From NCBI RefSeq assembly GCF_900109915.1, contig NZ_FOBU01000001.1, positions 1 through 64,000 of the forward strand: a stretch of 64,000 nucleotides of DNA. Direction: 5' to 3'. A program made the translations under genes and the position numbers. A model generated the notes under the pieces. That model was not told the DNA's origin, searched no databases, and was given only the letters and a program-made list of their open reading frames with translations. Each line of letters opens with the position of its first letter. Positions within the stretch are counted from its first letter, which is position 1. This DNA is from Luteibacter sp. UNCMF331Sha3.1. Its GTDB lineage: Bacteria; Pseudomonadota; Gammaproteobacteria; Xanthomonadales; Rhodanobacteraceae. Positions 1 through 64,000 of this stretch are shown here, one piece after another.

Positions 1-1783
1 CCGACTGAAACCGCGCCACCGCCGAACGTGTCGCCATGTCGTAGGCGCCATGCGTCGCCAGCGGACGGCCATCGGCGTCCCCGATGCCGAGCGTGTTCAG
101 ACGCTCCTGGAGCAGACGGGTCGCGTCGGCCGTTGGCGCCTCGCTGCCGGGCGGGACGGCCACGGGCTCGCGGGCCACCGGCGCCTCGGCCGGCGCGAGT
201 AGCGGCGCGGCCGATCGCGTGACCGGCTCCAGGCTCTCGTAGGCGGCGATGGTCTCGGGCGGCGTGCGCGCGTCCATGCGGGCCTCGACGGGCGGCGACC
301 GGCCGACCGTCGCCGGCTCGATGACGCGGTAGGCCGCCAACACCTCATCGTGCGGCCGGTGCGCCGAGGCGACCAGCGCGTCCCGACCGTCGGCCGCCTG
401 CCGCACGCTCGCCAGCGTCTGTCGTCCACTGAGTCCGTCCGCCACGAGATCGTGATCGCGCTGGAACGCGCGTACCGCGGCCTGCGTGCCCGGGCCGTAC
501 TCGCCATCCGCATGCAACGGCCGCCCTTGGGCATCGGTGTAACCCAGGCGCATGAGCTGCTCCTGCAACTGGCGCACATCCTCGCCCTGCGCGCCCGGAC
601 GCAAGGCGCGACCGACCGCTTCGCTCGCGACGCGTACCGCCGGCTCGACGTGCAGCAGTAGCCGACCCTCACCCTCGATCACCCTCGCCAGATCGACCGA
701 CCCGTCCCGCGCACGCGTCAGGCCGAGCTCATCGCGGGAGATCGTCGCCCATTGCCCATCGACGAAGGTCACGCCCTTGCCGTCGGCGTTCCACTGCACC
801 ACCTGCGTGCCGTCGGTGTAGAAGCCCGTGCCGTTGATCCTGCCCTCGCTGTGTGCACGACCCTGTTCCAGCGCGTCGATGAACGCCATCGCCTTGCGCG
901 GCTCGAGGAACAGGTTCTTGACCAGCGTGTAATGCACCGTCAGGTCGGGGCGCTCCGGGTCCTTACCGATAAGTGACGGGGCGATCAATGGATCACGAAG
1001 CACCTCCTGCCATGCCGTGTGTAGTGGACTTCCTTCCGGCGTGTTGTGCAGGCGGGTGAAGAGTTTTGCGGCGGTGCGGGCATGAGTCTGGCCGGCTTCC
1101 AGGGCGCCCTCGAACGTTCTATCCAGGTACGCGATAACGTCATCGTGCGAGGCAATGGCGTCAGGCGATTCGATTGGACGCTTCATCGCCTTCAGCAACC
1201 TGTTCGCAGCACTTGGGTTTTGATTGAGTGCCTTTGCTATAGCCGTAACCATCGAAACTTGCTCGCCTATTGACGCGGATCGATAGGCCGACGTCGCAAC
1301 GAGCCTCCTCAGACCCTGTTTATTCAGATCGCCGACCTGAACCACGTCGCGGTGATGAACGAAATCGTGCCCCGCTTCCGACGCGAGAAACCGGTTGATC
1401 TGGGCGCGTTTCGTCGGGTCGATCGCGCGATAACCTTCCTTCGTGATCGCTTTTCCGTCTCGCGAGAAATCGCGAATAAGCTGAGCGTACTCGGTTTCAT
1501 CGAAAACAACGCGGTCGCGGCCTTCCTCGGCCCAATGCCGATACGCTTCCATCATTGCTGTCGCCGTAACTCCCTGGTCCTGCCCAAGGTCTTTTTGCAG
1601 AGTACCGATCGATTCGCCGCTTCTTTCGATGGGCTTCATCCGCCCGTCGGGAAGCCACGTTCCCGCGAATGACAGACGATTGGACACGTCTTTTCCGTTG
1701 AGGCTGCCTTCAGTGCTCACGCCCACGGCAAAGTATGCAATTGCCTCGATGTCTCTTGCGCTGAGCGATACACGTTCCGTCAT
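1..1783 (-). CDS. Peptidoglycan-binding, effector-like protein (3' end outside window)
   Basis: This frame stays open from an ATG at 1783 to the window edge, about 594 codons, so the C-terminus is missing. GGAG lies about 7 bases before the ATG. The N-terminal ~200 residues contain ESIGTLQKDLGQ and a run of helices, recalling the lysozyme-like domain of Xanthomonadales peptidoglycan hydrolases. The middle carries DGQWATISRDELGLTRARDG. Around residues 395-460 is a peptidoglycan_binding_1 repeat (GAQGEDVRQLQEQLMRLGY, then DGEYGPGTQAAVRAFQ). A second repeat starts near the edge (RLLQERLNTLG) after a Pro/Ala-rich linker. No signal peptide is seen. A cytoplasmic start plus peptidoglycan-binding repeats fits an antibacterial effector delivered by a type IV or VI system. 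That is inference: a C-terminal XVIPCD secretion domain, which would settle it, would lie outside the window. GC is lower than in neighbours (35 of 60 bases at 1321-1380). Confidence 0.6.
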   Translation of the reverse strand, partial: MTERVSLSARDIEAIAYFAVGVSTEGSLNGKDVSNRLSFAGTWLPDGRMKPIERSGESIGTLQKDLGQDQGVTATAMMEAYRHWAEEGRDRVVFDETEYAQLIRDFSRDGKAITKEGYRAIDPTKRAQINRFLASEAGHDFVHHRDVVQVGDLNKQGLRRLVATSAYRSASIGEQVSMVTAIAKALNQNPSAANRLLKAMKRPIESPDAIASHDDVIAYLDRTFEGALEAGQTHARTAAKLFTRLHNTPEGSPLHTAWQEVLRDPLIAPSLIGKDPERPDLTVHYTLVKNLFLEPRKAMAFIDALEQGRAHSEGRINGTGFYTDGTQVVQWNADGKGVTFVDGQWATISRDELGLTRARDGSVDLARVIEGEGRLLLHVEPAVRVASEAVGRALRPGAQGEDVRQLQEQLMRLGYTDAQGRPLHADGEYGPGTQAAVRAFQRDHDLVADGLSGRQTLASVRQAADGRDALVASAHRPHDEVLAAYRVIEPATVGRSPPVEARMDARTPPETIAAYESLEPVTRSAAPLLAPAEAPVAREPVAVPPGSEAPTADATRLLQERLNTLGIGDADGRPLATHGAYDMATRSAVARFQS

Positions 1784-1819
1784 GATGATTCTCCATAGGG
1801 CGTCATACCCATCCGTCGA

Positions 1820-3103
1820 TTACTTAAGCTTCAACTTGTCGGTCAACCAGGCATCGCCATCTTCGATCGCCTGTCCCTTGGCCTCATCCAGCGCACGAAG
1901 GAGTTCTGATTCATCCACGATGTGGAGCGCGGGCGCGCTGCCCACTGGGGTGAAATCATCCTGATGAAGTCGAAAGATGTACTTGCCCGCCGACACGAGC
2001 ATGGTTCCATCATTTAGATCGAGCGCGGTACCAAAGAGCGTGTCCCATCCTTTGCGACCAAAATTGTTGGACTCGTATAACGGAACCTTGCTCCAAATGA
2101 CGCTTGCATCGTCATCCGACATACGTTGATAGGTGTCGAACCAGATCGGCCCGAAACTCATATTTTCAGGGCGGTCCACACTCCGGTGAGCGAAGCGAAT
2201 ATTTCCGAGTATTCCGCCGGGGCGCGGATCCTTGTAATGGAATCCGGAATGCAGGGTCTCTTCGTGCTTGACGCCGTTCGCATCGATAAAGGATCCGGTA
2301 TAGGTCAATTGCATCTTGACCGTTACGTCGATGACTTCCCCTGTGAAGAAGTTGATCGCCTTAGCCTGCGCATGCGGCGGCACCATGATGGCCCACGCAA
2401 TCCATTTGCCGTCGACGTGTTCGACGAAAAGGCTCTCCAACCAACCATCATCCCCCAACTCACGCTGCGCTATGCCGTTGTCTGGCCACACAGGATTCGG
2501 CTCATCGTCGACCTTCGCAGGTGAGACGACTGTAGCCGCCGACACCGGCGCACGTGGCTCAACGACGTCTACCGCCCACGCCGACGATACGGAAACCGCC
2601 ATCGCCGCGGCCATGCCTGCCTCCCTTAACTTCATGTCCTCATCCTCCGGTGTCGCATTACGTGATCGATGCAGTTCCGTGGCGCAGGTGGCGCGCGGGT
2701 GACATTCCGGCTCGACGAGATAGCCTCCCGGCGGTGCGTTTCGTTCGTCCTCCCGTCGCGCCTTGGTCGCCAGTTCCAGTGCGTGCCGCAGATACGCTTC
2801 GTAGCCACGATCGTTCTCCACATAGGGACACGAGTGGACGCGACGCAGTTGCGACGGTCGGCAACCCTCTTCCGGATCGAAGTCGTCGTTCTCCGGATGA
2901 CAGACGAAGCAGCGAACGTGGGGCACAGGCACCCTGTCCCAATAGGAGACGTTCGCGAACGAGACTCGCTGCATGCCCTCTGCACCCGCTGCCGCCGGAT
3001 CGCAGCAGGGCCCCTTACAGGGAAAACGATCGCCCCACTTGGGACAGATGGCAGGTCGCGCCGCGACCGCTTGCGCCGGACGTGTAAACAAGGCACGCCA
3101 CAT
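1820..3103 (-). CDS. Hypothetical two-part protein: Cys-rich N-terminus, periplasmic-type C-terminus (possible immunity protein)
   Basis: Function not recognised. The ATG at 3103 follows a strong AAGGAGG and overlaps the stop of the upstream frame by one base (TGATG), giving 427 residues. Residues ~1-156 are Cys-rich (FPCKGPCCDP, RCFVCHPENDD, VHSCPYV, EPECHPRATC) and could bind metal or form disulfides. At residue 157 the frame contains MKLREAGMAAAMAVSVSSAWA, which looks like a start plus signal peptide with its own ribosome site, followed by ~250 residues of soluble beta-rich sequence ending WLTDKLKLK. Either this is one long protein or the C-terminal 271 residues are made separately and exported. 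It lies 36 bases upstream of the effector-like gene ending at the window edge, the place where Xanthomonadales immunity genes usually sit. The immunity role is inferred from position only. Confidence 0.5.
   Translation of the reverse strand: MWRALFTRPAQAVAARPAICPKWGDRFPCKGPCCDPAAAGAEGMQRVSFANVSYWDRVPVPHVRCFVCHPENDDFDPEEGCRPSQLRRVHSCPYVENDRGYEAYLRHALELATKARREDERNAPPGGYLVEPECHPRATCATELHRSRNATPEDEDMKLREAGMAAAMAVSVSSAWAVDVVEPRAPVSAATVVSPAKVDDEPNPVWPDNGIAQRELGDDGWLESLFVEHVDGKWIAWAIMVPPHAQAKAINFFTGEVIDVTVKMQLTYTGSFIDANGVKHEETLHSGFHYKDPRPGGILGNIRFAHRSVDRPENMSFGPIWFDTYQRMSDDDASVIWSKVPLYESNNFGRKGWDTLFGTALDLNDGTMLVSAGKYIFRLHQDDFTPVGSAPALHIVDESELLRALDEAKGQAIEDGDAWLTDKLKLK
2633..2650 (-). promoter_or_regulatory. 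Internal ribosome binding site and alternative start within the 1820-3103 frame
   Basis: On the minus strand GGAGG (2648-2644) sits 8 bases before an in-frame ATG at 2635. The codons that follow encode a plausible signal peptide ending in an AWA cleavage motif. A start here gives a 271-residue exported protein (1820-2635). The surrounding frame stays open on both sides, so the site could produce a second, shorter product or be the only real start. Confidence 0.5.
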
Positions 3104-3348
3104 CAAGCCGCCTCCTTTCCGAGCGCGGGCCTGTCGCCCAGGGCCGACACCGACGTTACGATTCTTCGTTGATCAACCGCCTCGTCTCGCGCACGCGTTA
3201 GGCCGACCTCATCGCGGGAGACCGTCGCCCATTGACCGTCGATCAAGCTCGCCTCGATCGCGACGATGTCCGACCGATCATACGCACCGCCCAACGGTTC
3301 CGGCGTTGCGAGAAGCCCGGTCGATGCCAACCTCGTCTTGCTGTCCAT
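3103..3348 (-). pseudogene. Truncated paralogue of the effector-like gene at 1-1783
   Basis: This short frame (81 residues from an ATG at 3348 with GGAG upstream, or 104 residues from 3417) ends one base into the next gene. Residues beginning DGQWATVSRDEVGLTRARDE nearly match DGQWATISRDELGLTRARDG of the large effector-like protein. The DNA matches too: roughly 3185-3245 closely follows 703-768. The rest of the large protein is absent, so this looks like the tail of a second effector copy, or a duplication scar. The stop overlaps the following ATG as TGATG, so the downstream gene may be translationally coupled to it. It could still be a real small protein; no function can be assigned. Confidence 0.45.
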
Positions 3349-3630
3349 GCCTCTGCGCTCCGTTGCAGAAAAGGCCCGGAGTGTCGTCGCGGAGAAATGA
3401 ACGCGCGTTGTATACACCCCGTCATATCGACACGCGCGCGAGGCTACGGCGCGACGTACCGACGTGGACGATCAGCCGCGTCGACATCCGCCTGAGAAAT
3501 GTCGCAACGAGCAATCATCGGTCCTGCGGCGGAGCCGCCGGGGCGGGATAGCATGGCAAACACGCGACGGTCTCAACGTCGGACATGTCCGCGTTGCCCC
3601 GACGCAGCAAGCACGAGGTAAAGTGGCGGC

Positions 3631-4164
3631 ATGTCGTCGCCCCATTTCACCGATGCGTTCGTGCTTCCGGATCTGCTGGAACCGGGGCTTCGCCTCGTGT
3701 TCTGCGGCACCGCCGCCGGCACGCGGTCCGCGCGGGACGGGGCGTATTACGCCCATCCGGGGAACATGTTCTGGCGCACGCTGTTCGCCACCGGACTGAC
3801 GATGCGGCTTCTCGCGCCTGCCGAGTATCCGCTGCTGCCGTCGTTCGGTATCGGGCTGACGGACCTGTCGAAATTCCACTACGGCAACGATGCCGATCTT
3901 CCCGTCGACGCCTTCGACGTGGACGCGCTGGCAGCGAAGATCCTGCAGCACGCGCCGCGTGTGATCGCCTTCACCAGCAAACACGGCGGCATCGCCGCGC
4001 TAGGCAAGGGAATCGGTTACGGCCTTCAGCCCGTCCCGTTCGCCGGTGCGCAGGCGTTCGTGCTTCCGTCGCCGTCGGGTCAGGCGCGCCGGTCGTGGGA
4101 CCTCCGCGTATGGCAGTCGCTGGCCGACGCCGTGCGCGCTCAGGTACCGGGCGTCGACCGATAG
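3631..4164 (+). CDS. mug: Mismatch-specific (G:U/G:T) DNA glycosylase, Mug family
   Basis: A 177-residue protein of the Mug/TDG branch of the uracil-DNA glycosylase superfamily, which removes uracil or damaged pyrimidines mispaired with guanine in base excision repair. Motif 1 is FCGTAAG (residues 24-30), followed by the family signature YYAHPGNMFW at 39-48. The second active-site loop is VLPSPSGQARRSW near residues 144-156. E. coli Mug has GINPG in motif 1 and a catalytic Asn; here that position reads GTAAG, which I recall from other bacterial mismatch glycosylases, so substrate preference may differ. GAGG plus AAAG precede the ATG. The last 25 bases overlap the 3' end of the convergent cytochrome gene. 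Confidence 0.85.
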   Translation: MSSPHFTDAFVLPDLLEPGLRLVFCGTAAGTRSARDGAYYAHPGNMFWRTLFATGLTMRLLAPAEYPLLPSFGIGLTDLSKFHYGNDADLPVDAFDVDALAAKILQHAPRVIAFTSKHGGIAALGKGIGYGLQPVPFAGAQAFVLPSPSGQARRSWDLRVWQSLADAVRAQVPGVDR

Positions 4165-5360
4165 GCGCGCACGTCGCCCGGCGAGACCGACGCCGCCTTG
4201 TTGGACCACGCCTGTCGGATGTACGTGACCACGGCAGCCGCGTCGTCGTCGTCGAGCGTCTGCGAGAACGGCGGCATCGAATAAGGCCGCGGATTGCCCG
4301 GCGTGGCCGGCGCGAAGCCGCCGGAGAGCACCATGCGGATGGCGTTGATGCCGGTGGGATCGGTGACGGAACCGTTGCCGTCGAGCGGCGGATACGCGTC
4401 GCCCTTGCCGCGCCCGTCGTCGGCATGGCACGTGGCGCATCGGGCCGCATACACCTTCGCGCCGCGCTGCGCGAGCTCGCGCGCGTCGACTGCCGATTCG
4501 CGCGGCTTCGGCGGTGCGCGCTCGGGAAGCGAGGCGAGATAGGTCGCCATCGCCGCGAGATCGGCGTCCGTCATGTGCTGCGTGCTGCGCAGGACGACGT
4601 CGGCCATCGGCCCGAACGCGGTGCCCTTTTGCGAACGTCCCGTCTTCAGCAGCGCGACCACGTCGGCTTCCGTCCAGCCCTCGAGGCCACCGTGCCGTGC
4701 CATCGACAGGTCCGGCGCGTACCAGTTCTGCACGGGCACGATGCCGCCGGTCACCAGCGGATCGGTCACCGGCGCGCCGAAGCTGTCGCGTCGCGTATGG
4801 CACTCGTTGCAGTGCCCGAGACCTTCGACGAGATACGCGCCGCGATTCCACGCGGCCGATCGCTTCGGGTCGGGCCGGAACTCCCCCTCGTCGAAGAAGA
4901 GCACGCGCCACGCGGCCATCATCGAACGCATGCGATAAGGCCAGCGCAGCGTGTTGTCGATGGCGGGCGCTTTCACCGCCGGTAGGCTCCGCAGGTAAGC
5001 GAAGATCGCGTCCGTATCGGCGCGCGTGACCTTCGTATAGGACGTGAACGGAAAGACGGGATACAGCGAGGTGCCGTCATGCCCCACGCCCGAGTGCATC
5101 GCGCGGTAGAAATCGTCGGCATGCCATGCACCGATGCCGGTGGCATGATCGGGCGTGAGGTTCGGCGCGGGAATCGCACCGAAGGGCGTCCCCAGCACGC
5201 GACCGCCCGCATAGGGCGCGCCATTGCGCGACGTGTGGCAGGCGGCGCAGTCGCCGGCGGTGGCGAGGTAGCGCCCCCGCTCGACCGCATCGTCGGCGAG
5301 CGCGAGGGACACCGAGAAGAACAGGGACAAGGCGGCGATGGCGCGCAGCAACGTCTTCAT
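4140..5360 (-). CDS. Triheme c-type cytochrome (alcohol/sugar dehydrogenase cytochrome-subunit type)
   Basis: A 406-residue exported cytochrome with three CXXCH haem sites: CAACH at 38-42, CNECH near 185 and CATCH near 315. The signal peptide MKTLLRAIAALSLFFSVSLA is cleaved around ALA. Size and spacing match the membrane-associated triheme subunit of quinoprotein alcohol dehydrogenases and flavin-dependent gluconate-type dehydrogenases, which passes electrons to ubiquinol oxidase. No dehydrogenase subunit lies nearby, so the electron donor is unknown. The ATG overlaps the stop of the diheme cytochrome upstream (ATGA), so the two are one operon. The start was chosen for the signal peptide and overlap; the same frame stays open far upstream as an artefact of high GC. 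Confidence 0.85.
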   Translation of the reverse strand: MKTLLRAIAALSLFFSVSLALADDAVERGRYLATAGDCAACHTSRNGAPYAGGRVLGTPFGAIPAPNLTPDHATGIGAWHADDFYRAMHSGVGHDGTSLYPVFPFTSYTKVTRADTDAIFAYLRSLPAVKAPAIDNTLRWPYRMRSMMAAWRVLFFDEGEFRPDPKRSAAWNRGAYLVEGLGHCNECHTRRDSFGAPVTDPLVTGGIVPVQNWYAPDLSMARHGGLEGWTEADVVALLKTGRSQKGTAFGPMADVVLRSTQHMTDADLAAMATYLASLPERAPPKPRESAVDARELAQRGAKVYAARCATCHADDGRGKGDAYPPLDGNGSVTDPTGINAIRMVLSGGFAPATPGNPRPYSMPPFSQTLDDDDAAAVVTYIRQAWSNKAASVSPGDVRAYRSTPGT

Positions 5361-6067
5361 CGGGATGCTCCGAGCACGCCACAGCGAAGCGGTGGGGTCA
5401 CGCTGCCCGCCGGTGCCGCGTGCACGTCCGCCGGGACCGGGCGTTGTGCGAGCCACGCCGATACCGCGCTGATGTCGGCATCGGTCAGGCGACCGACGAC
5501 GGTGGCCATGCAGTCGGGTTCGACGGTGCTGCGCGTGTTGGTACGCCACGACCCGAGCTGCGCGCTGACGTAGTCGTACGGCAGTCCGACGAGCCCCGGG
5601 ATATCGGGCTCGACACCGGTCAGCGCCGTGCCGTGGCAGGCCATGCAGGCGGGCACGCCACGTGCCGGATCGCCACGGGTGGCCAGCTGTTCGCCGCGCG
5701 CCATGGCCGCGGGCGTCGTCGACGGGACGGGATGGGTCGCATAGGGCACGTCCTGCGCGGCGAAGTACGCGGCGATCTCGTGCATGTACTCGTCGGTCAG
5801 CGGCGCGACCATGTATTCCATCACGTCGTAATGGCGCAGGCCGCGACGGAAATCCTGCATCTGCCGCACGAGGTACCCGGCCGGCTTGCCGGCGAGGCGG
5901 GGATTGAATCCGTTGTCGCCGCCCTCGCCGTGCTCGCCATGGCATGCGGTGCAGGCAGCGATCCGCTGCGCGAGGGTATCGGGAACGGCGGAGGCATCGC
6001 TCGCCGCCGCGCTGGCGGTACAAAGCACGGCGGCGACGACGACCAGCCGGCGAAGCAGACGGCGCAT
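5357..6067 (-). CDS. Diheme c-type cytochrome (cytochrome c4-like)
   Basis: A 236-residue periplasmic cytochrome. The ATG at 6067 follows GGGGAG and begins a signal peptide (MRRLLRRLVVVAAVLCTASA). Two class I haem domains follow, each with one site: CTACH near residue 39 and CMACH near 140. This tandem layout resembles cytochrome c4, which carries electrons between membrane complexes and terminal oxidases or dehydrogenases. It is translationally coupled (ATGA) to the triheme cytochrome downstream, which suggests that the pair forms one electron-transfer chain. It is divergent from the amidase gene across a 133-bp gap. A start further upstream is possible in the frame but would bury the signal peptide. 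Confidence 0.8.
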   Translation of the reverse strand: MRRLLRRLVVVAAVLCTASAAASDASAVPDTLAQRIAACTACHGEHGEGGDNGFNPRLAGKPAGYLVRQMQDFRRGLRHYDVMEYMVAPLTDEYMHEIAAYFAAQDVPYATHPVPSTTPAAMARGEQLATRGDPARGVPACMACHGTALTGVEPDIPGLVGLPYDYVSAQLGSWRTNTRSTVEPDCMATVVGRLTDADISAVSAWLAQRPVPADVHAAPAGSVTPPLRCGVLGASR

Positions 6068-6200
6068 ACGGCACTCCCCTGGCGAAACGTTGGCGAGCCA
6101 CGGCGATCGATGCCGGGGCATGGCATGCAGCGAGTATATGCCCGGGCGGCCGTTGGTTAAGATGGGTGCGACGCTTCGTTCCGTCCCCGGGGGAAACACC

Positions 6201-7784
6201 ATGCACCGTCGCTGGACTCGCTCGCTCGCGCTCGCCGTGGGCATCGCATCGTCGTTCCACGCCTTCGGCGCCGCCGCGCGTCAGCCCGGGGAGGATGACG
6301 CCTTCGCCGGCATCGCGACACTGCGCGCAGCCTATGCCGCAGGCGAGCTGACGCCGGAGGGGATGACCCGCCTCTTCCTCCAGCGCATCGTCGCGATCGA
6401 CCAGGCAGGGCCGACCGTCAACGCGGTGCTGGAGACCAACCCCGATGCGCTGTCCATCGCACGCAAGGCGAACGGACCCGGTTCGCTCTCGGGCATTCCG
6501 ATCCTGCTGAAGGACAACATCGATACGGGGGACCGAATGATGACCAGCGCGGGATCGCTGGCCCTCGTCGCCAGACCCGCGCCGCGGGACTCGGCGGTGG
6601 CCGCGCGCCTGCGCAAGGCCGGCGCCGTGATCCTCGGCAAGACCAACCTGAGCGAATGGGCCAACATGCGGTCGAACCATGCCACCAGTGGCTGGACGGG
6701 ACGGGGTGGCCTCACCGTCAATCCGTACGTGCTCGACCGCAACGCATGCGGTTCGAGCGCCGGATCGGGTGCGGCGGTCGCCGCCGGACTGGCCACCGTG
6801 GCGATCGGCAGCGAAACCGATGGGTCGATCATCTGCCCCGCGTCGATGAACGGCCTTGTCGGCATCAAGCCGACGGTGGGCCTCGTCAGCCGCGCGGGCA
6901 TCGTGCCCATCTCGCATACGCAGGACACCGCGGGCCCGATGGCACGCAGCGTCGCCGACGCGGCGATCGTGCTCGGCGCCATCGCGGGCAGCGATCCGCG
7001 CGACCCGGCCACGGCCGAGGCGGATCGCCATGCCACGGATTACACGAAGTACCTCGTCGCGGACGCGCTGCGCGGCAAACGCATCGGCGTGGTGCGACAG
7101 CTCGCCGGTATCGAACCGAACGCCGACCACGCGCTCGAGACGACGATCGCCTTGCTGAAGGCGCAGGGTGCGATCGTGGTCGACAACGTCGAGATTCCGC
7201 ACCTGAAGGAACTCAGCGAACACGAGCTCGACGTACTGCTCTACGAGTTCAGGCACGACATCGCGGCGTACCTCGCGACGCGACCCGATCAGCCGATGAA
7301 GACGCTGGCCGACCTCATCGCGTTCAACGAGCGCGAGGCGGCGAAGGAAATGCCATGGTTCGGGCAGGAGCTGTTCCTGCAGGCGCAGGCCAAGGGCGGC
7401 CTCGACGATCCGGCGTACATCGCGATGCGCGATCGCAACAAGCGTCTGGCGGGTCCGGAAGGCATCGACGCGGCGTTGGCCAAGGACCGGCTCGACGCCC
7501 TGCTCGCCCCGAGCTGGGGGCCGGCATTCGTCAACGATCTGGTGCTGGGCGACCACGTGGTGAGCGGCGACCCGACGGTGGGCGGCGTGTCCGCGCCTGC
7601 CGCGATTTCGGGCTACCCGTCCATCACGCTGCCGGTCGAGTTCGCGCACGAACTGCCCGTGGGCGTGGTGTTCTTCGGAGCGAAGTGGAGCGAGCCGACG
7701 CTGATCGGCATCGCCTATGGCGTGGAGCAGAAGGCGAAGGCGTTCCGGCGGCCGACGTACCTGCCGACCCTACCGGTGCGCTAG
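6201..7784 (+). CDS. Secreted amidase, amidase-signature family
   Basis: A 527-residue amidase-signature hydrolase. The catalytic triad is visible: Lys104 in ILLKDNID, the cis-serine in GSSAGSG near 185 and the nucleophile Ser209 in TDGSIICPAS. Residues 1-26 form a signal peptide (MHRRWTRSLALAVGIASSFH, then AFGAAA), so the enzyme should act in the periplasm or outside. Relatives hydrolyse peptide amides, nitrile-derived amides or acyl-amides; the substrate cannot be told from sequence. GGGGGAA lies about 6 bases before the ATG. The gene stands alone, and its 3' end meets galU across a 36-base perfect palindrome. Confidence 0.85.
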   Translation: MHRRWTRSLALAVGIASSFHAFGAAARQPGEDDAFAGIATLRAAYAAGELTPEGMTRLFLQRIVAIDQAGPTVNAVLETNPDALSIARKANGPGSLSGIPILLKDNIDTGDRMMTSAGSLALVARPAPRDSAVAARLRKAGAVILGKTNLSEWANMRSNHATSGWTGRGGLTVNPYVLDRNACGSSAGSGAAVAAGLATVAIGSETDGSIICPASMNGLVGIKPTVGLVSRAGIVPISHTQDTAGPMARSVADAAIVLGAIAGSDPRDPATAEADRHATDYTKYLVADALRGKRIGVVRQLAGIEPNADHALETTIALLKAQGAIVVDNVEIPHLKELSEHELDVLLYEFRHDIAAYLATRPDQPMKTLADLIAFNEREAAKEMPWFGQELFLQAQAKGGLDDPAYIAMRDRNKRLAGPEGIDAALAKDRLDALLAPSWGPAFVNDLVLGDHVVSGDPTVGGVSAPAAISGYPSITLPVEFAHELPVGVVFFGAKWSEPTLIGIAYGVEQKAKAFRRPTYLPTLPVR

Positions 7785-7786
7785 TA

Positions 7787-7822
7787 CCCGGGTGGGAGCC
7801 AGCCTGCTGGCTCCCACCCGGG
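7787..7822. repeat. REP-like palindrome (short type) between convergent genes
   Basis: A perfect 17-bp stem with a 2-base CT loop; one arm is CCCGGGTGGGAGCCAGC. It lies 3 bases after the amidase stop and 8 bases before the galU stop, so it could end both transcripts, though there is no U-run. The same GTGGGAGCCAGCCTGCTGGC core recurs at 34982 and, decayed, at 45056. Confidence 0.8.
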
Positions 7823-7829
7823 ATGCGAA

Positions 7830-8705
7830 TCACGCCTTGTTCGCGAACTCGCGCACGATGGGTGCGAGCTTCGGATCTTCCAGTGCCATCGCCATCGTGG
7901 CGCGGACCAGACCGGCCTTGTTGCCGCAGTCGAAGCGCGTGCCTTCGAAGCGGTAGGCAAGCACCTTGCCCTGGTCCTTGAGCAGGTTTTCGATCGCGTC
8001 GGTGAGCTGGATCTCACCACCGGCACCCGGGGTCGTCTTATGCAGATACCCGAAGATGCTACCCGGCAGGACGTAACGGCCCACGACGGCGAGGTTGGAC
8101 GGCGCGTCGGCCGGCTTCGGCTTCTCGACCATGTGACGGATCACCGTGGCACGGTCGCTGAGGGCTTCCGTGGCATCGACGATGCCGTACTTGTCGGTGT
8201 CCTTTTCAGGCACCTCTTCCACGGCGATCACGCCGGCGTCATTCGCGAACGCGACGTCGGCCATCTGCCGCAGCGCACCCTTGCCCTTCGTCCAGATCAG
8301 GTCGTCCGGGAGCATGATGCCGAAAGGCTCGTCGCCCACAACGGCTTCCGCACGGAGCACGGCGTCGCCGAGGCCGAGGGCTTCGGGCTGAGTGACGAAC
8401 ACGCAGCGCACGTGGCGGGGAAGGATGCCGCGCAGGATCGCCAGCAGTTCATCCTTGTTCTTCTCCGCCAGCTTTTCTTCGAGCTCGTAGGCCTTGTCGA
8501 AGTAATCGGCGATCGCATGCTTGTAACGGTTGGTGACGAACACCAGCGTATCGGCGCCCGCATCGACGGCTTCGTCCACCGCGTACTGGATCAGCGGACG
8601 GTCGAGCACGGGCAGCATTTCCTTGGCCACCACCTTGGTCGCGGGAAGGAATCGCGTACCGAGGCCGGCTACCGGAAATACGACCTTGCGCAGGGGTTGG
8701 GTCAT
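7830..8705 (-). CDS. galU: UTP-glucose-1-phosphate uridylyltransferase
   Basis: A 291-residue cytoplasmic nucleotidyltransferase making UDP-glucose from glucose-1-phosphate and UTP, for LPS core, exopolysaccharide and sugar interconversion. The N-terminal nucleotide loop VVFPVAGLGTRFLPATK (residues 8-24), the PVLDRPLIQYAVDEA segment and the C-terminal RFEGTRFDCGNKAGLV are family hallmarks. The ATG at 8705 overlaps the stop of the CapD-like gene (ATGA), making galU the last gene of the polysaccharide operon. In this organism it could also link surface sugars to glucose-1-phosphate released by the glucan operon; that is inference. Confidence 0.95.
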   Translation of the reverse strand: MTQPLRKVVFPVAGLGTRFLPATKVVAKEMLPVLDRPLIQYAVDEAVDAGADTLVFVTNRYKHAIADYFDKAYELEEKLAEKNKDELLAILRGILPRHVRCVFVTQPEALGLGDAVLRAEAVVGDEPFGIMLPDDLIWTKGKGALRQMADVAFANDAGVIAVEEVPEKDTDKYGIVDATEALSDRATVIRHMVEKPKPADAPSNLAVVGRYVLPGSIFGYLHKTTPGAGGEIQLTDAIENLLKDQGKVLAYRFEGTRFDCGNKAGLVRATMAMALEDPKLAPIVREFANKA

Positions 8706-10600
8706 GCAATGTCTCCACTTTCGTTTCGGCGTAGCGGCAGGACGTTGTCGCTCTGCGGTTCGCTCCAACGGAAGGAAGGCAGCAGCTGCGACACGCACCG
8801 ACGCAGGGTTTCTTCATCGAACGCGGTCACGGCCTCTTCGGCACGTGCCAGCTGGGTCTGCAACAGTTCCCACGACACCTGACGGTGCTGGGCCTGGAAG
8901 ATCTTCGCGTGGGTCGTGCTCGTGTAGTTCTCCAGCGGATGGAACAGTTCCTCGAACAACTTCTCGCCCGAACGGAGGCCCGTGTAGACGATCTGGATGT
9001 CCGAGCCCGGCCGCTTCCCCGCCAGGCGGATCATCTGCTCGGCGAGGTCGCGGATCTTCACCGGATCGCCCATGTCGAGCGCGAAGATCTCGCCACCCTT
9101 GCCGAGACTGGCCGCCTGGAGGATCAGCTGGCAGGCCTCGGGAATGGTCATGAAGTAACGCGAGATCTCCGGATGGGTAATGGTCACCGGACCGCCCTGC
9201 CGGATCTGCCGGCGGAACAGCGGGACCACCGAACCGGCGGAGTCCAGTACGTTACCGAACCGAACCGTAATGAAACGTGTCGAGGTATGCGCTGCGAGAT
9301 TCTGGCACCAGATTTCCGCCATGCGTTTGCACGCACCCATCACCGACGTCGGATTCACGGCCTTGTCGGTGGAGATGAGCACGAACGACTCGGCGCCGCA
9401 GCGCACGGCCGCGTCGGCCACGATGCGCGTGCCGAGCACGTTGTTGCGGAACGCCTCGCGCAGCTGGCCCTGGAGCATGGGCACGTGCTTGTACGCCGAC
9501 GCGTGGAAGACGATCTGGGGCTGGGTCTCCTCGAACAGGCGATTGATCGCGGTCGCGTCGCGCGCGTCGGCCAGCACGCCGTTGAAGATCATCTCGGGAT
9601 AGGCCGACGTCAGTTCCTGACCGATGCGGTACAGGTTGTACTCGGACATCTCGACGACCGTCAGCGAGCTCGCCCCGAGGCGGGCGACCTGACGGCACAG
9701 CTCCGAACCGATGGATCCGCCGCCACCGGTCACCAGTACCCGACGTCCGCTGATGTTCTCGCGGATGGCGGTCCAGTCGAGCTCCACGGCGTCGCGGCCG
9801 AGGAGGTCCTCGATCGCGACTTCCTTGATCTCGTTGAACTGCGCCCTGCCCGCCACGACGTCCTCGAGGCGCGGCACCGTACGGAACGGCAGCCCCGTGG
9901 TTTCGCAGAACGCCACGATGCGGCGCATTTGCGCGGTGGTCGCGCCGGGCACCGCGATCAGCAGCATCTGCACGGCCACGGCCTTCGACAGCTCGGCCAG
10001 CTGGTCCACCGTGCCGAGCACAGGGATGCCGCCGATCTGCGCGCCGCGGAGCGCCATGTTGTCGTCGACGAAACCGATCACGCTGTAGCGGCTGTCGCGA
10101 CGCAGGTCGCGCGACAAGGCCTCGCCCGCTCGGTCGGCGCCGACGATCAGTACGCGCTTGGTGGGCGCGGACTGGAAAAGGTCGATGCGGCTGTCCTTCC
10201 AGAAGCGGTAGCTCAGGCGTGGCACGCCGAGCAACACCACCAGCACCACCGGATAGACGAGCAGCACCGAGCGCGGCACGCCATCGAGCCGCGCGTACAT
10301 GACCATGGCGAGCCCGATGATCAGGGCGCCGATCACGGTCGCGCGGATGATGTTCCACAAATCGGGCAGACTGGCGAATCGCCAGACACCCTTGTACAGG
10401 CCCGTCCAGTTGAACACCGCGCCCTGCACCAGCAGCACGATGGGAAACTCCATCGGCAGGTAGGTGACCGGCGCGAGATCCGGCATCAGGGCGTAACGCA
10501 ACGACTTGGCGATCCACCATGCGAACGCCGCCATGGCCAGGTCGTGTGCGACGACCGCCGTGCGGGGGTGGATGATGCCTATGAACCTACGCAGAAACAT
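8702..10600 (-). CDS. Membrane nucleotide-sugar 4,6-dehydratase/epimerase, CapD/WbpM/FlaA1 family
   Basis: A 632-residue protein with about four N-terminal membrane helices (residues ~15-130) and two Rossmann folds. The first is CoA-binding-like (RVLIVGADRAGEAL near 150). The second is the catalytic SDR domain (RVLVTGGGGSIGSELCRQ near 287). The active site reads STDKAVNPTSVMGACK, with Met in place of the usual Tyr; this is the S-M-K signature of WbpM-type UDP-GlcNAc 4,6-dehydratases. They make 4-keto-6-deoxy precursors of QuiNAc, FucNAc or bacillosamine for O-antigen. The start at 10600 follows AGGGAG and overlaps the upstream transferase by 14 bases. The gene was not given a symbol because wbpM and capD are both used for this family. 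Confidence 0.85.
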   Translation of the reverse strand: MFLRRFIGIIHPRTAVVAHDLAMAAFAWWIAKSLRYALMPDLAPVTYLPMEFPIVLLVQGAVFNWTGLYKGVWRFASLPDLWNIIRATVIGALIIGLAMVMYARLDGVPRSVLLVYPVVLVVLLGVPRLSYRFWKDSRIDLFQSAPTKRVLIVGADRAGEALSRDLRRDSRYSVIGFVDDNMALRGAQIGGIPVLGTVDQLAELSKAVAVQMLLIAVPGATTAQMRRIVAFCETTGLPFRTVPRLEDVVAGRAQFNEIKEVAIEDLLGRDAVELDWTAIRENISGRRVLVTGGGGSIGSELCRQVARLGASSLTVVEMSEYNLYRIGQELTSAYPEMIFNGVLADARDATAINRLFEETQPQIVFHASAYKHVPMLQGQLREAFRNNVLGTRIVADAAVRCGAESFVLISTDKAVNPTSVMGACKRMAEIWCQNLAAHTSTRFITVRFGNVLDSAGSVVPLFRRQIRQGGPVTITHPEISRYFMTIPEACQLILQAASLGKGGEIFALDMGDPVKIRDLAEQMIRLAGKRPGSDIQIVYTGLRSGEKLFEELFHPLENYTSTTHAKIFQAQHRQVSWELLQTQLARAEEAVTAFDEETLRRCVSQLLPSFRWSEPQSDNVLPLRRNESGDIA

Positions 10601-11624
10601 GTCGCTCCCTTCGACGCAAGCAACGCCGCTTGCCAGTACGCCAGACCGCTGCTCCAAACAGATACACGACCCCGAAGCACACGGGCGCCGCCGCCGGCTG
10701 GCGGTACGCGATCCATGCGACGGGAACGCAGACGAGGACGTTCCATGCGAAGTAACCCGCGGCGACCTTCCGGTGCGCGGCGCCTCGTCTCACGAGCCAT
10801 TGGTACAGGTGCTCGCGGTGCGGAGTGTACCAGCGTGCACCGCGCAGCATTCGCACGAGCAACGTCAAAGTGGCGTCGATGACGAAGGCGGACGAGAAGA
10901 TCAGGGCCGGCCACAGCAGGTTCGTGCGAAACGCCCAGAACATCGCGGAGAGGCCGAAGACCATCAGCCCGAGCGTGCCGCTGCCCACGTCGCCCATGAA
11001 GATGCGAGCCGGCGACCGGTTGAACCACCAGAAACCCAGCGCGGCGGCGGCCATGGCGAGGGCCGCACCGGCCAGCGCCGGGCTGCCCGCCGACCACGCA
11101 AGGGCGGCGGAGGCCGCGCCGAAGAACATGGCCTGCTGGGCCGCCAGCCCGTCGATGCCGTCCATGAAGTTGTGCAGGTTGATGCACCACACGCCGGCGA
11201 GGAGCAGCGGAACGGCCCACCAGAGGCTGGTGGTGAGCGACGCGATCGCCACGCAGAGCAGCAGGGTCGCGGCGAGCTGGATGAGAAGACGCGGGCGGAT
11301 GGGCAACGATCCATGGTCGTCGAGCCACCCGATCGCGGCCACGGCGACGACCGCGACCGTGAACGCCGCCACGGTCGCGGCGCCCGGTGAGACGGGCAGC
11401 AGGAGCAGCGCCGCGGGCATGCCGACGAGCGCTCCGAGCACGATGCCGATGCCCCCGCCGCGTGGCGTCGGCATCGTATGCGAACGACGCCGGCCGGGCG
11501 CGTCGAGCATGCCCCGACGATGCGCATAGGCGATGGCCGCCCGCACGGAGGCGAACGACACGACGAAGGCAAGCAATGCACATCCGGCGAGGAGGCTCCC
11601 GGGGCTCGAAACGGCGGACGTCAT
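10587..11624 (-). CDS. Undecaprenyl-phosphate sugar-1-phosphate transferase, WecA/WbpL type
   Basis: A 345-residue integral membrane enzyme of the MraY/WecA superfamily. It starts lipid-linked polysaccharide synthesis by moving an N-acetyl-sugar-1-phosphate onto undecaprenyl phosphate at the inner membrane. Visible motifs are WLDD (residues 100-103), the catalytic NFMDGIDGL (152-160), FMGDVGSG in the second half and TPHREHLYQ in the loop that reads the sugar. About ten hydrophobic helices fill the chain. Its partner downstream is a WbpM-like dehydratase, as in Pseudomonas wbpL-wbpM clusters, so the sugar is probably a 6-deoxy-HexNAc. The ATG overlaps the lapB stop (ATGA). Confidence 0.85.
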   Translation of the reverse strand: MTSAVSSPGSLLAGCALLAFVVSFASVRAAIAYAHRRGMLDAPGRRRSHTMPTPRGGGIGIVLGALVGMPAALLLLPVSPGAATVAAFTVAVVAVAAIGWLDDHGSLPIRPRLLIQLAATLLLCVAIASLTTSLWWAVPLLLAGVWCINLHNFMDGIDGLAAQQAMFFGAASAALAWSAGSPALAGAALAMAAAALGFWWFNRSPARIFMGDVGSGTLGLMVFGLSAMFWAFRTNLLWPALIFSSAFVIDATLTLLVRMLRGARWYTPHREHLYQWLVRRGAAHRKVAAGYFAWNVLVCVPVAWIAYRQPAAAPVCFGVVYLFGAAVWRTGKRRCLRRRERHVSA

Positions 11625-12793
11625 TCGTTGGCGACACCATGGATGGGACGCACCGTGCCCCAGCTCTTGCAGCTCGGGCATTGCCAGTGGTGGGCCTTGG
11701 CGCCGAAACCGCAACGGCTGCAGCGATACATGGCCTGCCCTTCGAGCAGCTTGCGTGTAAGGTCGCGCAGGATGAGGTAATTCTCGCGTGCCTCGCCGGA
11801 GACCTTGTCCATCGTAGCGTCGATGAGCGCCATCAGGCCGCGCACCGAGGGCCGCTTGCGCAGCTGGCCGGTGAGAAAGTCGATGGCGGTACGCTCGCCG
11901 TCCCTGCCCTCGTAAAGTCGCGTCAGGGCGAGGACCGGCGAAATGCCGTGGTAGCGCTCCATGATCTCGCGCAGGAACGATTCGGCACGGTCCATCTGCT
12001 GCGAACGCGCGTAACAATGCAGCAACGGCGGCAGTATCTCCGGAACGAACGCGATGTCCGCGGCGATGGCGGCCTCGTAGGACGCGATGGCGGATTCGAG
12101 CTCGCCGTCTTCCGACGAGAGTCGCCCCGAGATCATGTGCGCGCGCACGCAGTCGCGCTGGCAGACGAATGCTTCGCGGACGTACTCGCGGGCCTCGGTG
12201 CGTGCGCCGTGCTGGCGCGATTGCTCGGCGAGCTCGCAGTAGAACTGCGCGATCATCGCCGACTCGTCTTCGCCCGTCATGGTTTCCAGGCGACGCGCGT
12301 GCTCGATGGCCTTGTGCCATTCGCGCTCGTGCTGGTAGATCGCGATCAGGTGGCGCAGAGCGGACGGCGCCAGCGCATCCATCGCCACCAGATCGGAAAA
12401 CAGTGTCTCCGCGCGATCGAGCAGGCCGGCGCGCATGTAGTCTTCGCCGAGCTCCAGCAACGCGACGGTCTTCATTTCGTCGGACAGGCCCTGTCGCGAG
12501 ACGAGATGCTGATGCAGGCGGATGGCGCGATCCACTTCGCCGCGTTTGCGGAACAGATTGCCGAGCGCGAGATGGGTTTCGACCGTGTCGCGGTTGTACT
12601 CCGCGAGGCGCAGGAACACCTCGAGCGCCTTGTCCTGCTCTTCGTTGAGCAGGTAGTTGAGGCCACGGAAATAATCGGAAGACAGCTCGTTGACCCGGTC
12701 GCCCGAACGGCGCGCCTGACTCCGTCGGGCCAGCCACCAGCCACACGCGAAGGCCAGCGGAGGAACGAGCGCCAGCAGCCAGATCGGGTTCAT
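11621..12793 (-). CDS. lapB: LPS assembly protein LapB
   Basis: A 390-residue inner-membrane-anchored TPR protein. Residues ~5-22 form the membrane anchor and TPR helices fill most of the rest. The last ~35 residues are a rubredoxin-like zinc knuckle (YRCSRCG ... WQCPSCKSWG). In E. coli LapB (YciM) works with FtsH to trigger LpxC degradation and helps assemble LPS enzymes at the membrane. The ATG overlaps the lapA stop (ATGA) and the stop overlaps the WecA-like gene. LPS quality control and O-antigen building are therefore on one transcript here, whereas E. coli lapAB sits with pyrF. Confidence 0.93.
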   Translation of the reverse strand: MNPIWLLALVPPLAFACGWWLARRSQARRSGDRVNELSSDYFRGLNYLLNEEQDKALEVFLRLAEYNRDTVETHLALGNLFRKRGEVDRAIRLHQHLVSRQGLSDEMKTVALLELGEDYMRAGLLDRAETLFSDLVAMDALAPSALRHLIAIYQHEREWHKAIEHARRLETMTGEDESAMIAQFYCELAEQSRQHGARTEAREYVREAFVCQRDCVRAHMISGRLSSEDGELESAIASYEAAIAADIAFVPEILPPLLHCYARSQQMDRAESFLREIMERYHGISPVLALTRLYEGRDGERTAIDFLTGQLRKRPSVRGLMALIDATMDKVSGEARENYLILRDLTRKLLEGQAMYRCSRCGFGAKAHHWQCPSCKSWGTVRPIHGVANE

Positions 12794-13050
12794 GCCGTGG
12801 TCGCGTTCGCTACCTTGCCTGCCCCACGCTCACGACGGCGCCGGCGCCGCTGGCCTATCGACGTTCCGAGCCAGGCGGTTATCCCGCCCAGTATCCAGCC
12901 GACCAGCACGGCAGCGAGCATCGCCCCGCCCTTGGGCAGGGAGAGCCTCGCGAAGCCGAGGTCGAAGGGGACCAGATCGGCGTTCAACGCCCCGAACACG
13001 ATGCCCGCGGCGACGAAGAACAAGAGGAAAAGGATGGCAATGAGGCGCAT
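12790..13050 (-). CDS. lapA: LapA-domain inner-membrane protein
   Basis: An 86-residue protein with two membrane helices (residues ~4-22 and ~43-63) joined by the short loop GALNADLVPFDLGFARLSLP, and a basic cytoplasmic tail (QRRRRRRERG). This is the layout of LapA (YciS), the small partner of LapB in LPS regulation. It is the first gene of the five-gene operon ending with galU and overlaps lapB by 4 bases. The promoter should lie just upstream, at the edge of the repeat-rich 13.1-14.1 kb region; no clear -35/-10 could be assigned. Confidence 0.88.
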   Translation of the reverse strand: MRLIAILFLLFFVAAGIVFGALNADLVPFDLGFARLSLPKGGAMLAAVLVGWILGGITAWLGTSIGQRRRRRRERGAGKVANATTA

Positions 13051-13220
13051 CCGGCGACTGTACCCGAAAGCTGAACACGGCGGTGCCCACCGGTTCGCTT
13101 TTCGTACAGGTTTCGGGGGGTTGGAAGGGTTTCTTCTGGGGCGCGTTGCGACGGCTCGGCCGATCGGCGAGGCAAGCTGCCTGTGCAGGAGCCGCTAAAG
13201 CGGCGAGCTCTTGGCTCGGT

Positions 13221-13287
13221 GTGGGAGCGGCCTTGGCCGCGATGGGTGCTCGCGACAAGCACCCATCGCGGCCGGGGCCGCTCCCAC
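13221..13287. repeat. REP-like palindrome (long type), tandem copy 1
   Basis: GTGGGAGCGGCCTTGGCCGC pairs with the reverse complement ending GCTCCCAC, with a GATGGGTGC/GCACCCATC inner stem. The 67-base length matches the copies at 13428, 13635 and 56937. Confidence 0.85.
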
Positions 13288-13427
13288 AGAAGACCGGTGG
13301 CGAGCACCCATCGCCAGCAGGCTGGCTCCCACCCGGCGGTAGCCGTCTTGTTGCCACCCGGCGCCTCGGCGGTTGGCGACAAGCTACACATGTAAGAACC
13401 GCTAAAGCGGCGAGCTCTTGGCTCGGT

Positions 13428-13494
13428 GTGGGAGCGGCCTTGGCCGCGATGGGTACTCGCGACAAGCACCCATCGCGGCCGAGGCCGCTCCCAC
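13428..13494. repeat. REP-like palindrome (long type), tandem copy 2
   Basis: Same 67-base palindrome, exactly 207 bases after copy 1, with a GGGTACTCGC loop variant. Confidence 0.85.
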
Positions 13495-13634
13495 AGAAGA
13501 CCGGTGGCGAGCACCCATCGCCAGCAGGCTGGCTCCCACCCGACGGTAGCCATCTTGTTGCCACCCGGCGCCTCGGCGGTTGGAGGCAAGCTGCCCATGT
13601 AAGAACCGCTACAGCGGCGAGCTCTTGGCTTGAT

Positions 13635-13701
13635 GTGGGAGCGGCCTTGGCCGCGATGGGTGCTCGCGGCAAGCACCCATCGCGGCCAAGGCCGCTCCCA
13701 C
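13635..13701. repeat. REP-like palindrome (long type), tandem copy 3
   Basis: Same palindrome 207 bases after copy 2. Its arms pair better than those of copy 1, and it is nearly identical to the single copy at 56937-57003, about 43 kb away. Confidence 0.85.
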
Positions 13702-13802
13702 AGAAGTGCGGTGGCGAGCACCCATCGCCAGCAGGCTGGCTCCCACATGGCGGTAGCCTTTGCTTTTCCCACCCGGCGCCTCAACGGTCGGCAGAGCCGT
13801 CG

Positions 13803-14032
13803 GCCCTCACCCTCGGCGCGACTTGTGGAGGCGAGGGATTCGCGCGGAAAAGGCCCGAAGGGGGCCGGCCTGGACGGCCGGCCGTTTTCGTTGAGGCACG
13901 GAGGCCGAATCGAAAACCCCCGCGCGAAGCCCGTGCGCGCCGGGGCGCAGCCATCAGACAAGGCCGCGCAGCGGCAGCCTTACCCAAGCGACGCCGGAGC
14001 TCGGAGCGGCGAGGGTGAGGGCCGACGGCTCT
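13803..14032. repeat. 230-bp element bounded by 23-bp perfect inverted repeats (MITE-like)
   Basis: The left end AGAGCCGTCGGCCCTCACCC (continuing TCG, 13803-13825) is the exact reverse complement of 14010-14032. Inside is the hairpin GGCCGGCC-tgga-CGGCCGGCC near 13865-13885, followed by GTTTTCG. No transposase, no clear target duplication and no convincing gene are present; a 102-codon Arg/Pro-rich frame on the minus strand looks spurious. It could be a small non-autonomous mobile element or a structured non-coding RNA. Confidence 0.6.
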
Positions 14033-14086
14033 TCGCGACCACGCGAAACCCAACGCGACGGCGCAAGCCGAGCCGCCACCAAAGCC

Positions 14087-14117
14087 CAAAAAAAACGCCG
14101 CGTCAAAGCGCGGCGTT
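14087..14117 (-). terminator. Rho-independent terminator of ihfB
   Basis: On the minus strand AACGCCGCG-ctttga-CGCGGCGTT forms a 9-bp GC-rich stem followed by eight T. The TGA stop of ihfB lies in the loop, so the stem begins inside the coding sequence. Confidence 0.85.
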
Positions 14118-14405
14118 GGTCTCCTCGACGAGGTTTACGCGTTCGCGTAATTCCTTGCCGGGTTTGAAATGTGGGACGTGCTTGCCCGGCAGGGCCACGG
14201 CCTCACCGGTCTTGGGGTTGCGCCCCATGCGCGGCGGGCGGAAGTGGAGCGCGAAGCTGCCGAAGCCGCGAATCTCGATGCGCTCGCCCGTGGAGAGGGC
14301 GTGGCTCATCTGCTCGAGCACGCTCTTGACGGCTAGTTCCACGTCGCTGAACGCAAGGTGGGTCTGGCGCCGCGCCAGCGCCTCGATCAGTTCCGACTTT
14401 GTCAT
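14103..14405 (-). CDS. ihfB: Integration host factor subunit beta
   Basis: A 100-residue DNA-bending protein of the HU/IHF family. It pairs with IHF-alpha, bends DNA about 160 degrees and serves transcription, replication and recombination. The beta-arm reads [15 protein letters not shown] (about residues 57-71), with the intercalating Pro in NPKTG. The N-terminal [16 protein letters not shown] and C-terminal [11 protein letters not shown] match IHF-beta rather than HU. It lies downstream of rpsA, the same order as in E. coli (cmk-rpsA-ihfB). GGGG lies close before the ATG. Confidence 0.93.
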
Positions 14406-14443
14406 GGGTCCCCTGGTGGTTCTCGAACTGACGCTGATAACGG

Positions 14444-14482
14444 TGGAACAAACAGCGAGGGGCGGCGTTGACCGCCCCTCGC
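14444..14482 (-). terminator. Probable terminator/attenuator between rpsA and ihfB
   Basis: On the minus strand GCGAGGGGCGG-tcaacg-CCGCCCCTCGC forms an 11-bp stem just after the rpsA stop, followed by the weak T-tract TGTTTGTT. It probably cuts down read-through into ihfB. Confidence 0.65.
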
Positions 14483-14489
14483 CCGACGG

Positions 14490-16163
14490 TTAGTCGGCCT
14501 TGTTCATCTGCTCCTTGAGGAGCGCGCCGAGCTTGGTCGTGCCACCAGCGGCGGACTGGTAGTCGGCCATCGTATCGGCCAGATCTTCCTCGTCCTTCGC
14601 GCGGATCGACAGCTGGAGCTGACGGCCCTTGCGATCCATACCGGTGAACTTCGCCTCGACGGCATCGCCGACCTTCAGGTACGTCGTGGCATCTTCCACG
14701 CGTTCCTTGGCGATGTCGTTGGCGCGGATGTAGCCTTCGACGCCTTCGCCCAGGTCGATGATCGCACCCTTGGCGTCGACTTCGCGGACCGTGCCAGTCA
14801 GGACCGTGCCGCGCGGATTCGTGGCCATGAACTGACCGAACGGATCCTGCTCCATCTGCTTGATGCCGAGGGAGATGCGCTCACGTTCCGGATCGACCGC
14901 GAGAACCACGGCTTCGACTTCGTCGCCCTTCTTGAAGTTGCGGACGAGGTCTTCACCCGAGGCCTGCCACGAGATGTCGGACAGGTGCACGAGGCCATCG
15001 ATGCCGCCGTCCAGACCGATGAAGATACCGAAATCGGTGATCGACTTGATCTGACCGGAAACCTTGTCGCCCTTCTTGTGCATCGCTGCGAAGGCTTCCC
15101 ACGGGTTCGAGCGGGTCTGCTTGATACCGAGGGAGATACGACGACGCTCTTCATCCACGTCGAGGACCATGACTTCCGTCTCGTCACCGACCTGCACGAC
15201 CTTGGCCGGGTTGACGTTCTTGTTGGTCCAATCCATCTCGGAGACGTGCACGAGGCCTTCGACGCCCGGCTCGATCTCGACGAAGCAGCCGTAATCGGTG
15301 ACGTTGGAGACCTTGCCGAACAGGCGGCTGCCGACCGGGTAGCGACGCGCGATGGCGACCCACGGGTCGTCGCCGAGCTGCTTGAGGCCGAGCGAAACGC
15401 GGTTGCGCTCGCGGTCGTACTTGAGCACGCGGACGTCCAGCTCGTCGCCGACGTTGACGACTTCGGACGGGTGACGCACGCGCTTCCACGCCATGTCGGT
15501 GATGTGCAGCAGGCCGTCGATGCCGCCGAGGTCGACGAATGCGCCGTAATCGGTGAGGTTCTTGACCACACCCTTCACGACCGCGCCTTCCGTCAGGCGC
15601 TCGAGCAGCTTCTCGCGCTCTTCCGAGAACTCCGTCTCGACGACAGCGCGACGGCTGACGACGACGTTGTTGCGCTTGCGATCGAGCTTGATGATCTTGA
15701 ACTCGAGGTCCTTGCCCTCGAGGTAGACCGGGTCACGGACCGGACGCACGTCGACCAGCGAGCCCGGCAGGAATGCGCGGACGTCCTTGATGTCGACGGT
15801 GAAGCCGCCCTTGACCTTGCCGGAGATCTTGCCGGTGATGGTCTCTTCCTTGTCGAACGCCTGCTCGAGGTCGTCCCACACCATCGAACGCTTGGCCTTC
15901 TCACGGGAGAGCTTGGTCTCGCCGAAGCCGTCTTCGAGCGCGTCGAGCGCGACCTTGACCTCGTCGCCCACTTCCACTTCCAGCGCGCCGGACTCGTCCT
16001 TGAACTGCTCGATGGGGACGATGCCTTCGCTCTTCAGGCCGGCGTTGATCACCACCACGTCGTTGCGGATTTCCACAACGATACCGGTGACGATAGAGCC
16101 GGGCTTCAGCTTGGAAATAGCCTGCTGGCTCTGTTCAAACAGTTCGGCAAAACTTTCAGTCAT
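14490..16163 (-). CDS. rpsA: 30S ribosomal protein S1
   Basis: A 557-residue protein with six S1 RNA-binding domains, matching the standard gammaproteobacterial S1 (557 residues in E. coli). It binds mRNA upstream of the start codon and docks it on the 30S subunit. Repeated domain signatures include [40 protein letters not shown] and [20 protein letters not shown]. The start [12 protein letters not shown] at 16163 agrees with E. coli S1; the frame stays open further upstream, but that part is not conserved-looking. It lies between cmk and ihfB as in other gammaproteobacteria. Confidence 0.97.
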
Positions 16164-16329
16164 GTTGATTCCAGGGTTATGAAAGGCCGTACCCGGCGTT
16201 CGCGTACCTACGTGTCGCAAACGGACGGGGGACCCACCGGTTGTGGGTGCGGGATTGCCTCGGAAGACGTGCCCTGCACCGTTGCCAAGAGTCCGCGCGC
16301 ACTGCGCGGACGCCAATGCCGGATACGCC

Positions 16330-17010
16330 TTACGGACGCACCACGGCGAATACTTTCGCCACCACCACCTCGATCGGCATGCCGGTGGTGTCGATCACCA
16401 CGGCGCCTTCGGCGGGCTTCAACGGGGCGACCGGCCGCGACGCATCTCGCTCGTCGCGTGCCTCGATCTCTCGCTGGAGGACGGCAAGTGTAACGCTCAG
16501 TCCCTTATCCTTCAACTGCTTATAGCGCCTTTTCGCGCGTTCCGCCGCGCTGGCCGTCAGGAAGAACTTATGGGCGGCGTCCGGGAAAATCACCGTGCCC
16601 ATGTCGCGACCGTCCGCCACGAGGCCAGGGGCCTTGCGGAAGCCGTGTTGCAGGTCCACCAGGGCCTGGCGGACCGACGGGATCACGGCGATGGCCGAGG
16701 CAGCGGCCCCGGCGGTCTCGGTCCGCAGCTCGTCGGTGGCGTCGTGGCCGTTGACCAGCACGCGGGTCTCGCCCCCGTCCGCGCTGGCCCGGAAGCGGAT
16801 CTTCACCGTCTCCGCGCACCGGGTGACCGCCTCGGCGTCGGAGAGGTCGATACCCTCCTCGCCCGCCGCGTAGCCGACGGCCCGGTACAGGGCTCCGGAA
16901 TCCAGCAGGTGCCAGCCGAGCTGTTCGGCCACCAGGCGGCTGATGGTGCCCTTGCCCGAACCCGAGGGGCCGTCGATGGTCAGGACGGGGGCGACAGCCG
17001 GATGGGCCAT
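16330..17010 (-). CDS. cmk: Cytidylate kinase
   Basis: A 226-residue kinase converting CMP and dCMP to their diphosphates with ATP. The P-loop [11 protein letters not shown] is at residues 12-22, followed by [29 protein letters not shown] is the CMP-binding segment. E. coli Cmk is 227 residues. The start [12 protein letters not shown] at 17010 was chosen for length and a GAGG about 8 bases upstream; a longer frame to 17076 exists. It heads the cmk-rpsA-ihfB cluster, 166 bases before rpsA. Confidence 0.95.
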
Positions 17011-17132
17011 GGGAACAACCTCACTCGCGAAACCGTCATGATATCGCGTCGCGCGGCGGATTCCGGCCGTGGACACACTCTGGGGCGCATGCTACAAGCC
17101 CACCCATCTTCCGATCCCTGTAGCGAACCGCG

Positions 17133-17393
17133 ATGTCCGACGACCTCCGGCGACAGTTCGAGGCGGCCTCCCACGCGGTCTCCGGGCTCGACGACCGCCC
17201 CGACAACGACACACTCCTGCGGCTCTACGCCCTTTACAAGCAGGGCTCCGAAGGCGACGTCCGCGGCGAGAAGCCCGGCTTCTTCGATTTCGTGGGGACG
17301 GCGAAGTACGAGGCCTGGGCGAAGCTGAAAGGCATGCCGGACGAGACGGCGATGCGCGATTACATCGAACTGGTGCGGTCGCTGCGCGGCTGA
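17133..17393 (+). CDS. Acyl-CoA-binding protein
   Basis: An 86-residue all-alpha cytoplasmic protein that binds medium- and long-chain acyl-CoA esters. The family core YALYKQGSEGDVRGEKPGFF (residues 32-51), followed by FVGTAKYEAWAKLKGM, contains the Tyr, Lys and Trp residues that contact CoA and the acyl chain. The length equals the eukaryotic ACBP domain. Single-domain ACBPs occur only patchily in bacteria. It stands alone, divergent from cmk, with a REP-like palindrome 25 bases after its stop. Confidence 0.92.
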   Translation: MSDDLRRQFEAASHAVSGLDDRPDNDTLLRLYALYKQGSEGDVRGEKPGFFDFVGTAKYEAWAKLKGMPDETAMRDYIELVRSLRG

Positions 17394-17418
17394 GCCTCGG
17401 GCGTCCCGGCGGTTGCTC

Positions 17419-17489
17419 GTGTGGGAGCGGCCTTCGCCGCAGTGGGCGCTTGCCGCGAACTCCGATCGCGGCCCGGGTCGCTCCCACAC
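17419..17489. repeat. REP-like palindrome (long type), diverged
   Basis: GTGTGGGAGCGGCCTTCGCC at one end and CGCTCCCACAC at the other form the outer stem; the inner stem has drifted. It lies between the convergent acyl-CoA-binding protein gene and treY. Confidence 0.75.
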
Positions 17490-17508
17490 CAGGCCGCCAT
17501 GGCGGCGC

Positions 17509-20121
17509 CTACGCCGGGCGGCCGATGTGCCAGACGGCTACCGGCAGATCGCCGAGGATGTCCTCGACCGACACGTCGCCCCCCTCGTTCGTGCCGGTGA
17601 CGAGCACGGCGGCCCAGCGCCCGGCGGGAACCGGAAGCGCCGTGCCACGCCAGCGCGACGATGGGACGACGGGAATCTCCGCACCGCCCAGCCACGCCGC
17701 GACGTGCCGCGCCACCACCACCAGGAGGCGCTCACCCCTGTACTCGCGGACGAAGGCGAGCACGTGCCCGGCCGCGGGACCGGTCGCTTCGAGCGGTCGG
17801 TAGTCGCCCTTGGCGAACAACGCGGGCGACGATGCGCGGAGCCGCAGCAACCGCGCGATCACCGCCTGTTTCACCTCGCCGTTCCGCCAGGTCGGCAGCA
17901 GGTCCGCCGGGCCGACGTCGCGATCCAGCGACGCGGCGCGGGCGTCGAAATCCACCGGTCGGCGATTGTCCGGATCGACCAGGCTGAAATCCCAGTAATC
18001 CGTGCCTTGGTACAGGTCGGGCACGCCGGGGGTCGTCAGGCGCAACACCGTCTGCGCGAGGCCGTTCACCGCGCCGGGCAAGGCGAGATGATTCGCGAAG
18101 GCCGCGAGTTCGGCCGCGGTGTCGCCGGACAGCAGCGCGCGCAGGAAATCCTCGCAGGCGTCCTCGTACGGCTCGTTGGGCGAGGTCCAGCGCGTCCACC
18201 GCTTGGCTTCGCGCAGTGCCTTGCGCTGCCACGCCGCGATGCGCGACGCGAAGCGCTCGACGCCTTCCTCGTCGTCCGGCGCGAGATCCAGAGGCCACGC
18301 ACCCACCAGCATCTGGTAGAGCATCAGCTCGTCGCCGGCGGACGGAGCCATGCGCCCTTCGGCGCGCTGGCGAAGATCCGCATGGCGCGAGCGCCAGCGC
18401 TCCACGGTGACGACCCAGCGGGCCGCCTCTTCCGACAGCACGGCGAGGCGCGCGCGGAGGTCCTCGCCGCGTTTGTGATCATGCGTGGCGGTGGCGAGAA
18501 GGTTGTTGGGCAGCGTCGCGGCACGCTCGGCACAACGGGCATGGAATTCGTCCACCGACATCGCGAGACGGGCGGCGTCGACGCCAACCTCGTTACGTGA
18601 CAGCAGCCGTCCGTAGCGATAGCCGGCCGTATCCTCCACCGCCTTGGCCGCGACGGGCGACGTCGCCTGCTGGAAGATCGCCATCGCGCGTTCGCGGGCG
18701 CGACGCACGGGTCCGGGCGGAAGCGATCGCGGCGCCTCGCCGCCGAGCCAGCGCGCGACGAGCTGAAGAAGATCGGCATCTTCCAGCCGCGTCGTGCGCC
18801 GGGCGCCTTCCACCGCGCGCGCGAAGACGGCTTCGTCCTGCGCGTCGCGCCCGACGCCGCCGGCGTAGGTACGGTACACCGGGAAGTGCACCAGCAATTC
18901 GACCAGCACGCGGCGGATGGCCGCGAGCGATACGTCGCGTGTCGCCACGTCCGCACGCGCCGCGGCGAACAGCGCGCGTGCCGTGCGGTCGAGCTCCGAT
19001 TCGAAACTGTCGACGAGGATCTGCCGTCTCGCCTGCACGGCTTGCGACCCGAAGTCGGCGGATTCGCCGGTCAACCCGCGCCACAGTCCGGTCAGTGGCG
19101 CCTCGCCGGCCTCGTCGTGCAGCACGGCCGACACGTGGTCCATGAACTCGTAACCGGTCGTGCCGTCGGTGCGCCAGTCGAGGCGCAGCGCTTCGTCGTG
19201 GGCCAGGATCTTCTCGACCACGAGGTACGCCGCGTCGCGCGGCGCGCCGGCTGGCCGCTGCGCGCGCAGCCGCTCGAGGCGATGACGCAGCTGCCGGCAG
19301 TAGCGGCGCGGATCGGCGAGTCCATCGACATGGTCGCAGCGCACGCCATCGATCAGGCCCTCGGCATAGAGCCGGAAGATCGTCTTGTGCGTGTCCTCGA
19401 AGACGGCCGTCCGCTCGATGCGCAGGCCCGCGAGTTCGTTGATGTCGAAGAAGCGGCGATAGTTGACCATGTCGCTCGCGAGCTTCCAGAACGCGAGGCG
19501 GTAATGCTGCTTTTCGATCAGCGCGTGCAGCCGCGCCCTGCCCTCGTCCGTCGACGGGTCGTGTGCCGTCGTCGCGTCGTCGCCGAGCGCGGCCACCGTC
19601 GCCGGCGACAGCGGCAGGCGATCGTCGTAGACGCGCAGCACCCATTCGCCGCGCCGGTGCTCGAGGCGCAGGTGCCCCTCGCGCAGCGTCTCGTCGTAAC
19701 CCGCACCAAGGACAGGCAGCAACAGGCGGCCGCGCAGCAGGGGGTCGGCGGGTGTCCAGTCGATGTCGAAATAACCGGCGTAACGGCTTTCGCGACCGTG
19801 CCGGAGCACGTCCATCCACCATACGTTCTCGACGCCCACGCCCATATGGTTGGGCACGATGTCGAGCACGAGGCCCATGCCGTGTTCGCGCAGGCGCGCC
19901 ACGAGCCGACGCAGGGCATCTTCGCCGCCGATCTCCGGATTGATCTCGTGGCAGTCGACCACGTCGTAGCCATGGGTGGATCCGGCCCGCGCACGGAGGA
20001 TCGGCGAGGCATACAGGTGGCTGATGCCCAGGCTCGCGTAATACGGCACCACGCGCACGGCGTCGTCCAGCGTGAAGCCGGCATGGAACTGCAGCCGGGC
20101 GAGCGCGCGAGGCGGACTCAC
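17509..20121 (-). CDS. treY: Malto-oligosyltrehalose synthase
   Basis: An 870-residue GH13 enzyme that rearranges the reducing-end alpha-1,4 bond of malto-oligosaccharides into an alpha,alpha-1,1 bond, leaving a trehalose end for TreZ. The nucleophile Asp is in DGVRCDHVDGLADP. YLVVEKILAHDE carries the acid Glu, DWRTDGTTGYEF follows, and NNLLATATHDHKRGEDLRAR is diagnostic of TreY. Residues 30-45 (ISHLYASPILRARAGS) also match. The start is GTG at 20121, overlapping the malQ stop (GTGA); an ATG 33 bases upstream would overlap malQ further. It is the last gene of the seven-gene glucan operon. Confidence 0.93.
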   Translation of the reverse strand: MSPPRALARLQFHAGFTLDDAVRVVPYYASLGISHLYASPILRARAGSTHGYDVVDCHEINPEIGGEDALRRLVARLREHGMGLVLDIVPNHMGVGVENVWWMDVLRHGRESRYAGYFDIDWTPADPLLRGRLLLPVLGAGYDETLREGHLRLEHRRGEWVLRVYDDRLPLSPATVAALGDDATTAHDPSTDEGRARLHALIEKQHYRLAFWKLASDMVNYRRFFDINELAGLRIERTAVFEDTHKTIFRLYAEGLIDGVRCDHVDGLADPRRYCRQLRHRLERLRAQRPAGAPRDAAYLVVEKILAHDEALRLDWRTDGTTGYEFMDHVSAVLHDEAGEAPLTGLWRGLTGESADFGSQAVQARRQILVDSFESELDRTARALFAAARADVATRDVSLAAIRRVLVELLVHFPVYRTYAGGVGRDAQDEAVFARAVEGARRTTRLEDADLLQLVARWLGGEAPRSLPPGPVRRARERAMAIFQQATSPVAAKAVEDTAGYRYGRLLSRNEVGVDAARLAMSVDEFHARCAERAATLPNNLLATATHDHKRGEDLRARLAVLSEEAARWVVTVERWRSRHADLRQRAEGRMAPSAGDELMLYQMLVGAWPLDLAPDDEEGVERFASRIAAWQRKALREAKRWTRWTSPNEPYEDACEDFLRALLSGDTAAELAAFANHLALPGAVNGLAQTVLRLTTPGVPDLYQGTDYWDFSLVDPDNRRPVDFDARAASLDRDVGPADLLPTWRNGEVKQAVIARLLRLRASSPALFAKGDYRPLEATGPAAGHVLAFVREYRGERLLVVVARHVAAWLGGAEIPVVPSSRWRGTALPVPAGRWAAVLVTGTNEGGDVSVEDILGDLPVAVWHIGRPA

Positions 20122-22196
20122 GAGCGGTTCCGGGTCTGGTCGATGGCGGCGCACACGGCGTGCGCGATCGGTCCGTCGAACAGGCGGGACGACGAATCCG
20201 GCATGCGCCGGCGCCAGTTCGGATGGATCGCATCCGTGGGACCGGGAAGGTTCGGCTGCTCATGCAGGCCGAGCACGTCTTCGACGGGGAAGATCGCCAG
20301 CGGCGCCGGTGCCTGCGACACGTGACGCGCCGCCGCCACCACCACGGGCGAGATGTCGTCGGGCGCGGGCGGCGCGTCCTCGTTCCACGCCGACCCGGAG
20401 GCGAACAGCGCCCGCCACAACAACGCGCGATCTTCCGCCCGCTGCGCGGGTTCGTCGACGTCGGGATTGTCGAGGCCCGTGCGCCGCCGCCATTCGACGT
20501 CGCGTCCGCTCCACCAGCCCGCGACGGTCGGCACGTCGTGCGTGCTCGTCGTCGCCATGGCCTTGTCCGACCAATCCTTCGGTGCGACGAATCCACCGTC
20601 GGCCGCACGTTCGAACCAGAGCACGCGAATGCCAAGCAGACCCTTGTCGCCGATGGTGCCGCGGAAATCCGACGGCACCGTCCCAAGATCCTCGCCAATG
20701 ACGATCGCGCGATGCAGGTGCGATTCCAGTGCGATCAGCCGCAGCATGTCCTCGAGCGGATAGCGCACGTACGCGCCCTCCGTCGCCCCCGCGCCATGCG
20801 GCACCATCCAGAGTCGCTTCAGACCCAGTACGTGATCGATGCGGACGCCGCCCGCATGCGCGAGCGCCGCGCGCAGCATGCCGATGAATCCGCGAAATCC
20901 GGTGTCGCGCAGGCCGCGGGGCGAGAACGTCGTGAGACCCCAGTCCTGCCCGAGCCGATTGAGCGCGTCGGGCGGCGCGCCGACCGAAAGGCCGGTGAGC
21001 ATCTCACCCTGATGCGCCCACGCATGGCTACCACCCGCGTCCGCACCGACCGCGAGGTCGGCGATCAGCCCGATCTTCATGCCGGCATCCCGCGCGGCGG
21101 CCTGCGCGCCCTCGAGGCCTTGCGACGCGAGCCACTGCAGCCACGCGTGGAACGCCACTTCGCGCGAATGCTCGCGCGCGAACGCGGCGACGGCGGAACC
21201 CGCGGGATCGTGGAACTCCTCGGGCCAGCCCTGCCAGCCGCCCGGCCGTCCGTGCGCCGTGAATTCCGCATGCAGCGCCTCGAACCGTGCGTGCCGCTCC
21301 ATAGGCTCGCCCTGCTCGCGGCGGAACGCCATGAAGCGATCCGAATGCGCGAGGTCCACCGATGCCCATTCGTAGACCGAGCGCAGGATCGTCATCCGCG
21401 CACGCGCCGCACGCGGCCAGTCGATGAGGTCCAGCCATTCGAGCTCGGCAAGCTCCTGGCGCAGGTTGTGCGTATCGACGACCGCCCGCACCGTCTGCTC
21501 GCCGCTGGTCCGCACGGGGTCGATGTACAGCCCGTTGAGGAACAGGCGGCTCGACGGCGCGTAAGGGCTGAAGCGCTCCGGCGCGGCGGCGAACAGCGCA
21601 TGCAGCGGACTGATGGCCAGCGCATCGGCCCCTTTTTCCGCCGCGGCGCGCGCGCAGATCTCCAGCGCGGTGAAATCGCCGATGCCACCGTCGCCAGGCC
21701 GGCGCAGTCCGGACATCTGCACGGCGATGCCCCATGGCCGGTGAGCGCCGCGCACGTCGCTCACGCCGAAGCAGCGCGACGGCGCCACCGCCAGCGCGAT
21801 CTCGTCGTCGCCAAGGCTGAGCGCGTAGTAGCCAGGCTCGCCGGGCACCGCGATCTCCCGCTCGCTCGACGGAAGTTCGCCTTCGGACACCGATGTGCCG
21901 TCGTCGCGCGTGATGCGCCACGCCCGGCCTCGCGGCGACGGCGGCAACAGCAGTCGACCGCCCGCGTCGGCCGTGAGCATGCGCGGCACGTCGCGACCGC
22001 TGCGTTCGTTCTCCAGCCTCCGGAGGCTGTCCTCCACATCGTCCGCGCTGTCCGCCGCCAGCCCGAGCGCGCGCAGTACCTTGCGCAGCGTTTCGGATGG
22101 CGTCACCTGCGGCCGGTCGAGCGCGTCGCGCCAGTGCACGTCGATCCCTGCCTGTTCGGCCAGCAGTGCGAGGCGATCGTCGAGAGAGGCATTCAC
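20118..22196 (-). CDS. malQ: 4-alpha-glucanotransferase (amylomaltase)
   Basis: A 692-residue GH77 enzyme that shuffles alpha-1,4-glucan segments between acceptors, releasing glucose and lengthening short maltodextrins. Active-site blocks are GGVRIDHVLGLKRLWMVP (nucleophile Asp), AIVIGEDLGTVP (acid Glu) and TSTHDVPTVAGWW. The first ~140 residues form the N-terminal extension typical of E. coli-type MalQ (694 residues). In this operon it can recycle the short oligosaccharides left by GlgX and TreY/TreZ. It starts 3 bases after the treZ stop and overlaps treY by 4 bases. Confidence 0.93.
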   Translation of the reverse strand: MNASLDDRLALLAEQAGIDVHWRDALDRPQVTPSETLRKVLRALGLAADSADDVEDSLRRLENERSGRDVPRMLTADAGGRLLLPPSPRGRAWRITRDDGTSVSEGELPSSEREIAVPGEPGYYALSLGDDEIALAVAPSRCFGVSDVRGAHRPWGIAVQMSGLRRPGDGGIGDFTALEICARAAAEKGADALAISPLHALFAAAPERFSPYAPSSRLFLNGLYIDPVRTSGEQTVRAVVDTHNLRQELAELEWLDLIDWPRAARARMTILRSVYEWASVDLAHSDRFMAFRREQGEPMERHARFEALHAEFTAHGRPGGWQGWPEEFHDPAGSAVAAFAREHSREVAFHAWLQWLASQGLEGAQAAARDAGMKIGLIADLAVGADAGGSHAWAHQGEMLTGLSVGAPPDALNRLGQDWGLTTFSPRGLRDTGFRGFIGMLRAALAHAGGVRIDHVLGLKRLWMVPHGAGATEGAYVRYPLEDMLRLIALESHLHRAIVIGEDLGTVPSDFRGTIGDKGLLGIRVLWFERAADGGFVAPKDWSDKAMATTSTHDVPTVAGWWSGRDVEWRRRTGLDNPDVDEPAQRAEDRALLWRALFASGSAWNEDAPPAPDDISPVVVAAARHVSQAPAPLAIFPVEDVLGLHEQPNLPGPTDAIHPNWRRRMPDSSSRLFDGPIAHAVCAAIDQTRNRS

Positions 22197-22199
22197 GGA

Positions 22200-23945
22200 T
22201 CAGGACTCCAGGCAGGCAAGGGTGCGACGTGCGGGCAGCACGCCGCGGGAAAGGGAAGCGACGTCAGCGGCGTCGCCGTGCAGCCATGCCGCGGACGGCG
22301 ACGGTGCGGTCACGGGCACGTCGGTCTCGCCGACGTTGACGAACACGGTGAGCGTCGCGTGGCCCAGCGACCACGACGCACGCAGCGACCGGTCGCCCAG
22401 GGCTTCGGCGCCCACGCTCCGGGCGCTCTCGATGTGCGGCGCGATGTGCTTCTGGCGCAAGGCGATCAACGCGCGCACGAATTCGCGGCGACGCTGGCCG
22501 GCCTCCGCGTCGCGAGCGGGGATGGACGCCGTGAAAGTATCGATCTCGTTGGGGTCCGGGATCTCTTCGCCGCCGAAGCTGGTGAACGCCTCGAACTCCT
22601 TCCGGCGCCCCTTGCGCACCGCGTCGCGGAGTTCTTCGTCAGGGAAATCGGTGAAGAACAGGAACGGGGTGCGCGACCCCCATTCCTCACCCATGAAGAG
22701 CAGCGGCACGAAGGGTGCGAGCAGCAGGAGCGCGAGCGCCGCCTCGAGCACGTCGGGCCCGATCAGCGTCGTGAGGCGATCGCCGAAGGCGCGGTTGCCC
22801 ACCTGATCGTGGTTCTGGAGGAAGGTGACGAAACGGGCCGGCGCGAGCTGGGCGCTCGGCTCGCCGCGGCTCCTGCCTCCCATCGATTCGCCCTGGAAGG
22901 CGAAGCCTTCGGTCAGGGTACGCAGCAACCGGGGCATCGGCGGGTCGTAGTGCGCGTAGTAGCCTTCGGTCTCGCCGGTGAGCAGCACGTGCAGCGCGTT
23001 GTGGAAGTCGTCGTTCCACTGCGCGTCGAAGCGACCGCGTCCCAGCAGGCTGGCCTGGTTCGCTTCGTTTTCCAGCACGAGGTGCACGTGACGGCCGGGG
23101 TCGATGGCCGCCCGCACGCGCGCGGCGAGCGATGCGAGCCAGCCGGGATTGCCGATGGCGTGGACGGCGTCGAAGCGCAGGCCGTCGAAGCGGAACTCCT
23201 CGAGCCAGTAAAGCGCGTTGTGGACGAAGAAATCGCCGACCTGCGGCGTCGCCACGCCGATGGCCGCGCCCCACGGCGTATGCGTCGCGTCGTCGAAGAA
23301 CGGCGACGCATAAGCCCCGAGGTAATTTCCCTCCGGACCGAAGTGGTTGTAGACCACGTCGAGAAACACCATCAGCCCGTGATCGTGCGCGGTATCGATC
23401 AGCGACTTGAGGTCTTCCGGCGAGCCATAGGCCGACGCGGGCGCGAACGGCAGCACGCCGTCGTAACCCCAGTTGCGCTCGCCCGGGAACTCGGCGATCG
23501 GCATCAGTTCGATCGCGGTGATGCCCAGCGAGGCGAGATGCGGCAGCACCATCTCGACACCATGAAACCCGCCCAGCGCGCCGACGTGCAGTTCGTAGAC
23601 GACCGCCTCGTGCCACGGCCGGCCGCGCCAGCCGTCGTTTCGCCAGGTGTAGGCCAGGGGATCGGTGACGACGCTGTAACCGTGCACATCGCCGTCGCGC
23701 TGGCGCCGCGACGCCGGATCCGGCACCGCGTCGCGCCCGATCCGGAATCGATACGCGGTGCCCGCCTCGACGGGGCAAAGGCATTCGTACCAGCCATCGT
23801 CCAGCGCGCGCATCGCGACGGCGTCGGCATCCTCGAACTCGATGCTCACCGCGTCGGCATCGGGCGCCCACAGGCGAAATCGGGTACGTCCATCGTCGAG
23901 CGGCCGGAATCCGTAAGGCATCGCGTGGAACGCGCGCGCGCTCAT
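22200..23945 (-). CDS. treZ: Malto-oligosyltrehalose trehalohydrolase
   Basis: A 581-residue GH13 enzyme that releases free trehalose from the trehalose-capped oligosaccharides made by TreY. An N-terminal CBM48/E-set domain (TRFRLWAPDADAVSIEF) precedes the barrel. Active-site motifs are DVVYNHFGPEGNYL, DGLRFDAVHAI (nucleophile), HLVLENEANQAS (acid) and FLQNHDQVGNRAFGDRL. The NEANQAS context is typical of TreZ. The ATG at 23945 overlaps the glgX stop (ATGA); malQ and treY follow directly, so the TreY-TreZ pair is split only by malQ. Confidence 0.93.
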   Translation of the reverse strand: MSARAFHAMPYGFRPLDDGRTRFRLWAPDADAVSIEFEDADAVAMRALDDGWYECLCPVEAGTAYRFRIGRDAVPDPASRRQRDGDVHGYSVVTDPLAYTWRNDGWRGRPWHEAVVYELHVGALGGFHGVEMVLPHLASLGITAIELMPIAEFPGERNWGYDGVLPFAPASAYGSPEDLKSLIDTAHDHGLMVFLDVVYNHFGPEGNYLGAYASPFFDDATHTPWGAAIGVATPQVGDFFVHNALYWLEEFRFDGLRFDAVHAIGNPGWLASLAARVRAAIDPGRHVHLVLENEANQASLLGRGRFDAQWNDDFHNALHVLLTGETEGYYAHYDPPMPRLLRTLTEGFAFQGESMGGRSRGEPSAQLAPARFVTFLQNHDQVGNRAFGDRLTTLIGPDVLEAALALLLLAPFVPLLFMGEEWGSRTPFLFFTDFPDEELRDAVRKGRRKEFEAFTSFGGEEIPDPNEIDTFTASIPARDAEAGQRRREFVRALIALRQKHIAPHIESARSVGAEALGDRSLRASWSLGHATLTVFVNVGETDVPVTAPSPSAAWLHGDAADVASLSRGVLPARRTLACLES

Positions 23946-26050
23946 GCGTTATCCGTCCTCACCGTCGCGGTCAGCAGCACGACGCTGCGGCCCTCGACTT
24001 CGATCGTGGGTTCGCTCCACGCCACCTCCTGCCCCGCCGGATCGGCGGTATTGCAGCGCAGCCGCCAGTTCGCGCCGGGTTGCGGCAGATGGAACACGTG
24101 CATCTCGGGCGTCGCGTTGAGCATGAGCAGCGTGACGTCCGCGCGCTTCTCGCCGTGCAGCTGCGCACGACGCAGCGCGAGCAGGCGACCCTCGGTGTAG
24201 CCCCACTGCTCCTGGCTCATCTCCGCGCCGCTCTCGTCGAACCAGGCGACCTCGCGCATGCCGGGCACGACATCGGTGTCGCCACGCAGGAAGTGCTTCG
24301 CCCGGAGGGTCGGGTGCTGCTCGCGCAGGCGCGTCAGACGACCGACGAAATCGGCCAGTTCGCTGCCCGCTTCGGAGGTAGCCACCTTCCAGTCGTACCA
24401 GGAGATTTCGTTGTCCTGGCAATAGGCGTTGTTGTTGCCCTGCTGGCTGCGGCCGAACTCGTCGCCGCCGAGCAGCATGGGCGTGCCGTGCGAGAACATC
24501 AGCGTGGCGAGCATGGCGCGCTTGACGCGGTCGCGCGCGGTACGGACCGCGGGATCGTCGGTCGGGCCTTCGACGCCGTAGTTGTAGCTCTCGTTGTCGT
24601 TGCCGCCGTCGCGATTGTCCTCGCCGTTGGCCTCGTTGTGCTTGTCGTTGTAGCTGACCAGGTCCTCGAGCGTGAAACCGTCGTGCGCCGTCAGGAAGTT
24701 CACCGATGCCCACGGCTTGCGACGCTGATGGTCGAACAGGTCGCCCGAGGCCTGCAGACGGCCGGCGATCGTGCCGCGCATGTTGGAATCGCCCTTCCAG
24801 AACTTGCGCATGTCGTCGCGGTACTTGCCGTTCCACTCGGCGAAGCCGGGTGGATGGTTGCCCAGCTGGTAGCCGCCCGGTCCGATGTCCCAGGGCTCGG
24901 AAATGAGCTTCACGTTGGCCAGGACCGGGTCCTGGCGCATGGCGTCGAACATCCCCGAACACGGATCGAAACCGTGCTCCTCACGGCCGAGGCTCACGCC
25001 GAGATCGAAACGGAAGCCGTCCACGTGGAACGTCTGGACCCAATAGCGCAGCGAATCCATCACCATCTGCAGCACGCGCGGGTGTGCCGTGTTGACCGTG
25101 TTGCCGGTGCCCGTGTCGTTGATGCAATAGCGCGGGTTGTCCGGCATCAGCCGGTAGTAGCTCTTGTTGTCGAGGCCGCGGAACGACATCGTCGTGCCCA
25201 GCTCGCTACCCTCGCATGTGTGGTTGTAGACCACGTCGAGGATCACCTCGATACCGGCCGCGTGCAGCGCCTGTACCGCGGCGCGGATCTCGTTGAGCGC
25301 CCCTTCCGCGAGGTACGCGGGCTCCGGGGCGAAGAACGCCAGGGTGTTGTAACCCCAGTAGTTCCGCAGCTTCATTTCCGTCAGTCGACGGTCCTGGAGG
25401 AAGGCGTGCACGGGCAGCAGTTCGACCGCCGTGACGCCGAGCTTCACCAGATAGTCGATCACGTACGGATCGGCGAGCGCGATGAAGGTGCCGCGCTCGT
25501 GCTGACGGATGCGCTTGAGGTTGCGCGTGAAGCCCTTCAGATGCGTTTCGTAGATGACCGTCTCGTTCCACGGCGTGTGCGGCCGGTTGCCCTGCGTCCA
25601 GTGCATCGGTTCGTCGACCACGACGGCCTTCGGCATCGCCGCCGCGCTGTCGCGGCGATCGAAGGAAAGGTCCGCGCGCGACGACGATACGCGATAGCCG
25701 TGCAGAGCGTCCGACCAGCGCACCTGGCCGTGCAGCAACCGGGCATACGGATCGAGCAGGAGCTTGTGCGGATTGAACCGGTGACCTTCCTCCGGCTTGT
25801 AGGGTCCGTGCGCGCGGAACCCGTAGAGCGTCCCGCCGCGCACGCGCGGCAGATACCCGTGCCACACCTCGTCGGTGCACTCCGGCAGGTCGTAACGTGC
25901 GATCTCGCGCTTGCCCGAGGGGTCGAAGAGGCACAGTTCGATGCGTTCCGCATGCGCGGAAAACACGGCGAAGTTGGTTCCCATGCCATCGCACGTCGCC
26001 CCCAGGGGGTGCGGCGTGCCGGACTGCATGCGTTCGGGTAGGGCGGGCAT
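23942..26050 (-). CDS. glgX: Glycogen debranching enzyme (isoamylase type)
   Basis: A 702-residue GH13 enzyme that cuts alpha-1,6 branches, preferring short stubs. The N-terminal CBM48 domain reads PLGATCDGMGTNFAVFSAHA. Catalytic blocks are DVVYNHTCEGSELG, VDGFRFDLGVSLGR (nucleophile), KLISEPWDIGPGGYQLG (acid) and LTAHDGFTLEDLVSYNDKHN (with NEANGE). The length is near E. coli GlgX (657) and other isoamylase-type enzymes. It trims branched glucan from GlgE/GlgB into linear chains for TreY. It starts 11 bases after the glgB stop and overlaps treZ. The frame is open far upstream through glgB on the same strand, but MPALPER is the sensible start. Confidence 0.94.
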   Translation of the reverse strand: MPALPERMQSGTPHPLGATCDGMGTNFAVFSAHAERIELCLFDPSGKREIARYDLPECTDEVWHGYLPRVRGGTLYGFRAHGPYKPEEGHRFNPHKLLLDPYARLLHGQVRWSDALHGYRVSSSRADLSFDRRDSAAAMPKAVVVDEPMHWTQGNRPHTPWNETVIYETHLKGFTRNLKRIRQHERGTFIALADPYVIDYLVKLGVTAVELLPVHAFLQDRRLTEMKLRNYWGYNTLAFFAPEPAYLAEGALNEIRAAVQALHAAGIEVILDVVYNHTCEGSELGTTMSFRGLDNKSYYRLMPDNPRYCINDTGTGNTVNTAHPRVLQMVMDSLRYWVQTFHVDGFRFDLGVSLGREEHGFDPCSGMFDAMRQDPVLANVKLISEPWDIGPGGYQLGNHPPGFAEWNGKYRDDMRKFWKGDSNMRGTIAGRLQASGDLFDHQRRKPWASVNFLTAHDGFTLEDLVSYNDKHNEANGEDNRDGGNDNESYNYGVEGPTDDPAVRTARDRVKRAMLATLMFSHGTPMLLGGDEFGRSQQGNNNAYCQDNEISWYDWKVATSEAGSELADFVGRLTRLREQHPTLRAKHFLRGDTDVVPGMREVAWFDESGAEMSQEQWGYTEGRLLALRRAQLHGEKRADVTLLMLNATPEMHVFHLPQPGANWRLRCNTADPAGQEVAWSEPTIEVEGRSVVLLTATVRTDNA

Positions 26051-26061
26051 CGTATTCCTCG

Positions 26062-28245
26062 TCAATCGGCGACGAACATCACCGTGGATAGCGGGGGCAG
26101 GCTGAGCACCAGAGAATGATCGAAGCCATGCGAAGGAACGGTCTGCGCGTGACGCTCGCCTTCGTTCCCGACGCCGGAGCCACCGTAGTCGACGGCATCG
26201 GTGTTGACCGCCTCGCGCCAGCGCCCGGGCTCGGGCACGCCGACGCGGAATCCGTGCTTCGGCGCCGGGGTCATGTTGCTCACGACCAGCACGGGTCGAC
26301 CGCCCTCGGCGCAGCGCAGCCACGCGAACACGCTCTGCGCCGCGTCGTCCCCGATCACCCAACGGAAGCCGCGTGGGTCGCAATCCCACGCATGCAGCGC
26401 CGGCAGGTCCGCGTAGGTCCGGTTCAGATCGCGCACCAGCTTCTGCACGCCGAGGTGCAGCGGATGGTCGAGGAGGTCCCAGGCGATCTGGGCGTCGTGG
26501 TTCCATTCGTGCGGCTGGGCGATCTCGCCGCCGGTGAACAGCAGCTTCTTGCCGGGGTGGCCCCACATGAAACCGTAGTAGGCGCGCAGGTTGGCGAAAC
26601 GCTGCCATTCGTCGCCGGGCATGCGGCCCAGCAACGAGCGTTTGCCGTGCACCACTTCGTCGTGGGACAACGGCAGCACGAACTTCTCGGAATACGCGTA
26701 GACCATGCTGAACGTCATCTCGCCGTGGTGCCAGCGGCGATGGATGGGATCGCGCGACATGTACTCGAGCGAGTCGTGCATCCAGCCCATGTTCCACTTG
26801 AAGGTAAAGCCCAGGCCGCCCTGCTCCACCGGTTGCGTCACGCCCGGCCACGCCGTGGACTCCTCGGCGATGGTCATGCAGTCCGGGTGGCGCTGCGCCA
26901 CCAGCTGGTTCACGCGACGCAGGAACGCGATGGACTCTAGATTTTCGCGCCCGCCATGGATGTTGGGCACCCACTCGCCTTGTTTGCGCGAGTAATCCCG
27001 GTAAAGCATCGACGCGACGGCGTCCACGCGCAGGCCGTCCACATGGAACCGCTCCAGCCACGCCAGCGCGCTGGCGACGAGGAACGCCGACACCTCGTTG
27101 CGTCCCAGGTTGAAGATCAGCGTGTTCCAGTCCTGATGAAAGCCCTCGCGCGGATCGGCGTGCTCGTACAGCGGCGTGCCGTCGAAATGCGCGAGCCCAT
27201 GGATGTCGGTGGGAAAGTGCGCGGGCACCCAGTCGACGATCACGCCGACACCCGCCTCGTGGCATCGATCGACGAATCGCGCGAAGGCGTCCGGCGTGCC
27301 GAACCGCGACGTGGGCGCGAACTGGCCCAGCGGCTGGTAGCCCCACGAACCGCCGAAAGGATGCTCCGAGATCGGCAGCAGCTCGATGTGCGTGAAGCCC
27401 ATGCCGGCCACGTAGGGAATGAGGCGCTCGCCGAGTTCGTCCCAGTGCAGCTCCTTGCCGTCCTTGCCGCGGAGCCACGATCCGGCATGCAGCTCGTAGA
27501 TCGAAAGGGGCGACCCGGCGTGATGGAGCGCGCCGCGACGCTTCATCCACGCGTCGTCGGTCCAGTGGAACGCGGTCGGATCGGCCACGATGGATGCCGT
27601 GGACGGCGGCAGTTCGGCGGCGAGCGCGACGGGATCGGCGCGCTGCGTGAGCGAGCCGTCCGCGCCCCAGATCTCGTACTTGTAACGGGCACCGGCCAGC
27701 AGCCCCGGAATGAAGAGTTCCCAGACGCCTGCCGGCACGCGCTTGCGCATGGGGTGGCGGCGGCCGTCCCAGCTGTCGAAGTCGCCGACCACGCTGACGC
27801 GCTGCGCGTTCGGCGCCCAGACGGCGAAGCGCACGCCATGCACGCCGTCGACGGTCACCGGATGCGCGCCCAGGCAACGGAAGAGCTCGATGTGCGTCCC
27901 TCGGGACAGCTGGTCGAGATCGTCGTCGCCGAGCAGCGTGCCAAACGCGTACGGGTCGTGCGTATCCTGCAGCGCGGCCGGCCAGTGGATCCGGAGGCGA
28001 TACGCGTCCTCGCCCTCCACCATGCCCGCGAACAGGCCATCGGCATGAACACGGTCGAGTTCCGCGATCGCCCTGCCCTGCGCGTCGATGACCTCCACGC
28101 CCGTGGCGCCCGGCTGGAGCGTGCGCACCACCCGGCGTCCGTCCACCGTGTGCGGACCGAGGATCGCGAAGGGGTCGCCGTGCCGGCCCTGGACCAGCGC
28201 GTCGAGCGCGGCCCGGTCGAGGCCATGGAGTCGTAGATCGGTCAC
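26062..28245 (-). CDS. glgB: 1,4-alpha-glucan branching enzyme
   Basis: A 727-residue GH13 enzyme that makes alpha-1,6 branches by moving chain ends. It has the long N-terminal form of E. coli GlgB (728): an N1 domain (residues ~1-110), then CBM48 ([20 protein letters not shown]), then the barrel. Active-site motifs are [30 protein letters not shown] (nucleophile), [13 protein letters not shown] (acid) and [12 protein letters not shown]. The start is GTG at 28245, overlapping the treS stop (GTGA). It acts on the linear chains made by GlgE. Confidence 0.95.
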
Positions 28246-31200
28246 GTTTCCTCCTTCAGTTCGTTCGCGGTATCGCCGCGCGCGACGTGCAGCAGGCCCC
28301 GCAACGGTACGTCGACCCAGCCAGGCCGGTTCGACGCTTCATAGACCACCTCGTAGGCGGCTTTCTCGATCACGAAGAGCTCGAGCGTCGGCGCGAGCGC
28401 ATCGGCATCGATCCAGCGCACCGGCGACGCATCCAGCACGTCGCGATACGCGGCGAGGAACGCGCGCGAGGATCGCTCGCGGAACCGCGCAAGGTACGAG
28501 GCGAAGCCTTCGTCCTCGACCGGGGCCAGACCGTCCTCGCCGCGCCGTGCCATCGCCGCCGCGTAATCGAGCGAGCGGAGAAAGCCCGCCACGTCGCGCA
28601 ACGGCGAGCTCTTCGCGCGACGCTCCGCCAGCGGCCGGGCCGGCTCGCCTTCGAAGTCGATGATGTACGCATCGTCCTGCACCACCAGGATCTGGCCGAG
28701 GTGGAAATCGCCGTGCGTCCGGGTGGTCAGCGCGCCGACGCCGGCGTTTGCCAGCGTCGCGATGCGATCGCCGAGCGTCGCCGCGAAGCCGCGAAGCGCT
28801 TCGACATCCGCGGCGAGGGATTCGGCGAGCTCGCCAGTCGAATCGACCGCGGCCAGTGCACGGTCGACCTGCGCGCGAACGCTGTCGCGCCACGCGTCGG
28901 CCGTGGCCTTGCCCGCCTTTTCGGGCGAGAACGCGGGCAGCTCGCTCGGCCGGGCGAGCAAGGCATGCAACTCGGCCAGACGGGTACCCACCGCGGCGGC
29001 GAAGGCGTCGTAACCGCCTTCGATTTCCGCCTTGCGCTCGTCGTCCGCCGAGTGGCTGTATTCGTCGTAGCTGCGACGGAGGAAGTCGAGCGTCCAGCGC
29101 CACGCGTCACCCTGGTTGCGCAGGAAGCCCTGCAGCACGGCGAGCGTGCTGCGTTCGCCGTTCTCATCGACGCGCACGACCTCACCGAGCAGCGGCGCCG
29201 TGTTGGCGTAGCCGTTCTCGGTGAGGAACCGGCCCATTTCCACTTCGGGATTCACACCCACCGACGTGCGACGGAACAGCTTCACCACGCCGGCGTCGTG
29301 CAGGATCACCGAACTGTTCGACTGCTCCGCAGCGATCCACCGGTTCTCGATCGCCGGGTCGAATTCGACGGCATCGAACGCCGCCGTCTTCTCGAAGCGC
29401 ACCGCGGCGCCATGGATCGGCAACTCGGTGCCGTTGCGCAGACCGATCAGCAGGCCGCTCGCGAACGCCTCGAGCGCGAAGCCATCCGTGAGCAGGCCGA
29501 TGCGGCGACCGCGACGGACGCGAGCGAGGGCCAGCTGCTGGGCGCGGGCCGTCGGGCTCTCGTCTTCCCAGACGATACCGGCCGGCAGGCTGTAGCGCTC
29601 CGTGCCGCCGTCGGACAGCGTGGCCTCGACTTCCGTCAGGATCAGGTCGTCGCCACGATCCGGCCAGGGCACCGCATAGAGAATGCGCACGCTCTCGATA
29701 CCCCGATCCTTCGACGCGAACCAGCGGCGTACCGCGAGATAGTTCGGGAGTACCTGTTTCTCGATGACGCCGCGGTGGTGCGCCATCACCGGCCCTTCGA
29801 CCAGCGCGCCGCGCAGCACCAGCGTCTCGTAATCCGGCATCGGCTCCGCCGCGACCTCGTGCCACGAGGGCATCTGCGCATTCGGGCAGATCTGGAACGC
29901 GTAGAAGCCATACGGCGGCACGGTCAGCAGGTAGGGCAGCTGGCCGACCGGCGGGAACGACGAACCACCCACGATGTCGATGGGCACGCTGCCGTCGAAC
30001 GCGGCCATGTCCAGTTCCACCGCCTGCAGCGCGCGCGACATGTTCGCCACGCAGAGCACGTGTTCGCCCTCGAACTCGCGCAGGTACGCGAGCACCTTGC
30101 GATTGCCCGGATAGAGGAATTTCAGCGTGCCGCGACCGAACGCCTTGTAGCGCTTGCGCACGGCGAGCATGCGCCGCGTCCAGTTCAGCAGCGAGTGCGG
30201 GTCGCGCGACTGCGCCTCCACGTTGATCGCCTGGAAGCCGTAGAGCGGATCCATGATCGGCGGCAGCACGAGGCTGGCGGGATCGGCACGCGAGAACCCG
30301 CCGTTGCGGTCGACCGACCACTGCATCGGCGTGCGCACGCCATCGCGGTCGCCCAAGTGGATGTTGTCGCCCATCCCGATCTCGTCGCCGTAATAGAGGA
30401 CGGGCGTACCGGGCATGGTGAGCAGCAGCGCGTTCATCAGCTCGATGCGGCGGCGGTCGCGCTCCAGCAGGGGCGCCAGGCGCCGCCGGATGCCGAGGTT
30501 GATGCGGGCACGGCGATCCGCGGCGTACGTCTGCCACAGGTAATCGCGTTCGTTGTCGGTGACCATCTCGAGCGTCAGCTCGTCGTGGTTACGCAGGAAG
30601 ATCGCCCACTGGCAGTTCTCGGGGATCGCCGGCGTCTGTCGCATGATGTCGGTGATCGGAAAGCGGTCTTCGCGCGCGATCGCCATGTACATGCGCGGCA
30701 TCAGCGGGAAATGGAACGCCATGTGGCATTCGTCGCCCTGCCCGAAGTAGTCCTGCGTATCTTCCGGCCACTGGTTGGCTTCCGCGAGGAGCATGCGGTC
30801 GGGGTAATGCTGGTCGATTTCGGCGCGCATCCGCTTGAGGATGTCGTGCGTCTCGGGAAGGTTCTCGTTGTTTGTGCCTTCGCGCTCGATCAGATACGGC
30901 ACGGCGTCCAGACGCAGGCCGTCCACGCCCATGTCGAGCCAGAAGCGCATCACGTCGAGCACCGCCTTCAGTACCGCCGGGTTGTCGAAGTTCAGGTCGG
31001 GCTGGTGCGAGAAGAAGCGGTGCCAGAAGTACTGGCCCGCCACCGGATCCCAGGTCCAGTTCGATTTCTCGGTATCGAGGAAGATGATGCGCGTGCCGTC
31101 GTACGCCTGATCCGTATCGGACCAGACGTAGAAATTGCGGGCTGCCGAGCCCTTCTTCGCATGGCGAGCCCGCTGGAACCACGGATGCTGGTCAGAGGTG

Positions 31201-31559
31201 TGATTGATGACCAGCTCGGTGATCACGCGCAGGCCGCGCGCGTGCGCCTCGGTGATGAACCGCTTCGCGTCTGCGAGCTTGCCGTAATCCGGGTGCACCG
31301 CCTTGTACTCCGCGATGTCGTAGCCGTCGTCGCGGCGCGGGCTTGGGTAGAAGGGCAACAGCCACAGGGTGTTGACGCCCAGCTCGGCGATGTAGTCCAG
31401 CTTATCGATCAGGCCCTGGAAGTCGCCGACGCCATCGTCGTTGGCGTCGAAATACGATTTCAGGTGGACCTGATAGATGATCGCATCCTTGTACCAGAGC
31501 GGATCGCTCGAGAAATCGGGGCCGGCCGCCTTCTTCTTTCCTTTAACGCGGGTTGCCAT
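28242..31559 (-). CDS. treS: Trehalose synthase fused to maltokinase (TreS-Mak)
   Basis: A 1105-residue bifunctional enzyme. Residues ~17-560 are the TreS GH13 isomerase converting trehalose and maltose: [11 protein letters not shown] with nucleophile Asp218, [11 protein letters not shown] with acid Glu260, and [12 protein letters not shown]. Residues ~570-1105 form a maltokinase (Pep2) of the aminoglycoside-phosphotransferase fold, with catalytic [12 protein letters not shown] and metal-binding [17 protein letters not shown]. Together they turn trehalose into maltose-1-phosphate, the GlgE substrate. Such fusions are common in proteobacterial GlgE clusters, whereas mycobacteria keep the two as separate subunits. 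It starts 3 bases after the glgE stop. Confidence 0.94.
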
Positions 31560-31562
31560 GTA

Positions 31563-34500
31563 TCAGACTCCGGGAAGCCGCACGTGCCAGACCGCGTAAG
31601 GCTGGCCGAGGCCAAGCCATACGTGTTGGGTCGAGCCGCGCCAGTTGAGGGGTTGGTCGTGAAGGAGGTCGTGGATATCGAGCGCGGCGTCCGCTGCGAT
31701 GCCCCAGTCGCCGAGGGGCAGCGTGAGGTCGGCAGCCTGCGCGTTGTGCGGATCCATGCTGATCGCGACGAGGACGATGTCGTCGCCCGCGCGTTTTTCG
31801 AAGAACAGCACCTGGTCGTTGTTCGCCGGCAGGAAGCGCACGCCGAGGTGGCTCTGCAACGCGGGATGCGCGCGACGGATGCGGTTGAGCTGCGTGATCT
31901 CGGCGACGATGTTGCCGGGTGCGTCGAAGTCGCGGACGCGGATCTCGTATTTCTCCGAGTCGAGGTACTCCTCCTTGCCGGGCATCGGCGCGGATTCGCA
32001 GATCTCGAAGCCGGAATACATGCCCCAGAGACCCGAAAGCGTCGTCGCGAGGGCGGCGCGGATGAGGAACCCCGGGCGGCCCGACGTCTGCAGGAAATAC
32101 GGGTTGATGTCGGGCGTGTTGACGAAGAAGTTCGGACGGAAGAAGTCCTTCGGCGGCGTGGCGGTCAGTTCCGTCAGGTAGTCGATGAACTCCTGCTTCG
32201 AATTGCGCCAGGTGAAGTACGTGTACGACTGGCTGAAACCGACCTTGGCCAGGCGGTACATCGGCTTCGGACGCGTGAACGCCTCCGAGAGGAACAGCGT
32301 GTCCGGGTACTTCGCGCGCACCCGGGCGATCATCCACTCCCAGAAGGGGAACGGTTTCGTATGCGGATTGTCGACGCGGAACGTCCGCACGCCTTCCGCC
32401 GCCCAGAAGAGCACCGCGTCGCACAGGGCCTGCCACAGGGACGGAATGGCCCCATCGGCGTAGAAATCGACGTTGACGATGTCCTGGTATTTCTTCGGCG
32501 GATTTTCGGCGTACTTGATGCTGCCGTCCGGGCGCCAGTCGAACCACTCCGGATGCTCCTTCAGCCACGGATGGTCGGGCGAGCACTGGATGGCGAAGTC
32601 GAGCGCGAGCTCGAGGCCGTGCTCGTGCGCCGCGTCGCGCAGCGCGCGGAAATCGTCGATCGTGCCCAGCTGCGCATGGACCGCGGTATGACCGCCATCC
32701 GGCGCACCGATCGCATAGGGGCTGCCCGGATCGTCGGGCCCCGGGGTCAACGTGTTGTTCGGGCCCTTGCGAAAGGCCTTGCCGATCGGATGGATCGGCG
32801 GGAAGTACAGCACGTCGAATCCCATGTCGCGAATCGCCGGCAGGCGAGCGATGGTGTTGCGGAACGTGCCGTGCTTCGCCTTGTCGTCCGTCATCGATCG
32901 CGGAAACAGCTCGTACCAGCTGGCGAACTCCGCTTCCCGACGGTCGACCTCGACGAGGAAGGTCTCCGTGACGCTGGCCCGGTCGCGAGGATCGGTCGCG
33001 GCCATCAGATCGACGGCGCTTTCCGCCATCAGGAGTGCGAGGCGTTCGTCGCCGCTCGCTTTCCCCGCCGCCGTCGCGAGCGTGCGCAGTGCCTTCGCCT
33101 TCGGACCGCTCGCCGCGTTCGCGCGCGTCTCGACGAGCAGCCTGCCCTCTTCCAGCTCCAGCGCGATGTCGACGCCGGCGGCGTGCTTGACCTCGACCTC
33201 GTGGTGCCACGTCGCGAAACGGTCGTGCCACGCCTCGATCTGGAATTCGTAGCGCCCTGTCCGCGTCGGCGTGAAGCTGGCGGTGTGGATGTCGTTGTTG
33301 ACGAGGACCATGGGGGCTTCGCGCCAGCCCTTCTCGTCCTGCGCGCGATACTTCAGGCGTGCGGCGAGCACATCGTGGCCATCCATGAAGATGTCGGCGG
33401 TCACGACGACCGCCTTGCCGACGGTGCGTTTCGCAGGGAAACGCCCGCCATCGACCGTGGGCTCGATCGCTTCGATGATCACTCGTGGCGCACGCGTCGC
33501 CGCCTGCAGGAATTCCTTCTTCGCGCTGGCCCCCGTCTTCCGGGTCACAGGCGCCGACGGAGCGCCGGTCAACGTCAGTACCGCACCGGGTTCGAGCACC
33601 ACTGCATCTCCCTGATCGAAGAGTTTCCGGCCGTCGGACGTGGTCCATGGCGAAAAATGACTGGCCGCGCCGGCAAGGGCTTCCGCCGCGCTCACCGTGA
33701 CGTCGCGGTCGAGCGACGCGTTCACGATCGTCAGCGTCGCGCGCCGGGCCGTGCGCGGATCGGCGCCCTCCACGTCGAGGAAGGTGGCGATGCCGGCGTG
33801 CACTGTCATGACCGGCGGCGGGCCGACGCGATCGCCGACCGCGGCGTTGGCCGTCTTGACGCACGCCGTCAGGTCGACGACGCCCTGCGTCGCCAGGTCG
33901 CCAGGAGTGACGGGTGTGCCTCGCCGGGGGTCGAGCGCGTCGTGCACGGCGTACTCGAAACCCATGGGCATCATCCATCCCGCCGGCGACGTGGCGCAGA
34001 AGCCGATGGCGCGCCGATACGCGTGATCGAGCTGGTTCTCTTCGCCCAGTTCGTCGCCGAGACGCGTCGCGAACGGTTCTTCCACGCAGGCGAGCGCGGG
34101 CGCGACACGTGCGAGCCGGCTGGCCTCCTGCGCGAACCACGGCGCGCGGAAATCCCACCATGCCGCCGACGACACGACCGCGTCGAAGCCGGCATCGCGC
34201 AGGCCATCGACGTCGTCGGACGAGAGGCCCGGGGTCCAGGCGAGGAAGGCGGCACGCGGCGCGCCGTCGTTGATGGCCCCGATGATCGAGTTCCAGACCC
34301 CGGCACGCAGGCGCTGTGGATGCAGCAGACGGAAACCGGACACCCCCGCGTCGGTCCAGCGCGCCAGGCGCTCGGCCCACCAGCCGCTCGCCCCCTCCAC
34401 GACGTCGGGGTCGTTGAACCGCCAGCGTGCGCTGTCGCTCTCGCTCGGCGTCCACCGCGGATCGGGCGTGCCGTGCTGCGCGGCGACGGCCCGGAACCAC

Positions 34501-34835
34501 TCCGGATGCTCCGCGCGGACGGCCGCATCGGAGGCGATCTCGTCGAAAGGCAGGTCGAGCCAGAGTTCGAGGCCGCGGGCGCGGCAGGCCTTGGCGATCT
34601 GCGCTAGACGCTGCGTGGCGTCGCCGTCGGCGCCGATCGCGTGATGGAGGCGATCGAAATCCTTCGTGACGAAGACATCGCCACACGGCGACGTCTCGAA
34701 AGGCGGGGCGACCAGCAGCTGCCGGAATCCCAGCGCCGCGGCGTGGTCGATCCAGGCGTTCCATGCCGTCATCGGGCCCGCTAGCAGCGGGTGCAGGTAA
34801 TAAATGCGAAAAGGCGCACTCGGGCTGGCCGACAT
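31563..34835 (-). CDS. glgE: Maltose-1-phosphate maltosyltransferase with an extra GH13-like N-terminal half
   Basis: A 1090-residue protein. Residues ~450-1090 are a complete GlgE, which adds maltose units from maltose-1-phosphate to alpha-1,4-glucan. ASWYELFPRS is at 638-647, the nucleophile Asp822 is in RTFRVDNPHTKP and the acid Glu851 is in LFLSEAFTRPK; these motifs distinguish GlgE from other GH13 enzymes. Actinobacterial GlgE is only ~675 residues. Residues ~1-430 are an additional alpha-amylase-like barrel (LWLDLPFDEIAS near 91-102; DAGVSGFRLLHPQRL at 162-176) in which the expected nucleophile and acid are replaced (Leu171, Trp200). The start MSASPSAP at 34835 was preferred over an ATG 54 bases upstream. 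It is the first gene of the operon. Confidence 0.92.
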   Translation of the reverse strand: MSASPSAPFRIYYLHPLLAGPMTAWNAWIDHAAALGFRQLLVAPPFETSPCGDVFVTKDFDRLHHAIGADGDATQRLAQIAKACRARGLELWLDLPFDEIASDAAVRAEHPEWFRAVAAQHGTPDPRWTPSESDSARWRFNDPDVVEGASGWWAERLARWTDAGVSGFRLLHPQRLRAGVWNSIIGAINDGAPRAAFLAWTPGLSSDDVDGLRDAGFDAVVSSAAWWDFRAPWFAQEASRLARVAPALACVEEPFATRLGDELGEENQLDHAYRRAIGFCATSPAGWMMPMGFEYAVHDALDPRRGTPVTPGDLATQGVVDLTACVKTANAAVGDRVGPPPVMTVHAGIATFLDVEGADPRTARRATLTIVNASLDRDVTVSAAEALAGAASHFSPWTTSDGRKLFDQGDAVVLEPGAVLTLTGAPSAPVTRKTGASAKKEFLQAATRAPRVIIEAIEPTVDGGRFPAKRTVGKAVVVTADIFMDGHDVLAARLKYRAQDEKGWREAPMVLVNNDIHTASFTPTRTGRYEFQIEAWHDRFATWHHEVEVKHAAGVDIALELEEGRLLVETRANAASGPKAKALRTLATAAGKASGDERLALLMAESAVDLMAATDPRDRASVTETFLVEVDRREAEFASWYELFPRSMTDDKAKHGTFRNTIARLPAIRDMGFDVLYFPPIHPIGKAFRKGPNNTLTPGPDDPGSPYAIGAPDGGHTAVHAQLGTIDDFRALRDAAHEHGLELALDFAIQCSPDHPWLKEHPEWFDWRPDGSIKYAENPPKKYQDIVNVDFYADGAIPSLWQALCDAVLFWAAEGVRTFRVDNPHTKPFPFWEWMIARVRAKYPDTLFLSEAFTRPKPMYRLAKVGFSQSYTYFTWRNSKQEFIDYLTELTATPPKDFFRPNFFVNTPDINPYFLQTSGRPGFLIRAALATTLSGLWGMYSGFEICESAPMPGKEEYLDSEKYEIRVRDFDAPGNIVAEITQLNRIRRAHPALQSHLGVRFLPANNDQVLFFEKRAGDDIVLVAISMDPHNAQAADLTLPLGDWGIAADAALDIHDLLHDQPLNWRGSTQHVWLGLGQPYAVWHVRLPGV

Positions 34836-34981
34836 CTGACTCGTGTTCCTCGGGTGTGGACACAAGCATGCCGGGCCGGATGTGTGCATCGTGCCAATGA
34901 CCCGGGCACGCGAAGGCGTCCACAGTGACGCATCCGGGCGTTGCGGCTTCGTGAAACCGAGGGAGATTTATTTCGCGGAGG

Positions 34982-35009
34982 GGTGGGAGCCAGCCTGCTG
35001 GCTCCCACC
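34982..35009. repeat. REP-like palindrome (short type) after zipA
   Basis: GGTGGGAGCCAGC-ct-GCTGGCTCCCACC is a perfect 13-bp stem located 7 bases beyond the zipA stop. It may end the smc-zipA transcript before the glucan operon. The remaining ~145 bases to the glgE start hold no recognisable gene; they presumably carry the glgE promoter. Confidence 0.8.
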
Positions 35010-35015
35010 AGAGCG

Positions 35016-36011
35016 TCATTGCCCGAACTTGATCTCTTCGCCCTCGTGCCCGCGGTCCCAGCCGCGCAGCTCGTCACGAATGTGGGCGATGCGCTGGCGG
35101 CCGAGGGCGTTGCGCTCCTCGTCCAGCACGAGGCCGTCGAGCAGCTCCGCGAGGCGCTGGGCGGTCGGCAGCATGGCGTCCCACGCGTCGAGCGCGGGGA
35201 TCGGGCCGGGCAAGGCCATGAAGAACGACAGGCCGGGCGTTTGCAGGGTCGCGATGCGCGCCATGTCGAAGTTGCCCGGCTTCACCAGGTTGGCGACGCT
35301 GAAGATCGGGCCCTTTTCCGGGTGTCCGTCGACCAGCCGGTGGTAGATGCCCATGTCGCCGAACTCGAGACCCGCTTTTTCCGCGGCGACCACGAGATCC
35401 GAACCGTTGAACTTGCTGCCTTCGCGCGAGACGACGTAGAGGCTGACGATGCGCTCCACCGGCGCGCTCGGCGGGCGACGGCCGAGATCGGAGCGCGGCG
35501 GCGCTTTCACGACCGGAGCCGGCACCGGTGTCGGTGCGGGTGCGGGTGCGGGAACCGGAGCGGCGGCCACGGGCTCGTCGATGTCGAATGGCAGGTCGAG
35601 ATCGACCCGCGGCTCCACGCGCGGTGCGCGCGGGGCCGGTTCGTCCGGCAGCACCGGCGCGGCGGAGGTCGTGCGCTCGCCCGCGAGCGACGCGCCGAGG
35701 CGCTCCAGTTCGGCGCGCAGATCGACATCGAGTTCGCCCTGCGCGGGCTTCGGCCGGAACAGCGGGTCGTTCGCATCGTCGTCGCGCGCGCTGAACGAGG
35801 CCACCGGTTCCGCGTCGTCGCCCGCCTCGTCGCCGAACACCGGCTCACGGCGCTCGCGCGCACGCTCGGGCTGCTCGACGGTCGGCTTGCGCCGGCCCTG
35901 TTCCTTGCGCGGCTGGCCGAACAGCCAGAGCAGCACGAGAACGACGATGCCGACGAAGAGCATCGGGATGCCTACTGCGGGATTCCAGGCGAGGCCGATG
36001 GCGGGAGTCAT
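35016..36011 (-). CDS. zipA: Cell division protein ZipA
   Basis: A 331-residue bitopic membrane protein that ties FtsZ to the inner membrane at the division site. One N-terminal membrane helix (PMLFVGIVVLVLLWLFG, residues ~16-32) is followed by a charged and Pro/Ala-rich linker (including APAPAPTPVPAPVV). The C-terminal FtsZ-binding domain runs from ~190 (RIVSLYVVSREGSKFNGSDL, then GDMGIYHRL). The size equals E. coli ZipA (328). It lies 24 bases after smc; many relatives have ligA next, but here the operon ends at a palindrome. Confidence 0.93.
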   Translation of the reverse strand: MTPAIGLAWNPAVGIPMLFVGIVVLVLLWLFGQPRKEQGRRKPTVEQPERARERREPVFGDEAGDDAEPVASFSARDDDANDPLFRPKPAQGELDVDLRAELERLGASLAGERTTSAAPVLPDEPAPRAPRVEPRVDLDLPFDIDEPVAAAPVPAPAPAPTPVPAPVVKAPPRSDLGRRPPSAPVERIVSLYVVSREGSKFNGSDLVVAAEKAGLEFGDMGIYHRLVDGHPEKGPIFSVANLVKPGNFDMARIATLQTPGLSFFMALPGPIPALDAWDAMLPTAQRLAELLDGLVLDEERNALGRQRIAHIRDELRGWDRGHEGEEIKFGQ

Positions 36012-36035
36012 GATTGCGATCCTTGAAAGTAGTGC

Positions 36036-39000
36036 TTAAGCGACGCCGGCGAGCTTCGATGCTTCGGCCAGATCGACCTGGACGAGGCGCGACACGCCCG
36101 GCTCGCGCATGGTAACGCCGCAGAGCTGGTGCGCGGCCTCCATGGTGGCCTTGTTGTGGCTCACGAAGATGAACTGCACCTTCTCGCTCATCTCGCGCAC
36201 CATGGCCGAGAAGCGACCGACGTTCGCCTCGTCGAGCGGTGCGTCCACCTCGTCGAGCAGGCAGAACGGGGCGGGATTGAGGCCGAAGATCGCGAACACC
36301 AGCGACACGGCGGTCAGGGCCTTTTCGCCACCGGAGAGCAGCGTGATGTTGGACACGCGCTTGCCCGGCGGCCGGGCCATGATCGCGACACCGGTGTCGA
36401 GGAGGTCTTCGCCGGTCAGTTCGAGATAGGCGTGGCCGCCACCGAACAGGCGCGGGAAGAGTTCCTGCACGCCGGCGTTGACGCGGTCGAAGGTTTCCTT
36501 GAAGCGCTGGCGCGTCTCGCGATCGATCTTCTTGATGGCGCCTTCGAGCGTTTCGAGGGCGCCAGCGAGGTCCGTCAGCTGCGAATCGAGGTATTCCTTG
36601 CGCTGCGATTGTTCGGCGTGCTCCTGAATCGCGGCGAGGTTCACGGGCTCCAGGCGCGCGATCTTCTGCGACAGGTCCACCAGCTGCTGCTGCCAGCGCG
36701 CCGGTTCGGCGTCTTCCGCGAGCTCGGCCAGCAGCGGCTCGAGCTCGAGGCCCGACGCCACGATGGCCTGCGCGAGCTGTTCGGCGCGCAACTGCAGGGC
36801 CTGCGCGGCGAGACGCTTCTCGGAGACGTCTTCGCGCACCTTGTTGAGCGCCTGCTCGATGCGGTGGCGATCCTGCTCGAGGCGGCGGAATTCGGCGTCG
36901 CAGTCCTCGAGGGCGCGGCGCGCGTCCACGAGCTGGCGATCGACCAGCAGGCGCTGGTCGAGATAGGTCTGGCGTTCGGATTCCAGTTCGGCGATCGGAT
37001 CGGAACCCGCCGCGAGTTGCTGGTCGATCTCGTCGCGACGCGCCGTCACCTGGCGCAGCTGCGTGTCGAGTCGGCCGAGCGCCTGCTCCAGAGAGGTCAA
37101 CGCGGCGCGCTTCGACTCCATGCCCAGCGCGAGCTGGTGGGCCTGCTCGGCGGCTTCGCGCGCGTTGATGCGTGCTTCCTCGCGGGCTTCGAGCAATTCG
37201 CGGCGCTCGTTCTCGAGGCCGCGACGCTCGTCTTCGCGATCGCCCATGTGGCCTACGGCCTCGTCGAGCCGCGCGCGCGCATCGCGCGTCTGCCCCTCGA
37301 GCTCGTCGAGCTGCTCCACGATGGCGGAGATCTCGCCGCCGACCTTCTCGGCGCGCGCTCTTGCCGTTTCCATCTTGCCGCGATGGCTCTGCAACTGGCC
37401 GGCCAGTTCGGAGAGCCGGCGGTGGGCGGCGTAGAGCTCGCGCTGCGCGTCGTCGCGAAGCCGCTCCGTTTCGAATTTCGTGGCGCGCAGCGTTTCCAGC
37501 CGTTCGGTGCGCTCGTCGATCGTGGCTTCGAGCGTTTCGATCTGGTCGGCGAGCTGACGGATCTCACGCTCGCGCGCCAGCACGCCCACCTGGTTCCCCT
37601 GCGCGCGCAGCACGCGGGCCCAGCCCGGCCCCATCCATGCGCCGTCGCGCGTGATCACCGACTGGTTCGCGGCGAGCGACCCGACGCGCGCGGCGGCGGC
37701 TTCGACGGAATCCGCGACGAACACGCTGGAAAGGAGATTCACGGCCGCGACCGGGCCGCGCACATGCGCCGCCAGGGTGCCGTCGGTACCGGGACCGCCC
37801 GTCGCGCCGGCGAACAACGCGACGTCCGCCTGGCCCAGCGCGTCGAATTCGGCGGTCAGGGCTTCGGGCGCGTCGACGAGCACGCCGTCGAGGACACCCG
37901 CGAGAACGGTTTCCACCGCGGATTCGAAGCCGGCGTCGACCTGCAACGATTCGCCGAGGCGTCGCGATTTATCGAGGCCAAGCCGCGCCAGCCACGCGCT
38001 GGCGGCGGATTCGTCCTGGCCGAGCGCGGCGGTCTGCAACGCTTCGAGCGATGCCTGACGGCCTCGCGCGGTCTGCAGTTGCTGGCGGGCGTCGTTGAGC
38101 GCGGCCGTTTCCTGGCGCTCGTCGTCGAGCACGCGCTCGTACGCGACCTTGTGCTGATCGAGCACGCCGCCGAGCTGTTCCACGCGCTCGCGCTGCGTGT
38201 CGTGTTCGGTATCGAGTTGCTCGGAGGCGGCGTCGAGCGCCGCCACGTCGGTGGCGCGCTGCTCGGCTTCCAGCGCCTCGCGACGACGGGCGAGATCGAT
38301 CGACTGGCGATCGAGGTACGCCAGCTTCGTGCGTTCCACTTCGGCGGCGCGGCTGGATTCCGACGCGCCTCGGGTATGCGTGTCCCACCGCTGCTGCCAG
38401 TCCGCGAGGCGGGATTCGGTCGCGCGCTGCGCATCGCCGGTCTCGTCCTGGATCTGTTGCAGCGATTCGAGCTTCGGCTCGCCTTCCGCCAGCGCCATGC
38501 GCAGCGTTTCGATCTGCTCGCGATCGGCGCCGATGTGACCCTGGAGCTCTTCGAATTCGCGTTCGGCATCCGCGCGCGAACGCGTCAGGCGCTCGGTGAG
38601 GTCGCGATTGTGGCGTACCTGCTGCTCGACGCGAGCTATCTCGGCGCCGACCTTGTAGACCTCGGCCTGCACCTGGTTCAGGTGCTCGCTTGCGCCCTGA
38701 TGGCGCTCGCGCACCGTTTCCATCTGCGCCTCGACCTGGCGCTGCCCGGCGAGCTGCTTCTCGATCTCGAGTTCGGCCTCGCGAAGGCCCGAGCCCTCAC
38801 CTTCATGGCGACGGTGCAGCGTGCGGTATTCCAGCGCGCGGAGTTCCGCCTCGCGCCGCGTGTGCTCTTCCTTGAATGCTTTCCAGCGTTCGGCGGCACG
38901 CGCCTGACGGTTGAGGTGGTCGAGCTGCTTCTCCACCTCGTCGCGAACGTCGCGCACGCGGTCGAGGTTCTCGCGGGTGGACTTGATCCGGCTCTCGGTT

Positions 39001-39536
39001 TCCTTGCGACGTTCCTTGTACTTGGAGATGCCCGCGGCTTCCTCCAGGTGGGTGCGCAGGTCTTCGGGGGCCGCCTCGATGATCTGGCTGATCATGCCCT
39101 GCTCGATGATCGAGTAGGAACGCGGGCCGAGGCCCGTGCCGAGGAAGAGATCGGTGATGTCGCGGCGGCGACAGCGCGCGCCGTTGAGGAAATAGGCCGA
39201 CTGCCCGTCGCGGCTGACCAGTCGCTTCACCGATATCTCGGCGAAGCTCGCGTACTCGCCCTGAATGGTGCCGTCCGCGTTGTCGAAGATGAGCTCGACG
39301 GCGGCCTGCCCCACCGGCTTGCGCGCGCTGGAACCCGAGAAGATGACGTCGGTGAGGGAGTCGCCGCGCAGGCGGCTGGCCGCCGACTCGCCCATGACCC
39401 AACGGATGGCGTCGATGATGTTCGACTTGCCGCACCCGTTCGGACCGACGACGCCGGTCATGTTGGTGGGCAAATGCAGCGTGGTGGGGTCGACGAACGA
39501 CTTGAATCCCGCCAGCTTGATCGTGGTCAGACGCAT
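36036..39536 (-). CDS. smc: Chromosome segregation ATPase SMC
   Basis: A 1166-residue condensin ATPase that compacts and segregates the chromosome with ScpA and ScpB. The N-terminal Walker A GPNGCGKSNIIDAIRW (about residues 32-47), two long coiled coils, a hinge domain in the middle (near 500-650) and the C-terminal head with LLSGGEKALTAVSLVFA (signature) and PFCLLDEVDAPLDEAN (Walker B) are all present. Having SMC instead of MukBEF fits Xanthomonadales and Pseudomonas rather than enterobacteria. It is cotranscribed with zipA. Confidence 0.97.
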   Translation of the reverse strand: MRLTTIKLAGFKSFVDPTTLHLPTNMTGVVGPNGCGKSNIIDAIRWVMGESAASRLRGDSLTDVIFSGSSARKPVGQAAVELIFDNADGTIQGEYASFAEISVKRLVSRDGQSAYFLNGARCRRRDITDLFLGTGLGPRSYSIIEQGMISQIIEAAPEDLRTHLEEAAGISKYKERRKETESRIKSTRENLDRVRDVRDEVEKQLDHLNRQARAAERWKAFKEEHTRREAELRALEYRTLHRRHEGEGSGLREAELEIEKQLAGQRQVEAQMETVRERHQGASEHLNQVQAEVYKVGAEIARVEQQVRHNRDLTERLTRSRADAEREFEELQGHIGADREQIETLRMALAEGEPKLESLQQIQDETGDAQRATESRLADWQQRWDTHTRGASESSRAAEVERTKLAYLDRQSIDLARRREALEAEQRATDVAALDAASEQLDTEHDTQRERVEQLGGVLDQHKVAYERVLDDERQETAALNDARQQLQTARGRQASLEALQTAALGQDESAASAWLARLGLDKSRRLGESLQVDAGFESAVETVLAGVLDGVLVDAPEALTAEFDALGQADVALFAGATGGPGTDGTLAAHVRGPVAAVNLLSSVFVADSVEAAAARVGSLAANQSVITRDGAWMGPGWARVLRAQGNQVGVLAREREIRQLADQIETLEATIDERTERLETLRATKFETERLRDDAQRELYAAHRRLSELAGQLQSHRGKMETARARAEKVGGEISAIVEQLDELEGQTRDARARLDEAVGHMGDREDERRGLENERRELLEAREEARINAREAAEQAHQLALGMESKRAALTSLEQALGRLDTQLRQVTARRDEIDQQLAAGSDPIAELESERQTYLDQRLLVDRQLVDARRALEDCDAEFRRLEQDRHRIEQALNKVREDVSEKRLAAQALQLRAEQLAQAIVASGLELEPLLAELAEDAEPARWQQQLVDLSQKIARLEPVNLAAIQEHAEQSQRKEYLDSQLTDLAGALETLEGAIKKIDRETRQRFKETFDRVNAGVQELFPRLFGGGHAYLELTGEDLLDTGVAIMARPPGKRVSNITLLSGGEKALTAVSLVFAIFGLNPAPFCLLDEVDAPLDEANVGRFSAMVREMSEKVQFIFVSHNKATMEAAHQLCGVTMREPGVSRLVQVDLAEASKLAGVA

Positions 39537-39681
39537 GATGGTTTCCGTGGTGACGCGGCCGTGGGCTCCGTTCGGGAGCCTCCCCTTGGCTGATCGGTCA
39601 CTTTGCCAAAGGGGTCAGCCCGGCGCAATACGCGAGGCAGCATGAAGTCTTTCCGATAACCCTATGTTTTTCCGAGGGCTC

Positions 39682-39752
39682 TGGTGGGGACCGCCCGCTG
39701 CCGATGGGTACTTGCCGCGCGCACCCATCGCCAGCGGACTGGCTCCCACCAC
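39682..39752. repeat. REP-like palindrome (long type), diverged
   Basis: TGGTGGGGACCGCCCGCTG at one end and CAGCGGACTGGCTCCCACCA at the other, with an inner GATGGGT/ACCCATC stem. It lies between smc and bolA, 9 bases past the bolA stop, in a 225-base gap that otherwise holds only the smc promoter region. Confidence 0.7.
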
Positions 39753-39761
39753 GACAGGCAC

Positions 39762-40025
39762 CTATTCCCCCGGTGCCTTCGCCTCGATCGACAGGGCGTG
39801 GATGCCGTCCGGCATCATGTCGCCCAGTGCCTCGTAGACCATCCGGTGACGCTGGATCGGGTTCTTGCCGGCGAACGCCGGGCTCACGATGCGGGCGAAG
39901 AAGTGGCCCTTGCCCTCACCCGAATGGCCCGCGTGCTTGTGGCCCTCGTCGATGACTTCGAGCACGAGCGGGTCGAGCGCCTTCGTCAGGAGTTCGCGGA
40001 TGCGCTCGACCTTCTCGACGGTCAC
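39762..40025 (-). CDS. BolA/IbaG-family protein
   Basis: An 87-residue protein of the BolA family, which partners monothiol glutaredoxins in iron-sulfur cluster handling and can bind DNA. The signature is the helix-turn around [20 protein letters not shown] (residues ~26-45) followed by [19 protein letters not shown], with the conserved His residues. The start is GTG at 40025, overlapping the stop of the YciI-like gene (GTGA), so it closes the lysS-yciI-bolA operon. The length and HKHAGH motif suit classical BolA better than IbaG. Confidence 0.9.
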
Positions 40026-40321
40026 GGCAGCACGATGCGGTAGGGGCGGACCGAGACGTCCTTGTACACGCCGGCGCCGATATACGGATCGGCGTCCGCC
40101 CAGGCCTGGGCGGCTTCGAGGCTCTCGAACTCGGCCACGATCAGGCTGCCGGTGAAGCCGGCCTCGCCCGGATCTTCGGCATCGATGGCCGGGAACGGAC
40201 CCGCCATCTTCAGGCGACCGGCGTCCTTCAGGGCCTTGAGACGTTCGACGTGGGCCGGGCGCACCGAGAGGCGCTTTTCCAGCGAGTTGGGATGATCGAT
40301 ACCGGTGATGGCGTAATACAT
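40022..40321 (-). CDS. YciI-family protein
   Basis: A 99-residue ferredoxin-fold protein of the YciI family, whose biochemical role is not settled. Typical features are [21 protein letters not shown] at the N-terminus (His and Asp that line the putative active site) and AGPFPA, with [21 protein letters not shown] near the C-terminus. It starts 4 bases after the lysS stop and overlaps bolA. The same partners occur in other gammaproteobacteria, hinting at a shared role, but nothing more can be said. Confidence 0.88.
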
Positions 40322-40325
40322 GGGA

Positions 40326-41852
<1,527 letters not shown>

Positions 41853-41874
41853 GGCTTCGCTGGGTGTCTGGCGG

Positions 41875-41904
41875 AAAAAAAGGCGGGGACCGCGGGTCCC
41901 CGCC
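41875..41904 (-). terminator. Rho-independent terminator of prfB
   Basis: On the minus strand GGCGGGGACC-cgc-GGTCCCCGCC is a perfect 10-bp stem followed by seven T. It lies between the prfB stop (41908) and the lysS start (41852), so lysS needs its own promoter or depends on read-through. Confidence 0.92.
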
Positions 41905-41907
41905 GGA

Positions 41908-43033
41908 TCAGGCGTCGATGCGCTTGGAGCCGGCCTCGAGGCCGGCCTTCAGGCTGGCCTCGACGAATTCGTCGAGATCGCCGTCGAGCACCTTCTGCGT
42001 ATCGGAACGTTCCACACCGGTGCGCAGATCCTTGATGCGCGACTGGTCGAGCACGTAGTTGCGGATCTGGCTGCCCCAGCCGATGTCGGACTTGGAGGCT
42101 TCCAGCGCGTCCTTTTCGGCGTTGCGCTTCTGCACTTCGAGCTCGTACAGCTTCGCTTTCAGCATCTTCATCGCGCGATCGCGGTTGGCGTGCTGGCTGC
42201 GTTCGGTCTGGCAGGCCACAACCGTGTTGGTCGGCACGTGCGTGATACGCACGGCGGACTCGGTCTTGTTGACGTGCTGACCGCCCGCGCCCGACGACCG
42301 GTAGACGTCGGTCTTGAGATCGGCCGGGTTGATGTCGATCTCGATGTTGTCGTCGACTTCCGGCGATACGAACACGGAGGTGAAGCTCGTGTGGCGGCGG
42401 TTGTCGGAGTCGAACGGGCTCTTGCGCACCAGGCGGTGCACGCCGATCTCCGTCTTCAGCCAGCCGTAGGCGTAATCGCCTTCCACGCGGAACGTGGCCG
42501 ACTTGATGCCCGCGACGTCGCCGCCGGACACTTCCATGAGCTCGGCCTTCCAGCCGCGCGATTCGGCCCAGCGCAGGTACATGCGCAGCAGGATTTCGGC
42601 CCAGTCCTGGGCTTCGGTGCCGCCGGCGCCGGCCTGGATGTCGACGAACGCCGGCGCGGCGTCGAGCTCGCCGGAGAACATGCGCTGGAATTCGAGCTTG
42701 CCGACACGGGCGTCGACCTTCTTCAGGTCGTCGACGATCGACTGCACGGTGTCCTCGTCGCCATCGGCGGCGGCCATGTCGAGGAGCTCGCGCGCGTCGT
42801 CGAGCGACGCGGTCATCTCGTCGACGCCGGTCACCACGTTATCGAGGTGGGCGCGCTCGCGGCCCAGCTCCTGCGCGCGCTTCGGGTCGTCCCACACGGT
42901 GGGGCTCTCCAGCTCGCGGTTGACTTCCTCTAGCCGTTCTTTCTTGACGGCGTAGTCAAAGATACCCCCTAAGCGACTCGACGCGGCCCTTGAGGTCCGC
43001 GATCTGCGCAAGGATCGGATTGATCTCGATCAT
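41908..43033 (-). CDS. prfB: Peptide chain release factor 2 (programmed +1 frameshift)
   Basis: RF2 recognises UGA and UAA stop codons. Translation begins at the ATG at 43033 ([20 protein letters not shown], then LRGYL), meets an in-frame TGA as codon 26 and continues after a +1 shift at 42958, giving a 374-residue protein. The GGQ catalytic loop is in [20 protein letters not shown]; the stop-codon-reading tripeptide region includes [19 protein letters not shown] (SPF). A simple open frame from 43011 would miss the true N-terminus. It is followed by a strong terminator. Confidence 0.95.
42956..42970 (-). promoter_or_regulatory. prfB programmed +1 frameshift site
   Basis: On the minus strand AGGGGGTATCTTTGA reproduces the E. 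coli signal exactly: a Shine-Dalgarno-like AGGGGG three bases before CTT, then the in-frame stop TGA and a following C. Low RF2 lets the ribosome slip from CTT to TTT and resume at GAC, so RF2 controls its own synthesis. Confidence 0.95.
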
Positions 43034-43180
43034 GACTGGCTCACCTGCTGTGCGGCGCGGGGCGCGCCGGCTAAAGCGGGAAATCTTAGCAAAGTCGCCG
43101 GTATGCCGCACTGCATGGAACCGGGTGGCGCCATGGAGAGGCGCGCACCCGGCGGCCGCCTATCGCCGCGGAAGCGTCCG

Positions 43181-44851
43181 TCACGCCTCGAGGGCCTCCC
43201 GATGCACGCCCCGGATCGCTCGCCCCGAGGGATCGGCAGCGGCGGCGAAGGAAGGGTCCCACGCCAGCGCGGCCGGCGACGAACACGCGATGGACTTTCC
43301 GCCCGGCACCGTCGCGGCGCAGGCCTCCCCGGGGAAATGCGTCTCGAAGATCGTCCGGTAGAGGAATGCTTCCTTGGTGGCGGGGGTATTGAACGGGAAC
43401 CGGGACGCCGCGGCGGCGAATTCCCGGTCCGAGACCATCGCCTCGGCATGGGCCTTCAGCCCGTCGATCCAGCCATACCCGACGCCATCGCTGAACTGCT
43501 CTTTTTGCCGCCAGAGAATCTCGTCGGGCAGCACGCCTTCGAACGCCTCGCGAAGGATGCCCTTCTCGATACCGCGGCGGGCGACCATCTTCGCCTCGGC
43601 GTCGAAACCCATCGCGACGTCGAGGAAATCCGTGTCGAGGAACGGCACCCGCGCCTCCACGCCCCAGGCCGACATCGATTTGTTGGCGCGCAGGCAATCG
43701 TAGAAATGCAGCGCGTCGAGCTTGCGGATCGTCTCCTCGTGGAACGCCCGGGCCGACGGCGCCTTGTGAAAATAGAGGTAGCCGCCGAACACCTCGTCCG
43801 ACCCCTCCCCGGAAAGCACCATCTTCACGCCCATCGCCTTGATCCGGCGGGCCAGCAGGAACATGGGCGTCGACGCCCGGATCGTGGTGACGTCGTAGGT
43901 CTCGATGTGGCGGATCACCTCCGGCAACGCGTCGAGGCCTTCGTCGAACGTGTAGCGGAAGCCGTGGTGGACGGTACCCAGCGCCTCGGCGGCGATCTCC
44001 GCGGCTTTCAGGTCCGGGGAACCCTCCAGTCCGATCGCGAACGAATGCAGGCGCGGCCACCATGCCTCGTCGCGATCGTCGTCCTCGATCCGCCGCCGCG
44101 CGAATCCGGCGGCGACGGCGGCGACGAGCGAGGAATCGAGGCCTCCCGACAGCAGCACGCCATACGGCACGTCGGTCATCATCTGCCGGTGCACGGCGGC
44201 CTCGAAGGCGGCACGCAACGCCGCCGGCTCGATCGTGCGGCCCTTCGTGGCGTCGTACTCGCGCCACGAAGGCGACCGATAACTCCGCGCCTCGCCGTGT
44301 TCGCTGTCGTAGACGTGGCCGGGCGGAAACGGGGCCACGTCCGCGCAGACCCCGACGAGCGATTTCATTTCCGACGCGACGCACAGGCGCCCTTCCCGGT
44401 CGTGCCCCCAATAGAGCGGACACACGCCCATCGCGTCGCGCGCGATCAGGACACGGCGCCGGCCCGCATCCCACAGCGCGAACGCGAAGATGCCGTTGAG
44501 GCGCGGAAGAAAATCGGCGCCGTGCGCGCGGTAGAGCGCGTTGATCACCTCGCAGTCGGAGGCCGTGGTGAACGCGTAATCGCTTGCCTCGCGCAGCTCG
44601 CGATGGTTGTAAATCTCGCCGTTCACCGCCAGCGCGAGGTCGCCCTCGGGAGAGCGCAACGGCTGTGCGCCGCTCGCGGGATCGACGATCGCCAGTCGCT
44701 CGTGCACGAGGATGGCGCCGTCGTCGACGTACACACCGCTCCAGTCGGGCCCGCGATGGCGCTGTCGCTGCGAAAGCGCCATGGCCTGCGATCGCAGGGC
44801 GACGAGGTCGTCACCCGTGGCGAGGCCGAACATTCCGAAGATCGAACACAT
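43181..44851 (-). CDS. asnB: Asparagine synthase B (glutamine-hydrolysing)
   Basis: A 556-residue enzyme making asparagine from aspartate, glutamine and ATP. After Met removal the N-terminal Cys2 (MCSIFGMFG) is the glutaminase nucleophile; RHRGPDWSG and NGEIYNHRELR belong to the same domain. The synthetase domain has the PP-loop LLSGGLDSSLVAAV (near residue 236) and LSGEGSDEVFGGYLYFHKAP. E. coli AsnB is 554 residues. The gene has no operon partner within reach. Upstream lie a leader peptide rich in Asn codons and a terminator, which suggest control by charged tRNA-Asn through attenuation. Confidence 0.95.
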   Translation of the reverse strand: MCSIFGMFGLATGDDLVALRSQAMALSQRQRHRGPDWSGVYVDDGAILVHERLAIVDPASGAQPLRSPEGDLALAVNGEIYNHRELREASDYAFTTASDCEVINALYRAHGADFLPRLNGIFAFALWDAGRRRVLIARDAMGVCPLYWGHDREGRLCVASEMKSLVGVCADVAPFPPGHVYDSEHGEARSYRSPSWREYDATKGRTIEPAALRAAFEAAVHRQMMTDVPYGVLLSGGLDSSLVAAVAAGFARRRIEDDDRDEAWWPRLHSFAIGLEGSPDLKAAEIAAEALGTVHHGFRYTFDEGLDALPEVIRHIETYDVTTIRASTPMFLLARRIKAMGVKMVLSGEGSDEVFGGYLYFHKAPSARAFHEETIRKLDALHFYDCLRANKSMSAWGVEARVPFLDTDFLDVAMGFDAEAKMVARRGIEKGILREAFEGVLPDEILWRQKEQFSDGVGYGWIDGLKAHAEAMVSDREFAAAASRFPFNTPATKEAFLYRTIFETHFPGEACAATVPGGKSIACSSPAALAWDPSFAAAADPSGRAIRGVHREALEA

Positions 44852-44884
44852 GGTCTAGCTCCCGAGGCAATCAGTACGCGCAAA

Positions 44885-44915
44885 GAAAAAGGCCCGCCTG
44901 TGAGGGCGGGCCTTT
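44885..44915 (-). terminator. Attenuator terminator in the asnB leader
   Basis: On the minus strand AAAGGCCCGCC-ctcaca-GGCGGGCCTTT forms an 11-bp perfect stem and runs into TTTTTCTTT. It lies 34 bases before the asnB ATG and 31 bases after the leader-peptide stop. No complete gene on the minus strand ends here, so its likely job is to stop leader transcripts. Confidence 0.88.
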
Positions 44916-44946
44916 CGTGTATTCGTTGGTTTCGCCTGAAACCGCC
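44905..44946 (-). promoter_or_regulatory. Candidate antiterminator in the asnB leader
   Basis: By hand, GGCGGTTTC (44946-44938, beginning with the last G of the leader stop codon) can pair with GAAAGGCCCGCC (44916-44905): GGCGG with CCGCC and TTTC with GAAA around a 3-base bulge. That pairing uses the 5' arm of the terminator, so the two structures exclude each other. A ribosome at the leader stop would cover the first strand and let the terminator form. No energy calculation was run. Confidence 0.55.
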
Positions 44947-45014
44947 TACACGCCGACCCTCCCGAGGTTCCGGGCATTATTGGTATTGGCGTTACGGGCG
45001 GCGATGCGAATCAT
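44946..45014 (-). CDS. Asparagine-rich leader peptide of asnB
   Basis: A 22-residue frame, ATG at 45014 to TAG at 44946, reading MIRIAARNANTNNARNLGRV then GV. Five of 22 residues are Asn, four of them within six codons (positions 8, 10, 12 and 13, then 16). The frame is bounded upstream by an in-frame TGA with no other start between. GAGG is only one base from the ATG, too close for a normal ribosome site, but the predicted transcription start coincides with the ATG, so translation may be leaderless. Position before a terminator and asnB, plus a run of codons for the enzyme product, is the classic layout of his, trp or thr leaders. No such leader for asparagine is known to me in Proteobacteria. 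Confidence 0.75.
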   Translation of the reverse strand: MIRIAARNANTNNARNLGRVGV

Positions 45015-45049
45015 GCCTCGACTAAACCACGATCATGGCGATGGCGCAA
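45014..45049 (-). promoter_or_regulatory. Predicted promoter of the asnB leader
   Basis: On the minus strand TTGCGC (45049-45044) and TTTAGT (45026-45021) are separated by exactly 17 bases. The start point would fall about 7 bases later, at or next to the A of the leader ATG (45014). The -10 matches the consensus at 4 of 6 positions and the -35 at 3 of 6, so this is a modest match. Confidence 0.45.
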
Positions 45050-45055
45050 GCACCC

Positions 45056-45083
45056 GGTGGGAGCCAGCCTGCTGCCCCCCACC
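45056..45083. repeat. Decayed REP-like palindrome (short type)
   Basis: GGTGGGAGCCAGCCTGCTG is intact but the right arm reads CCCCCCACC instead of GCTCCCACC. It lies just upstream of the predicted asnB leader promoter, unlike most copies, which sit at gene 3' ends. Confidence 0.65.
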
Positions 45084-45122
45084 GAAGACCTCGTCCCACC
45101 TGAGCGGCGTATGCTTACAGGC

Positions 45123-45560
45123 ATGCATCCTCTGATCGCCCTCGCCCTCTTCTCCGCCGCGCCCACCGCGCCCACCGCGCCCGCCTGGCTGGCGGGTGAC
45201 TGGGAGCCCTACAGCAACGCGTTCATCGGGCTGCGCATGCTCACCGTGGGCAAGGACACGCTCAGCTGGAAGGGCTGCGCGAACGCGCACTTCGACGTCG
45301 TGACGTCGACCGGGAACATCGTGGTTTTGCGGCTCGCGAAGGATGCCATGTGCACCCTGAGCGATGCGCCGCCCACGCGCATGGACACCGTGCGTCTGAC
45401 GTTACGCGAGAACCGCTGCGATCTCGGCGTGGAGATCTTCGCCTCCCCCGCGGCCATGGCGAAGAACGCGCCGTCGGCGACAGGGCTCTACGGGCGGGCG
45501 AAGTGCCCGTCCGGACCGGTGGATCAGGCCGCCGCCAGTTTTTCCACGACGCCGCGGTAA
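45123..45560 (+). CDS. Small exported hypothetical protein
   Basis: Not recognised. A 145-residue protein with a signal-peptide-like start (MHPLIALALFSAAPTAPTAP) and then a beta-rich domain opening WLAGDWEPYSNAFIGLRMLT and holding four Cys (KGCANAH, AMCTL, NRCDL, AKCPS), perhaps two periplasmic disulfides. The GDW-type opening recalls small lipocalin-like or protease-inhibitor-like beta proteins. An in-frame ATG at 45111 is an equally possible start; neither has a strong ribosome site. The signal region contains a 9-base repeat encoding APT. Its last 37 bases overlap the convergent hutF. Confidence 0.6.
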   Translation: MHPLIALALFSAAPTAPTAPAWLAGDWEPYSNAFIGLRMLTVGKDTLSWKGCANAHFDVVTSTGNIVVLRLAKDAMCTLSDAPPTRMDTVRLTLRENRCDLGVEIFASPAAMAKNAPSATGLYGRAKCPSGPVDQAAASFSTTPR

Positions 45561-46876
45561 GCGCTCGCCACGGATGCCTCGGCGGCATGCGCGAAATCGC
45601 GCACACGCCATTCTCCGCCCACCATCACGTCGCGGACGAGCGGCGTGTTGCCGGCGAACAGGAAGCTGTCGATCACGTCGGCCTCATCGCGTGCCGCGAG
45701 TAGCGGCGAGCGATCGTCGAGCACCAGAAGATCGGCACGCGAGCCTTCGAAAAGACTGCCCACGGCGGCGCCCGACGCACGTGCGCCGCCATCGAGCGCG
45801 CGTTGCCAGAGCGCGGTACCGACGCTTCCTTCCGGTACGCGGGCGGCGACGTTGCGATGGCGCGTCAGCAGGCGCTGGCCGTACTCGAGCCAGCGCAGTT
45901 CCTCCACCGGCGAGACCGAAATGTGCGAATCGGAACCGATGCCGAAGGTGCCGCCGGCATCGATGAATGCCGCCAGGGGGAACAGGCCGTCCCCCAGGTT
46001 GGCCTCCGTCGTCGGACAGATGCCTGCCACCGCTCCACTCTTCGCGAGACGATCGGTTTCGTGCGGTGTCATGTGCGTGGCGTGCACCAGCGTCCAGCGT
46101 GCGTCGACATCCGCGTGGTCGAGCAACCATTCGACCGGACGCGCGCCACGCGCGGCGAGGCAATCCTGTACTTCGCCGATCTGCTCGGCCACGTGGATGT
46201 GCACCGGAAGATCGCGCGCGATGCCCGTCGCGAGCAGTGCCCGCATCGCGTCTTCCGGTACGGCGCGCAACGAGTGCAGCGCGATACCGAGCGTGAACAT
46301 GTCGTTCTGCAGCGGGGCCAGGCGTTCGAGCAGCCGCACGAACGCACCGACATCGTGGCGGAAGCGCTGCTGCCGCTCGGTCAGTGGCCGACCGTCGAAG
46401 CCACCGGTCATGTAGAGCACGGGCAGGAGCGTCAGGCCGATGCCGGCCTCCTTCGCCGCCTCCATCAGGGCCAGCGACATCGTCGCGGGATCGGCGTACG
46501 GAACGCCCCGCGGCCCGTGGTGCAGGTAGTGGAACTCGCAGACCTGCGTGTACCCCGCCTTCACCATCTCGACGTAGAGCTGCGTGGCGATGGCCTTGAG
46601 GTCATCGGGATCGATGGCTTCCGCGAACGCGTACATGGTCTCGCGCCACGTCCAGAAACTGTCCTCGCCCGGGCCGCGACGCTCGGCCAGCCCCGCCATC
46701 GCGCGCTGGAACGCGTGCGAGTGGAGATTCGGCATGCCCGGCAGCACGAAGCGTCCCGCACGCTCGCCATGCGCGGCGGCGGCGAAGCGCCCGGCCGACA
46801 CGCCCAGCGCGCGGTCGCCCGCACGCCACGCGCCGTCCTGCCAGAAGAAGTCTGCGGTCAGGGCGACATGCGTCAT
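45524..46876 (-). CDS. hutF: Formimidoylglutamate deiminase
   Basis: A 450-residue metal-dependent amidohydrolase. It deiminates N-formimidoyl-L-glutamate to N-formyl-L-glutamate plus ammonia in the five-step histidine degradation route; HutG then removes formate. Metal ligands are in MPNLHSHAFQRAMAG (HxH), HIHVAEQ and LVHATHMT, followed by CPTTEANLGDGLFP and GSDSHISVSPVEELR, which are typical of HutF. The start MTHVALTADFFW at 46876 was preferred to ATGs upstream. It is divergent from the GNAT-nitrilase/hutI pair with 56 bases between, so the hut genes probably share a regulatory region. Confidence 0.93.
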   Translation of the reverse strand: MTHVALTADFFWQDGAWRAGDRALGVSAGRFAAAAHGERAGRFVLPGMPNLHSHAFQRAMAGLAERRGPGEDSFWTWRETMYAFAEAIDPDDLKAIATQLYVEMVKAGYTQVCEFHYLHHGPRGVPYADPATMSLALMEAAKEAGIGLTLLPVLYMTGGFDGRPLTERQQRFRHDVGAFVRLLERLAPLQNDMFTLGIALHSLRAVPEDAMRALLATGIARDLPVHIHVAEQIGEVQDCLAARGARPVEWLLDHADVDARWTLVHATHMTPHETDRLAKSGAVAGICPTTEANLGDGLFPLAAFIDAGGTFGIGSDSHISVSPVEELRWLEYGQRLLTRHRNVAARVPEGSVGTALWQRALDGGARASGAAVGSLFEGSRADLLVLDDRSPLLAARDEADVIDSFLFAGNTPLVRDVMVGGEWRVRDFAHAAEASVASAYRGVVEKLAAA

Positions 46877-46932
46877 GGGAGCGTTCCGGCGGTGAATTCC
46901 GCGCATGGTACCGCGCGGCGCATAATGAAGGC

Positions 46933-48513
46933 ATGACCGAGACCAACGCCGCACATCCTCCCAAACTGCTGCTGCGCCAGGCGCGCCCCGTCGACGTTCC
47001 CGCGCTGGTCGCGCTGACCGCCAGGGTCTACACGCCGGAATGGGGCCACTCCGCCGAAATGCTGCAGGGGCAGCAGACGCACTTCCCCGAAGGCCAGTTC
47101 GTCGTGGAGTACGAAGGCCGCATCGTGGGCTTCTGTGCCACGTTCCGCATCGGCGAGTCGCTGGCGCTGGCGCCCCATACGTGGATGCAGATCACGGGCG
47201 GCGGCTTCGCGTCGCGACACGATCCCAAGGGCGACTGGCTCTATGGCATGGAAGTGGTGGTTCATCCGGACTACCGCGGCATGCGCATCGGCCAGCGCCT
47301 GTACCTGGCGCGCAAGCGCCTGTGCACCGACCTGAAACTGCGCGGCATCGTGTTCGGCGGGCGCATGCCCGGACTGGCCCGTGCGATCGGTCGCTACGGC
47401 AGCGCGGAAGCGTATGCGCGCGCGGTCGTCGACGGCAGCCGCCGGGATCCCACGCTGAGCTTCCAGCTGCGCAACGGCTTCGAAATGGTCGGTCTGCTTC
47501 GCGAATACGTGCCGTCCGATCACGAATCGCTCGGCTACGCCGCGCTCCTCGTCTGGCGCAATCCGCAGCGCCACGACCAGCCCGACATGCCGCGCGTCTC
47601 GCAGAGCCACCGCCTTCCCGACTCGGTACGGGTGGCGTCCGTCCAATACCAGCAGCGGCGCATCGCGTCGTTCGACGAGTTCGCGAAGCAGGTCGAGTAC
47701 TTCGTGGACATCGCGGCGGATTACGACGCCGATTTCGTCGCGTTCCCCGAACTCATCACGCTGCAGCTGCTGTCGATCGAGAACGCCGAGCTGTCGCCGG
47801 TCGACTCGATCCGCCGCCTCTCGGAATACACCGACGAGGTCAAGGCGCTGTTCCACCGGCTCGCCGTGCACTACAACATCAATATCATCGGCGGGTCGCA
47901 TCCCACGCGGCAGCCGAACGGCGACATCCACAACGTCTGCTACGTGTGCCTCCGCGACGGGTCGATCCACGAACGCGAGAAGCTCCACCCCACGCCCAGC
48001 GAGAAGAACGTCTGGAACATCACCGGCGGCGACTCCGCGGCGACGATCCAGACCGACTGCGGTCCGATCGGCGTGATGATCTGCTACGACTCCGAATTCC
48101 CCGAAGTGGCCCGCCACCTCACCGACCAGGGCGCGTTGATCCTCTTCGTGCCGTTCTGCACGGACGTGCGCGAGGGTTACCTGCGCGTGCGTTACTGCTC
48201 GCAGGCCCGCGCGATCGAGAACCAGTGCTACGTGGTGCTCTCCGGCAACGTGGGCAACCTGCCGGGCGTGAACAACTTCGACATCCAGTACGGGCAGAGC
48301 TGCATCCTCACGCCGAGCGACTTTCCCTTCGCGCGCGACGGCATCGCCGCGGACTCCACGCCCAACATCGAAACCGTGCTGTTCGCCGACCTGCGTCTGG
48401 AGAACCTGGCCCGTGCCCGCAACTCCGGCGCGGTCCAGAACCTGAAGGATCGTCGCTACGACCTCTACGAGGTGCGCTGGGCGCGCAGCGTCGGTGGCGA
48501 GGGCGCCCTGTGA
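46933..48513 (+). CDS. GNAT-nitrilase fusion protein (carbon-nitrogen hydrolase)
   Basis: A 526-residue fusion. Residues ~10-215 are a GNAT acyltransferase domain with the acetyl-CoA loop [17 protein letters not shown] (108-124). Residues ~230-515 are a nitrilase-superfamily hydrolase with the Glu-Lys-Cys triad: Glu273 in FPELIT, Lys350 in EREKLHPTP and Cys384 in MICYDSEFP. The nitrilase superfamily includes a branch with just this GNAT fusion (YhcX-like), of unknown substrate. The gene overlaps hutI by 4 bases (GTGA), which points to a role tied to histidine-derived compounds, such as an amide or N-acyl intermediate; that is inference. Confidence 0.88.
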
Positions 48514-49745
48514 CGGACGACGCACGCTGGGATCACCTGCTCGTCGACGTCGGCCTCGCGACGATGCGCGACGATGGCGCCCCCTATGGCGCCATCGGGA
48601 ACGCGGCGATCGGCTGGCGGGACGACCGCATCGTCTTCGCGGGCCCGATGGCCGACCTGCCGGGTGCGCCGCACGCGCTGGCGCATCATGTCGCGTCGCT
48701 GCCGGGCACCTGGGTGACGCCGGGGCTGATCGACTGCCACACGCATCTCGTGTTCGGCGGCGATCGCGCGGAAGAGTTCGAATTGCGCCTCGAAGGCGCG
48801 ACCTACGAGGAGATCGCCCGCGCGGGCGGTGGCATCGTCTCCAGCGTGCGTGCCACGCGGGCCGCCGGCGAAGACGAGCTGCTGCGCCAGTCGCTGCCGA
48901 GGGCGAAAGCGCTGCTGGCCGATGGCGTCACCACGCTCGAGATCAAGTCCGGTTACGGGCTCGAGCCCGAAGCGGAACGGCGCATGCTGCGCGTGGCGCG
49001 CCGCCTTGGCGAGGTGCTCGGGGTCGACGTGCGCACGAGTTTCCTCGGCCTGCACGCGCTGCCTCCCGAGTACGCGGGACGACGCGACGACTACGTCGCG
49101 CTCGTCTGCGACATCATGCTCCCGTCGCTCGCCGACGAGGAACTCGTCGACGCGGTCGACGCGTTCTGCGAGGGCATCGGCTTCACGCACGCCGAGACAC
49201 AGCGCCTGTTCGACAAGGCCACCGCGCTCGGCCTGCCCGTGAAACTCCATGCCGAACAGTTGTCCGACCTCGGCGGCGCGGCACTGGTCGCACGATACGG
49301 CGGCCTGTCCGCCGACCACCTGGAATGGACCAGCCCCGACGCCGTGCGCGCGATGGCCGCCGCCGGCACCGTCGCCGTACTGCTGCCCGGCGCGTATTAC
49401 GCGTTGCGCGACACGCGGCCACCGCCGGTCGACGCGTTCCGCGAGCATGGCGTGGCCATGGCCGTGGCAACCGACCTCAATCCCGGCACATCGCCGCTGC
49501 TCTCGCTGCGCCTCGCGATGGGCATGGCGTGCACGCTGTTCCGCCTGACGCCCGAAGAAGCATTGCGCGGTGCCACCGTGAACGCCGCACGCGCACTGGG
49601 CCTGACCGATCGGGGCACGCTCGCTCCCGGCCAGCGTGCGGACCTCGCCGTGTGGAACGTGCGCCATCTGGCCGAACTCTGCTACTGGATCGGCGGCTCG
49701 TTGCTCCGCGAGAGCTGGGTCGCGGGCGAGCGGGTCGTTCTGTAA
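48510..49745 (+). CDS. hutI: Imidazolonepropionase
   Basis: A 411-residue amidohydrolase opening the imidazolone ring to give N-formimidoyl-L-glutamate, the step just before HutF. Metal-binding and active-site motifs are [46 protein letters not shown] and [14 protein letters not shown]. The start is GTG at 48510, sharing bases with the TGA of the GNAT-nitrilase gene; the frame is open further upstream only as a shadow of that gene. hutH, hutU and hutG are not in the window. Confidence 0.94.
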
Positions 49746-49853
49746 GGCAAATCCAGCCGATTTTTCCGAAAACTTCCATCGATTCCAGCGGGCTCGGCCC
49801 ACTACCATCGTGCGGCTTCGCCATCAGGCGACGCCCGCATCGGGAGCGTCGTC

Positions 49854-51377
49854 GTGGCATGCCACTCGACGCAAGGAAGTTCGTTGAAGGTTTCATCGCC
49901 ACCCCCGGAGAAGGGGCACCCGGCCTTGCTGCGCCTCGTTCTCGTCGCGGCGCTCGCGCCGACGCTCGTCGGATGCGCCGACGCGCCCGACCACGAGGCC
50001 GAGAGAACGCGTCGCGCGCGGCAGATGCGCGACGTGGCACGCATGCTCGACGCCATGGAGTCGCCCGCTCCGCCCGTCGTCGCGTCGCAGCCGGTGGCAA
50101 CGAACCCACGCGTCGCCCCGTCGCCGGCAGCACGGGACGCCGCCACGCCTGAACGGCATGTCGCGTCGGCGCCTGCATGGCGATGGTCGTTCCTCGCCGG
50201 CAGCGGCGGACTGGCGACGCTTTTCGCGGTGATCGTGCGGCGGCGTCGCCGGTCGCGCGCACCCGTCGCCGAAGCACCGAGCGTCGCCCCGTTCTTCGCC
50301 GAGCCGCCGGCATCGCCGGTCGCGGTCGAGCCATCGGCCCGCCGCGCGTTGAATCCGACCTGGGTCTATCGCAAGACGTCGTACGAGACACCTGGGTTGC
50401 ACATGATCCCGTCGGCCGTCGACCTGCTGGTGCCCACCTACGAGCCGGTTTCCCCGGAAAGCGACGCCGGTGGCACCTACCTGCTCGCCTTCCTCGCCGA
50501 CGCCGCCGGCGACCACGGACCGTTTCTCGTCGGCGACACGCGATTCCCGAGACTCCGTCGCGCCGACGCCACGACGACGCATCTGCTGGCATGGCGCGAG
50601 ATCCTCGACGCTCAACTGGACGACGACGGCGACGACGGGCGGCTCGCGCGCTGGATCCTGCCCTCCCTCGAAACCGAGCTCGCGAACGATCTCCCGCACC
50701 GCGAGGCCGCGAGTCGCCTTGCGGCCATCGAGGACGAGGCGCGCGCGCGACAGGCGCGCGCCGCGCATGCGGAACCGTCGTTCGCCGCGAGCCTCGTACC
50801 CGTGCGCCTCGCCCGCATCGCGCGGATGAGCGGTGCCACGCGCCTGTTCGCGTTGCGTGCCCTCGCCGCCGAAAGCGCCGGCGCGACCGATCCGTGCCTG
50901 CTCGATGCGCACATCGAGGTGCTGCTCGCATGGTCCTCGTGGTCGCTCGCCGCGACGGCGTCGGCGCGCCTCGACGATGCCGACGCGGCCGCATGCACGC
51001 TCGCGACGTTCGATGGCGCGTGGTCCGCGCGAGCGCGGCACCGACGCGGCGACATCCGGATACGGCGCGCGGCCCTGCGCCGCGCGACCGACGGCCTGGA
51101 CGATCTCGACGAGGCGCAGCGCCTTCTCGACGAGGCGTACGAACGCATGCCCGACGCCGAAACGGCCCTGCTCGCCGCGCGCGCCGCGGAACGCCGCGCG
51201 CGTTGCCTGCCGCCGGAAGAAGCGGCGTCCATCTGCTCGGACGCCCTCGTGCATGCCTTCCTGGCGGAGCAGCACCCGGCGTGGCGACGCGACGCGCAGG
51301 CATGCCGCCGCGACGTCCAGCGCCTCTACGAAAGCCTTCCCCACGATCCCTCCCCCACGAACGACGAGATTCCATGA
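49854..51377 (+). CDS. Predicted lipoprotein with a second membrane helix and an Ala-rich helical C-terminal domain
   Basis: Not recognised. From the GTG at 49854 the protein has 507 residues. LLRLVLVAALAPTLVGC ends in a lipobox (Cys41), so a TTG start at 49926, preceded by GGAG and AAGGGG, would give a compact 17-residue lipoprotein signal and may be the true start. After a low-complexity linker a second hydrophobic segment (WRWSFLAGSGGLATLFAVIV, about 109-128) is followed by RRRRR, so part of the protein probably faces the cytoplasm. The C-terminal ~250 residues are Ala/Arg/Asp-rich helices that could be TPR-like. It overlaps the FkbM methyltransferase gene by ATGA, so the two products likely work together. 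Confidence 0.6.
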   Translation: MACHSTQGSSLKVSSPPPEKGHPALLRLVLVAALAPTLVGCADAPDHEAERTRRARQMRDVARMLDAMESPAPPVVASQPVATNPRVAPSPAARDAATPERHVASAPAWRWSFLAGSGGLATLFAVIVRRRRRSRAPVAEAPSVAPFFAEPPASPVAVEPSARRALNPTWVYRKTSYETPGLHMIPSAVDLLVPTYEPVSPESDAGGTYLLAFLADAAGDHGPFLVGDTRFPRLRRADATTTHLLAWREILDAQLDDDGDDGRLARWILPSLETELANDLPHREAASRLAAIEDEARARQARAAHAEPSFAASLVPVRLARIARMSGATRLFALRALAAESAGATDPCLLDAHIEVLLAWSSWSLAATASARLDDADAAACTLATFDGAWSARARHRRGDIRIRRAALRRATDGLDDLDEAQRLLDEAYERMPDAETALLAARAAERRARCLPPEEAASICSDALVHAFLAEQHPAWRRDAQACRRDVQRLYESLPHDPSPTNDEIP

Positions 51378-52129
51378 GCACGAAATCCCCCGCCGGCCAG
51401 GCGACACAGCCCTTCTGGTCCACGCGCTACGGCATCGCGACCACCGTCGCGCTCGACAACGCCGCGGCGAGGTCGCTCCAGGCCTATGGCGAATGGGCCG
51501 AGCAGGAAACGACCCTGCTGAGCGCCCTGCTCGACGAAGGGCAGACGGTGCTCGAGTTCGGCGGCGACTTCGCCGCGCATGCGTTGTGGATGTCGCAGGT
51601 GGTCGGGCCGCACGGTCAGGTCCACCTCGCCGAACCTCGCCGCATCCGCTTCCAGCAGGCCTGCGCGAACGTGGCGATCAACGGCCTCGATAACGTCTTC
51701 ACGCATCCCGTGTGGCTGGGCCGCGGCAAGGGCCAGGCGTCCCTCGCCTCGCTCACGCCCCTGGGCCGCGCCGGAACCGACGAAAAAGTCCGCATCGCCA
51801 CCGTCGACAGCCTGCGGCTCGACGCGCTGCACCTGCTGAAGATCAACCTGTCGCACGCACTCGTCGACACGCTCGCCGGCGCGGGCGAAACGATCCGTAC
51901 GCACCGACCGCTGATCTACGCGCGCCTCAGCGGCCTCGACGAGGCCCAGTCGGAAGTCGAGGCGATCAAGGCGCTGGGCTACCGCGTCTGGTCGCACGTC
52001 CCCTACCTCTACAACGCCAACAACCACAGCGGCTCCGACGTCAACATCTTCCCTGGCGTGGTTCAGCAGAACGTCATCGCCGCACCGGCCGACGGGCACT
52101 TCGAGTTCGCCGAGCGTCTGGAGCTCTGA
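51374..52129 (+). CDS. FkbM-family methyltransferase
   Basis: A 251-residue SAM-dependent methyltransferase-like protein. The SAM-binding motif I appears as GQTVLEFGGDFAAHALWMSQ (about residues 54-73), followed by the acidic strand end HLAEP. The FkbM signature region is VRIATVDSLRLDALHLLKIN. FkbM enzymes O-methylate sugars or small molecules; the substrate is unknown. The start overlaps the stop of the lipoprotein gene (ATGA). A bidirectional terminator follows. Confidence 0.78.
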   Translation: MSTKSPAGQATQPFWSTRYGIATTVALDNAAARSLQAYGEWAEQETTLLSALLDEGQTVLEFGGDFAAHALWMSQVVGPHGQVHLAEPRRIRFQQACANVAINGLDNVFTHPVWLGRGKGQASLASLTPLGRAGTDEKVRIATVDSLRLDALHLLKINLSHALVDTLAGAGETIRTHRPLIYARLSGLDEAQSEVEAIKALGYRVWSHVPYLYNANNHSGSDVNIFPGVVQQNVIAAPADGHFEFAERLEL

Positions 52130-52173
52130 CGTCTGTGGGAGGGCGAAGCCGAGCCTTCCCCCAACCCAAAGAC

Positions 52174-52206
52174 AAAAAAAAATCCCGCCAGAAGCGGGAT
52201 TTTTTT
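52174..52206. terminator. Bidirectional rho-independent terminator
   Basis: AAAAAAAAATCCCGC-cagaa-GCGGGATTTTTTT: a GC core flanked by A/T runs on both sides. It lies between the convergent FkbM gene and the THX gene and works in either direction. Confidence 0.92.
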
Positions 52207-52221
52207 CACGCTACCGAAGGC

Positions 52222-52380
52222 TCAGGCCTTCTTGCGCGGCGCGGCCTTCTTGGCGGCGGGCTTGGCAGCAGCCGGCTTCGCGACGGCGGCGCCGGTGACG
52301 ACGTCGACGTGCGGACGGGCCTTGCCATAGCTGGAACGGTAGATCTTGCCGCGACGGGTGCGGCGGTCGCCCTTGCCCAT
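52222..52380 (-). CDS. 30S ribosomal protein THX with Lys/Ala/Pro-rich tail
   Basis: A 52-residue basic protein. Residues 1-24 (MGKGDRRTRRGKIYRSSYGK then ARPH) match THX, the small peptide in the top of the 30S head first seen in Thermus. The remainder ends in AKPAAAKPAAKKAAPRKKA, a histone-H1-like tail absent from the 26-residue Thermus protein. The start was chosen at ATG 52380, 8 bases after AAGGAG; a longer frame upstream is not supported. Confidence 0.88.
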   Translation of the reverse strand: MGKGDRRTRRGKIYRSSYGKARPHVDVVTGAAVAKPAAAKPAAKKAAPRKKA

Positions 52381-52461
52381 GGGAAACTCCTTGATTCGTA
52401 ATGATGAAGAGGAACGGCCGGACATCGTATCAGCGGCCGCGTAAAGCGCAAGAGTACCTGT

Positions 52462-53427
52462 TCAGCGAGCGTGCGGGCCGGCCTTGCCGCAGCCCTCCAG
52501 CTCGTCGGGGCACGGGCCGGGATCGAACTGCACGGTGGCGTGCTCGACGCGCCAGCGCTCGCTCAGGAGCTGCTTGATCGCGGTCAGCACGCGGGCCTGG
52601 TCGGCCTGCTCCGCGGCCGGCGACAGCTCGGCATGCAGGGTCGCCATGCGCGAGCCGGCCGTCACCTGCCAGACGTGCACGTGATGGATGTCGACGATGA
52701 CGTCGTCGATCTCGAGCAGACCGCGCTGGACGTCACCGAGGTCCACGCCCTCGGGCGTGCCTTCCAGCAGGATGTGACCCGAGCGGCGGACGAGCGACCA
52801 GGCGCTCCGCAGGATGAGCATCGAGACGAGGATCGAAAGGACCGGATCGGCCCAGTTCCACGCGAGCCAACGGACGGCGAGAGCGGCGAGCACGGCGGCG
52901 ACCGAGCCCAGGAGATCGCCGAGGACGTGCAGGCTCGCGCCGGCCATGTTCATGTCGTCGGGATCGTGGCCGTGCAACGTGCGCAGCACGACCACGTTGG
53001 CGAGCAGGCCGAGGATGGCGACGACCAGCATCACGCCCGAAAGGATCGGTTCGGGATGGAAGAGGCGCTGCACGGCCTCGTAGACGATGAATGCGACGAG
53101 CGCGAACTGGGTCAGCGCGTTGACGAATCCCGCGAGCACCTCGATACGGCCATAGCCGTACGTACGGCGCGCGTCGGCCGGGCGCGAAGCGAAGCGCGCA
53201 CCGAGGAACGCGAGCAACAGCGCCAGCGCATCCACCAGCATGTGGCCCGCGTCGGCGAGCAGCGCCAGCGAGCCGGACACCACGCCGCCCGCGGCCTCGG
53301 CCACCAGCATGACCAGCGTGACGACGAATGCGAACAGGAGCTTGCGCTCGCTGCCGCCTTCCAGGTGATCGTGGTCGTGGCCGTGCGCGTGCGCATGACC
53401 GTGCGAATGGGAATGATCGTGAGGCAT
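52462..53427 (-). CDS. Cation diffusion facilitator (zinc exporter, CzcD/ZitB type)
   Basis: A 321-residue CDF transporter that exports Zn2+ (and perhaps Co2+ or Cd2+) in exchange for protons. A His-rich N-terminus (MPHDHSHSHGHAHAHGHDHD, then HLEGG) precedes six membrane helices. Transport-site residues are in ALLADAGHMLVDALAL (helix II, HxxxD) and MAGASLHVLGDLLGS (helix V, HxxxD). The C-terminal cytoplasmic domain (VIVDIHHVHVWQVTAGSRMA) is the usual dimerising, metal-sensing fold. It lies 37 bases after the MerC-like gene, so both probably read from the Zur-box promoter region. Confidence 0.92.
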   Translation of the reverse strand: MPHDHSHSHGHAHAHGHDHDHLEGGSERKLLFAFVVTLVMLVAEAAGGVVSGSLALLADAGHMLVDALALLLAFLGARFASRPADARRTYGYGRIEVLAGFVNALTQFALVAFIVYEAVQRLFHPEPILSGVMLVVAILGLLANVVVLRTLHGHDPDDMNMAGASLHVLGDLLGSVAAVLAALAVRWLAWNWADPVLSILVSMLILRSAWSLVRRSGHILLEGTPEGVDLGDVQRGLLEIDDVIVDIHHVHVWQVTAGSRMATLHAELSPAAEQADQARVLTAIKQLLSERWRVEHATVQFDPGPCPDELEGCGKAGPHAR

Positions 53428-53464
53428 GGCGCGAAGGCTAGGGAATCGTGGCGCGGTTACACAA

Positions 53465-53920
53465 TCACGGGTGGGCGCACGACGGCCCGTGGATGTGCCC
53501 CGCATGGTCGCCGCGGTCGACCCGCAGGTTCACGAAATGCGCCGCGGCGACGAGGAACCCGCCGCATGTGACGAGGATGCTGTGGGCGAGCAGCGAACCG
53601 CCGTGCAGGAACGTCACGCCCAGGATCAGCAGCAGCAGGCCCGGCGCGGCCAGCATCAGCGGCAGCCGGCGGCGGTGGCGGCGGTAGCCGGAGACGACCG
53701 CGAAGCTCGCCAGCACGCAGGCGAAGCCGACGAAGCCGGCCTCGAAGCGATGATCCGCGAGGAACGACAGCCCTATCAGCGGTAGCAGGGCGATCACGAA
53801 GGGCAGCGCGGCGCAGTGGATCGCGCAGAGGAACGACGCGGTCGCGCCGAGCCGGTCGGCGGCATGCCACCAGCGGCGGGGAACGTCGGATTCGGGCAGC
53901 GATTCGGTCATGGAAGACAT
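53465..53920 (-). CDS. MerC-domain inner-membrane protein
   Basis: A 151-residue protein with four hydrophobic helices and the MerC signature LCAIHCAALPF, a C-x3-C pair in the first helix. MerC proteins carry mercury in mer operons, but relatives without a mer operon are common, and in zinc loci they probably handle Zn2+. It ends in a His/Cys tail (DHAGHIHGPSCAHP) suited to metal binding. An ATG 9 bases downstream is an alternative start. It is divergent from the TonB receptor with the Zur box between. Confidence 0.82.
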   Translation of the reverse strand: MSSMTESLPESDVPRRWWHAADRLGATASFLCAIHCAALPFVIALLPLIGLSFLADHRFEAGFVGFACVLASFAVVSGYRRHRRRLPLMLAAPGLLLLILGVTFLHGGSLLAHSILVTCGGFLVAAAHFVNLRVDRGDHAGHIHGPSCAHP

Positions 53921-53949
53921 AGCGTGACTAGTTGCACGGGTCGAGGCAA

Positions 53950-53972
53950 GCAATGATACTTTATAACATTGC
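53950..53972. promoter_or_regulatory. Probable Zur operator shared by divergent zinc genes
   Basis: A 23-base imperfect palindrome: GCAATG at the left, CATTGC at the right, and ATAC/TATAAC between (8 of 11 half-site positions match). It resembles the gammaproteobacterial Zur box (AATGTTATA...TATAACATT), is strikingly AT-rich for this genome and lies 26 bases before the receptor ATG and 30 bases before the MerC-like ATG. A Fur-family regulator with Zur features is encoded 2.2 kb away. Confidence 0.75.
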
Positions 53973-53997
53973 AAAACCCAACTGGAGCTTCACCCCG

Positions 53998-56013
53998 ATG
54001 CGCAGAACCCTGATCGCCCTGGCCCTTGCCTCGAGTCTCGGCTCGTCCCTGCCCGTCCTGGCCGACGATGTCGCCCAGGAAGGCACGACCCCGTCGGTGG
54101 GGGCGAACGACGCCCAGGGCAAGGGTCGCAAGCATGCCGACCAGCTGGACGCCATCGTGGTGAACGCCGTCCCCGGCGGACAGAAAGCCGACCAGATCGT
54201 GGCGCCGGTCGCCGTTCTCGCCGGTTCGGCACTGGACGACGCCAGAGGCGTGTCGCTGGGCGACACCGTGTCGTCGATCCCAGGCGTGCAGAGCTCGGGC
54301 CTGGGAACGGCGGTCGGTCGCCCGGTGATCCGCGGACTGGACGGCCCGCGCGTGGCGGTGCTCGAGAACGGCCTGTCCTCGCAGGACGTGTCGAACGTGA
54401 GCCAGGACCACGCGGTCACGCTCGAGCCGTTCCTGGCCGACCAGATCGAGGTGCTCAAAGGCCCCGCCACCCTGCTCTACGGCTCCGGCGCGATCGGCGG
54501 CGTGGTGAACGTCGTGGACGGGCGCATTCCGGAGAAGGCGCCTGCCAACGGATTCGCCGGGCGCGCGGAGGTGCGCGGCGACTCCGTGTCGGACGGCAGG
54601 ACCGGCCTCCTCCGCCTCGATGCCGGCAACGACACGTTCGCCATCCACGTCGACGGCATGCACCGCGACAACGAGGACTACGACATTCCCGGCGGCACGC
54701 TCGCCAACAGCGCGGTCAGGACGACGTCCGGCGCCGTGGGCGCGTCGGTGCTCGGATCGTGGGGCTTCGTCGGCCTCTCGGTCTCGCGTTTCCTCGACCT
54801 CTACGGCAGCCCCGCCGAACCGGGCGATCCGGCCGAGGGCGAGGATCCGGTGCACATCAAGATGGCGCAGACCAATTACACGCTGAAAGGCGGTCTCATC
54901 ACGCCGATCGACGGGATCGCGAAGGTCGACTTCAGCCTCGGGCACGGCGCGTACCAGCACGTGGAATACGAAGGCGCCACGCCCGGTACCACGTTCACGA
55001 CGAACAGCAATCAGGGCCGCCTGCTCGTCACGCACGAACCGATCGCCGGCTGGGATGGCGCGTTCGGGGTGCAGACCCAACATCGCCAGTTCGCCGCCGT
55101 GGGCGAGGAAACGTTCGTACCGGCGACCACCACGAGCGGCGTCGGCGTGTTCCTCACGGAGCAGCGCGACTTCGGTCCGGTGAAGGTGGAGCTCGGCGCG
55201 CGGCACGATCGGCAGAGCGTGGATCCGGACGACGGTCCGAAGCGGACGTTCGCGCCGAACAGCTTCTCCGCCGGCGTGGCGTGGCGCTTCGCCGAGCAGT
55301 GGCACCTGTCGCTGAACCTCGATCACGCCGAGCGCGCGCCGTCGGAAGAAGAACTGTTCGCGAACGGTCCGCACGAGGCGTCGAACACGTTCGAGATCGG
55401 CAGCGACCTGTCGAAGGAAAAATCGAACCAGGCCGAACTGGGCCTGCACTTCCATGGCGAATTCGTCGAAGGCAAGATCGCGGCGTATTACAACCGCTAC
55501 AAGAACTTCATCTACCTCGCCGACACGGGCGAGATCGAAGACGACCTGCCGGTACGCGTGTGGTCGCAGAACGACGCGACGTTCCGCGGCGCGGAAGCCG
55601 AGGCGACCTTCCATCTGGCGAAGGGTCCGTCGGGCCATTGGGACTTGCGCGTCTTCGGCGACACCGTGCGCGCGACGCTGACCGACGGCGCCGGCAACGT
55701 GCCGCGCATTCCCGCCGGCCGCGTCGGCGGCACGTTGAGCTGGAACGCCGACAGTCTTCGCGCGAGCGTCGGTGCCGTGCGCTACATGAAGCAGGACAGG
55801 GTCGCGGCCTTCGAAACGGATACCGCCGGCTACACGCTCGTCAACGCTCACTTCGCATGGACCTTCGTCAACGACGAGCGCAGCCAGTGGGAAGCCTTCG
55901 TCGACGGCAACAACCTCACGAACCAGACCGCGCGACCGGCGACGTCGCTGTTCAAGGACGTCGCACCACAGCCGGGTCGTAATATTTCGGTAGGCGTTCG
56001 CGCTTACTTCTGA
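53998..56013 (+). CDS. TonB-dependent outer-membrane receptor, probably zinc uptake (ZnuD-like)
   Basis: A 671-residue outer-membrane beta-barrel. A signal peptide (MRRTLIALALASSLGSSLPV, then LA) leads to a TonB box-like region (DQLDAIVVNA). The plug domain follows (RPVIRGLDGPRVAVLENGLS, VEVLKGPATLLYGSGAIGGVVNVV-type motif), and the barrel ends in the terminal aromatic VGVRAYF. The size and plug sequence fit ZnuD-type receptors. The Zur box just upstream and the zur gene just downstream support zinc rather than iron. The ATG at 53998 was chosen for its signal peptide. Confidence 0.88.
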   Translation: MRRTLIALALASSLGSSLPVLADDVAQEGTTPSVGANDAQGKGRKHADQLDAIVVNAVPGGQKADQIVAPVAVLAGSALDDARGVSLGDTVSSIPGVQSSGLGTAVGRPVIRGLDGPRVAVLENGLSSQDVSNVSQDHAVTLEPFLADQIEVLKGPATLLYGSGAIGGVVNVVDGRIPEKAPANGFAGRAEVRGDSVSDGRTGLLRLDAGNDTFAIHVDGMHRDNEDYDIPGGTLANSAVRTTSGAVGASVLGSWGFVGLSVSRFLDLYGSPAEPGDPAEGEDPVHIKMAQTNYTLKGGLITPIDGIAKVDFSLGHGAYQHVEYEGATPGTTFTTNSNQGRLLVTHEPIAGWDGAFGVQTQHRQFAAVGEETFVPATTTSGVGVFLTEQRDFGPVKVELGARHDRQSVDPDDGPKRTFAPNSFSAGVAWRFAEQWHLSLNLDHAERAPSEEELFANGPHEASNTFEIGSDLSKEKSNQAELGLHFHGEFVEGKIAAYYNRYKNFIYLADTGEIEDDLPVRVWSQNDATFRGAEAEATFHLAKGPSGHWDLRVFGDTVRATLTDGAGNVPRIPAGRVGGTLSWNADSLRASVGAVRYMKQDRVAAFETDTAGYTLVNAHFAWTFVNDERSQWEAFVDGNNLTNQTARPATSLFKDVAPQPGRNISVGVRAYF

Positions 56014-56028
56014 TCGACCGACCGAAGG

Positions 56029-56106
56029 GTGGGAGCCGATCGTATCGGCGAACGGGTCCGCGACCCGGCCCGCTATCGCGGGATCGCCGATACGATCGGC
56101 TCCCAC
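56029..56106. repeat. REP-like palindrome with a variant inner stem
   Basis: GTGGGAGCCGATCGTATCGG (continuing CGA) pairs perfectly over 23 bp with the right arm ending CGATCGGCTCCCAC; a 32-base loop lies between. The outer GTGGGAGC/GCTCCCAC matches the other elements, but the inner stem is different. It sits between the receptor gene and zur, both ending nearby. Confidence 0.8.
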
Positions 56107-56127
56107 TCTTCGGCAGGCGACGGACGG

Positions 56128-56610
56128 TCAGGATTCGAGGCAGGTCTTGCAGGTGCCGTGCACTTCGAGGGTCTGCGCCTGCGGGCGGAAGCCGAACGCT
56201 TTCGCCTGGGCTTCGATCAGTTCCGCGACGCGCTCGTCGCACACTTCCTGCGCGCACTGGCACGTGTCGCAGATGAGGAACGGCACCTGATGCGCTTCGG
56301 CCGGGTGATGGCACGACACGTACGCGTTGATCGACTCCAGCTTATGGATGAAGCCGTTCTCGAGCAGGAAATCGAGCGCGCGATACACCGTGGGCGGCGC
56401 GGCGTTGCCGTGTCTCTCGCGCAGGCGGTCGAGCAGGTCGTACGCCTTCACCGGCTTGCCCGCGGTCGCCACGAGTTCGAGCACTTCGCGACGCAGCGGC
56501 GTGAGACGCAGGCCGCGCTCGTTCGACGCGATCTCTACCGCCTCGACGAAGCCGCGGGCGTCGTCGTGGTGCTGGTGATCGTGATGGTGGGCGTGGTCGG
56601 TCACAGGCAT
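56128..56610 (-). CDS. zur: Zinc uptake regulator, Fur family
   Basis: A 160-residue Fur-family repressor. The His-rich N-terminus (HAHHHDHQHHDD) precedes a winged helix (LRLTPLRREVLELVATAGKP, then PPTVYRALDFLLENGFIHKL). The metal domain has AYVSCHHPAEAHQ and two structural zinc pairs, CDTCQCAQEVC and CKTC. SYV-type Cys residues and the HHPAEAHQ stretch suit Zur rather than Fur. It is the likely ligand of the operator at 53950. GAGAGG is only 2 bases from the ATG, so a GTG at codon 3 (56604) may be the real start. In Xanthomonas campestris, Zur represses uptake genes and activates a zinc efflux gene. Confidence 0.88.
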   Translation of the reverse strand: MPVTDHAHHHDHQHHDDARGFVEAVEIASNERGLRLTPLRREVLELVATAGKPVKAYDLLDRLRERHGNAAPPTVYRALDFLLENGFIHKLESINAYVSCHHPAEAHQVPFLICDTCQCAQEVCDERVAELIEAQAKAFGFRPQAQTLEVHGTCKTCLES

Positions 56611-56644
56611 ATCCTCTCGCGCAGCATCCTAACATGAGGCCAGA

Positions 56645-56926
56645 TCAGCGATTTTTCGACCCCGGCAGAGGCGGCGGCGTGCGCCGGGGCAGGAAGGGAA
56701 CGACCCATCCGAACGGGCCGACCAGGAGCGACGCGATCACCGTGGCCTTCAGCCGGCCGCGCCACCAGCCCAGCAGCGCGCCGATCACGATGAACACGAT
56801 CTGCCAGACGATCAGTTGCGTCCACGGCACGAGCGCCATGAGGTTCGCAACTATCTGCGCGAACGCATCGGGGGCGCCGGGGTCGACGCCCTGCATGGCT
56901 TTGGTCAGCAGTTCTTCCATGCGCAC
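56645..56926 (-). CDS. Small membrane protein of unknown function
   Basis: Not recognised. A 93-residue protein with a short amphipathic N-terminus (MRMEELLTKAMQGVDPGAPD), two hydrophobic segments (LIVWQIVFIVIGALLGWW and ATVIASLLVGPFGWVVPFL) and a basic Pro-rich tail (LPRRTPPPLPGSKNR). MEELL at codon 3 is another possible start. It reads on the minus strand, 34 bases upstream of zur, so it may share zur's transcript. Confidence 0.65.
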   Translation of the reverse strand: MRMEELLTKAMQGVDPGAPDAFAQIVANLMALVPWTQLIVWQIVFIVIGALLGWWRGRLKATVIASLLVGPFGWVVPFLPRRTPPPLPGSKNR

Positions 56927-56936
56927 CTACCGTCGG

Positions 56937-57003
56937 GTGGGAGCGGCCTTGGCCGCGATGGGTGCTTGCGGCAAGCACCCATCGCGGCCAAGGCCGCTCC
57001 CAC
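56937..57003. repeat. REP-like palindrome (long type), nearly perfect
   Basis: A 67-base near-perfect hairpin: GTGGGAGCGGCCTTGGCCGC, GATGGGTGCTTGC, then the reverse complement ending GGCCGCTCCCAC. It is the best-preserved single copy in the window, located between gltX and the small membrane gene. Confidence 0.9.
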
Positions 57004-57029
57004 AACGGTTCAGGCCGGTGCCGGGCAAA

Positions 57030-58433
57030 TCAGCCCTTCGCCCGGACGAGCGCCTCGTCGATGCGCGCCACCGCGCCCTCGCGGCCGGCGAGGAAGATCG
57101 TGTACTCGATCGACGGCGATACCTGCGTGCCGGTCATCGCGACACGCAGCGGCGCGGCGACCTTGCCCATGCCGAGTTCCAGCGCGGCGGCGACGCGCTC
57201 GACCGCGCCGTGGATGGCTTCCGGGGTCCACTCGGGCAACGCGAGGAGTTCGGCGCGCGCGGCACCGAGGGCGGCGGGTGCCGTCTCGGCGCGCAGGTGT
57301 TTCTCGATCGCCTTCTCGTCCCATTCGACGATCGGGCCGTACCAGATCTTCGCGCGCTCGGCCATTTCCTTGAACGTCTGCACGCGATCGCGCAGTGCGA
57401 CGACGACGTCGGCCGGGTCGGGACCCTGCGCGGGGTCGATGCCGATCTTCGCGAGGTGCCAGGCAAGCTCGCGACCGAGAGTGTCCGGCGTGTCCGTCTT
57501 CAGGTAATGCTGGTTGAGCCACGACAGCTTGGTGACGTCGAAACGCGACGCGGCCTTGTTGACGTCGGCGATGTCGAACAACTCGGTCATCTGCTCCACC
57601 GAGAAGATCTCCTGGTCGCCGTGCGACCAGCCGAGGCGAACGAGGTAGTTCAGCAGCGCATGGGGCAAGAAGCCGTCGTCGCGATACTGCATGACGCTCA
57701 CCGCGCCATGGCGCTTTGACAGCTTCTGGCCGTCCGGGCCGAGGATCATCGGCAGGTGCGCGAACTCCGGCACGGGCGCGCCGAGCGCCTTGTAGATGTT
57801 GATCTGGCGCGGGGTGTTGTTGACGTGGTCGTCGCCGCGGATCACCTCGGTGATGCCCATGTCGATATCGTCGACGACCACCGCGAAGTTGTAGGTGGGG
57901 AAGCCGTCCGAACGGAAGATGACGAGATCGTCGAGTTCTTCGTTGGACCACTCGATGCGGCCCTTTACCTTGTCGTCGAACACCACGCTGCCGGACGACG
58001 GGTTCCTGAAGCGGATCACCCGGTTCGGGTCGTCGCGGTACGGCTCGTTGCGGTCGCGGTAGTAGCCGTTGTAACGCGGCTTGACGCCGGCCGCCATGGC
58101 CGCGTTGCGCATCGCTTCGATCTCTTCCTTGGTTTCGTAGGCGTAATACGCCTTGCCCTCGCGCAGGAGCCGATCCGCCACCTCGCGATAACGGTCCATG
58201 CGCTGCGTCTGGTAGTAAGGGCCCTCGTCGTGCACGAGCCCGAGCCACGACATGCCATCCAGGATCGCCTGCACGGCTTCCTGCGTCGATCGCTCGCGAT
58301 CGGTGTCCTCGATGCGCAACACGAACTCGCCGCCACGACGACGGGATTCCAGCCAGCAGTACAGCGCGGTGCGTGCGCCGCCGATGTGGAGGTAGCCGGT
58401 GGGACTCGGGGCGAAACGGGTGCGAACGGTCAT
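57030..58433 (-). CDS. gltX: Glutamyl-tRNA synthetase
   Basis: A 467-residue class I synthetase charging tRNA-Glu. The HIGH motif is in [20 protein letters not shown] (residues ~6-25) and the KMSKS equivalent is [11 protein letters not shown]. The C-terminal anticodon domain is complete, and the length matches E. coli GltX (471). The start [11 protein letters not shown] at 58433 places the HIGH motif correctly. It stands alone, divergent from the glycosyltransferase. Confidence 0.96.
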
Positions 58434-58610
58434 CGTAGGGTCATCGGTCGGACAAGCCCGCGATTTTAGCCGATGCGGCGGAGCTGCGCCGCCCGCGCCA
58501 CGCAGGCGCCGAAAACGGGCAGGCATGTCATCCGGCCGTCATACGCCCATAACCGCCCGGACATTCCCGCGAGCGAGCATGCGTCAAGCCAGGCAACGAG
58601 GGTCACCGCC

Positions 58611-59771
58611 ATGCGCATCGGCATCGTCACCGAGACCTACGCACCGGACGTCAACGGGGTCGCCCTCACCGTCCAGTCGCTCGCCCGCGGCGTCGTTCGC
58701 CGCGGCCACACCGTCGACCTCGTTCGCCCGATCCATCCCGACACGCCGCCCCTTGCCGATGCGGGCATGGACGTCCTCGCCGTCGAAGGCGGCGCGGTAC
58801 CCCGTTACGCAGGCCTGCGCTTCGGCATGCCTTCGCGTTACCGACTCGAGCGCCGTTGGCGTTCCGACCGGCCGGATGCCGTCTATGTGGCCACGGAAGG
58901 CCCCCTGGGCTGGAGCGCCGTCAGCGCCGCGCGGCGCCTCGGCATTCCCGTCGCCACCGGGTTCCACACCCGTTTCGATTTCTACGTGGGCCACTACGGC
59001 TTCGGCGCGCTCACGCCGCTCGTGCGCCATTACCTCGCCCGCTTCCATCGTCGTGCGCAGACGACGCTGGTGCCCACCGGCCAGCTCGCCGGCGAGCTCA
59101 ACGACCTCGGCGTGCATGACGTGCGCGTGCTTCGTCGTGCCGTCGACACCCTGCGCTTCCACCCGGACCGCCGTGACGACGCGCTGCGCGCCGCCTGGGG
59201 CGCGACGCCGGAGGCCCCGGTCGTTCTCAGCGTCGGCCGCGTGGCGCCGGAAAAGAACCTGCACGTGGTGATCGACGCCTATCGCGCCCTCGCCCGACGT
59301 TGCCCGGGGGCGCGCTGCGTCATCGTCGGCGACGGCCCCGGCCGCGCCGCGCTCGAAGCCGCGAACCCGGACGTGATCTTCGCTGGCACCCGCGGCGGCG
59401 ACGAGCTGGCGGCCTACTACGCGAGCGCGGATCTCTTCGTCTTTCCGAGCCTCACCGAAACGTTCGGCAACGTCGTGCTCGAAGCGATGGCGTCGGGCAT
59501 CCCGGTGGTGGCGTACGCCGAAGCGGCCGCGCGCGAATTCATTCGCAACGGCCAGAACGGCATACGCGTCGCCCCCGGCAACGAAGGCGGCCTCATCGAG
59601 CGCGCCGCCGCGCTCGGCGCCGACGCCCACGTACGCGCGGCGATGGGACACGCCGCGCGTGCCACCGTCGCGGGACTGTCGCCCGAGTCGGTCGTGGCGG
59701 CCTTCGAATCGATCATGCAGTCCCTGGCCAAGGAGCACGTCCATGAACGCAGCACCGCCGTCGCCGCGTAG
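58611..59771 (+). CDS. Glycosyltransferase, GT4 family (GDP-mannose/UDP-sugar lipid glycosylation type)
   Basis: A 386-residue GT-B enzyme. The N-terminal donor-side motif is RIGIVTETYAPDVNGVALTV (residues 2-21). VLSVGRVAPEKNLHVVIDAY opens the C-terminal domain, and ADLFVFPSLTETFGNVVLEA holds the EX7E motif. This opening and the GFHTRFDFYVGHYGFG stretch resemble glycolipid enzymes of the PimB/MgtA/SQD2 type. The ATG at 58611 follows GAGGG. It overlaps the PAP2 phosphatase by 29 bases, so both probably act in lipid or polyprenyl metabolism at the inner membrane. Confidence 0.82.
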   Translation: MRIGIVTETYAPDVNGVALTVQSLARGVVRRGHTVDLVRPIHPDTPPLADAGMDVLAVEGGAVPRYAGLRFGMPSRYRLERRWRSDRPDAVYVATEGPLGWSAVSAARRLGIPVATGFHTRFDFYVGHYGFGALTPLVRHYLARFHRRAQTTLVPTGQLAGELNDLGVHDVRVLRRAVDTLRFHPDRRDDALRAAWGATPEAPVVLSVGRVAPEKNLHVVIDAYRALARRCPGARCVIVGDGPGRAALEAANPDVIFAGTRGGDELAAYYASADLFVFPSLTETFGNVVLEAMASGIPVVAYAEAAAREFIRNGQNGIRVAPGNEGGLIERAAALGADAHVRAAMGHAARATVAGLSPESVVAAFESIMQSLAKEHVHERSTAVAA

Positions 59772-60285
59772 GGCGAACCTGGACCGGCGCATGTGCGTCG
59801 CCGCCAACCGGTGGGGCGCGCGTCGCGCCATCGGCCTGTTCTTCGGCGCCATCAGCCGCCTCGGCGACGGGGTCTTCTGGTATGCGCTGATGAGCGTGAT
59901 CGCGCTCGCCGGAGGCTGGCACGGCGTCGCCGTCGCCGTGCAGATGGCGATCACCGGCCTGACCGCATTGATGCTCTACCGCGTGCTGAAGCGCTGGACG
60001 CGCCGCCCTCGCCCCTTCCGCACCTGCCCCGGCGTGATCGCCCATGTGCCGCCGCTGGACGAGTTCAGTTTCCCGTCGGGCCACACCCTGCAGGCCGTGG
60101 CCTTTACCGTGGTCGCAGTGGCCCACTATCCGGTGCTGGGCCCGTTCCTGATCGGGTTCGCCGCACTGATCGGCGCCTCGCGCGTGGTGCTCGGCCTGCA
60201 TTATCCGAGCGACGTGATCGCGGCCACCGCGATCGGCGGCGGCCTCGGCACGTTATCGCTCTGGGCGGAGCGGGTCCTGGTCTGA
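59743..60285 (+). CDS. PAP2-family membrane phosphatase
   Basis: A 180-residue membrane phosphatase. The three acid-phosphatase motifs are present: KRWTRRPRP, FPSGHT and SRVVLGLHYPSD. Relatives dephosphorylate phosphatidic acid, undecaprenyl diphosphate or lipid A. Several membrane helices surround the motifs. The start at ATG 59743 follows AAGGAG and lies inside the end of the glycosyltransferase gene, so the pair is coupled. Substrate and pathway are not certain. Confidence 0.85.
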   Translation: MNAAPPSPRRANLDRRMCVAANRWGARRAIGLFFGAISRLGDGVFWYALMSVIALAGGWHGVAVAVQMAITGLTALMLYRVLKRWTRRPRPFRTCPGVIAHVPPLDEFSFPSGHTLQAVAFTVVAVAHYPVLGPFLIGFAALIGASRVVLGLHYPSDVIAATAIGGGLGTLSLWAERVLV

Positions 60286-60297
60286 ACCCGACCGGGC

Positions 60298-61170
60298 TCA
60301 GGCCGCCGCGCGCGGGGCCTTCTGCAGGATGCCGAGCACGGCGCCGAGCTTGTCGCGCATCTCGCGACGGTCGACGATGACGTCCACCGCGCCGTGGTCC
60401 ACGAGGAATTCCGAGCGCTGGAAACCTTCCGGCAGGGTCTCGCGAACGGTTTGCTCGATGACGCGGGGGCCCGCGAAACCGATCAGCGCCTTCGGCTCGG
60501 CCACGTTGAGGTCGCCCAGCATGCCCAGGCTCGCCGACACGCCGCCCGTGGTGGGATGCGTGAGCACGGAAATGTAGGGGACGCCGGCGTCGCGCATGCG
60601 CGCCAGCGCGGCCGACGTCTTCGCCATCTGCATCAGCGAGAAGAGGCCTTCCTGCATGCGGGCTCCGCCGGTGGCGGAGAAGCACACGAGTGCGCTCTTC
60701 TCGGCCAGCGCCTTCTCGGCCGCGCGGGCGAACTTCTCGCCCACCACCGAACCCATCGAGCCGCCCATGAAGGCGAACTCGAAGGCGACCGCCACCACCG
60801 GGCGCTCGAGCAGCCGGCCGGACATCGCGATCAGCGCGTCCTTTTCGCCGGTGTTCTTCTGCGCCGCGGCGACGCGGTCCTTGTATTTCTTCTGGTCCTT
60901 GAACTTCAGCGCGTCGACGGCTTCCATCTTCGGCCACAGCTCGGTGGTGCTGCCTTCGTCGAAGAAGGCGGCGAGACGGGCGCGCGCCGAGATCGCGTGG
61001 TGGTGGCCGCACTTCGGGCAGACCATCAGCGATTTTTCGAGCTCGGGCTTGTACAGCACGGTACCGCAGCCCGCGCACTTCTCCCAGACGCCTTCCGGCA
61101 CCTTGCCCTTGCCGCCGGCCGCGCTGGGGGCGCGGGTCTTCGGCGTCATGATTTTCTGCAGCCAGTTCAT
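60298..61170 (-). CDS. accD: Acetyl-CoA carboxylase carboxyltransferase subunit beta
   Basis: A 290-residue subunit that, with AccA, moves carboxyl from biotin to acetyl-CoA, the first step of fatty acid synthesis. The N-terminal zinc ribbon is Cys31-x2-Cys34 (EKCAGCG) and Cys50-x2-Cys53 (VCPKCGHH). The crotonase-like core has [17 protein letters not shown] and [17 protein letters not shown]. The size is close to E. coli AccD (304). It lies 36 bases after trpA, an arrangement seen in Pseudomonas and Xanthomonas. Confidence 0.96.
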
Positions 61171-61206
61171 CGTGTGTCTCCGCTACCTGTACGTCCGCTC
61201 GCCCGG

Positions 61207-62007
61207 TCAGCGCGCGTCGAGCGCGGCGCGGATCGGTGCGAGAAAATCCCTTGCCCTGCCCACGGCATCGTCGGCCGAGGTCGCGCCGGCGATGCGGTCG
61301 ACCAGGGCGCTGCCGATGACCACGGCGTCGGCGAACTCGCCAATCGCCTTCGCCCCGGCCGCGTCGCGGACACCGAAGCCCACGGCGACCGGCGCCTTCG
61401 ACCGGGCGCGGATGCCGGCGACGCGCGCGGCGATGTCGCCGGTGCTCAGCTGGGCCGCGCCGGTGATGCCGGCGAACGATACATAGTACAGGAAGCCCGC
61501 CGCGGCCTCGCAAAGGGCGCCCACGCGCGCCTCGGTCGTCGTCGGCGAGGCCAGCAGGATCTGCTGCAGCCCGGCCTGGCGCAACGGTTCGAGCACGTGC
61601 GATTCCTCGAGCGGACAATCCACCATCAGGACGCCATCCACGCCCGCATCCACGGCATCTTCAGCGAACGCCGCGTATCCGTACATTTCCAACGGATTGA
61701 GGTAGCCCATCAGCACGATGGGTGTCTCGGTGTCGTTCTCGCGGAACGCGGCCACCCAGGCAAGCACGTTGGCAAGGCCCACGCCCTTCGCGATGGCACG
61801 CTCGCTGGCATGCTGGATCACCGGGCCGTCGGCCATGGGGTCGGAGAACGGCACGCCCAGTTCGATGAGGTCGGCGCCGGCGGCGACGAGGCCATGCAGC
61901 AGCGCCACCACGCCGTCAGGCGACGGATCGCCCGCGGTGACGAACGGAATCAGGCCGGTGCGGCCCGCGGCTTTGAGTGCCGCGAAGCGGCGGTCGATAC
62001 GGCTCAT
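61207..62007 (-). CDS. trpA: Tryptophan synthase alpha subunit
   Basis: A 266-residue TIM barrel that splits indole-3-glycerol phosphate into indole and glyceraldehyde-3-phosphate. The catalytic Glu49 and Asp60 are in ADLIELGVPFSDPMADGPVI, exactly as numbered in Salmonella TrpA (268 residues). The ATG shares one base with the trpB stop (TGATG), so the subunits are made in step. It is followed by accD. Confidence 0.96.
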   Translation of the reverse strand: MSRIDRRFAALKAAGRTGLIPFVTAGDPSPDGVVALLHGLVAAGADLIELGVPFSDPMADGPVIQHASERAIAKGVGLANVLAWVAAFRENDTETPIVLMGYLNPLEMYGYAAFAEDAVDAGVDGVLMVDCPLEESHVLEPLRQAGLQQILLASPTTTEARVGALCEAAAGFLYYVSFAGITGAAQLSTGDIAARVAGIRARSKAPVAVGFGVRDAAGAKAIGEFADAVVIGSALVDRIAGATSADDAVGRARDFLAPIRAALDAR

Positions 62008-63218
62008 CAGAGTTCGATTCCTTCACGCGCGGCGATCGTATGCACGTCCTTGTCGCCTCGTCCCGACAGGTTGGCGAGCACGAGGCCATCGGGCGGCAGT
62101 TCGCGGGCCAGCTTGATCGCCTGCGCGATCGCATGACTGGACTCCAGCGCCGCCAGGATGCCCTCGGTGCGGGCGAGCAGGTGGAACGCTTCGAGCGCTT
62201 CGTCGTCGGTGACGCCGACGTACTCGGCACGGCCGGCGTCCTTCAGGAAGGCATGTTCGGGGCCGACGCCCGGGTAGTCGAGGCCGGCCGACACCGAATG
62301 CGTCTCCACGATCTGCCCGTTCGCATCCGAGAGCACGTAGGTGCGGTTTCCGTGCAGCACGCCCGGCTTGCCCGCCGCGAGCGATGCCGCGTGCCGACCC
62401 GTTTCGATGCCGTCGCCCGCCGCTTCCGCGCCCACGATGCGCACGTCGCGATCGTTGAGGAACGCATGGAAGATGCCGATCGCGTTGGAGCCGCCGCCGA
62501 CGCATGCCGTCACGACATCCGGCAGGCGGCCGAACTGCTCGATCGTCTGCGCACGCGCTTCGCGCCCGACGATGGCGTTGAAGTCCCGCACCATCTGCGG
62601 GTACGGGTGCGGACCCGCGACGGTGCCGATGATGTAGAACGTGTCCGCGACGTTGGTGACCCAGTCGCGCATGGCCTCGTTGAGGGCGTCCTTCAGCGTC
62701 TTCGAACCCGATGTGACCGGCACGACCTCGGCGCCCAGCAGGCGCATGCGGTAGACGTTGATCTTCTGCCGCTCGATGTCCACGGCGCCCATGTAGACGA
62801 TGCACTTGAGGCCCATGCGCGCCGCGACGGTGGCGCTGGCCACGCCGTGCTGACCCGCGCCCGTCTCGGCGATGATCCGCGACTTGCCCATGTAGCGGGC
62901 GACGAGCGCCTGTCCCACGGTGTTGTTGATCTTGTGCGCACCGGTATGGTTGAGGTCTTCGCGCTTGAGCACGATGCGCGCGCCGCCGACGTGCTTCGAC
63001 AGCCGCTCGGCGTGGTACACGGGGCTCGGGCGGCCCACGTAGTACTTGAGGTCGCGATCGAGTTCCGCGATGAAGTCGGGATCGGTACGCAGCTTCTCGT
63101 ACGCGGCGGTGAGCTCGGCGAGCGGCTCCATCAGGGTCTCGGCGACGTAGATGCCGCCGAAGTCGCCGAACCGCCCATGGGCGTCGGGCCAGGCGTGGAA
63201 ATCCGTGATCTCGGTCAT
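62007..63218 (-). CDS. trpB: Tryptophan synthase beta subunit
   Basis: A 403-residue PLP enzyme joining indole and serine into tryptophan. The PLP lysine is Lys96 in [17 protein letters not shown], and the phosphate-binding loop is [26 protein letters not shown] and [16 protein letters not shown] are conserved TrpB blocks. The start [10 protein letters not shown] at 63218 gives the usual length (E. coli 397). It follows trpF by 28 bases and couples to trpA. Confidence 0.97.
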
Positions 63219-63246
63219 TGCCTTCTCGGTATCTGCTTGAAGCCGT

Positions 63247-63870
63247 TCACGCGCTGGGGGCGGCGCGCACGGCGGAAATGAAGCGTTCCATCTTAGCCCG
63301 ATCCTTGATGCCGGGCGACGCCTCGATGCCGCTGGAAACGTCCACCGCCCACGGCCGCGCGATGCGAATCGCGTCGGCGACGTTGTCGGCGGTGAGGCCG
63401 CCGGCGAGCACGAGCGGCTGCGCAAGATCCCGCGGCATCAGCGACCAGTCGAAACGCTGCCCGCTACCGCCCTGCTCTCCCAGGCCATGGCCATCGAGGA
63501 GCAGCCCGGCGGCGCCGGGATAATCGTGCAGACGCGCCAGCGCCGGCGCCCCCTCGCCCATCGCGATGGCCTTCAGCCAGCGCACGCCGAACGAAGCGCA
63601 CTCGGCGGCGGTTTCCATGCCGTGGAACTGCAGCATGTCGGGACGCATCACGCGCACGATCTCGGCGACGTACGCCGGATCGTCGTCCATCACCAGCGCC
63701 ACGGTGGTGACGAACGGCGGGACGACGTCGCGAAGACGCGCCGCCGCGGCGGGATCCACGAAACGCTTGCTCTTGCGCGTCATGACGAAGCCGACCGCGT
63801 CGGCACCGAGTGTCGCCGCCAGCTGCACGTCGTCGATGCGTGTGAGTCCGCAGCACTTGATCCGCGTCAC
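63247..63870 (-). CDS. trpF: Phosphoribosylanthranilate isomerase
   Basis: A 207-residue TIM barrel performing the Amadori rearrangement of phosphoribosylanthranilate in tryptophan synthesis. The catalytic Cys7 is in RIKCCGLTR and the Asp is in LLLDGHG near 127; [14 protein letters not shown] and [15 protein letters not shown] bind phosphate. It is free-standing rather than fused to trpC. The start is GTG at 63870, overlapping the truA stop (GTGA). Confidence 0.95.
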
Positions 63871-64000
63871 AGGTTCACCTCCGGCGGCAGGCCCCAATGC
63901 GCCTCGTACAGTGGCCCGAGGAACGTCAGGCCTTCCGCGGGCGCGGTGACGCCGGCGAGTTCGCGGTCGCGGCCGGCCAGCAGTTCGGCCATCCATTCGA
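63867..64000 (-). CDS. truA: tRNA pseudouridine synthase A, C-terminal end (cut by window edge)
   Basis: Only the last 44 codons are inside the window, ending [14 protein letters not shown] before TGA. The run [20 protein letters not shown] matches the end of TruA, which makes pseudouridine at positions 38-40 of tRNA anticodon arms. The overlap with trpF and the order truA-trpF-trpB-trpA-accD are known from Pseudomonas and Xanthomonas and support the call. Confidence 0.75.

Follow-up and report, generated by a model that had tools for sequence, protein, structure and literature searches.

The asnB gene on this stretch of Luteibacter DNA is preceded by a short open reading frame (ORF) rich in asparagine codons, which raises the question of whether its transcription responds to the supply of the amino acid that the enzyme makes. 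The stretch analysed, referred to here as the window, is 64,000 nucleotides (64 kb) long, and asnB occupies positions 43181-44851 on its minus strand. The 556-amino-acid product, a glutamine-hydrolysing asparagine synthase B, scores 838.5 bits against the corresponding NCBIfam model (cut-off 499) and is the only match in its own genome. Downstream of asnB on the same strand, prfB carries AGGGGGTATCTTTGAC with an internal TGA (42955-42970), which we take to be the usual programmed frameshift site and probably the reason why the listed prfB ORF starts late. Upstream, in minus-strand order, are a promoter-like pair of hexamers, an ATG at 45014, a 22-codon ORF extending to 44946 and a terminator, followed by asnB from 44851. 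From the comparisons with related sequences described below, we consider it very likely (probability about 0.9) that this leader is a ribosome-mediated transcription attenuator which senses charged tRNA-Asn and controls asnB. A preliminary description of the locus had proposed an Asn leader-peptide attenuator; its core idea is upheld by the conservation of the Asn codons, but the pairing that it placed behind the leader stop codon is not.

The leader ORF (45014-44946, minus strand) would encode the peptide MIRIAARNANTNNARNLGRVGV, with Asn at codons 8, 10, 12, 13 and 16, and both this frame and the 11-bp terminator with a T-run between it and asnB were confirmed in the sequence as first described. 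The terminator (44886-44915, minus strand) reads AAAGGCCCGCC-CTCACA-GGCGGGCCTTT, with CTCACA as the loop, and is followed by TTCTTT. When a 29-base piece of it was folded alone, z was -5.56 and none of 200 shuffles was equally stable; a generic terminator scan of the minus strand did not list it. To gauge chance occurrence, both strands of the window were cut into 636 overlapping 600-base tiles, and each was searched for an ORF whose last 22 codons include 4 or more Asn and which has a terminator no more than 75 bases away. The asnB leader is the sole place in the 64-kb window that passes (in 3 overlapping tiles), and one further ORF passes when the requirement is relaxed to 3 Asn. At the Asn frequency of asnB itself, the probability of finding at least 5 Asn in 22 codons is 8.8e-6.

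Homologous loci were assembled in two ways, and families are denoted f1, f2 (its sister family) and f3 (a third family), all in the order of the window. A first set comprised 80 asnB loci, of which 78 were assessable after L044 and L050 had been dropped for lying at contig ends. In 77 of these 78, asnB is preceded by a terminator and by an ORF that has 3 or more Asn among its last 22 codons, with just three in L055, L075 and L077; the locus L079 has no leader before asnB. Two contig labels in this material are unexpected. L079 is on a contig labelled Rhodococcus sp. RD6.2, with an AsnB 78% identical to the query, which may reflect transfer, contamination or mislabelling, and L015, on a contig labelled Candidatus Eremiobacteraeota, has a leader resembling those of Dyella, encodes an AsnB with 82% identity to the query and is probably from a misassigned metagenome bin.

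The second sample was a draw of 200 genomes from the order, of which 127, that of the window included, match AsnB at the cut-off used. The upstream region was read in 89 of the 126 other matching genomes, and the remaining 37 all lie outside f1-f3. An Asn-rich ORF with a terminator was present in 28 of 29 f1 genomes (13 repeat first-set loci), and leader and terminator were found in 32 of 33 f2 genomes and in all three f3 genomes; in the f1 leader at L119, three of the last 22 codons are Asn. The f1 and f2 genomes without a leader, G067 and G091, encode AsnB proteins just 65% and 64% identical to the query. Luteimonas cucumeris (L076) was grouped with f2 on its leader and terminator. Elsewhere in the order draw, the leader was found in 0 of 11 genomes read from f10 and in 0 of 3 from f5, f6 and f11 together, and f8 gave one weak candidate among 10 genomes read. 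This isolated sequence (L160, genome G082), MFAIYNTINTTNNRLLRSAGSF with a terminator, lies outside f1-f3. Outside the order, 39 asnB loci were found and 30 read; with a terminator required, 4 of the 30 pass at 3 Asn, 3 at 4 Asn and none at 5 Asn. Those passing at 4 Asn have a G+C content of 36-42% and scattered Asn codons, and with none left at 5 Asn, leaders of this kind are not claimed outside the order.

Across the loci, the leader ORF ranges from 20 to 45 codons and differs in sequence in its N-terminal part; the leaders of the window and of L001-L009 are just 22-23 codons long. The stop codon sits 200-441 bases from asnB in some loci, and in five of these from Rhodanobacteraceae (L019, L022, L024, L042 and L049) the spacer between terminator and asnB is full of short hairpin repeats, CCGGCCATCCATGGCCG in L019, L022 and L024 and the GGCCATGGATGGCCGGTATGCCGGAAA type in L042 and L049. 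The statistics below leave out L119, L121 and L142, which were read by eye, and 22 further f1 loci of the order draw that were read (13 repeat first-set loci). L126 and L127, for which the script took the wrong hairpin, were likewise read by eye and are out of the energy statistics after the duplex comparison over 117 loci.

The codon usage of the leaders indicates what has been conserved. In the last 22 codons of 76 f1 first-set leaders (1672 codons), AAT occurs 238 times, AAC 274 times, and AAA or AAG once, and the two Asn codons have similar frequencies at codons -16, -15, -14 and -11 from the stop; in the same asnB genes, Asn makes up 1.3% of codons. On these counts, selection in the f1 leaders acts on Asn identity, with AAT and AAC interchanging freely and Lys codons almost absent. 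The preliminary description had staked its proposal on conservation of the Asn codons in related genomes, and at the amino-acid level they are conserved. The AAT share of Asn codons is 46% in leaders vs 13% in asnB genes (odds ratio 5.7), an excess that could come either from slow decoding of AAU or from avoidance of structure within the Asn run.

Runs of AAY can arise by slippage, and the element might in principle be an AAY repeat, or a chance ORF over an ordinary terminator. We regard this as extremely improbable: the Asn codons are interspersed with Ala, Thr and Arg codons, AAT and AAC vary independently, the arrangement is conserved over three families, and the window holds no other such place at 4 Asn. 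Direct reading of tRNA-Asn or asparagine, by a T-box or riboswitch, has a precedent in the Asn T-boxes of Firmicutes, but the conserved element here is a run of Asn codons in an open frame, which makes direct reading hardly credible. No T-box or other Rfam RNA was found in the whole 64-kb window at the gathering threshold (0 matches).

An attenuator also needs a segment that competes for the terminator. The preliminary description had given this role to GGCGGTTTC, abutting the leader stop codon. The sequence is present, but its first base is the final G of the stop codon, and GGCGG is the only part of it able to pair with the terminator arm (CCGCC). In the window and in L001-L011, where GGCGG lies at the stop, the best duplex of this kind reaches -7.3 to -12.6 kcal/mol in the twelve loci. 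However, GGCGG occurs within 10 bases of the stop in just 13 of 113 loci, namely the window, L001-L011 (all Luteibacter) and L026 (Pinirhizobacter). The duplex energies go against it as well. A tail made up of the final 42 bases of the ORF plus the stop codon pairs with the 5' arm and loop of the terminator at a mean of -20.9 kcal/mol, and the post-stop segment at -5.4 kcal/mol; the ORF-tail duplex is the stronger in 115 of 117 loci, although the tested tail was longer than the tested post-stop segment, which favours it somewhat. The two exceptions, L126 and L127, are those with the wrongly chosen hairpin. We therefore consider it improbable that the post-stop segment blocks the terminator; by this comparison, the antiterminator conserved among the loci is formed by the end of the leader ORF, not by GGCGGTTTC.

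In the window, the 5' strand of the predicted antiterminator (region 2; 44947-44963, minus strand) is GGG-A-GGGTC-GG-CGTGTA, which runs from the ORF tail into the stop codon, and the 3' strand (region 3; 44904-44921, minus strand) is TACACG-AAA-GGCCC-G-CCC, overlapping the 5' arm of the terminator. They would form the helices GGG/CCC, GGGTC/GGCCC and CGTGTA/TACACG. Most of GGCGGTTTC falls in the loop between them, where GGTTTC can pair with GAAACC in a small hairpin, GGTTTC-AGGC-GAAACC (44928-44943, minus strand), a form seen in the window, L006, L008 and L009 alone of 113 loci.

Pairing between ORF tail and terminator arm was evaluated against mononucleotide shuffles, and the shuffle fraction is at most 0.05 in 70 of 82 f1 and 28 of 31 f2 loci; in the window taken alone the pairing does not go beyond shuffles (fraction 0.135). 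With synonymous recoding of the ORF, the fraction is at most 0.05 in just 18 of 82 f1 loci vs 23 of 31 f2 loci, and recoded f1 tails often pair equally well. When the arms are swapped between the families, pairing weakens from -20.2 to -13.9 and from -23.3 to -15.4 kcal/mol. The inner helix, in which CGTGT or CGCGT of the ORF pairs with ACACG or ACGCG, equals or beats all but 5% of spacer shuffles in 23/31 and 38/43 loci. It was set aside because its swap test is one-sided, given that CGTGT tails pair about equally with the spacers of the CGCGT group (-9.0 vs their own -8.3).

Covariation inside f1 was set aside, as seven arm bases are invariant in an alignment of 44 non-redundant sequences out of 82, and the comparison between f1 and f2 was used for this reason. 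Pairing positions were compared with CCCG of the arm as the anchor (81 f1 and 31 f2 loci; L069 has no anchor), and the anchor lies 9 bases before the stop in 77/81 f1 and 17/31 f2 loci. The position before the anchor is C-G or T-G in 80/81 f1 loci and, in f2, T-A in 14/31 and an A:A mismatch in 10/31. At the second position before it, C-G or T-G is found in 81/81 f1 loci and an unpaired C:A in 25/31 f2 loci, and at the position five bases on G-C in 68/81 f1 loci is matched by T-A in 25/31 f2 loci. Between the families, C-G thus becomes T-A at one position and G-C becomes T-A at another, both compensatory. In the f2 locus L155, with CCTG in the arm and CAGG in the tail, G-C is replaced by a Watson-Crick A-T at a place where the locus's own terminator has T-G.

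These compensatory pairs bear on a further explanation, in which the ORF encodes a small protein with its own terminator, asnB is transcribed from another promoter, and there is no attenuation. Such an arrangement would suit the loci with 200-441 bases between leader stop and asnB, but it leaves the compensatory pairs with the terminator arm unexplained. Moreover, the conserved feature of the ORF is its codons for the product of the downstream enzyme, whereas the N-terminal parts and the length (20-45 codons) vary, and we think the small-protein explanation unlikely. The attenuator reading accommodates what was found: a leader ORF rich in codons for the amino acid that AsnB makes (by coding potential and conservation), a terminator, and a mutually exclusive antiterminator that emerges from the comparison and is not significant in the window alone.

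The promoter-like pair comprises a putative -35 element TTGCGC (45044-45049, minus strand) and a putative -10 element TTTAGT (45021-45026, minus strand), the latter 17 bases past the -35 and 6 bases before the leader ATG. A generic sigma-70 scan found no promoter at the asnB leader, and the promoter claim is based on conservation. TTG[CT] occupies the -35 position in 109/113 loci vs 3% of shuffles, the spacer between -35 and -10 is 17 or 18 bases in 112/113, and 102/113 have a -10 that ends 6 or 7 bases upstream of the start codon. The best-scoring in-frame leader start is ATG in 111/113 loci and GTG in 2; since this start was picked by promoter score, shuffle controls were used. A hexamer score of at least 7 is reached by 73% of leaders vs 6% of shuffles and 4% of regions before asnB, and the score of the window's own promoter by 2.75% of shuffles. 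A Shine-Dalgarno (SD)-like 4-mer precedes 2 of 106 leader starts (those with a promoter score of at least 10) vs 111 of 113 asnB starts, the search windows differing slightly; the leader ATG of the window has a GAGG ending one base upstream, too close for an ordinary SD. This geometry suggests that the leader mRNA is leaderless, with the transcription start predicted at the ATG. A published precedent is Sinorhizobium meliloti trpL, whose attenuator RNA is reported to begin with the ATG of the leader ORF (PMC7298713).

The comparison across loci supports the Asn codons, the terminator, the pairing of region 2 with region 3 and the promoter geometry. From these we infer that the leader is translated from RNA starting at its ATG, that ribosomes stall within it, and that the resulting switch follows a physiological Asn signal. 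In this mechanism, RNA polymerase would start at or beside the leader ATG, and a ribosome would load on the 5'-terminal AUG. If Asn-tRNA is scarce, the ribosome would wait at the Asn codons and leave region 2, the last ~17 bases of the ORF, free to pair with region 3, the stretch upstream of and including the terminator 5' arm; the terminator could then not form, and asnB would be transcribed. If Asn-tRNA is plentiful, the ribosome would reach the stop codon and cover region 2, and the terminator would form. An asparaginyl-tRNA synthetase (AsnRS) was found in the window's own genome and in 43 of 43 f1-f3 genomes checked, so charging of tRNA-Asn can depend on free asparagine.

The geometry of the proposed switch was examined by folding the transcript before the terminator 3' arm is made, with the ribosome masking the RNA as far as 12 bases beyond where the Asn codon starts. 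Antiterminators of 6 or more pairs form at one or more Asn stalls in 82/82 f1, 31/31 f2, 1/1 f3 and 1/1 f8 loci, and at half or more of the Asn codons in 76/82 f1 loci. With the ribosome at the stop, fewer than 4 pairs form in every locus, a result made nearly automatic by the masking of region 2. When the finished leader is folded at equilibrium, the antiterminator appears at one or more stalls in just 48 of 115 loci, and the window gives the terminator at every Asn stall. In the Escherichia coli thrL control, too, each of the 8 tested Thr stalls gives the terminator, and equilibrium folding of the complete leader was discarded as an uninformative test of switching. Because thrL, a well-known attenuator, behaves alike, we do not regard the equilibrium result as disqualifying; the switch would have to be kinetic, and our model assumes kinetic trapping.

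In the unfinished leader with no ribosome, the antiterminator tends to form in the folding (66/82 f1 and 30/31 f2 loci), and superattenuation of the classic type is therefore not clearly predicted. A region 1:2 (protector) hairpin within the ORF may be hinted at in the window (44961-44974, minus strand; CCCGG 44974-44970 with TCGGG 44965-44961), but its shuffle fraction is at most 0.05 in 12/82 f1 and 2/31 f2 loci, with medians of 0.12 and 0.48. Among 68 f1 leaders of 35-45 codons, some hold a G+C-rich hairpin before the Asn run (CCGCGC..GCGCGG in Rhodanobacter, e.g. L022); as a pause site, the upstream hairpin of these long leaders is not significant overall (8/68).

Few amino acids (His, Trp, Thr, Ile, Leu, Val, Phe and Cys) are known to be sensed by attenuators of the ribosome-mediated kind, a set that Asn would extend. 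Among the open-licence papers listed by the literature searches there was no Asn attenuator, in agreement with the preliminary description, which knew of none in Proteobacteria; an earlier prediction elsewhere is possible. The accessible text of a broad attenuator survey (PMC2965389) and that of a paper on Actinobacteria (PMC1262725) make no mention of asn or asparagine, and PMC5009743 is unrelated to the question. A further paper tabulates expression of a Xanthomonas asparagine synthase, AsnB2, and its accessible part does not mention a leader (PMC3771888). We consider it probable, at a lower level than the main reading, that the leaders constitute an Asn-specific attenuator class found in nearly all sampled AsnB-bearing members of three families, combining leaderless 5'-AUG loading with an antiterminator made of the ORF's last codons. 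Such a class would explain the control of asnB in Luteibacter, Dyella, Rhodanobacter, Luteimonas and their relatives. With the proposed leaderless design, the part that initiation at a 5'-terminal AUG plays in attenuation would become open to test, and the compensatory pairs found in nature between the families point to the antiterminator bases to change.

Asparagine genes are also controlled by the Asn T-boxes of Firmicutes and, in the case of E. coli asnA, by AsnC; the former act by direct tRNA binding and the latter is a DNA-binding protein, and neither uses a leader peptide. The his and trp attenuators of E. coli are of the same mechanistic type as that proposed for the asnB leader, but they sense other amino acids, and the protector hairpin has weak indications in the asnB leader. 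E. coli thrL likewise combines an intrinsic terminator with a leader ORF that contains codons for the amino acid made by its operon; its ORF end (GGTGCGGGC) is also complementary to the terminator 5' arm (GCCCGCACC), and its equilibrium folds give the terminator at every tested stall, as in the window. It differs in sensing Thr and Ile, where the asnB leader would sense Asn, and in the ordinary ribosome-binding site that it is taken to have. S. meliloti trpL has its attenuator RNA start at the leader ATG (PMC7298713), as predicted for the asnB leader, but it senses Trp and is alphaproteobacterial. The mechanism type is known, and what would be new is the sensed amino acid together with the proposed leaderless design.
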